Below, piece after piece: positions 1 through 29,401 of a DNA stretch of 29,401 bases; position 1 is the first letter of the stretch, and each line of letters starts with the position of its first letter. The translations under genes were made by a program, and so were the position numbers. Where the stretch lies: IMG/VR virus record IMGVR_UViG_3300020457_000059, positions 1 to 29,401 of that record; one strand, written 5' to 3'. The notes below the pieces were generated by a model, which had not been told where the DNA came from, ran no database searches, and saw only the letters and a list, made by a program, of their open reading frames with translations. The stretch is from a virus.

Positions 1-1054
1 CACGAACACCATTTACAGTTGGAACAATTTCTTTTCTATCCATAAATCTCTCTTGTGCTTGTAGCAAATCAGAGATGGTTTGTAGTGTGTCATATCCTGT
101 TAGAATAACCTTTGGTGAACCACCAGCAACACGAAGTAGTCTAATCATTTCATTTAGAACAGTTAGTGTCAATTGGCGGGCATCTGCACTTGCATATGAA
201 TCACCGAAAGTAACCTGTGCATCAAGGAAAGATGCGCTGGTTCTGTTTAGTCCGAAAATGTTGTTGACTTCGTTAGCAGTAGCACTTGTTAGAAGGTTTG
301 CAGTTGCCATAGCGTCTAATTCTGACTTAGAAGAAACAACCTTGTTTAGAGAAGTATAGTTTCTCTCGATTGTATCAACGGTAACTGAACCAGAAACCGC
401 AGTATCAGCATTATAGAATTCCAATGGCATTACAAGCATTAGATTCTGTACTTCAGCGTGATGCTTACCCATATCTTCACGCATTTGCGCTCTAATATCG
501 CCAATTCCATCATCAATCTGTGCCATTTCCATAGCCAATTCACTGAATTCAAATTGATGTGCAACAATTTTTGGGCTGGTAAACAATTGCTCGTATTTTG
601 GTGCAATTGAAGCCAATCCATCAGCAACAGTATCTAATCCAGCATTCTCAGGAACACCACCAATTAAATCTGCTCTTGGAGTTGTGGAACCAAGGTTAGC
701 CGCATCTTTTGAACCGATAGTATCAATTGCCAAGAAATTGCCACTGCCACCAGCAGGTCGCTCACTTAGAACTCTCCAACCGCTTGAAGTATATGGTCGC
801 TTTGCAATTACTGAAAGAGCATTACATTCACGGTTTAGCATAGACCAAACTTTTTGTCCATAAACTTGGTTATACAATGCACCAAGAGAAGAAGCCGCAG
901 TAGTACCACTACCGACTCCTAAAGATACATCATGGCCTGTGTGAATACCTGCCACTGCACCGACTTGCTTCAACAGTTGGTTGTTGAATCCGCCTCTTGC
1001 GCCTGTTCCGTATGTTTGTGCTTCCAAATCTGCTATTGTGTTAATATAACTCAT
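1..1054 (-). CDS. Major capsid protein, HK97-fold, C-terminus cut by window edge
   Basis: This partial minus-strand frame starts at the ATG at 1054 and stays open for 351 codons to the window edge. It starts 1 bp after the protease stop, so the two are probably co-transcribed and translationally coupled. The translation begins MSYINTIADLEAQTYG and contains segments such as YGQKVWSMLN, PYTSSGWRVL, SPKIVAHQFEFSELAME and a helical stretch around MREDMGKHHAEVQ. These fit the N-terminal arm, E-loop and spine-helix layout of HK97-like capsid proteins. The family call rests mainly on position directly after the prohead protease, on length and on overall composition; no fold search was possible. It does not carry the M-[ST]-W tag. 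Its own protein would form the shell and be the likely receptor for that tag. Confidence 0.82.
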   Translation of the reverse strand, partial: MSYINTIADLEAQTYGTGARGGFNNQLLKQVGAVAGIHTGHDVSLGVGSGTTAASSLGALYNQVYGQKVWSMLNRECNALSVIAKRPYTSSGWRVLSERPAGGSGNFLAIDTIGSKDAANLGSTTPRADLIGGVPENAGLDTVADGLASIAPKYEQLFTSPKIVAHQFEFSELAMEMAQIDDGIGDIRAQMREDMGKHHAEVQNLMLVMPLEFYNADTAVSGSVTVDTIERNYTSLNKVVSSKSELDAMATANLLTSATANEVNNIFGLNRTSASFLDAQVTFGDSYASADARQLTLTVLNEMIRLLRVAGGSPKVILTGYDTLQTISDLLQAQERFMDRKEIVPTVNGVR

Positions 1055-1055
1055 C

Positions 1056-2303
1056 TTAAATTCCCCCAACCATCTTGTGAATGTCATTCCATTCCATGTC
1101 TGCAATTTCATCCAATGTTGGTAGTGTGACTGAAGATTCTTCTTGTGCCTTTAGGATTGTTTCCTTTTCAGCAGTCAAAGACTTTCGTAGTTGTGTAAAT
1201 TCATCCTTTAGGGATGCAATTTCTGAAGCCGCATCATATTGCGACTTAGCAAGAATAGTTTCTTTTGTGTTCTTTTCAGACTCAAATCTTGCTTCAAATC
1301 TCTTTTGAAGATTATCGTATGCAATCTTTTCTAATTGCTCTTGGCGGAAAGCCTCATATGCTTTCTCAATGTTAGAAACTGACAAATCAAGTGTTTCCAA
1401 TTCTTCGTTACCAAATGCCTTAACTACCGGCATATCAGATGCAGTTGGTTTTCCACCGCTAATTACTATACGGTTTGCTGGCTCGCCAATTTCGACACCT
1501 GCGCCATCAAGGGTTGAAACATATGCCTTAGTAGCACCATCATCAAACTCTTCTTTTTCATAATCAGCATATTCAGCCATTTCCTTATCATCCATCATTT
1601 CTTTGTCACCATGACCTTCGCCATGACCTGCTTCTTTCATGTCGGGCATAGCCGCTTCTTTATCAGCCATTTCCCTCTCCATGTATTCTTCTTTTGTTTC
1701 TTCTTCTTTTCGTAGCATATTAACTTCCTCCATTAGAGTATCTAATTCTGCCAATGCTTTTTCCAATTTACTCATGTTTTTCGCCTCTTTTTCTTGTTTT
1801 AGAATATCAAATTTCGCTTCGGGGTTAATTCCTTTTTCACAGATTGTTACTTCATGTAATTCCAATTTACTGATTTCGTTATATTCACCTAATTCTGGAT
1901 GTTTTTTCTTCACCTTTTGAATTGCTTGTCCTCCAATACTAAATGACCTCAATGAACCTTTCCTAATGCCTCTATTAATTTCCTTGGCTTTTTCTATATC
2001 ATCTCTTAATTTAATTACTACAAAGAACCCAACATCATCAACTTCTGTTTTCCATAGTTTTCCATTCTTATCTCGATATGATTTTACTACTTCCCCTACT
2101 TGAACATTTGAATGGTTTGTCATTACATTTCTAAATTTTGGGTTCTCCATATAGCCATTTACTGCTTCTTGTAGTGCTTTGAGGGTGATTAAGTCATTTT
2201 GCTTATCAACGATTTCGATGCTTGCATATCCTCCAATCATTAAATCGTCGCTTTTGAGTATTCTGAAATCATTAGAACGAGTAGCCATTACTGCCGATAC
2301 CAT
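1056..2303 (-). CDS. Prohead serine protease (XkdF-like) fused to scaffold-like tail
   Basis: The protein has 415 residues from ATG 2303; a TTG nine bases upstream is in frame but less likely. Residues 10-170 look like an XkdF/HK97-type prohead protease. The domain has GGYASIEIVD, a candidate catalytic His64 in TNHSN, a candidate Ser122 in RSFSIGG, and the closing LELHEVTICEKGINPEA segment. Residues 175-400 are acidic and helical, with a His/Gly/Asp-rich stretch and long coiled coils. This is the composition of a scaffold fused to the protease, as in several phages. The last residues, DMEWNDIHKMVGGI, match the C-terminus of the gene at 5455-5703 and resemble the N-terminal tag found on many proteins here. 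Role: cleavage of capsid and cargo during head maturation. A TATA box lies just upstream. Confidence 0.85.
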   Translation of the reverse strand: MVSAVMATRSNDFRILKSDDLMIGGYASIEIVDKQNDLITLKALQEAVNGYMENPKFRNVMTNHSNVQVGEVVKSYRDKNGKLWKTEVDDVGFFVVIKLRDDIEKAKEINRGIRKGSLRSFSIGGQAIQKVKKKHPELGEYNEISKLELHEVTICEKGINPEAKFDILKQEKEAKNMSKLEKALAELDTLMEEVNMLRKEEETKEEYMEREMADKEAAMPDMKEAGHGEGHGDKEMMDDKEMAEYADYEKEEFDDGATKAYVSTLDGAGVEIGEPANRIVISGGKPTASDMPVVKAFGNEELETLDLSVSNIEKAYEAFRQEQLEKIAYDNLQKRFEARFESEKNTKETILAKSQYDAASEIASLKDEFTQLRKSLTAEKETILKAQEESSVTLPTLDEIADMEWNDIHKMVGGI

Positions 2304-2331
2304 TCTTCTCAACCCCTATCATTTTCGTTCA

Positions 2332-2340
2332 GTATATAAA
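2332..2340 (-). promoter_or_regulatory. Archaeal-type TATA box for protease-capsid transcript
   Basis: The minus strand reads TTTATATAC here, with the start codon of the protease gene 29 nt downstream at 2303. In archaea transcription starts about 25 nt after the TATA centre, so the message would be leaderless or nearly so. It lies in the short gap after the ligase stop and would give the protease and capsid genes their own late, high-level promoter. The call rests on sequence and spacing only. Confidence 0.55.
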
Positions 2341-2342
2341 AC

Positions 2343-5204
2343 TCACGGTATTTTCACTTTAGAATACTTATCTTCGTAAATATTCCATATTCCCTCATCT
2401 GTATTGGGGTCTGCTGGTTTTTGTTCATACCCTGTCCATGCAAGCCACATCTTTTCTCCCTTAACAGGCAAGTACCTAACATGCAACTTAGTTTGGAATT
2501 TATTTCCATCCAACATATATTCGTGATACCCATGTCTTTGAACACCTAATTCAACAGTACCGCTATCAATGACTTTTTCCTTTTCTATGTTAGAGGACAC
2601 TTCAGCAGGGTACTTTCCAGCCGCACCAAACAAATCAAACAACTCTTTTTCGTTTTCTAAATCAATAGTCCAATTAATTGTTTCATCATCTAATTTAATT
2701 GATAGAGTAACATTATCATCTTGTCTTGCATATATTTTGAATGGGCCACTTCTTTTCTTTTCGGGAGTTTTATATTCTTTTAACATAGCATATTTATCTG
2801 TAAAATTAGAAGAATTTATACAATTAATATATTCTGGAACGAACATATCATGCCACACTTCTTTTTCATTCTCTAAATATAACAACAACTCTTCACAGTC
2901 CATATCGTTGATTTTTTCAGAATATCTTTCTTTTTGTTCTTCAAGAGTTCCAAATCTTATCCATGTTTCTTTATTTCTCTTAAAAAGAGAGTCTAATAAT
3001 TTATGTTCTTTTCCAATAATTTTATTTTTTAATTGATTGCAACAATCTTCCTGTCTATCAGAATCAATATCAACAGTGATTGTGTTTTCTTGGTCTTGTT
3101 CTTTTAATCTTTGAATCAATTTCTGTTTTTTAATCTCTTCAGTTTCTTGAAGTATTTTATCATCGTCTGCTTGAAGTTTATTATTTACAAAAGTAATACC
3201 ATCTCTTAGATTCGCCCATTCTTTTAATTTCTGTGCTTTACCCTCTAAGATGTCTTTGTATAAATCTGATGCCTCTTTCATTAAGTAATTATGTAATTCA
3301 TTTACAGGCTTAGGCCCATTTTCTTTCAAATATCTAAATATGGTTAATGTTAAATTAGCCTGTTTAGTTTTCATAATCTCTTCAACTTGTGTTTTCCAAA
3401 CATCAATATCTAAAAGAGCATTCTTCGCCATAAGATTATTTTCTTCAAAAGAATAGAATACCAATCCTTCTGTATCAAACTTAATCAATAGATTGGCTTC
3501 TCCATGTATATGGTCTGTAATCTGTACTCCTTTTTTCAAAGCATCCACATTATAGTTTAATGACTTTTTAGTATCTTGAGATAAAAACTCCAAAGTCACT
3601 AATTTGTCTGGCATTTCGACTTCGGGAATCTCTATTACTTTAGCAGAGTACAAAGTATATCTGTCGCCTGTCTTTTTTACTTCATCCACTTTAACACGAA
3701 CAATATCACCGACATTGGCAGAAATTTTAGTATTCAATGCTTTACCAACATTCATGTATTTTTTACCGTCTATTTCTTTAATGAATTTATTATCCATATC
3801 TTCAGTACCAATATCAACACCAAGAACATAAGAATTCATATTACTCTTAGTCTTTGTTTTATCTAATACAATAACATCTATATCAACAAACTTTTTCCAC
3901 TTAATCCATTTAGGATTTTTTCTCGTACCTAAATAATATGTTGAAGTCGCATCTTTAATCACGACTCCTTCAGCAGTAGGCATGTCCATTATTTTCTTAG
4001 CATACTCATCAATATCTTTTAGACTGTCTGCCATTCGAGTATCTTTTTTTGATGGGAAAACTAAATGTTCAGAAGAATGAGCAGAATAGTTATTGAACAT
4101 AATACCCATTCTATTTTCTAATTCTTCGTCTAATAGAGTCTGCTCATCATGTCGCATAATATCAAAAACATGGCATCTTAGTTTAGCCTCTTTGTATTTA
4201 TCTTTGAATACATGAGCAATAGTATCTGCTCGATGCAGTGCATCATCACCGGAAAATAAAATCAATTCAGCATCTAAAATACAATCACCAAAATGCTTTT
4301 TTCTCAATTCACTAACAATGTCTTTGCACTTATCAGTGATGTTTTTCTTATTATACGAATACACCTTTATTGAATTGTCTAACTTGTGCAATTGTACACG
4401 CATGCCATCATATTTTTCTTGAACATACCATTGGCCACTAAAGCCTTTCAATTCTTTAAGGTCGCCAATCTCAAATATGCGATACATTGGTTTATTGGGA
4501 ATAATGAAATCACTAATAGACTTCTCATCTTCGGACTTCTTTTCAGACTTCTTCATCTCGATGTCCTTCAATTCCTCCCATTCTTCTTCTTCATGTTGAG
4601 AGAAAAAGATTAACTGCAACATATCCATAGCCGCTTTTACCTTCTTTTCGACCTTCTTTGAGTCTTTTCCATCCCCATAATGCTCAATAATATACAGGGC
4701 TATGTCGTCAGATTGTAGGTCAAGACCCTCTAAGCCATCCGTTAAATCGTCGGGTTCCATGTCTTTTATTGCATATGCTGAAGGAGTTAATGCTTTAGTG
4801 TTGTTCCTTAACGCATAATGAACGAATTTAATCATAGATTCGGGATTATTCATTAATTCCTCAAGAACACTACCTTTGAATCTTTTAGCGAAAGGGTCGG
4901 CAACTAAATCAGAATTATATCTAACTAACTTAATTTTTTCATATAATTCCTTTGCTTGATTTGATTCAACATTATTAATTTCTTTATCATCAAAAATCTC
5001 AGCATCAATAAAATTCTTCAATTCTTTACCTGCCGCATCTAATTCTTCATAAGATTCTTCTATCAAATCAACTGTTTTACGCCAACGACTTCCATATTCT
5101 TTGGGGTCGTGCCTTGCTGATAAATAGGCAACCCTTGTTTTTTCAAACAAACGAATAATTTCGATAGAAGGCTGTCTATCTTTTTCGATAGAACCTAATT
5201 TCAT
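2343..5204 (-). CDS. ATP-dependent DNA ligase with long N- and C-terminal extensions
   Basis: The protein has 953 residues. The nucleotidyltransferase core is clear: motif I EKYDGMRV with catalytic Lys264, motif III DCILDAELILF (307-317), motif IIIa CHVFDIM (344-350), motif IV AEGVVIKD (411-418) and motif V PKWIKWKKF (431-439). An OB-fold region follows to about 540. Residues 1-235 look like the helical DNA-binding domain of archaeal ligases. After the OB fold come a possible winged-helix segment (about 620-690), charged helices, and a beta-rich C-terminal domain (about 820-940, including DSGTVELGVQ and MWLAWTG). That last part may be related to the phosphoesterase domain of bacterial LigD, but this is only a weak resemblance. 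The protein is much larger than ordinary archaeal ligases of about 600 residues. It would seal nicks in viral DNA. Its place inside the head-gene array is unusual. Confidence 0.9.
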   Translation of the reverse strand: MKLGSIEKDRQPSIEIIRLFEKTRVAYLSARHDPKEYGSRWRKTVDLIEESYEELDAAGKELKNFIDAEIFDDKEINNVESNQAKELYEKIKLVRYNSDLVADPFAKRFKGSVLEELMNNPESMIKFVHYALRNNTKALTPSAYAIKDMEPDDLTDGLEGLDLQSDDIALYIIEHYGDGKDSKKVEKKVKAAMDMLQLIFFSQHEEEEWEELKDIEMKKSEKKSEDEKSISDFIIPNKPMYRIFEIGDLKELKGFSGQWYVQEKYDGMRVQLHKLDNSIKVYSYNKKNITDKCKDIVSELRKKHFGDCILDAELILFSGDDALHRADTIAHVFKDKYKEAKLRCHVFDIMRHDEQTLLDEELENRMGIMFNNYSAHSSEHLVFPSKKDTRMADSLKDIDEYAKKIMDMPTAEGVVIKDATSTYYLGTRKNPKWIKWKKFVDIDVIVLDKTKTKSNMNSYVLGVDIGTEDMDNKFIKEIDGKKYMNVGKALNTKISANVGDIVRVKVDEVKKTGDRYTLYSAKVIEIPEVEMPDKLVTLEFLSQDTKKSLNYNVDALKKGVQITDHIHGEANLLIKFDTEGLVFYSFEENNLMAKNALLDIDVWKTQVEEIMKTKQANLTLTIFRYLKENGPKPVNELHNYLMKEASDLYKDILEGKAQKLKEWANLRDGITFVNNKLQADDDKILQETEEIKKQKLIQRLKEQDQENTITVDIDSDRQEDCCNQLKNKIIGKEHKLLDSLFKRNKETWIRFGTLEEQKERYSEKINDMDCEELLLYLENEKEVWHDMFVPEYINCINSSNFTDKYAMLKEYKTPEKKRSGPFKIYARQDDNVTLSIKLDDETINWTIDLENEKELFDLFGAAGKYPAEVSSNIEKEKVIDSGTVELGVQRHGYHEYMLDGNKFQTKLHVRYLPVKGEKMWLAWTGYEQKPADPNTDEGIWNIYEDKYSKVKIP

Positions 5205-5215
5205 CTATATCACTT

Positions 5216-5452
5216 CTATTCGTAATCAACCATTTGTCCGCCTAATCCATAACCTTCTTTATCTCGGTTCTTAGGTATTAGGTTTTTAGCGTTCTCTGCT
5301 TTAGGTCGCTTTACTTTAACAACTTCAGAATCCGCTTTTTCTGGGCTTCTGTTATTGTCATTTAGTGAAAGTGACAATTCTTCTTTTGCGGCTCTCGCTT
5401 TTTCAATAGCAAGGCTAACTACTCTTTCTTTTTTAGTTACTCTTTCTGGCAT
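5216..5452 (-). CDS. Small basic hypothetical protein
   Basis: This is a 78-residue Lys/Arg-rich protein beginning MPERVTKKERVVSLAIEKARAAKEE, with a helical N-terminal half and a low-complexity C-terminal half ending GLGGQMVDYE. It has no recognisable domain and no M-[ST]-W tag. It sits 2 bp after the stop of the coiled-coil gene upstream and 11 bp before the ligase, with a GAGGGAT ribosome site overlapping the previous stop. Co-expression with the head genes is likely. Function unknown. Confidence 0.7.
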   Translation of the reverse strand: MPERVTKKERVVSLAIEKARAAKEELSLSLNDNNRSPEKADSEVVKVKRPKAENAKNLIPKNRDKEGYGLGGQMVDYE

Positions 5453-5454
5453 AT

Positions 5455-5703
5455 TTATCCCTCAACATTTTCAACCATCTTATGTATTTCCGACCAATCC
5501 ATTGTTGAAATATCCTTTGCAATTCCTGTTGGAGTACCAATGGAATTATCCATAGCAGGTGTCGGACTATCCGTTACAACGAATCCGGCTTTCATAAGAA
5601 TGCTATCTTTTGCATAAATTGTTTTTTCCAATGCCTCAACTTTTGAAGTTAAGGCTTTAATTATCTGCAATAATTCTTCATTAATTGTTTTTTCTTCTGT
5701 CAT
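5455..5703 (-). CDS. Small coiled-coil protein with scaffold-like C-terminal motif
   Basis: The protein has 82 residues. Residues 1-40 form a predicted coiled coil (ELLQIIKALTSKVEALEKTI), followed by a flexible Pro/Thr/Gly linker. The tail STMDWSEIHKMVENVEG nearly copies the end of the protease/scaffold protein (DMEWNDIHKMV). The shared tail is the important observation. Coiled coil plus a short C-terminal docking peptide is the architecture of small phage scaffolding proteins, whose C-terminus binds the coat. It may be an independent scaffold or a chaperone for head assembly. The ribosome site is GAGATGAT, ending 5 nt before the ATG. Confidence 0.78.
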   Translation of the reverse strand: MTEEKTINEELLQIIKALTSKVEALEKTIYAKDSILMKAGFVVTDSPTPAMDNSIGTPTGIAKDISTMDWSEIHKMVENVEG

Positions 5704-5707
5704 AATA

Positions 5708-5947
5708 TCATCTCTTTTCTCTTGCTTCTTTGCATTTGTTACAATAATTTATCTTAGACTTTTGATATTCTTTATTATATTTACTTAATGCCCTACCACA
5801 CATAGCGCACCTATATTTTGGTTGGTCGGGTTTTCGAGTAGCACCTCTTCTTTTATCACCCATTCTCCAATTTCGTTGGGCTTGTTTGAATCTTTTGTAT
5901 CTTTCATCTTTATTATCTTCATCAACTTTAATTACATCTCTCCACAT
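5708..5947 (-). CDS. Tagged zinc-ribbon protein
   Basis: This 79-residue protein starts MWRDVIKVDED, a shortened version of the common tag without the residue between Met and Trp. A basic helical stretch rich in Arg, Lys and Gln follows (13-45). A four-cysteine zinc ribbon closes it, with Cys47-x2-Cys50 and Cys69-x2-Cys72. A nucleic-acid-binding role is plausible from the basic region and the ribbon, but no family is recognised. A strong GGAGGACTAATT ribosome site supports the chosen start. Confidence 0.75.
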   Translation of the reverse strand: MWRDVIKVDEDNKDERYKRFKQAQRNWRMGDKRRGATRKPDQPKYRCAMCGRALSKYNKEYQKSKINYCNKCKEAREKR

Positions 5948-5949
5948 AA

Positions 5950-6312
5950 TTAGTCCTCCTTTTTCTTTTTACCATATACTAAGTCATACAATTGGCGATA
6001 CAGTAGTTCGTATTCCTTACGAAGTTTTGTAGCGGTGGCCACAATATCAATATTGCGCTCATCCATAGATTTCATTTTCTTATTCAATTTTTTATCTGAT
6101 TTAGTTAAATCTAATTCCTTGAGAGTATTAATTAATTCACCTAACTTGGTAAAATCCTGTCCAAAAAATTCTGTTGGAGAAGCCGCTTGAATTGTCTTTT
6201 TGATTCTCTTTTTTTGTTTAGCATCTAAGGAATCAAGAATATCTTTAGGAGAATCTTTTTCCTCTTTTAGAATAAATTCTTCTCCTTCTCCGTAGTAGTC
6301 CCATGTTGTCAT
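5950..6312 (-). CDS. Helical hypothetical protein
   Basis: This is a 120-residue, Lys-rich, mostly helical protein beginning MTTWDYYGEGEEFILKEE. The opening Met-Thr-Thr-Trp is reminiscent of the tag, but the following residues do not match it, so it is not counted. The start codon overlaps the stop of the 692-residue gene (ATGA), which indicates translational coupling. Because of its position just before the small scaffold candidate, a structural or assembly role is possible. Function unknown. Confidence 0.7.
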   Translation of the reverse strand: MTTWDYYGEGEEFILKEEKDSPKDILDSLDAKQKKRIKKTIQAASPTEFFGQDFTKLGELINTLKELDLTKSDKKLNKKMKSMDERNIDIVATATKLRKEYELLYRQLYDLVYGKKKKED

Positions 6313-8387
6313 TCTTCTTCACCCTCTGCTTTTTTCCTGTCTTTTGCTCTTTGTTGACTTTGTAAATATCTTTGCCTATCTTCTTCACTTTCTCCTTCCA
6401 GCCAAGATTCTCCGGCCTCACTGTAATCATATTCTTTTCTTCCAACTTCGGGTCGAGTGGTATATTCTCCTGTTTCCTCGAAATCTTTTTTCTTCTGTTC
6501 AGGAGTCACCGTAGTATCAACTTCTGCACTTGGTATAGAATCTTCTGTTCTTTTAATGGCATCATTAATTGCAGGAATCAAACCTGTAATTTCCCCAACA
6601 AGAATATTGGCTTGCTTAATATCAGATTCTTTTAATCCTAAATCTTCTAATTGTTTTGTTGCCATTTCTGGTAAAATAGTTAGCATGTCTGTTATTCCTT
6701 TCATATCAACTCCTACCATTGTATCTCTTGAAGGCTGTTTTGCTTTACCTTGTTTGAGCCATTCTTTCCATTCTTTTTTGGCTTCTTCTCCCATATCTTC
6801 TATTTCTCTAAATAGTTTTTTAATTGAGCCAACAAGATTACTTAGCATTCTGCTTGATTCTGTCAAAGACGATGATAAACTCTTAGATGGTAATTTTACT
6901 TCATCCGTTTTATCAATAAGAGCATCCGTTTTTTCAACTATGCTGCTTAAATTTCTCAAAAACTTAACATTAAATTTAGATAATAGCCCATCTATTTTTT
7001 TGTTATTTTCTTCTAATCTATCTGATACTTTACCTATTTCTTCTTTTATTTCTTTAGGTAAATTGTTTCTCATTTCTTGTATTCTGTCAAGTAATTCTGT
7101 AAAATATTCTGGAACATTTTTAATTTCTCCAAGGTCGTCAATATCTAAAGGAGTTTCTTTTGCTCTTGGGTCAGCAGATGGTCTTTCTGTTCCTTCAGAT
7201 ATTGTTTTTCCTTGTTTATCTTTGCGAGTAGTTACTTTTCTTTTAGGAACAATTATCTTTTTACCCTCTTCTGTTTCTCTCACAACAAGATTAGATAGTT
7301 TAATTTTAATCTCTTTTACTTCATTAGCAATTCTATCTTCTATTTCTTGGCGAATAGTTTCTTCTGGCAATTCTTTCAAATTTTTATTATATTCTTTGAT
7401 TTCCTCTAAATTATTTTCTAAAGATTCTAAGTAATTTTTAGCACTTTTAATTGTTTGGCGAAGATTTGTTCTCGCTCTTTTGTATGTTTCAACATGACCT
7501 TTAGTATCTCTATCTTTGAGTCTTTGTCGCAAGGTACTCATATCTCTTCTTATGCTTGGAATATTTTGCAAAGCCTTTGCTTCAGCATTAAATTTCTCTA
7601 AATGAATTTCGCCAAGCGTAGCCAATAAATCAACATCATGGTTATCTAATTTAGCCTTAGATAATTCTAACAAAGTATTATTCATATCGTGAATATTTAT
7701 TTCTCTTTTGCTTTTTTTCTTTGTATATGTATTCGTTTTCTTTTTATACATTTTACCAGAATAAATAGGGAAATCTCCATTTTCAGTAAATTCACTTGCT
7801 CTTTTAATTAGATAATTACCTTCTTTCTTTAGAGCGACCAAAGTAGTTATGAGTCTTTCAGATTTAGTTTTAGTCACATTTTTATATGGACTTTGGCCAG
7901 AAATTACTTTTTGGTCGGAAACAGGTTGAGTTATTTGAATGGTTTTAATCATCTCTCTTAATTTAGGAATTAATTCTTCATAGGTCAGAATTTCTCTTTG
8001 AAGTGAATTCTGCCTATTTGCTTCTGCGGTCTTTTGCCTTGCTTCTGCGGAAATTGCCTCTGCTGAACCTTCAGCCATTAACCTTCGTTGCTCGGCTTCT
8101 GAAACATTTCCTCTCCCTTTACCTGCATCAACTTGTGCTTGCCTTGCAGTAGCCGCACCACGATAGCGAACATCTCCTTCTAATTCGCCATAATCTTCTT
8201 CTTGTTTAGCAATAGAAATATACTTTCTATATTGAAACATATTAGAAGGATTAATGTTTTTAATCAAAGACTTCTTGATTTCTCCGGCACTTGCCTTAGC
8301 AGTAACTAACTCTCTTGTTTCATCATCCAATTCAACTTTACTTAGAACATAAAGTAAAGATTTATCTTTAGACAATTCAAAAAACAT
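6309..8387 (-). CDS. Large coiled-coil protein, unknown function
   Basis: The protein has 692 residues and is very rich in Lys, Glu, Arg and Gln, with long predicted helices. Residues 70-145 include an Ala/Arg/Gln-rich segment resembling surface-exposed or flexible filament regions. Residues 270-480 and 500-600 are coiled-coil like. The C-terminus is highly charged and disordered (SEEDRQRYLQSQQRAKDRKK). The start has a strong GAGGTGACTAA site. It lies downstream of the portal gene, where phages place head, neck or inner-core proteins, and it has no transmembrane segment. It could be an internal virion or tape-measure-like protein, but no signature proves it. Confidence 0.72.
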   Translation of the reverse strand: MFFELSKDKSLLYVLSKVELDDETRELVTAKASAGEIKKSLIKNINPSNMFQYRKYISIAKQEEDYGELEGDVRYRGAATARQAQVDAGKGRGNVSEAEQRRLMAEGSAEAISAEARQKTAEANRQNSLQREILTYEELIPKLREMIKTIQITQPVSDQKVISGQSPYKNVTKTKSERLITTLVALKKEGNYLIKRASEFTENGDFPIYSGKMYKKKTNTYTKKKSKREINIHDMNNTLLELSKAKLDNHDVDLLATLGEIHLEKFNAEAKALQNIPSIRRDMSTLRQRLKDRDTKGHVETYKRARTNLRQTIKSAKNYLESLENNLEEIKEYNKNLKELPEETIRQEIEDRIANEVKEIKIKLSNLVVRETEEGKKIIVPKRKVTTRKDKQGKTISEGTERPSADPRAKETPLDIDDLGEIKNVPEYFTELLDRIQEMRNNLPKEIKEEIGKVSDRLEENNKKIDGLLSKFNVKFLRNLSSIVEKTDALIDKTDEVKLPSKSLSSSLTESSRMLSNLVGSIKKLFREIEDMGEEAKKEWKEWLKQGKAKQPSRDTMVGVDMKGITDMLTILPEMATKQLEDLGLKESDIKQANILVGEITGLIPAINDAIKRTEDSIPSAEVDTTVTPEQKKKDFEETGEYTTRPEVGRKEYDYSEAGESWLEGESEEDRQRYLQSQQRAKDRKKAEGEEE

Positions 8388-8396
8388 TTAGTCACC

Positions 8397-8621
8397 TCAG
8401 AATGGAATATTTTCTTTTTTGTTTCTGCGCTTTGGTGGCAGAGTAATTACATCGGGAACATCTGCTGAAACAGGTTTAGCCTTATGTGTAGTATCTTGCG
8501 GTACTCCAACGCTGAAGTCTTTTGTCTTTCTTAGTTTGGTATCGGCGTTAGCGTTTATTGCTTTCACTTGTGCCAATTCTTTTTTCAATCTTATTTCTTT
8601 TTGTCTTAAATCTTCTGTCAT
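8397..8621 (-). CDS. Small hypothetical protein
   Basis: The 74-residue protein begins MTEDLRQKEIRLKKELAQVKA. The ATG at 8621 is preferred over an in-frame GTG nine bases upstream because that GTG is part of the GGTGATT ribosome site used by many genes in this window. The N-terminal half is a charged helix; the C-terminal half is low complexity and Pro/Lys rich. No tag and no known domain. Confidence 0.68.
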   Translation of the reverse strand: MTEDLRQKEIRLKKELAQVKAINANADTKLRKTKDFSVGVPQDTTHKAKPVSADVPDVITLPPKRRNKKENIPF

Positions 8622-8626
8622 ATTAA

Positions 8627-8980
8627 TCACCTTCTTCTATTTATCATATCTGTTAAATTCTTAATGATTTCATCTATGGTATTAATAGTATCAAGTTCAG
8701 GATGCCTTGATTGTTTGCCCGTCAAATGTTTAGAAATTATCCAAAGTGTGCTTTCTTCATTAGCCTCAAATTCAGGAACTTTTTGTTTGTATAAATTGGT
8801 TAATGGTCGTATTTTTTGTCTAACTTCTTTCATAACTTCGGGACTTAATCTATGCCTTCGTTGAAAAAGTTCGATAGGCATTTTTTCTCTTCCCTTTTTT
8901 TGTGGATTGAAAGGGTTCCATCCACTTGAAGTGTAGCGTGGCCTAAACCTTTCAGTTTTCAATATATTTTCCCAACTCAT
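8627..8980 (-). CDS. Tagged hypothetical protein
   Basis: Started at ATG 8980, the protein has 117 residues and opens with MSWENILKTERFRPRY, a full match to the common tag. An upstream in-frame start would add 17 residues lying inside the portal gene and would hide the tag, so it is rejected. After the tag come an Arg/Tyr/Pro-rich segment (GWNPFNPQKKGREKMP) and a helical C-terminal domain. The gene is 1 bp from the portal stop. A minor virion protein is a reasonable guess; no family is recognised. Confidence 0.72.
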   Translation of the reverse strand: MSWENILKTERFRPRYTSSGWNPFNPQKKGREKMPIELFQRRHRLSPEVMKEVRQKIRPLTNLYKQKVPEFEANEESTLWIISKHLTGKQSRHPELDTINTIDEIIKNLTDMINRRR

Positions 8981-8981
8981 A

Positions 8982-10616
8982 TTAACCAACTCTCCTTTCA
9001 GTTCTTTTATCCACATTCTGATTTCCAGCATCCTTTGGTAATCCTGCTAATCTTTTATCCGGCCCTTCGCTCATTGATGGTTTATTTCTTGTTGCCGGTG
9101 GATTTTCTTGAGGCTTGCTTTGCATCATTTGTTCTTGCATTTGGCCCATCTGTGAAGCATCTATGTTAGTTCCAGCGTATTGGTCTAATTCAACCTTTCC
9201 CTCTTCATCGGGTGATTCACCGCCTTCGGGTGCTTTTGGTTCTGGCTTCTTAAATGTAAATTGGCCATCCTCATCCATATCAACTTCAAATCCTAAGTTT
9301 TTGGTAGCGGCGGCAATATTGACTTCAATCTCTCTTTTACGAAGAACAGCAATTTCATCTTCTTCTTCGCTTGGTGGGAGTTTTAATTTCCAATCTGTAA
9401 CTCCAAATTGCTTTACAAGGAATGGGAATACATATTCATTATACACATTTTGAGCCATTTGTACTGCTCGATTAGTTACAAGAATCTGCATACCTTCGTT
9501 ATTCAAACCTCCACTTGTAGTGTTATCGGCCATGAATACTTTACTAACACCATAGAATGCTGATATTCTATCTCTCAAATCATCCTTGACTGAAACATAA
9601 TCCATTTCCTTGAGGCTATCCATAAATTTAATCCATTCGACTGCACCCTTCCCATTTTCTGCCTCAATACCCATTACAGGAATAAAGTGAGGGTCTTGTT
9701 CCATCTTTTCTTTGACTGCTCTCCAAAAAGATTTCATTGAATCCATATTTCTTGTCTGTACTGCTAACAGACCTTTAGGCATTCGGCTCTTAGTATATGA
9801 AGAGTTAACATAGTTTTCCATAGCAATTAGAGTCATTATATTATTGTAAAGAGTAATAACAGGCGACATACCATACAGTCGAGAAGGACTATATTTACTG
9901 AAATGTAACACTTCTCCCTTCAAGAAGTATTGGTCGTCACCATTTACTCTATTGACATAATGAACAGGGAATAGATTAGAACCGCAGGTTTCACATCTTT
10001 CATGCGGTTCTGCTGAAAGCATGTTTCTATGGTTTACACAAGTGAATCCTGTAGTACCTCTTTCACCTAACTCATCAGTGTAAATATACATAGTAACAGG
10101 GTCGCCCCTATACACTTCTTTGATTCTGTGCATTCTAATTTTACCGTTACCATCTATGAAGTATTCTTTTACTAAGACAATATACGCATCATCCATAATA
10201 TTCAAATCATCTTCTAATTCTCTAAGAACATCAATAAATAATTGCTCTGACTTATTAACATATCCTTCAATAAACTTTTCAGCATATTCTAATTGTTTAA
10301 CATCAGGAGTTTTCAAATCTGTGCTACTGCATCGAGAACATTCTGCTACGGGTCTTTGATGTATTTTACCACAACTGTTGCACTTTGCTTCGTATGCCTT
10401 TTCCCAAAGATAACCTCTTCTAAATATCTCCTGTTTTAATTGAGTAATACAAGTCCTTGCAATAACTGATTGATTAATTAGATGATAGATTAGAGGGGCA
10501 GTCATCATATTTTGATTCTGCCTTTCTTGAATACCCATATTGAAGATTTTTCTATCAGCAGGTTTAGGAGTCTGCCTTCTGAATAAATTGGTTACGGAAA
10601 ATCTTCTTTTAGCCAT
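8982..10616 (-). CDS. Portal protein with two inserted zinc ribbons
   Basis: The protein has 544 residues. The central region has portal features: GEVLHFSKYSPSRLYGMSPV (235-252), the following long helix (YNNIMTLIAMENYVNSSY), the SVKDDLRDRISAFYGVSKVFM clip/stem segment, and a Pro/Gln-rich flexible C-terminus. It forms the dodecameric ring through which DNA enters the head and on which TerL docks. Unusually, two zinc-ribbon-like inserts are visible: Cys79, Cys82, Cys93, Cys96, and Cys193, His196, Cys208, Cys211. A strong AGGAGGTTT ribosome site precedes the start. TerL lies upstream and the protease downstream, as expected for a head module. The tag is absent. Confidence 0.9.
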   Translation of the reverse strand: MAKRRFSVTNLFRRQTPKPADRKIFNMGIQERQNQNMMTAPLIYHLINQSVIARTCITQLKQEIFRRGYLWEKAYEAKCNSCGKIHQRPVAECSRCSSTDLKTPDVKQLEYAEKFIEGYVNKSEQLFIDVLRELEDDLNIMDDAYIVLVKEYFIDGNGKIRMHRIKEVYRGDPVTMYIYTDELGERGTTGFTCVNHRNMLSAEPHERCETCGSNLFPVHYVNRVNGDDQYFLKGEVLHFSKYSPSRLYGMSPVITLYNNIMTLIAMENYVNSSYTKSRMPKGLLAVQTRNMDSMKSFWRAVKEKMEQDPHFIPVMGIEAENGKGAVEWIKFMDSLKEMDYVSVKDDLRDRISAFYGVSKVFMADNTTSGGLNNEGMQILVTNRAVQMAQNVYNEYVFPFLVKQFGVTDWKLKLPPSEEEDEIAVLRKREIEVNIAAATKNLGFEVDMDEDGQFTFKKPEPKAPEGGESPDEEGKVELDQYAGTNIDASQMGQMQEQMMQSKPQENPPATRNKPSMSEGPDKRLAGLPKDAGNQNVDKRTERRVG

Positions 10617-10620
10617 ATTA

Positions 10621-10770
10621 TTAAACCTCCTGTGATTTTTCTAAATCCTTTTCAGTTATCAACCCTTTCATAGACTTAGGACTACCATTTGCTACCCAAC
10701 ACTTTTCACAAAAGCCATATGGTCGCAAGTCGGGTGTAGTATAACATAGACCGCAGTATTGGAACTTCAT
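10621..10770 (-). CDS. 49-residue zinc-ribbon microprotein
   Basis: This short gene reads MKFQYCGLCYTTPDLRP and continues with FCEKC, giving a Cys6-x2-Cys9 / Cys21-x2-Cys24 zinc ribbon, then a helical tail ending EKSQEV. Its ATG overlaps the stop of the LAGLIDADG gene (ATGA), and its last codons overlap the portal ribosome site, so it is embedded in the operon and almost certainly translated. Its ribbon echoes the inserts in the portal encoded next to it. Partner and function are unknown. Confidence 0.72.
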   Translation of the reverse strand: MKFQYCGLCYTTPDLRPYGFCEKCWVANGSPKSMKGLITEKDLEKSQEV

Positions 10771-12152
10771 AAATCTTCACTTCCCTTAACTATTACACCA
10801 CCAATATTTTCTAACTCATCCATAACTGACATTTTACAATTACCTTGTAATTTTGAAATATCATCTAAGTTAATATTTTCCTTTGAGAAATCAAACCCAA
10901 CATGGTCTTTATGGTTCTCCCATTTCATCAATTTGAAAATCTCATCACATCTTTGCTTATACCAATCTGCCTTCTTGTATGACTTTTTCATACGAATTAA
11001 CTCTAACAATAATTCAGCATTACCCTTCTTCATTCGGAAATGTGGCAAACATTTAGTTAATAATTTAGAAACATCGGCCTGTGAATAGAAATTCAAACGA
11101 TTTACCGGCCTTGTGTCCTGTGGAGATTTTTGGTCTAAATGTAATCGGCCAAAACCAATGGACTTGTGCATTTCATACATGAAAGTCTTGCCCCTCTCAC
11201 CTGTTGCCACCAATCCGACTCTTGGATTCATATTACGGTCAAGAGTAATATATCCATCAGAGTCAATAAATGCCGCAGTATAAGCCCACACATTCTTCTT
11301 TAACATACTCGGCATCTTGTAATAACTACCATTGTAACAAGCAATATCTAACTTGTTAATGTTCTTAGATATGGAATTACTGTTAGTAATTTTGAACAAA
11401 TCCGAAGGCATTCTTTCATGTATTGCTTTGGCATTTATGCCCGGATTTTCACACACCATTTTTAGAATAAAGTCATTCTGTCTATCTTTTTTAGATTTAA
11501 CTAAAGACTGATTAGAGATTTTAGAAATAACAGTTCTGAATTCTTTTTTGCTGGTTCTCATAGTTTTGAATAAGTTACTATATTCTTTTCCATAGGCCAT
11601 CCCATTTTGCTCTAATTCAGCCTCCCAATATTTACATAAGGCATCCACTACTTCTCTTCGAGTTTCAACATCGGTCATTTTGTTTAACTTATGTAAATCC
11701 TTTTCATTAAATCTCATTTTATTTAGAGGCACTCGATAGGGATTAAGCCAAGTTATAGAATCTATGCACTTTTGTAAATGGTCTGAATAAGCATCAATCA
11801 TAGTATCAATGGCCTTTGACATTTTTATTCTTTGCTCTCCCTTTAATTTTCTTCGAGCCTTTCTCATTTTTTTAATTAGGTCGGGAACGGTTTGGTCTTG
11901 AACAATGTATTCATTAGGAAAATTAACTAATTGTTTTCTTGCCTCGGTAGCATTAATTCCATGGGTTTCTGATAATTTAGAAATCTCTTCATGTTGTGAC
12001 ATAACATAGGTATCAAATGAAGTAGCAACCTTACTTCCTTCGGTTGGTGCAGTTAATTCTTCTTGCAGGTCATCTGTGAGTCGTGCTTCTTCCTCATCCA
12101 TCTCTCTAATTTTATCAGCAAATTCTTCTAATACTTCTGGCTCTATCGTCAT
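10767..12152 (-). CDS. LAGLIDADG-domain protein between terminase and portal
   Basis: The protein has 461 residues. Residues 288-410 look like a LAGLIDADG nuclease domain: the motif WAYTAAFIDSDGYITLDR places the acidic catalytic candidate at Asp299 or its neighbour, followed by a second half with GFGRLHLD and the YKKADWYKQRCDEIFKLMK helix typical of this family. Only one motif is seen, so it would act as a dimer. The first 285 residues are not typical of homing enzymes. They are a helical region with a possible winged helix (about 225-285), suggesting fusion to, or capture of, a viral gene. A strong GAGGTGATTAT site and its place in the operon argue for a real expressed protein. It could be a homing endonuclease or a domesticated nuclease acting in packaging. 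Confidence 0.78.
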   Translation of the reverse strand: MTIEPEVLEEFADKIREMDEEEARLTDDLQEELTAPTEGSKVATSFDTYVMSQHEEISKLSETHGINATEARKQLVNFPNEYIVQDQTVPDLIKKMRKARRKLKGEQRIKMSKAIDTMIDAYSDHLQKCIDSITWLNPYRVPLNKMRFNEKDLHKLNKMTDVETRREVVDALCKYWEAELEQNGMAYGKEYSNLFKTMRTSKKEFRTVISKISNQSLVKSKKDRQNDFILKMVCENPGINAKAIHERMPSDLFKITNSNSISKNINKLDIACYNGSYYKMPSMLKKNVWAYTAAFIDSDGYITLDRNMNPRVGLVATGERGKTFMYEMHKSIGFGRLHLDQKSPQDTRPVNRLNFYSQADVSKLLTKCLPHFRMKKGNAELLLELIRMKKSYKKADWYKQRCDEIFKLMKWENHKDHVGFDFSKENINLDDISKLQGNCKMSVMDELENIGGVIVKGSEDL

Positions 12153-12161
12153 ATAATCACC

Positions 12162-13583
12162 TCAAAAGTTTAGCCCCAATGTATTGCCAGAACGGTTAGA
12201 AATCTTATCATCAAACAAACCTAAATCATCGAGTAGTATGAAGTTATCTGTGGCTTGGTATGTTGCGGCATTAGCCAATGCAAGGCTCATTACCATGTCG
12301 TCGTGTGCGCCAATTCCTTCAAACTTGCCCTTATCGGTAATAGCAAACATAGACAATTCTTCAATCAATGTTGAAGTTACTCTTCTGCTTTCCTCATTAC
12401 CATAAGGGAAATTCATCTTTGAGTTTTCAAGAGTCATCTGAAGATTCAAAATAATTTCCTGTTTCTTTCTTCGAGTCGTGTTAAAGTCATGCACATTCAA
12501 ATCTGCTACCTGCCTCAACTCTTGCGTAAAAGACTTAGCAAAAGTATTGGTTTCAAAAAGAATAGCCTCCGGCCTAAACATTTGGCCTATGAGTTTAACC
12601 TTCTGAATGTTCTCTCTAAACTCGACATTCTTTGCTCGGTCAATATACACAATGGATTTGTTTTCATTCTCATCCATTTCTAAAACAGTAATTACATTGT
12701 AGTCACCATCGGTTGAAATAGCAGGGTCGACTCCAACGAAATACTTGTAGCCTTCACGCTTCATTGGCTTCAATACCAAATCCTTATTCTTAGCATTATC
12801 AAGATATTCTGGATTGAATAGAGAAGTACCTGTTGATATTGGTACACACATATATTCTCTTGTGAACATGAGAGAACCAACTTCAGCCTTACGAGCCATC
12901 AGTGCATCGTAATTCCAACGGGCTGGCCATAGCGGTTCATTTAAGGAATTTAAGCAGGGATATGTACGAACAGTATATGCGGCATTTTCTGACAACTGAG
13001 CATAAATATCTGTATAACTGAAAGGAGTACCTATTACTCTTAGAGAAGCCGTGTGGTGAAGCGTTGGTATCATGTCACCATAAAACCAATCAGTTACCTT
13101 TTGAATACCTGTCATACTAAATTCTTTCAAAGGGTCGTCAATAATAATTTCTTGAGGGTGCAATCCACGAATCTGTGAACCAACGGAACGCTCTAAGATT
13201 TGATTGCCATTAGTTAGTGTAATGTTTCCAATAGCCCAACCCCTTGCAGGTTTGTATTTTTTTAACATAGGGTGCTGAAACATTTTATCAATATCTCTCA
13301 TGTGAACCAATGTCTGTTTTTGGTTAGATGAAATATATAGCATTTGATATGGGGGTTCTTCAAAAATTAATTTCCAAACAACCCAACTGTGCATAAATAC
13401 TGATTTACCGTGGTCACGACTACAAATAATAACTGTTCTTTGTGTGCTATTCATTAAGTCATGCCATTCACTAATATAAGAAGGAAAATCAAATCCTAAT
13501 ACATTTTGAAAAAAATATGGAAAGGAGTTTTTAGATAACTCCATATCCATTTGATGTTCAAAATTTAAGGCCTCTAATTCCAT
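12162..13583 (-). CDS. terL: Terminase large subunit (TerL)
   Basis: The 473-residue protein has every expected motif. The Walker A variant is CSRDHGKS (54-61), Walker B is EIIIDDP (145-151), and the coupling motif is GTP (185-187). The RNase H-like nuclease has Asp286 in VGVDPAIS, Glu344 in ILFETNTF and Asp428/Asp429 in GAHDDMVMSLALA. The enzyme pumps viral DNA through the portal using ATP and cuts the concatemer. The ribosome site is GAGGAATAAG. It lacks the tag, as expected for a motor that leaves the virion after packaging. Confidence 0.96.
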   Translation of the reverse strand: MELEALNFEHQMDMELSKNSFPYFFQNVLGFDFPSYISEWHDLMNSTQRTVIICSRDHGKSVFMHSWVVWKLIFEEPPYQMLYISSNQKQTLVHMRDIDKMFQHPMLKKYKPARGWAIGNITLTNGNQILERSVGSQIRGLHPQEIIIDDPLKEFSMTGIQKVTDWFYGDMIPTLHHTASLRVIGTPFSYTDIYAQLSENAAYTVRTYPCLNSLNEPLWPARWNYDALMARKAEVGSLMFTREYMCVPISTGTSLFNPEYLDNAKNKDLVLKPMKREGYKYFVGVDPAISTDGDYNVITVLEMDENENKSIVYIDRAKNVEFRENIQKVKLIGQMFRPEAILFETNTFAKSFTQELRQVADLNVHDFNTTRRKKQEIILNLQMTLENSKMNFPYGNEESRRVTSTLIEELSMFAITDKGKFEGIGAHDDMVMSLALANAATYQATDNFILLDDLGLFDDKISNRSGNTLGLNF

Positions 13584-13595
13584 CCTTATTCCTCT

Positions 13596-13997
13596 TTATT
13601 TTTCTCCCCTCATTTGGTTTTCTTTAGAGGTTTTATCATCATCAATTGGCCCGCCCTTCGCCCAAGTATAGCAAGTCCTAGCAGAATGACATTTGAAACT
13701 GTGCATCCAACAATATCCCAAACGCCCATCTTCATCAGTAGTTAAAGGCATACATTTATCCATTCTTGGAGATATGTCAAATGCAATACAATTACTACAA
13801 TTAGATTCCTTTGCTACATCAGCAGTAGTGTTCCACCTTTTAGCATATTCCTCCCAATACTTTTTATCTTCAAGATTAAGTGGCCCATATCTAATATTTG
13901 GATTTTTTACTGCGGCATCTCTATTTTTAGTGTTGAGCATCAAATCTTGTGTTGCTCTAGGACAAACCAATTGTTTCAAAATTATTTCCCAACTCAT
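13596..13997 (-). CDS. Tagged cysteine-rich protein, possible metal-binding
   Basis: The 133-residue protein begins with the tag MSWEIILKQL. Cys67-x2-Cys70, Cys82, Cys96, Cys103 and Cys109 form a six-cysteine cluster within SNCSNCIAFDISPRMDKC and GYCWMHSFKCHSARTC, ending WAKGGP. From memory, small marine-virus proteins share this pattern (YGPLN ... CxNCxAFD ... GYC ... FKC ... RTC ... GGP), and an iron-sulfur or zinc centre is plausible. The start overlaps the preceding stop (ATGA). A tagged, metal-binding cargo protein is the working idea. Confidence 0.78.
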   Translation of the reverse strand: MSWEIILKQLVCPRATQDLMLNTKNRDAAVKNPNIRYGPLNLEDKKYWEEYAKRWNTTADVAKESNCSNCIAFDISPRMDKCMPLTTDEDGRLGYCWMHSFKCHSARTCYTWAKGGPIDDDKTSKENQMRGEK

Positions 13998-14350
13998 CTT
14001 GTGAATCCCCTTCCTTTACTTGGTTTATGTGTGTAAATATCTCCGTCTTTGTGAATAAATATCTTTCCTTCTTTTACCATGCGGTCAAGAGTTTCTTTTA
14101 GATTAGGAATACCCTTTAGGTTTTTCATACCTAATGCACCACCTTCTTTCTGAATTTCACGAAGAATCATTTTTTCAGGATTTTCTTTGTTTAAGAGTTT
14201 GAAATCGTTTTCGGTAATTTTACCATCTTTATCTGCATCAATTCTTTTCTGATTACCAATAAGTTTCTTCTCGAATTCTTCTGTTTCAGAATCTAACTTG
14301 CTGGCATTGCAGTGCGCTTTTTCTGTTTTTAGTATGTCTTTCCATGTCAT
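13994..14350 (-). CDS. Tagged EF-hand protein with winged-helix-like tail
   Basis: The 118-residue protein starts MTWKDILKTEKAH, a full tag. Residues 38-49 (DADKDGKITEND) form an EF-hand calcium loop with Asp at positions 1, 3, 5 and 12, Gly at 6 and Ile at 8; only one hand is present. Residues 60-110 resemble a small winged helix (MILREIQKEGG ... KETLDRMVKEGKIFIHKDGDIYTHKP), which could bind DNA. The ATG overlaps the previous stop, so expression is coupled. Calcium sensing in the head or on entry into the cell is possible but speculative. Confidence 0.78.
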   Translation of the reverse strand: MTWKDILKTEKAHCNASKLDSETEEFEKKLIGNQKRIDADKDGKITENDFKLLNKENPEKMILREIQKEGGALGMKNLKGIPNLKETLDRMVKEGKIFIHKDGDIYTHKPSKGRGFTR

Positions 14351-14655
14351 TTTCCTCTTCTCCTTTTGTATGTTTTACATGCCGCACAGGTAGGGCGGCA
14401 TCTTTGTTTTGTTCCTTTAGAAGCATCTTTTCTCCCGCAAGGTTTTGTTCCTTTTTTATCATCTTCACAAGATTGACAGGAAACCCAACCCTTTTGTCCA
14501 TCTCCGCCTCTTCTTGAAAACCAGCCGTGTAATCCCGATTCTTTCTCTCTTTTGAAATTATCTCCGCCCTTTCTTCTTTTTTTCTTCTTATATTTTTTAG
14601 AACCCTTTTTCCTTCGAGCCTTGCTCTTTTTTTGAAGAATGTCTTGCCATGTCAT
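14347..14655 (-). CDS. Tagged, very basic Cys-rich small protein
   Basis: The 102-residue protein is taken from ATG 14655 because the upstream in-frame GTG belongs to the ribosome site. It begins MTWQDILQKKSKARRKKGSKK and is extremely rich in Lys and Arg. The second half, with GLHGWFSRRGG, GWVSCQSC, PCGRKD and CRPTCAACK, resembles a small basic protein family that I recall from cyanophages and large eukaryotic DNA viruses; family naming would need a profile search. Seven cysteines suggest zinc binding. The combination of tag and strong positive charge suits a DNA-associated virion protein. Confidence 0.75.
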   Translation of the reverse strand: MTWQDILQKKSKARRKKGSKKYKKKKRRKGGDNFKREKESGLHGWFSRRGGDGQKGWVSCQSCEDDKKGTKPCGRKDASKGTKQRCRPTCAACKTYKRRRGK

Positions 14656-14660
14656 CTTAG

Positions 14661-14861
14661 TCACTTCTTAGATTTGTTTCCCCAATTCTTTGCACCGACT
14701 TTACGACATTGTACTAATGCCCCACTTGCGTATGCTGAAGGCCACTTTTTGTAGCGACTACGGACTTTGTAATAACAAGCATCTTGTTTTTTACCCGACC
14801 TCTGGGTTCTCCTTCTTCGGAGTTTTTTCTTTTTTGCTTTCAGAATATCTTGCCAAGTCAT
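14661..14861 (-). CDS. Tagged basic protein with SAYASGA motif
   Basis: The 66-residue protein begins MTWQDILKAKKKKLRRRR; an ATG six bases upstream is also in frame, but GAGGGATGA then acts as ribosome site for the inner ATG. The core DACYYKVRSRYKKWPSAYASGALVQCRK and the ending AKNWGNKSKK contain a motif I recognise from small basic proteins of marine phages and large DNA viruses. Two cysteines flank the core. The charge and the tag suggest a packaged, nucleic-acid-binding protein, one of three such basic tagged proteins in this window. Confidence 0.77.
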   Translation of the reverse strand: MTWQDILKAKKKKLRRRRTQRSGKKQDACYYKVRSRYKKWPSAYASGALVQCRKVGAKNWGNKSKK

Positions 14862-14863
14862 CT

Positions 14864-15136
14864 TCATCCCTCTTGGCCCTCATATTCAGTAACTAATTTT
14901 TTAATGGTTGAAGATATTTTTCTTATATCTGCCGCAAGTTTTTGATATTGCTTGGCCCTTCTTTTGTCTATATATGGAAACTGCCCCTCTAATTCGGGTA
15001 CAAACCTATTAACTGCTCCATGAAATCCGGTTTTAGAAAAATTTGTTCTTAGTAATTTAGCAACATCTTTTCTCGGATATTGAATTGGATTTGCTAAGTC
15101 TATTCTCTCGGCTTTCATTATATCTCTCCAACTCAT
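14864..15136 (-). CDS. Tagged helical protein
   Basis: This 90-residue protein starts MSWRDIMKAERIDLAN, a full tag, followed by a segment rich in Arg, Lys, Phe and Tyr (YPRKDVAKLLRTNFSKTGFHGAVN) and two C-terminal helices. No domain is recognised. The stop overlaps the next gene. Its ribosome site is weak, so translation may depend on coupling to the 903-residue gene that ends 4 bp upstream. Confidence 0.75.
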   Translation of the reverse strand: MSWRDIMKAERIDLANPIQYPRKDVAKLLRTNFSKTGFHGAVNRFVPELEGQFPYIDKRRAKQYQKLAADIRKISSTIKKLVTEYEGQEG

Positions 15137-15140
15137 AATA

Positions 15141-17852
15141 TCACGCTCTAAAGTTAGCCTTAATCAAATACACTTGCTCGGCGCTAATACCATATTCTTT
15201 CGATAAGTTAGAATGCGAATTATCCGACTTAACGATATTCTCCACTTCTAAGTGACTTAAATCAACTCTCTCTTCATGGTACATTTTATCAAGGAAAGAA
15301 TCAAAATTCTTTTCTAAATTAAGGAAACCATAAACAACTTTTTTACCTAACTGTTTTCTAATAATATCATGAGCCTTGAGTAACTTCTTGACTTGGAAAG
15401 GAATATCTTGTTGTTTCTGTGCAAAGAAATTTATTATTTTATCATAGTGTATTTTCTTTTTATCGTTTTCTGATAAGACACCTTGATTGACTTCTAAATA
15501 ATTAACTAGCGCAACAAGGTATCTTCTTTTTCCTATTGAATCTATGTAACCTTTTGCTCTATCCTGTATTGTTTTATTGCTTCTTCTTGGGAATCTTTTT
15601 GTCATTCTGGTTAAATCATCAACTTCATTCATAAGAATAAATATAATCATACCTAATTCATTTGCAATATCTTCTTCTGCTTCTTTTCCAAATATATCAA
15701 CCAAGGCTCTCAACGCTTTTGTTCCAGAAACAAATAACGCATTATCAATCCCCACTTGTTTATCATCTCGATAAGATAAGAAATCTGCAATATCTTCTAA
15801 TGCACCAGCACTAATTTCTTTTGCTGACCCTCTCGCCATCTTCTCCCAACTTGAGCCAAATACATTCTCTAAACCTATCTCTTTCGCCCAAGCATCTATT
15901 CCACGGCTACCAACTCCATTCATAAATGCGGGTGCGCTAACAACCAATAGGCCTGTTTGTAAAGGACTGATGAAATAATCCATAGAGGCTTCTAAAAACT
16001 CTTGCAAAGATTTTGTTAATTTCTTATACTCTTCTTGAATATCAGCAAATCCTCTATCGCTTGCTCGACTGCCTTGCCCTCTAATTAATCCTAATTTATT
16101 TGTTCTAACTGCTTCAACCCAATCAATAGGGGCCGCACCTTTTGGTTGTCCTTTTGTGCTTCTATTAGAAACATGGAATGCAAATGATTCTTGGACTTCA
16201 TCTGCTTCATATTTATCTCCAACTTTTGCGCCTTCGGGAATATCATCGCCTTCAGCGTATTCTCTCTCAACCTTTTTAGTCTTGAGTCTAAGAACCTCAT
16301 ACAAGTCGTTAAAGAATTCCTTAATGGTTTTATCCACATCATCATCTAATTTTTCATCAGTGATTGCGCCCTTAACATCTCGCTTATACATCTCCATAAA
16401 CTCTTTATTATCTAAAACAGAAATAGGCAAAGCAAACATATTGTTTTTCATATCGTCTTTTTCTAATTTCAAGGTATCATCAATCTCATCAGCCCACTGA
16501 CTTAACTTATGTTTAGTTGTAGGCTGGATAATTAATTCTGTTGTTTTATCATCTGCTTCATCTAAAAAGCCATAGATGTAATCTCTAAGTATATTGTGTT
16601 GCCTTGTTGTTAAAGCGACTAATTTACTATTTCTTTTTAATTCCCATGCCAATAGAGGGTCAAGGGATTCAGTTAATTTTTCACCTATCTTTTCCTCATC
16701 AGCATCTAAACTGTCACCAACTATGCTTTCAACTAATTCACCTTTTTCTGATTGAGTTAGAGAATCTAATGCTCTTTTAGAACCAGCCATTATTTGTTGT
16801 TCTCCGACTTCACTACCAGAAACTTCATCTCTTTCCTGTTCCTGTATTTGTCGCAATTCTTCTGCTGACATATCAGCATCTCTTTCACCAAGCCCTCTCT
16901 CTTCTTGGTTTTCTCTTTCTTTTTCCATGATGTTATTTGTCGCCATCCAAGCATCAATTAGATTAACAAATCTTTCAATAGGGTCGTCATGCCTTGAGTT
17001 ATAAGGTTCAAATTTACCAATGTATTCTAAGTTTTTATTTCTGTATCTTTTGAAAAACTTCTCAAATTCAAAAACTAATTTATTTGGAACTTTGTTCTCT
17101 TTTTTTACTAATTCTTGAGCAAAAGCATCAAACTTCTCCTTAAAGACATTATATTTTTTTGCCGTTTCCGACCAATGTTCATAAACAATTTTTCGATAAG
17201 CACCTTTAGAAGCATCAACCGCACCATAAATAAAATTAAAATCAAGAGGCGGTATATCAACACCTTCTCTTTCTTTAGTATATTTTTGTCTATATCTCCC
17301 TACTCTATCCTTCGGTCTTTCTTCAGATGAACCAAAAGCATCTTTTTCTTCTTTAACATAATCATACATTAAAGGAATATTATGTGCTAATACTTCAAAA
17401 CTTTCCGGCACTTCTTCCATTGATTCAAGATAATTTTTTGCTTTCTCAAGTTCATTAAGATTAATCATTTGTATGTTTTTGACATTAAACAAAAACCTAC
17501 CCTTTTCACCTGTTTTTAATTTTACAGTGGTGGCTAATTTTGCTGGAGAAATTGTGCTACCTCTAAGATTTTCAACTCTTATATTTTTGAATACTGTGGC
17601 TAATTGACTCATTTCCGCAGAAGCACCGGATTTTGATTTCCCTGCTTCCTCAACGGCTTGCCTTAATTCTCTTTGGAATTTATTTCTCAAATCACTTTGA
17701 TTATCTAAATTCTCACCTCGAATAAATTGTGTAAATTTATCCACTTCTTTTTTGAAGGCAAGATTCTTTTTTCTCCCTGTTGGTATTTTAGCAATATCCT
17801 TAATAGTATTTTCAGAAATATCATAATCAACTTCTTGTACTAATTTTACCAT
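15141..17852 (-). CDS. Very large protein of unknown function with C-terminal HTH-like end
   Basis: At 903 residues this is one of the two largest untyped genes here. It has no tag. The N-terminal 130 residues look globular, residues 290-360 are a charged Glu/Arg-rich linker, and residues 600-760 hold a hydrophobic, ordered region (FISPLQTGLLVVSAPAFMNGVG). The last 30 residues (NSHSNLSKEYGISAEQVYLIKANF) read like a helix-turn-helix. No clear signal peptide or membrane helix was seen. A strong GGAGGTATAATT site precedes the start, and the previous gene ends 2 bp away. The long pair with the 807-residue gene may form a complex. A structural or DNA-ejection role is a guess. Confidence 0.78.
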   Translation of the reverse strand: MVKLVQEVDYDISENTIKDIAKIPTGRKKNLAFKKEVDKFTQFIRGENLDNQSDLRNKFQRELRQAVEEAGKSKSGASAEMSQLATVFKNIRVENLRGSTISPAKLATTVKLKTGEKGRFLFNVKNIQMINLNELEKAKNYLESMEEVPESFEVLAHNIPLMYDYVKEEKDAFGSSEERPKDRVGRYRQKYTKEREGVDIPPLDFNFIYGAVDASKGAYRKIVYEHWSETAKKYNVFKEKFDAFAQELVKKENKVPNKLVFEFEKFFKRYRNKNLEYIGKFEPYNSRHDDPIERFVNLIDAWMATNNIMEKERENQEERGLGERDADMSAEELRQIQEQERDEVSGSEVGEQQIMAGSKRALDSLTQSEKGELVESIVGDSLDADEEKIGEKLTESLDPLLAWELKRNSKLVALTTRQHNILRDYIYGFLDEADDKTTELIIQPTTKHKLSQWADEIDDTLKLEKDDMKNNMFALPISVLDNKEFMEMYKRDVKGAITDEKLDDDVDKTIKEFFNDLYEVLRLKTKKVEREYAEGDDIPEGAKVGDKYEADEVQESFAFHVSNRSTKGQPKGAAPIDWVEAVRTNKLGLIRGQGSRASDRGFADIQEEYKKLTKSLQEFLEASMDYFISPLQTGLLVVSAPAFMNGVGSRGIDAWAKEIGLENVFGSSWEKMARGSAKEISAGALEDIADFLSYRDDKQVGIDNALFVSGTKALRALVDIFGKEAEEDIANELGMIIFILMNEVDDLTRMTKRFPRRSNKTIQDRAKGYIDSIGKRRYLVALVNYLEVNQGVLSENDKKKIHYDKIINFFAQKQQDIPFQVKKLLKAHDIIRKQLGKKVVYGFLNLEKNFDSFLDKMYHEERVDLSHLEVENIVKSDNSHSNLSKEYGISAEQVYLIKANFRA

Positions 17853-17854
17853 AA

Positions 17855-20278
17855 TTATACCTCCAATAAATTAACTTCGCTACCCGTAAAGACTTTGAGA
17901 ATGTTGGATAAATGACGCTTATCATACACATAGGGGTAATTAACCAAATGCTGTAATTGGTTCTCGAAGGACTTCATAATTAAACCTTTCATATCATTTA
18001 AGAAGGTAGTCATTACTTGAGTCCCTAATTCTTTCTCTGCGATTTCCTTTGCTTTAGAGGGGTCTTTGTCTATCTTATCGTATGCTTCACCTATGAAGTC
18101 CGGCTTCTTTGGATAATATTCTGCCAATATTGCAAGGAACCCTATTGCCGCTTCTGCACTAAGAACAGCCAATTTGTTAAAGTTAGTATCAACTTCTTGT
18201 ATAATTGAATTGAGAGCATTCTTTTTTGCCTGTGCTAATTGAGCAACCATAGAAGGGTAATCATCCACCGAATTTACGATTTCTCGTAATCGTGGTAGTA
18301 AATCTCTTTTGATTTCTCCTTTGCTTTCTGACATTTCTTGGAATCGCTTAATGTTGGCCTTCTTTTGAGCAATAGCATTTCTGATTCTTTTTTGCTCAGC
18401 ACTACTTTTACCTTCAAGAGTTGCTTCTAATTCTTTAATTTCCTTCTCCTTTTCCTTAGTAGTGTCTTTTAATTTACCATCCTTATATGCTGGATTTCTT
18501 TTGAAAGACCCATCTAATTCATCAAGTATTGTGGCGGGAGTATAATACTCAAACGGGTCAAACTCTTTGGGGTTATTGTCCTCATCCCATTCATTCGCCC
18601 AAGCCACTTCTATCTGTGCATATTCAGAATCGGCTATCATGTTAGTTTCGTTGTTGTCATATTCTGCTAAAAGCAATTCTTTTTCAGATATTGGAGTGGA
18701 AAACCAATGTACTTTCAGTTTTCCTTGGTTATCTAAATTCTTTTCTTTCCAATAGTCAAGGAAAGCCACGGCTTCTTTTTGAGTCCATCCCTGCTCAAGT
18801 TTGTCAATAGTATCTTTTCTCAAATCATTTCTTTTATCATTTATTTCTTGTGTCAAAGAAGGACTCCCCTCTATTTTTTTCTTGATTTTTCTTTTAGCCG
18901 ACTCTTCATTTGTAAAGTCAATTGCTCTGTCTTTTGAGTCTAAGGCATACCTTCTTAGAGGAATACCATACTTGAAACTGCTTGTCATTCTTCCGTGTTT
19001 TCCAGCAAGAGTATCAACAATATCATTCACTATCAAAGACTTTGCTCTTTCTTCTGAAATAAACTCTGTTTTTCTTGCCATGTTAAAATAGGTCTTAAAC
19101 CAACCTTCACTTGAAACAGAATGATACAATATAGCAGAACCATAAGGATTGAAAGTTAATTTCTTTTTATTTCCACTACCTCTTTCTAAGAACATTATGT
19201 CTGGGAATTGTATGTTGGTTCCACCAACCGTTGCTTGAGATGATACTTTATTGTAATCTTGCTTGTCGGGAGATACACCGGAAAGCCATGTTGGTATTAA
19301 TTGAGAAGGAGTTCCTGTAACCGCTTCATATCCACGAATATATTTCTGAACATCTGATGCAGAATTTATTGGTTTCACTTTATATTCTATTCCAGAATAC
19401 ACTATTTCCAAACTTTTTCCTCTAACATCTTGTAATGCTTCTCTTTTACCACCAAATATTAATTGAATACCATATTTTTTCTTCAATTCTAAATAAATAT
19501 TCTTTATTTCTTTCTTTTTCTCAACAATTTCTTTTTTATCGGGATTAATTTCATCAACGCTTTTATTATCTTTAGACTGTATTCTTTTTAACTCCCAATT
19601 TTTTTGATTTTCGTCTTTCCACAAAATAGGATTAATTTTTTCGGAAAATTCTCCTATTTTTCTAATTTTTAGCAAAATTACACCATCTTTATATTCAGAA
19701 CCAAAATATTCTGCTAATTTTTTGACATTTTCATCATTTTCATCGGGATTATTTTCAAATGCTATCATGTTTTGCTCATTTTTAGCATTTAGGCGCTCTT
19801 GATAAGAAATAATATCTCTCGCTTCGGGGTATCTGCCCCAATCATCTTTTCTTGAAGGCATTAATTCCTTTAATTTCTCAACTAATGCTTTTTTATCACT
19901 AAAAAATGCTTCTTTTATTTCTTTTACGAGTTTTTCAATCTCTTGAGCATTACCTTTTGATGGTTGGCCTGTTTGTTTTGGCATCATGCCAGAAAGAGTT
20001 TCTAAATTTGACTTAATTTGTTGAACATTTAGGTCTTTATCGGGATAATTTTTGTATGTTTCTAAAATTTCTTTTATTTTTTCATCATTTCCCTTAATCT
20101 GATTGATTCTTCTTGCCAAAACTTGTAAATCAGCATCAGAAATCTCATTATTTCTTATTTTGTCCATCAAATCTTGGGTGTTATCAGCAGAAATTATATC
20201 AAAAGCAAACATAGTAGGGTCGTCAATGTACGGATAACCAACAGGTTTCTTCAAAATCTGAAACCAATTGCGACTCAC
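17855..20278 (-). CDS. Very large protein with variant tag, unknown function
   Basis: The 807-residue protein starts at a GTG (20278) overlapping the previous stop (GTGA) with a strong GGAGGATT site. It opens MSRNWFQILKKPVGYP, where SRNWFQILKK is a tag variant with one extra residue before Trp. A central region (about 290-430, with YGIQLIFGGKREALQDVRG and FPDIMFLERGSG) looks like a mixed alpha/beta domain. The C-terminal half is helical with a coiled coil near 570-640. No catalytic motif is convincing. If the tag works as proposed, this would be a major internal or ejected virion protein. Confidence 0.78.
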   Translation of the reverse strand: MSRNWFQILKKPVGYPYIDDPTMFAFDIISADNTQDLMDKIRNNEISDADLQVLARRINQIKGNDEKIKEILETYKNYPDKDLNVQQIKSNLETLSGMMPKQTGQPSKGNAQEIEKLVKEIKEAFFSDKKALVEKLKELMPSRKDDWGRYPEARDIISYQERLNAKNEQNMIAFENNPDENDENVKKLAEYFGSEYKDGVILLKIRKIGEFSEKINPILWKDENQKNWELKRIQSKDNKSVDEINPDKKEIVEKKKEIKNIYLELKKKYGIQLIFGGKREALQDVRGKSLEIVYSGIEYKVKPINSASDVQKYIRGYEAVTGTPSQLIPTWLSGVSPDKQDYNKVSSQATVGGTNIQFPDIMFLERGSGNKKKLTFNPYGSAILYHSVSSEGWFKTYFNMARKTEFISEERAKSLIVNDIVDTLAGKHGRMTSSFKYGIPLRRYALDSKDRAIDFTNEESAKRKIKKKIEGSPSLTQEINDKRNDLRKDTIDKLEQGWTQKEAVAFLDYWKEKNLDNQGKLKVHWFSTPISEKELLLAEYDNNETNMIADSEYAQIEVAWANEWDEDNNPKEFDPFEYYTPATILDELDGSFKRNPAYKDGKLKDTTKEKEKEIKELEATLEGKSSAEQKRIRNAIAQKKANIKRFQEMSESKGEIKRDLLPRLREIVNSVDDYPSMVAQLAQAKKNALNSIIQEVDTNFNKLAVLSAEAAIGFLAILAEYYPKKPDFIGEAYDKIDKDPSKAKEIAEKELGTQVMTTFLNDMKGLIMKSFENQLQHLVNYPYVYDKRHLSNILKVFTGSEVNLLEV

Positions 20279-21177
20279 TGCAAATCCTCCACAAAATCGT
20301 CAATATAATCTGCAAAATTTTCTGCTACATTAGCCCATTCAACATCACTAATTGCATCAATTTCACCATAGCCTTCTAATTCCTCCATAAAGTTACTGTT
20401 ATGAACCATTATGTTAGGTAGCCATTGACTCAACATGGACAATACTTCTGCTTTATCATTACCTGCTTTCACTAAACTCTTAATGTAACCTATTATACTT
20501 TGGTATAAATCATAATCATTCATAGCATGTAATTCTGCTGAACGGGTTGCGGTTTCCATTCCCTTCATTAATTTAGTAACATTGTCTTTTAGTCTATATT
20601 CTGTACCATAACTTGATGAACTCATTTTAATGTATTCAGGATTCGATTTAAGATACATGCTTATTGCTCTTTGACTAGGAATACCTCTTGTTGATTTCTT
20701 TTTATCGTTTTGATAATTGTATAAACTTTCAATAATGCCTCTTGAAGTTCTATTATATCCATCCGACATAATTTCATCAATAATTGGCCCCCATCTATTC
20801 ATGGGCTTCGAGCCTTTCAGCATTTTTTTATACGGACTAGTTAGATTTCTTGCGGGGTCAGAACCCTCAGTCCTAACATTATCAATACTATCCACAGTTT
20901 CAGTTACAATATTTTGTTGTTGGGGTTTCCTTAAAGTAAATTTAGAAGGTGAACCAATTGCGGTCAAAACGCTTTTAATTCCATCAACGGTTCTTTGTGC
21001 TTTAGGTAAAGCCATTACTTGTTTTTGGAATTGTTTTTTTCTATATGGGTCGCCACTCCAATTATAGGCATTATTAAATTGCATATTATAAAATTGCTCA
21101 GACTCTTCATTAGGAAACTTAGACCTGCTAAAGAGTCCTTTCTCAACATCATTTTTTAGAACATCTTTCCAATCCAT
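20275..21177 (-). CDS. Tagged protein with winged-helix-like middle domain
   Basis: The start at 21177 gives 300 residues beginning MDWKDVLKNDVEKGLF, a tag with Asp in place of Ser/Thr. An upstream in-frame start would add 15 residues overlapping the preceding gene and is rejected. GAAGGTAATAAT is the ribosome site. Residues about 145-220 (WGPIIDEIMSDGYN ... RGIPSQRAISMYLKSNPEY ... GTEYRLK) look like a winged helix. The C-terminus is acidic and helical (DFVEDLQ). DNA binding is plausible. The stop overlaps the start of the 807-residue gene. Confidence 0.77.
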   Translation of the reverse strand: MDWKDVLKNDVEKGLFSRSKFPNEESEQFYNMQFNNAYNWSGDPYRKKQFQKQVMALPKAQRTVDGIKSVLTAIGSPSKFTLRKPQQQNIVTETVDSIDNVRTEGSDPARNLTSPYKKMLKGSKPMNRWGPIIDEIMSDGYNRTSRGIIESLYNYQNDKKKSTRGIPSQRAISMYLKSNPEYIKMSSSSYGTEYRLKDNVTKLMKGMETATRSAELHAMNDYDLYQSIIGYIKSLVKAGNDKAEVLSMLSQWLPNIMVHNSNFMEELEGYGEIDAISDVEWANVAENFADYIDDFVEDLQ

Positions 21178-21181
21178 ATTA

Positions 21182-21499
21182 TTACCTTCTTGATTTATTT
21201 CCATGACATTTCCATTTTTCACGGCTTAGATTATTCGGGCTATTTGGGTCACTTCTCCAATTACCTTTAATTTTATTTGACCTCGCACAATAAGCATCTC
21301 CTTTAGAAGTTCCGGGCCTTATTCTATCGCCACCATCTTTGGCTTTACCTGCTTGACCGTATGAAACCTTTCTGCCAGACTTTGTTCTTTTAACAAATCT
21401 TTTTCCTTTTCGGGGTTTGCCTAATTTTTTCTTTGCTTTTTTAGAGCCAGCCTTTCTTCGGGCTTTACCTTTCTTGTGAAGAATATCTTGCCAAGTCAA
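21182..21499 (-). CDS. Tagged, very basic protein with GTSKGDAYCAR motif
   Basis: The 105-residue protein begins at TTG 21499, overlapping the previous stop (TTGA), behind a strong GAGGTGAATTAGA site. It reads MTWQDILHKKGKARRKAGSKK. After a Lys/Arg-rich linker comes a conserved-looking end: GTSKGDAYCARSNKIKG, DPNSPNNLSREKWKC, GNKSRR. I recognise this combination from small proteins of marine phages and large DNA viruses, without a secure family name. Tag plus basic tail again suggests a DNA-associated virion protein. Confidence 0.76.
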   Translation of the reverse strand: MTWQDILHKKGKARRKAGSKKAKKKLGKPRKGKRFVKRTKSGRKVSYGQAGKAKDGGDRIRPGTSKGDAYCARSNKIKGNWRSDPNSPNNLSREKWKCHGNKSRR

Positions 21500-21702
21500 T
21501 CTAATTCACCTCGCACTGTTTTGATATTGTATTCTAAAAATTCAATCATATCGGGAACATTAGGTTCGGGTTGCTTCATCATCTTGAGCAATTCCTCCAT
21601 GTAAAATAATGACTGTTGTAAAATAATTAATTCTGCTGGTGTTTCTAAATCACCTCTGGCCTGTTCTCGCCAATCAGATTTAATTATTTTTTTCCAACTC
21701 AT
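21496..21702 (-). CDS. Tagged small helical protein
   Basis: This 68-residue protein starts MSWKKIIKSDWREQAR, followed by two amphipathic helices (PAELIILQQSLFYMEELLKMM and PDMIEFLEYNIKTV). It overlaps its neighbours on both sides (ATGA upstream, TTGA downstream), so it is embedded in a coupled run. No known domain. Confidence 0.75.
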   Translation of the reverse strand: MSWKKIIKSDWREQARGDLETPAELIILQQSLFYMEELLKMMKQPEPNVPDMIEFLEYNIKTVRGELD

Positions 21703-21956
21703 TCTAATTCTTCCTTTGGATGAAATTTCATAGTAATTTTCTTTGCGTCTTTTTTAATTGATTTACCATCCACTAATACTTCAATCGGATAGGGTTCATG
21801 TTTATCATACCAATAAGCAATTTCATACCCTCCATTTTTTAACAGTTTAACAAGAAGCCCTCTTTGATAATCTTTATCTTCTGCTTGAAGAACCATTTCT
21901 TTTCCTCTTGGTAAAGTTAAATCAGATTCCTTTTTCAATATATCTTCCCAACTCAT
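21699..21956 (-). CDS. Tagged small protein, beta-rich
   Basis: The 85-residue protein begins MSWEDILKKESDLTLPRG, the exact consensus tag. The remainder has alternating hydrophobic strands (GLLVKLLKNGGYEIAYWYD and PIEVLVDGKSIKKDAKKITMKFHP). The first 30 nt around its start are an exact copy of the start region of the next tagged gene upstream at 22189. Function unknown. Confidence 0.76.
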   Translation of the reverse strand: MSWEDILKKESDLTLPRGKEMVLQAEDKDYQRGLLVKLLKNGGYEIAYWYDKHEPYPIEVLVDGKSIKKDAKKITMKFHPKEELE

Positions 21957-22201
21957 TGTAATTTCTCCTTTGCCTTTTCTAATAATTTCAATGCCTTATT
22001 ATAATATTCTATTTCAAATTTATCTATCCTATCTCTTTTAAGTTCATCTTTGAAAAAAGAAATTATTTTTTGAATGTCTTTTTCTGTATAAGTTTCTCTA
22101 TAAAAATCAGATGTGCCACCGTGTAAGTCTAAGGCATTCTGAACCAACTCTTTTACTGAACGCTTTTTTAGTATATCTTCCCAACTCATTGTAATTTCTC
22201 C
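21939..22201 (-). repeat. 30-nt exact direct repeat at two tagged gene starts
   Basis: The copies are at 21939-21968 and 22172-22201. Each spans the last codons of one gene (EKLQ, stop), the ATGA joint, and the first codons of the next tagged gene (MSWEDI). Identity continues almost unbroken into the following Lys codons. This points to duplication or gene conversion of the junction rather than convergent protein evolution alone. Confidence 0.85.
21953..22189 (-). CDS. Tagged small helical protein
   Basis: The 78-residue protein begins MSWEDILKKRSVKELV, the exact consensus tag, and is otherwise helical and charged, ending LLEKAKEKLQ. The preceding gene also ends with the same residues EKLQ. 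This shared end together with the shared beginning of the next gene shows that the gene-gene junction has been duplicated. No domain recognised. Confidence 0.76.
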   Translation of the reverse strand: MSWEDILKKRSVKELVQNALDLHGGTSDFYRETYTEKDIQKIISFFKDELKRDRIDKFEIEYYNKALKLLEKAKEKLQ

Positions 22202-22851
22202 TGCATTTTCTTTTTAATATCCAACCAAATATCGGGATTGTTTTGTGCAAGCACCTCTTGAACAATTTGCATTTGTGCAACAATAACAGTATCTTGTCGC
22301 TTATGAATAAGTTTGCCTTTGAATTCCATCAGATACTTTAGTGACTCTCTAATTTCTCTTGCTAACTTAGTTAGAGCATCAATCATCTTAGGGTCTAAGT
22401 CATTTCCTAATTCATTAAACACTTGCTCTAATCTCGCATCTAATTTCTCAACATTGTTAGAAAGCAAATCAATTTCATTTACCTCCTTCTTGGCAATTAT
22501 GGCGGCTGCGGATTGCTGCACGATTGGAGTTAAATGATGTTTCATATGTCGTTGAATTTGTGCTTTTGTAGTATCTAAAGCCAAAGCCACTGCTTCACTG
22601 TCTATCTCTCCATTACTCAATGCTTGTTCGTAATGTTTTCTCATTGGGTCTGTACATAAAACACATTTAGGATTAGCCGACATAACATAATCTCCCATAT
22701 GGTTTCTTTGATGTTGGGCCGCAGTTCCACTTCTCCAACCATTAGCCGCATCTAATTCATCACAAGTCATAGTACCGTTTTCAAGAGAAGCCTCTAATTC
22801 TTCTCTATTGTCTGCTTGACACAAACCACAACGCTTTCTATTGACTGCCAT
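22186..22851 (-). CDS. Candidate small terminase subunit with tandem CCHH HTH-like repeats
   Basis: The 221-residue protein has two copies of a roughly 50-residue zinc-HTH unit: Cys8, Cys11, His47, His51 and Cys63, Cys66, His102, His106. The pattern CxxC ... R..E..L..G ... RH..HH is known in phage DNA-binding proteins, including putative small terminase subunits. A helical region from 125 to 221 could drive oligomerisation. It lies upstream of TerL in the same operon but separated by many genes. It recognises DNA by inference; TerS is the best role but is not proven. No tag. Confidence 0.72.
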   Translation of the reverse strand: MAVNRKRCGLCQADNREELEASLENGTMTCDELDAANGWRSGTAAQHQRNHMGDYVMSANPKCVLCTDPMRKHYEQALSNGEIDSEAVALALDTTKAQIQRHMKHHLTPIVQQSAAAIIAKKEVNEIDLLSNNVEKLDARLEQVFNELGNDLDPKMIDALTKLAREIRESLKYLMEFKGKLIHKRQDTVIVAQMQIVQEVLAQNNPDIWLDIKKKMQEKLQ

Positions 22852-22855
22852 AAAA

Positions 22856-24307
22856 TCAACTCCATAGAAGGCTTTGCCACATATTTTTTAGAACAATTTT
22901 CTCATCAGTGTTAGGTGCATTCATACTCTGTAAATCTCTTGTTCGAGTAATTACAGATTGGTTCAAAAGAGCCTTCATAGCATTCTTAGTTAATTTTAAC
23001 TGAATAGATTTAGGTTGTGCTTTTTCTTTTCTAAACAAATTAAGAATTGCTTGCTGAGAAGTAGGAGAATAATTAAATTTCTTTTCTGCTAAAAGTTTAG
23101 CCGCATTAGAAGTTTGGAAATTTGGCCCATTGTATAGGTTAGTTTTTCTCAAAAGCCCTTGAGCAAATCGTCTAATCTCCGGTATCTTTGCTAATTCTTT
23201 TGCTATTCTAACACTATTTACAGGGAACACTAATTCTTCTTCTCCGGCTATTCTATAATCGAATCCTGTTCTAATTGCATTCTGCCAAGCCATTTGGTCG
23301 TTAGGCGCACTTCGACCATTACGGCCAGATGGCTGTTGTCGTATCAATGCTCTATCAACTAAAGTCACTAATGTTAGTGGTGAAGCCTCAAAGGTAACTG
23401 ATGTAATTTTACCTGCTGGTGCATCTTTTTGTTTTAATCTTGGAAACTCTCTAATTACATCTTGGTCTTGAATACCTAATTTGAATTGAGTGTTTTCAAA
23501 TTCTCTCTTGAGAGGCCCAACTAATAGGCGACCATCTTTATTCCAAAATCCTACATTTCTAACAACCTTGTCAAAGAAGTTTTCAATGTCACCAAGAGCC
23601 TCATATTCTTGGATATTATCATCTTCGGGAATAGGAATATCTTCAACTTCATTTGTAATGTCTGCAAGTTTTCCTTTTACATCTTGCATAATTACTGCTA
23701 ATCCTCTTGACTTAAATTCATCATCAGCACTTTCGTTAAACAAAGCCTTGTGTGGTAAATTAGTACCTGTGAACCAATGTGGTGGTGCGGCAGAAGTTTT
23801 GTTTTTCTTAGCATAGGCTTCTGTTCGATAATGTCCTTGAACAACTTTAGGTGCTAACTTTTGTCCTCTTCGACCTCTTTTACTTTCAGTAAATAGAATA
23901 AAACCGGGGTCTAATGCAGGTGATTCTTTAGTATCTTTTCCTGTACCTTTAAGAGCCATTAAAGCATCTCCTAGGTTTTTGATAATCATTTCATCACCAA
24001 CAGTATAGAATTTTCTCTCTAATAGATTGTCAAGTAACTTGATGTATTTATTTGCACCCGAATTCACATGGCCTCGGTTTCTGCTATTTGTTCTCATTGA
24101 AGTCGAAGTAACATGCTCAACCAAAAAATCATACAATGTTGGAATACCTTGAACCATCATTTTTCCACTTTTGATTCCGGTACATGCTCTTTTCCAAGCA
24201 AGGTAGTCTTGAATAAATTCAGACTTTGAAGTGTTTTGAGTAATTTTCATACCTTTCCAATCTTTCTGATTTTTCTTGGTGGTGCTTGTCTTTTTCTTTT
24301 TACTCAT
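22856..24307 (-). CDS. Large basic hypothetical protein
   Basis: The 483-residue protein has a Lys-rich, disordered N-terminus (MSKKKKTSTTKKNQKDWKG), a mixed middle region, and a C-terminal half with segments such as RNVGFWNKDGRLLVGP and QQAILNLFRKEKAQPKS. The tag is absent, although KDWKG near residue 17 superficially resembles it. Its start overlaps the previous stop (ATGA). No domain is recognised. Between small cargo-like genes and the TerS candidate, a structural or packaging role is possible. Confidence 0.75.
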   Translation of the reverse strand: MSKKKKTSTTKKNQKDWKGMKITQNTSKSEFIQDYLAWKRACTGIKSGKMMVQGIPTLYDFLVEHVTSTSMRTNSRNRGHVNSGANKYIKLLDNLLERKFYTVGDEMIIKNLGDALMALKGTGKDTKESPALDPGFILFTESKRGRRGQKLAPKVVQGHYRTEAYAKKNKTSAAPPHWFTGTNLPHKALFNESADDEFKSRGLAVIMQDVKGKLADITNEVEDIPIPEDDNIQEYEALGDIENFFDKVVRNVGFWNKDGRLLVGPLKREFENTQFKLGIQDQDVIREFPRLKQKDAPAGKITSVTFEASPLTLVTLVDRALIRQQPSGRNGRSAPNDQMAWQNAIRTGFDYRIAGEEELVFPVNSVRIAKELAKIPEIRRFAQGLLRKTNLYNGPNFQTSNAAKLLAEKKFNYSPTSQQAILNLFRKEKAQPKSIQLKLTKNAMKALLNQSVITRTRDLQSMNAPNTDEKIVLKNMWQSLLWS

Positions 24308-24639
24308 TCCTCATCCTCCTTTTTCTTTTTTCGCTGACCGTATGTAGTATTAAACAGTGCTGGCGAAGAAGTAGTAGTTACTGCGCCAGCCATAGCCTCT
24401 TTGAATTCTTGAAAAGATGTGCCTTTGGTATTATCCTCTATTTGGAATTTGACATCATCAGCCATAGTTAATCCTTTAGATGGCGCATTTAGTTTAGCCT
24501 TCTTTTCATCGAATAGGATTTCTTTTTCACCGTTAGAATATTTACCTAAGTTACCTTGTCTGCCAACAAAGTGAAATGCTTCGCCGTTTTTATCATGTAT
24601 TACATCGGGAAACGCTTTGATAATATCTCGCCAAGACAT
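24304..24639 (-). CDS. Tagged hypothetical protein
   Basis: The 111-residue protein starts MSWRDIIKAFPDVIHD, a full tag, behind an AGGTGATTAA ribosome site. Residues 15-50 have beta-strand character (FHFVGRQGNLGKYSNGEKEILF). The C-terminus is disordered and ends in a Lys/Glu run. No family recognised. Confidence 0.75.
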   Translation of the reverse strand: MSWRDIIKAFPDVIHDKNGEAFHFVGRQGNLGKYSNGEKEILFDEKKAKLNAPSKGLTMADDVKFQIEDNTKGTSFQEFKEAMAGAVTTTSSPALFNTTYGQRKKKKEDEE

Positions 24640-24647
24640 TTAATCAC

Positions 24648-25073
24648 CTAAATTTCAAACCCACGGATATGTGGAAAATTATCCGTTCTTGGATATACTG
24701 TTCCATAGTCGTTGAATTTATCGCCATGTTGGAATTTAACTCCATCATCTTCAAATAAAAACTTTACCTTTTTCCCATACCAACTATCACTATTTACTTG
24801 AAACTCTGCCGAATCGGCAGTTTTCTTAATTGGTGTGAATGTAAAGTCCATGTAGTCTAACGGCCCTTTTGAAAATTGTGCTAATATTTTTTCTTTAGTA
24901 TCGAATACACCCAAATCTGTATCGTACATTCTTTGTGGTTTAATCATATCTTCAAGAACGGGCATTAATCTATTACGGAAGAAGTCACCTTCTAATGCTT
25001 CATCTTGAGGAGTCATTCCTTTTGGCGGTTTTCTAAAATTAAACTCTCTTTTTAGTATATCTTGCCAAGTCAT
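24648..25073 (-). CDS. Tagged hypothetical protein
   Basis: The 141-residue protein starts MTWQDILKREFNFRKP, a full tag. The body is a mix of helix and strands with aromatic residues (FFRNRLMPVLEDMIKPQRMYD and DSWYGKKVKFLFEDDGVKF). The ribosome site is GGTGAAAAG. It probably forms a globular domain, unlike the helical small proteins around it. No known family. Confidence 0.75.
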   Translation of the reverse strand: MTWQDILKREFNFRKPPKGMTPQDEALEGDFFRNRLMPVLEDMIKPQRMYDTDLGVFDTKEKILAQFSKGPLDYMDFTFTPIKKTADSAEFQVNSDSWYGKKVKFLFEDDGVKFQHGDKFNDYGTVYPRTDNFPHIRGFEI

Positions 25074-25088
25074 TTCTTTTCACCAAAC

Positions 25089-25349
25089 CTACAATATTAA
25101 ACCTGCTTTCTCTAAATCACCAATGATTTTCCCAATGTCAATTATCGCATTATCTATTACTTTGATTCTGCGCTCAATTTCATTCATGGATATGGAATCA
25201 TTATCCGCAATCTTTTCACCGGAGTTCAATATTTTCCATTGGTAATTAAGACCTTCTTCTGCCTCACGCCCTGCATCCCTCGCTTCTCTCAATAGGCTAA
25301 TCATTGATTTATATTCAGCCGCTTTCTTAATTATATCTTCCCAAGTCAT
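25089..25349 (-). CDS. Tagged helical protein
   Basis: The 86-residue protein starts MTWEDIIKKAAEYKSM, a full tag, and is mostly coiled coil (REARDAGREAEEGL and IEKVID-like heptads near RRIKVIDNAIIDIGKIIG). Its ATG overlaps the stop of the 35-residue gene. GGTGAG is the ribosome site. Function unknown. Confidence 0.75.
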   Translation of the reverse strand: MTWEDIIKKAAEYKSMISLLREARDAGREAEEGLNYQWKILNSGEKIADNDSISMNEIERRIKVIDNAIIDIGKIIGDLEKAGLIL

Positions 25350-25453
25350 TTTTTCTCACCTGTAATCAAATCCTTATTCTTTTCTTTTTCTGCCTTATCT
25401 AATTCCTTAGACTTAACATCAAACCAAGTGTCAAGTAATGTGCATCTTGTCAT
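25346..25453 (-). CDS. 35-residue microprotein coupled at both ends
   Basis: This short gene reads MTRCTLLDTWFDVKSK and continues as a charged helix ending DLITGEKK. Its ATG overlaps the stop of the preceding gene (ATGA) and its own stop overlaps the next ATG (ATGA). Such paired 4-bp overlaps are the normal joints in this operon, so a real translated gene is likely. It may also serve simply to carry ribosomes across. It has a Trp but no tag. Confidence 0.6.
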   Translation of the reverse strand: MTRCTLLDTWFDVKSKELDKAEKEKNKDLITGEKK

Positions 25454-25779
25454 TCTTCCACCACAAATCCTAATTCTTCTATTTCATCGTCATTATTTGG
25501 GTGGATGGAATAGTATGAATTTGGGCCACTCTTAATGCCCTTATCAACCATAAGAAGTTTATGAAGTTTAGAACCTTCTTTTAGGTTATTAGATAATACA
25601 CTATATCCGTGTTCTTCTTCATATTCTATATTTGCATACTCCCCTGTTTTCGGGTCTTTAATCGTAAAATACCCTCCTTCAAAGTTTCTGGCAAAATCTT
25701 CAACGATTTGGTCGCTTCTTTTGCCATATGTTTCTTCCATATCCGATGCGTCGCCTTTCAATATTTTTTTCCATGTCAT
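25450..25779 (-). CDS. Tagged hypothetical protein
   Basis: From ATG 25779 the protein has 109 residues and begins MTWKKILKGDASDMEE. The longer frame adds 11 residues covering the ribosome site GGAAATGATT and is rejected. The body contains a beta segment (EGGYFTIKDPKTGEYANIEYEE) and ends with an acidic stretch. No family recognised. Confidence 0.72.
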   Translation of the reverse strand: MTWKKILKGDASDMEETYGKRSDQIVEDFARNFEGGYFTIKDPKTGEYANIEYEEEHGYSVLSNNLKEGSKLHKLLMVDKGIKSGPNSYYSIHPNNDDEIEELGFVVEE

Positions 25780-25792
25780 ATTAATCATTTCC

Positions 25793-26068
25793 TTATGCGT
25801 TATCTTCTCCAAAGTTTAATCCGAAATCTTTTGCGTTTGTTGCTAATTTATTTATTCTATCTGCTAATTCATTAATTTCCGCCCACATTTCATTAATCTC
25901 ATTTTGCAATTCAATAATTTTATCCATGTCGTTAAAGGTGGCTTTATTTTTTAGCACAAGTAATTCATACTGTTTTTCTTCTAACTCCCCTGCTTTTTTT
26001 TCTAATTCTTTAATTAGTTGTTCGAGCAAAGTATCTTTCTTCAGAATGTCCTCCCAAATATTAATCAC
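25793..26068 (-). CDS. Tagged coiled-coil protein with irregular start codon
   Basis: The 91-residue frame starts at GTG 26068 and reads MINIWEDILKKDTLLEQ. In the neighbours the equivalent GGTGATTAAT is the ribosome site, followed by ATG-ACA-TGG. Here the sequence runs GGTGATTAATATT-TGG, so the ATG-ACA pair is lost and either the GTG or an ATT (26059) must start translation. The IWEDILKK tag is intact. The body is a long coiled coil. Reading with GTG is the safer choice, and the stop overlaps the previous gene frame. Confidence 0.65.
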   Translation of the reverse strand: MINIWEDILKKDTLLEQLIKELEKKAGELEEKQYELLVLKNKATFNDMDKIIELQNEINEMWAEINELADRINKLATNAKDFGLNFGEDNA

Positions 26069-26280
26069 CTTTCAAATCTCGAACCCCATAATCTATCAAC
26101 TCGGTTTTCTTCTGCTATTTCGCCATGTATCATTTCTATTTCCATAAGTGCATTTTTTATGAGTTGTTCTAAATCTCTGCTTTTAATTTTCTTTTCTTTT
26201 TGGAAATCAAAAATAATTCTTACTAATTCCATCATATCAGATTCATTTACTTGTTTCCTAATATCATCTTTCCATGTCAT
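26065..26280 (-). CDS. Tagged small helical protein
   Basis: From ATG 26280 the protein has 71 residues and begins MTWKDDIRKQVNESDM. Its first 27 nt are identical to those of the gene at 26991-27182. The ATG follows a GGTGATTAAT ribosome site, which decides against the in-frame GTG. The body is two amphipathic helices. Function unknown. Confidence 0.72.
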   Translation of the reverse strand: MTWKDDIRKQVNESDMMELVRIIFDFQKEKKIKSRDLEQLIKNALMEIEMIHGEIAEENRVDRLWGSRFER

Positions 26281-26296
26281 ATTAATCACCTTGTTA

Positions 26297-26641
26297 TCAA
26301 AGGGTGATTACTCCCTCAAATTTAATTGTACCATCATCATGAATTTCGACTTTATGAGCCTCATATTCCTTTTTCAGAAATTGTATTATATCTAAGTTGC
26401 TGAGTCCACTATTTTTCATTTTTCTAATGTAATCTGCTACTTCCTTAACATTAATAGTATAAATATCCGCAGAAGGTTTCTCTCGTATCATTTCTTGGAG
26501 TTCATCATCAAGGTAATCTTCTAAAATCTCAGGAAATTCAGCCATCAGTTTCTTTCTTCGTGCGTTTAATTCGTCGTGCCTTCTATGCTGTGCATCACCT
26601 ATACTGAAGGGCGCTTTTCTTAGTGTATTTTTCCATGTCAT
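26297..26641 (-). CDS. Tagged hypothetical protein
   Basis: The 114-residue protein starts at ATG 26641, MTWKNTLRKAPFSIGD, a slightly degenerate tag. A basic helical segment (RHDELNARRKKLMAEFPEI) is followed by acidic helices and a strand-like end (YEAHKVEIHDDGTIKFEG). The ribosome site is GGTGATTATT. No known domain. Confidence 0.72.
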   Translation of the reverse strand: MTWKNTLRKAPFSIGDAQHRRHDELNARRKKLMAEFPEILEDYLDDELQEMIREKPSADIYTINVKEVADYIRKMKNSGLSNLDIIQFLKKEYEAHKVEIHDDGTIKFEGVITL

Positions 26642-26646
26642 AATAA

Positions 26647-26985
26647 TCACCTTCTTGAACCCAGATAAACTCTTGCTTCGTCATAACTAATCTCGCCTTC
26701 TCTTAATCTTCTCATAAGTTCTTGGTCGTAGGTTACTCCCTCATCTTCTTCATCATCTTCAGGATATTCTAATTCTTCGCCCATCTTTTCTAATAGTTCA
26801 ATAACAGGAGGGAGGAAGTTAATAGCATAATCTATACTATATTTCTTACCGTCTTTGTCATAGAAGCCTTTTTTGGCTATACCTGCTAATAAGGAATGAA
26901 CAGTTTTTACACTATTTTTAGCCCTTACAACTTCTTGCTTTCTATTAGGTTCAACTTGTTTTTTAATTTCATCTTTCCATGTCAT
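26647..26985 (-). CDS. Tagged hypothetical protein
   Basis: The 112-residue protein starts at ATG 26985, MTWKDEIKKQVEPNRKQ. Residues 25-60 are basic and helical with a short beta hairpin (GFYDKDGKKYSID), followed by an acidic stretch (EYPEDDEEDEG) and a final helix ending LGSRR. The ribosome site is GGTGATTATT. No family recognised. Confidence 0.72.
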   Translation of the reverse strand: MTWKDEIKKQVEPNRKQEVVRAKNSVKTVHSLLAGIAKKGFYDKDGKKYSIDYAINFLPPVIELLEKMGEELEYPEDDEEDEGVTYDQELMRRLREGEISYDEARVYLGSRR

Positions 26986-26990
26986 AATAA

Positions 26991-27182
26991 TCACCTTTTA
27001 TGGTAGGATACATATATATTGTATTTTTCTAAGTATTCAGCCACTATGCCTTGAAATTCTCTTAATGCTTTATCCTCAGATTCTAAATCTTTTTTAAGTA
27101 AATTAAAAGCCCTACTAACCAAATCTTCTGCTTGCCCTATTGAAAAACTAATGTCTTTCCTAATATCATCTTTCCATGTCAT
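26991..27182 (-). CDS. Tagged small helical protein
   Basis: The 63-residue protein starts at ATG 27182, MTWKDDIRKDISFSIG, an almost exact copy of the start of the gene at 26065-26280, including 27 identical nucleotides. The ribosome site is weak (GGAATTGATGATT). The body is one or two helices ending KYNIYVSYHKR. It appears to be a paralogue of, or a product of recombination with, that gene. Confidence 0.7.
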   Translation of the reverse strand: MTWKDDIRKDISFSIGQAEDLVSRAFNLLKKDLESEDKALREFQGIVAEYLEKYNIYVSYHKR

Positions 27183-27227
27183 AATCATCAATTCCTGTTA
27201 TTTGTTTATAATGAAGTAAAATTTCCC

Positions 27228-27253
27228 AAAAAAAATTGTGGCGGATTTTTTTT
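27228..27253. repeat. A-tract/GTGGCGGA/T-tract repeat, copy 1
   Basis: The plus strand has eight A, then TTGTGGCGGA, then eight T. A near-identical element lies 240 bp away. Read on the minus strand it follows the stop of the gene at 27253 and supplies a run of eight T, which could end or pause archaeal transcription. Confidence 0.5.
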
Positions 27254-27471
27254 CAGTAGCCTTTTATGCGTGTTAAAATATCACTTAATTTATCAATACA
27301 ATAAGCCAACAGTTTGGGCCTTCTAAGTGCATCGCTATCTTCGGAGGCTATACTGATGTTTTCGCACAAATCTTGTATTTCCTCAGCCATACTTTCAACA
27401 CTGTCTGTTGGATTGTATCTTCTATAATCATAGTCCTCTTCTTCTTTCTTTATTTCTTCTTTCCATGTCAT
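27253..27471 (-). CDS. Tagged small acidic protein
   Basis: The ATG at 27471 gives 72 residues beginning MTWKEEIKKEEEDYDYRR. The ATG nine bases upstream overlaps the ribosome site GAGATGAT and is less likely. The body is helical and acidic with Leu/Ile heptads and two Cys. It is the second gene of the long leftward array. No domain recognised. Confidence 0.7.
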   Translation of the reverse strand: MTWKEEIKKEEEDYDYRRYNPTDSVESMAEEIQDLCENISIASEDSDALRRPKLLAYCIDKLSDILTRIKGY

Positions 27472-27492
27472 CTTAATCATCTCTTTTTTCTC

Positions 27493-27515
27493 AAAAAATG
27501 TGGTGGAATTTTTTT
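27493..27515. repeat. A-tract/GTGGTGGA/T-tract repeat, copy 2
   Basis: The plus strand has six A, then TGTGGTGGAA, then seven T. It shares the core GTGGYGGA between an A-run and a T-run with copy 1. It lies 22 nt upstream of the start of the tagged gene at 27471. A possible hairpin (GGCAC ... GCGCC) sits beside it. Confidence 0.5.
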
Positions 27516-27593
27516 GGCACTTGCGCCCGGTTTTAATTTTTAGGTTTTATATTCCCAGAATAAAAATCATATCATTTAATTATGTGGTTTTAT

Positions 27594-27821
27594 TTATTGC
27601 TTGAAATCAGTTAGTGAAGTTTGCCTGTATATTAGATTAATATATTCTGTTATTTTGGTTTTAGCATCTCTTAATTGTTTGGTAATCTTGTCTAATTTGC
27701 TATTATCAGTATCGCTTATTGGCTGCGGCGACTTTCTTTTCTGCTTAATATCGTCTATTATTTCTTTAATGTACTTATTAATATCATTCAGTATCTCTAA
27801 TGCCTCGTCACCATCGGCCAT
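27594..27821 (-). CDS. Small helical protein, first gene of the leftward array
   Basis: From ATG 27821 the protein has 75 residues and begins MADGDEALEILNDINKY. It is helical, with heptads throughout, and ends TSLTDFKQ. A TATA box 30 nt upstream fits a leaderless message, so the lack of a ribosome site is expected. It has no tag. Role unknown; a first-gene regulator is possible but unsupported. Confidence 0.62.
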   Translation of the reverse strand: MADGDEALEILNDINKYIKEIIDDIKQKRKSPQPISDTDNSKLDKITKQLRDAKTKITEYINLIYRQTSLTDFKQ

Positions 27822-27850
27822 ATCAAACAATAATGTCCAAAGTGGCTCAT

Positions 27851-27858
27851 CATATAAA
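27851..27858 (-). promoter_or_regulatory. Archaeal-type TATA box for the leftward array
   Basis: The minus strand reads TTTATATG here, 30 nt before the ATG at 27821. The spacing matches that of the TATA box at 2332-2340 (29 nt before its ATG). Both would give leaderless transcripts. The box lies in the divergent gap and may drive all or much of the long minus-strand gene array. Confidence 0.5.
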
Positions 27859-28015
27859 TGCTGCGGCTAATCTTCATGATAATTAAAGCCAAAAGTGCTA
27901 AACAAGAGCCTTTAGAACCTAATATTTGAATGAGAAGCAAAAATAAAAATTTTGAACAAAGCCATATGGTTGTGCTTTGCATAACCCTGTCTGAAAGGTA
28001 AAGCAGAGAATAAGT
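27859..28015. promoter_or_regulatory. Divergent intergenic region with CCATATGG hairpin
   Basis: This stretch separates the leftward array from the plus-strand pair. No gene is supported. It has an A/T-rich part (27938-27953) and a hairpin with arms CAAAGC (27957-27962) and GCTTTG (27974-27979) whose loop holds CCATATGG. Two relatives of this hairpin lie at the right end. Control of the plus-strand pair by this element is plausible. Confidence 0.45.
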
Positions 28016-28345
28016 ATGGCACAAATTGATATTGATGCGGCTTATGCACTGATGAATAAAATACCCTTCAAGAGAGGTAATACAGTAGTACAGGTGTTTG
28101 ATGACGGTGGAGATGGACTAACTTCTGAAATGCTATTACATGGTAATGTAATTGCGTGGGTTACACCAAGAAGCGAACAACTCTGGATTAGTCACAGTGG
28201 ATATATGACACGCACTACCAAGAACAGATTAAATGCACTACCAAATGTTCACATCGTTCAACGCAATTATATGTGGTATCTAAACGGTACTTATTGGGCT
28301 GGAACAAATCAGTACATTGGTAACGGTATTCCACAGGTATGGTGA
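28016..28345 (+). CDS. Small conserved-type viral protein of unknown function
   Basis: The 109-residue protein begins MAQIDIDAAYALMNKIPFKRGN. Segments MLLHGNVIAWVTP, LWISHSGYMTRTTKNRLNAL, HIVQRNYMWYLNG and TYWAGTNQYIGNG resemble a common short protein family seen in marine tailed phages, recalled from memory, with no assigned function. It is beta-rich and aromatic. The ribosome site is weak. It lies on the opposite strand to the structural genes, with its own upstream hairpin, and is followed by a coupled gene. Confidence 0.75.
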   Translation: MAQIDIDAAYALMNKIPFKRGNTVVQVFDDGGDGLTSEMLLHGNVIAWVTPRSEQLWISHSGYMTRTTKNRLNALPNVHIVQRNYMWYLNGTYWAGTNQYIGNGIPQVW

Positions 28346-28350
28346 TTAAA

Positions 28351-28572
28351 ATGACACAAAGAAGAGATGAAAGAGTGCGCTGGATTTTGAATCAAATAAA
28401 AGGAGAGGAAAGTAATGACATTCTTAATGCCATGCGCTTTTCATGCGTTCTATATTTAGGAGAAGATGAAATAGAAGATAATAAGGACAAATATTGGACT
28501 GCTATTAGAATAATCGGTAGCAGACACGGCTATTCACATTGGCCCGTTTGGAAGAAGGGCTGGAAGCCTTAA
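28351..28572 (+). CDS. Small hypothetical protein
   Basis: From ATG 28351 the protein has 73 residues and begins MTQRRDERVRWILNQ. The preceding GGTGATTAAA is the ribosome site and overlaps the stop of the upstream gene, so the ATG at 28339 is rejected. The protein is helical with a Trp/His-rich end (HGYSHWPVWKKGWKP). No known domain. The structured element starts 14 bp after its stop. Confidence 0.65.
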   Translation: MTQRRDERVRWILNQIKGEESNDILNAMRFSCVLYLGEDEIEDNKDKYWTAIRIIGSRHGYSHWPVWKKGWKP

Positions 28573-28585
28573 AAATGATATTCCA

Positions 28586-28700
28586 CCACCCACTATAATA
28601 GAATCCTGTTCAGAGAGTTTGATACGGGTAGTAAACAATTGGAACTTGACTCCTAAGAAGCACTTAGGAGGGGGATTGTTGAATCTATTGTAGTGGGTGG
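28586..28700 (+). ncRNA. Nested three-stem structured element (candidate RNA)
   Basis: Three nested inverted repeats are visible. The outer arms, 28586-28602 and 28684-28700, pair over 17 positions with a single mismatch that is a G-U wobble in plus-strand RNA. The middle arms are AACAAT (28634-28639) and ATTGTT (28675-28680). The inner hairpin is CTCCTAAG (28650-28657) with CTTAGGAG (28663-28670) and a 5-nt loop. No tRNA signature is present. The wobble favours RNA on the plus strand over a DNA cruciform. It could be a 3' element of the small gene pair or the first domain of a larger RNA. Confidence 0.55.
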
Positions 28701-29401
28701 CCCAATAGGGAGTTTATTTCATTGACAAAGCCACTACCATATGGTTTTAACTTTGTAACAGTGAAACGAACCCTAATGAGACGCCCCGTACTCCATGCAC
28801 CCGTATTACAGCCCTGTGGTTCACACTTTGTCACCATGGCTCAAAAGTGCTACTACATTCATATCGGTCTTACAACGCGTGTTTCCGGTTTGTCCCACTA
28901 TGGTTTTATGGCCACTAATCGCCATAGGAATATAATGAGTGACATAGGAGATTGGCTACTCCTAATACGGATGGAATTGGGTTCCACTCACTTTGATAAC
29001 TTTCTAGTTTCAGAAAGCCCGTATACAATTGTTATCCAAGCCAACAGTTAATCGACTCCCCTTTTGAGGTTTAAGGACTTTCATCAGAGCCACTTACGCT
29101 ACGCAATTGCGCTTTGTAAATGGGTGATGTCGCACCACACGAAACAATTTACCTTACCCCGCTATCAAAGGGGCATTCGGTCAATGTCTGCCGGATTAAT
29201 TACTTCCAGCAATAATAACAGTGACCGCAGGTATAGGGTTGTACCATTTCATTATTCAAAGTTATTACAACCATATGGTTGCTTTGTAATTTACTTGCCC
29301 CATTAGTGGGGTTCCACGCATCCAAATGATACACAGAACCCCACAGAACTACCACACTTAGCACACAATAAGGTCATTGCTTGACCCCCTGTTGAACATG
29401 A
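28701..29401 (+). other. Non-coding, hairpin-dense region to window edge
   Basis: No convincing gene is seen in these 700 bp. Visible paired arms (plus strand) include 28725-28730/28751-28756, 28824-28829/28844-28849, 28898-28903/28922-28927, 28936-28940/28986-28990 enclosing 28945-28950/28959-28964 and 28973-28976/28982-28985, 28995-29000/29031-29036 enclosing 29001-29005/29012-29016, 29116-29121/29147-29152 enclosing 29123-29126/29133-29136, 29157-29160/29170-29173, 29178-29183/29222-29227, 29237-29242/29267-29272, 29264-29270/29284-29290, 29298-29301/29308-29311, 29306-29314/29336-29344 (9 bp) and 29372-29376/29382-29386. Some are mutually exclusive. Short stems alone are weak evidence; their density and nesting are what stands out. 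Confidence 0.5.

Follow-up and report, generated by a model that had tools for sequence, protein, structure and literature searches.

A conserved RNA fold downstream of two cassette genes in a magrovirus-like marine archaeal virus, a probable structured 3′ UTR element

Overview

The window, that is the whole stretch of 29,401 nucleotides analysed here, carries a large RNA fold at positions 28586-28700, and comparison with a homologous cassette indicates that this predicted fold is real and conserved. At a probability of about one half, the fold would be a structured 3′ UTR, belonging to an mRNA with two genes (28016-28572, plus strand), and would form or guard the 3′ end of that mRNA. Transcription of the region, the plus strand as the working strand and a protective or terminating action are what we infer from the sequence. 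The cassette belongs to an array of small cassettes separated by palindromic repeats, and the next cassette encodes a second structured RNA on the opposite strand.

The virus

The window, a fragment of 29.4 kb, encodes a terminase, a portal, a head protease, a major capsid protein and an ATP-dependent DNA ligase. The only relatives of the portal in the phage collection are from archaeal tailed viruses, namely HCTV-5, HVTV-1 and their kin, and from a Methanomassiliicoccales virus, and the relatives of the terminase reside mostly on contigs of up to ~97 kb. Near-complete relatives possess a PolB in two matched pieces and a chaperonin (GroEL in the one that was typed). Aoguangviridae and other Magrovirales, which are viruses of marine group II archaea, have genomes of 90-100 kb, a split PolB, GroEL, a ligase and a distant kinship to Druskaviridae (PMC10768690, PMC12999244, PMC5332604). 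The same set is found here, with the ligase and an archaeal-type portal in the window and PolB, GroEL and a length of 90-100 kb in its relatives; the likeness to Aoguangviridae (PMC10768690) covers genome size, the two-part PolB, GroEL, the ATP-dependent DNA ligase and the Druskaviridae-related portal. A search for the archaeo-eukaryotic DNA primase with the profile PF01896 alone was negative in all 15 records. Judged by gene content, the virus fits a magrovirus-like marine archaeal virus.

Structure of the fold

The fold consists of four predicted helices. The outer stem pairs 28586-28602 with 28684-28700 over 17 uninterrupted base pairs, with a single U-G pair on the plus strand, and the inner hairpin has 8 bp and a 5-nt loop (28650-28657/28663-28670); both agree with the initial annotation. 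The middle stem of that annotation is also present (28634-28640/28674-28680), but its length is 7 bp in the minimum-energy fold instead of 6 bp. The fourth helix, an imperfect 10-bp hairpin inside the outer stem (28605-28614/28618-28628), was absent from the annotation and appears in the minimum-energy fold. Beyond the outer stem stand a short CCC(AATA)GGG hairpin (28701-28711) and a U-rich stretch (28713-28722), followed by the cassette-border repeat at 28726-28755.

The fold energy is -48.5 kcal/mol on the plus strand (z -4.87) and -40.9 kcal/mol on the minus strand (z -3.97). No other stem of this kind in the window is as long as the 17-bp outer stem, and the longest one reached 15 bp among 240 first-order Markov windows of equal length and dinucleotide make-up, in which stems with at most one GU pair and a span of up to 140 nt were counted. 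The region is also free of a credible gene, with no ORF of at least 60 aa over the fold and the last plus-strand stop codon ending at 28572. Searching Rfam with the fold gave no match at the gathering threshold and nothing credible at a lax threshold, and a tRNA search found none.

Conservation of the fold in a homologous cassette

The single homologue of the fold resides on contig IMGVR_UViG_3300030107_003216 (termed L132), in a cassette that is 89% identical in DNA. L132 retains every pair of the outer stem (17) and of the middle stem (7): the outer stem has one double compensatory change, from A-U to G-C, and the middle stem has two, in addition to one change from A-U to G-U. One of the ten pairs of the 28605-28628 hairpin is lost, the inner hairpin is largely deleted, and the CCC/GGG of the short hairpin is kept. 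Thus, where compensatory changes had been anticipated for three stems, this one homologue shows them in the outer and the middle stem, whereas the inner hairpin is not conserved. Sliding the partner columns by 1-3 positions lowers the pairing between the window and L132 from 97.5% to 37.5-47.5%. The count of double changes alone is not decisive because there is only one homologue, and 59 of 500 shuffles of these two sequences reach the observed count.

Further analysis of the wobble pairs points to the plus strand. Three U-G pairs are invariant in the window and L132, and three A-U pairs have changed to G-U on the plus strand; all six would be A-C mismatches if read on the minus strand. The plus strand is therefore favoured, because the wobble pairs that are kept work on this strand only. 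The plus-strand fold is also more stable than the minus-strand fold in both sequences.

A third homologue was not found, as longer conserved patterns matched only L132. An exact-pattern scan with the arm of the window gave no match, because an A of the window is replaced by G in L132, and the phage collection contained no DNA match.

Position of the fold past the two genes of its cassette

The cassette begins with ORF1 (28016-28345, plus strand, 109 aa), which matches Pfam PF23790 (Kyano_Gp96) and phrog_554, followed by ORF2 (28339-28572, plus strand, 77 aa), which resembles the N-terminal half of cl0, the commonest gene family of the array. The fold begins 14 nt past the stop codon of ORF2 and fills the 3′ UTR of the two genes. 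Relatives of ORF1 occur in cassettes of many other viruses, and in nearly all of these homologous cassettes the last gene is separated from the repeat by a hairpin of unrelated sequence. At this place L119 has a 14-bp hairpin, and in L114, L118 and L120 a U7-8 run stands behind a C/G-rich hairpin. When all coding cassettes are taken together, 3′ UTRs have the stronger structure, with a mean z of -1.93 for the first 130 nt past the stop codon and of -0.42 for coding windows (p 7e-7); the sense and antisense strands differ only weakly in 3′ UTR structure (p 0.09). Unrelated hairpins at the same site, together with structured 3′ UTRs in general, therefore speak for a role as a 3′ UTR element and against an RNA with a sequence-specific task.

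The initial annotation had proposed a viral non-coding RNA. Its view of the region as a structured viral RNA is supported by the compensatory changes in the one homologue, and a compact, stable, multi-helix fold with such changes would also suit a small RNA of its own. This alternative is nevertheless improbable: the fold lies straight behind a stop codon, with no demonstrated promoter in between, and is known from two viruses only. A 3′ UTR element is the likelier reading because of the 14-nt distance to the stop codon and the unrelated hairpins that homologous cassettes carry at the same place.

As a 3′ UTR element, the RNA would fold, after release of the ribosome at the last stop codon, into a domain of four helices that the 17-bp stem closes, with the small CCC/GGG hairpin and then the repeat behind it. 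Its most likely job would be to form or protect the mRNA 3′ end, both by blocking 3′-5′ decay and by helping RNA polymerase to stop ahead of the convergent minus-strand RNA.

The main rival of the 3′ UTR reading is a two-way transcription terminator that would stop both the plus-strand genes and the minus-strand RNA. The layout would suit it, as a G+C-rich hairpin lies just past a gene (stem from 28586, stop codon ending at 28572) and between plus-strand genes and a minus-strand RNA cassette that converges on them and ends at ~28737. Both strands also fold better than shuffles, and three homologous cassettes combine a hairpin with U7-8. A hairpin past the stop codon, with the U-run behind it in these three, is a likeness to bacterial intrinsic terminators and archaeal U-tract terminators. 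The hairpin of the window is, by contrast, large and branched, and no U4 stands directly downstream of it on the plus strand (GUUUAUUUCAUUG), where the U-rich stretch is merely U3-A-U3; L132 has UUUU on this strand. On the minus strand five consecutive U come after the hairpin (28573-28585 region), but this run is found in the window only and is lost in L132. Moreover, the neighbours are not always convergent in other genomes with such hairpins, and the kept wobble pairs favour one strand, the plus strand. Archaeal terminators are U-tracts that are mostly hairpin-independent (PMC8716108), and termination alone is therefore not firm for a plus strand without U4. Altogether, a two-way terminator appears unlikely.

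Organization of the cassette array

Repeats of ACCATATGGT are clustered in 28 of 32 records and delimit cassettes. Where positions are listed, the cluster is one locus of ~2-6 kb, with two clusters in one 184-kb record (G017, 184733 bases); this record is twice the usual size, has two arrays and two terminase genes, and is possibly two genomes joined. In the loci examined the array lies ~15-20 kb from the terminase gene. It comprises four to ten repeats and cassettes of ~170-1400 bp. In many of the cassettes a single small gene with a ribosome-binding site is found, while others have no recognised gene. A conserved A/T-rich leader precedes the first repeat, and the order and orientation of the cassettes differ between viruses. 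In the window, the first repeat (27957-27979) reads CAAAG-CCATATGG-TTGTG-CTTTG and follows the leader, the second (28726-28755) reads CAAAG-n-ACCATATGGT-n-CTTTG, and the third is located at 29257-29286. The repeats are unmentioned in a magrovirus paper, and the array is undescribed as far as the few papers compared go. A non-coding nature of the array as a whole was rejected, since conserved genes that have a ribosome-binding site occur in most cassettes.

Several other elements were observed in and around the arrays. Two further CCATATGG sites stand outside the array of the window, one in the gap between two genes (10715-10722) and one at 22695-22702. Just upstream of the starts of two neighbouring minus-strand genes, a GTGGCGGA/GTGGTGGA motif with A and T runs on its flanks occurs twice (27229-27251 and 27493-27515). 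A conserved plus-strand gene of ~155 aa just right of the array (L151:5135-5602, L155:6472-6945) is a more distant member of cl0. The arrays of L122, L125, L126, L128, L130, L131 and L139-L143 contain many cassettes without a recognised gene or known RNA, some of which may be further structured RNAs.

The arrangement resembles integron arrays with attC sites, in which small gene cassettes also stand in a row between palindromic repeats, with a variable order and a constant leader. It differs in that genes occur in either orientation, some cassettes are non-coding, and the repeat arms covary across cassettes, not within a repeat. In addition, the profile of tyrosine integrases (PF00589) matched none of 14 related records, compared with 14 of 14 control genomes, and integron-like site-specific recombination was rejected for lack of such an integrase.

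Complementary cassette ends

In cl0 genes, a stretch of 8-16 nt that lies ~35-50 nt ahead of the start codon is perfectly complementary to a stretch just past the stop codon (4-25 nt after it). The match between the 5′ and 3′ UTRs of the same gene averages 10.25 nt, compared to 5.16 nt in other pairs (0 of 20000 permutations) and 5.65 nt against another copy in the same genome, so that the pairing of the 5′ loop with the 3′ UTR (8-16 nt) is specific to each gene copy. In cl0 genes of L112-L144 (for instance L116 cassette 4 and L126 cassette 3), the loop of a 5′ UTR hairpin pairs with the start of the 3′ UTR. The longest such 5′-3′ match in the cassette of the fold is 6 nt, and the arms of the fold pair within the 3′ UTR. 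The predicted structure of the cl0 protein is all helical (mean pLDDT 70, pTM 0.44) and indicates no function, nor was a function obtained from a PDB sequence search.

In L112-L131, the cl0 5′ hairpin is preceded by an AACC motif and then a TATA-like A/T stretch, which lies ~23 nt before the hairpin start. Its position is at archaeal promoter spacing, and each repeat may carry a promoter.

The ends of cassettes in general show a similar complementarity. The right flank of one repeat is complementary to the left flank of the next, with a mean of 6.74 for own flanks compared to 5.75 for others (0 of 5000 permutations, and likewise 0 of 5000 when permuted within genomes). By contrast, the two flanks of the same repeat have no excess complementarity (4291 of 5000 permutations), and pairing of the repeats with themselves was rejected for want of covariation. 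As the flanks pair across the cassette and not within the repeat, the cassettes are best regarded as paired units, for which pairing as RNA would be the simplest reading.

It is possible that DNA recombination homogenises inverted ends and thereby accounts for the complementarity of the repeat flanks. Extended to the fold, this idea would make it a DNA-level feature, with inverted repeats left by, or used in, the recombination that shuffles and flips cassettes. The varying order and orientation of the cassettes would agree with it, as would their complementary ends, which recombination between them could also keep alike. For the fold such an origin is very improbable, as the related records yielded no tyrosine integrase, the 17-bp arms lie inside the cassette instead of at its ends, the U-G pairs are preserved and are not favoured by DNA pairing, and the pairing of cl0 UTRs occurs at fixed places beside start and stop codons.

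More generally, the cassettes of the array would be units whose RNA ends stay paired or folded; the complementary cassette ends and the paired UTRs of cl0 also speak for the 3′ UTR reading of the fold. More tentatively, each unit from repeat to repeat, coding or not, could be made as an RNA with base-paired ends, perhaps for excision, closure or protection, with cassettes exchanged and flipped between viruses without an integrase. One such unit would then have the fold as its folded 3′ end, and its neighbour would be an all-RNA cassette.

The neighbouring minus-strand RNA

No convincing gene is present in the next cassette (28737-29271). Homologous cassettes from ten other viruses (11 viruses in all) fold on the minus strand into 72 pairs, 53 of which have double changes. 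The conserved core of this structured non-coding RNA spans 28941-29188 on the minus strand, and another of its hairpins follows downstream (28896-28928). The alignment has 164 double-change cells compared to 52 in shuffles (0 of 500 shuffles), and the strand is fixed by invariant U-G pairs. With a covariance model of part of the RNA, about a dozen arrays gave a match and others none; two more contigs came from a pattern scan. On these comparisons, it is a well-supported new structured viral RNA, with no Rfam match. It resembles the large phage RNAs GOLLD, ROOL and OLE (PMC12286853) in being a conserved structured viral non-coding RNA, but it belongs to another virus group and has a conserved core of only ~250 nt.

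This RNA is an optional cassette, separate from the fold and opposite to it in strand. The earlier suggestion that the fold might be the terminal domain of a longer RNA is therefore unsupported with regard to its neighbour, which lies on the other strand beyond the repeat at 28726-28755 and is found elsewhere beside quite different cassettes. The whole of 28573-29401, which folds well on both strands, was considered as one long RNA and rejected, since relatives show the repeat to stand between two different cassettes.

Biological implications

Messenger RNAs with paired 5′ and 3′ UTRs are known from icaR and RNAIII of Staphylococcus aureus and hbs of Bacillus subtilis, and the 14-nt 5′-3′ interaction of hbs protects its mRNA (PMC7821165). 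The cl0 genes share with the hbs and icaR type a stretch upstream of the start codon that would pair with one just past the stop codon; they differ in being a whole shuffled family in archaeal viruses, in which the pairing has changed copy by copy. The fold reported here differs from that type in pairing within the 3′ UTR only.

Viruses that infect the abundant marine group II archaea have been seen in metagenomes only, and gene control in these viruses is little understood. The neighbouring RNA can be sought at once in existing ocean metatranscriptomes. Base-paired ends are known from a few bacterial mRNAs; if the pairing is real in cells, archaeal viral mRNAs would have base-paired ends as well, as a modular and shuffled system.
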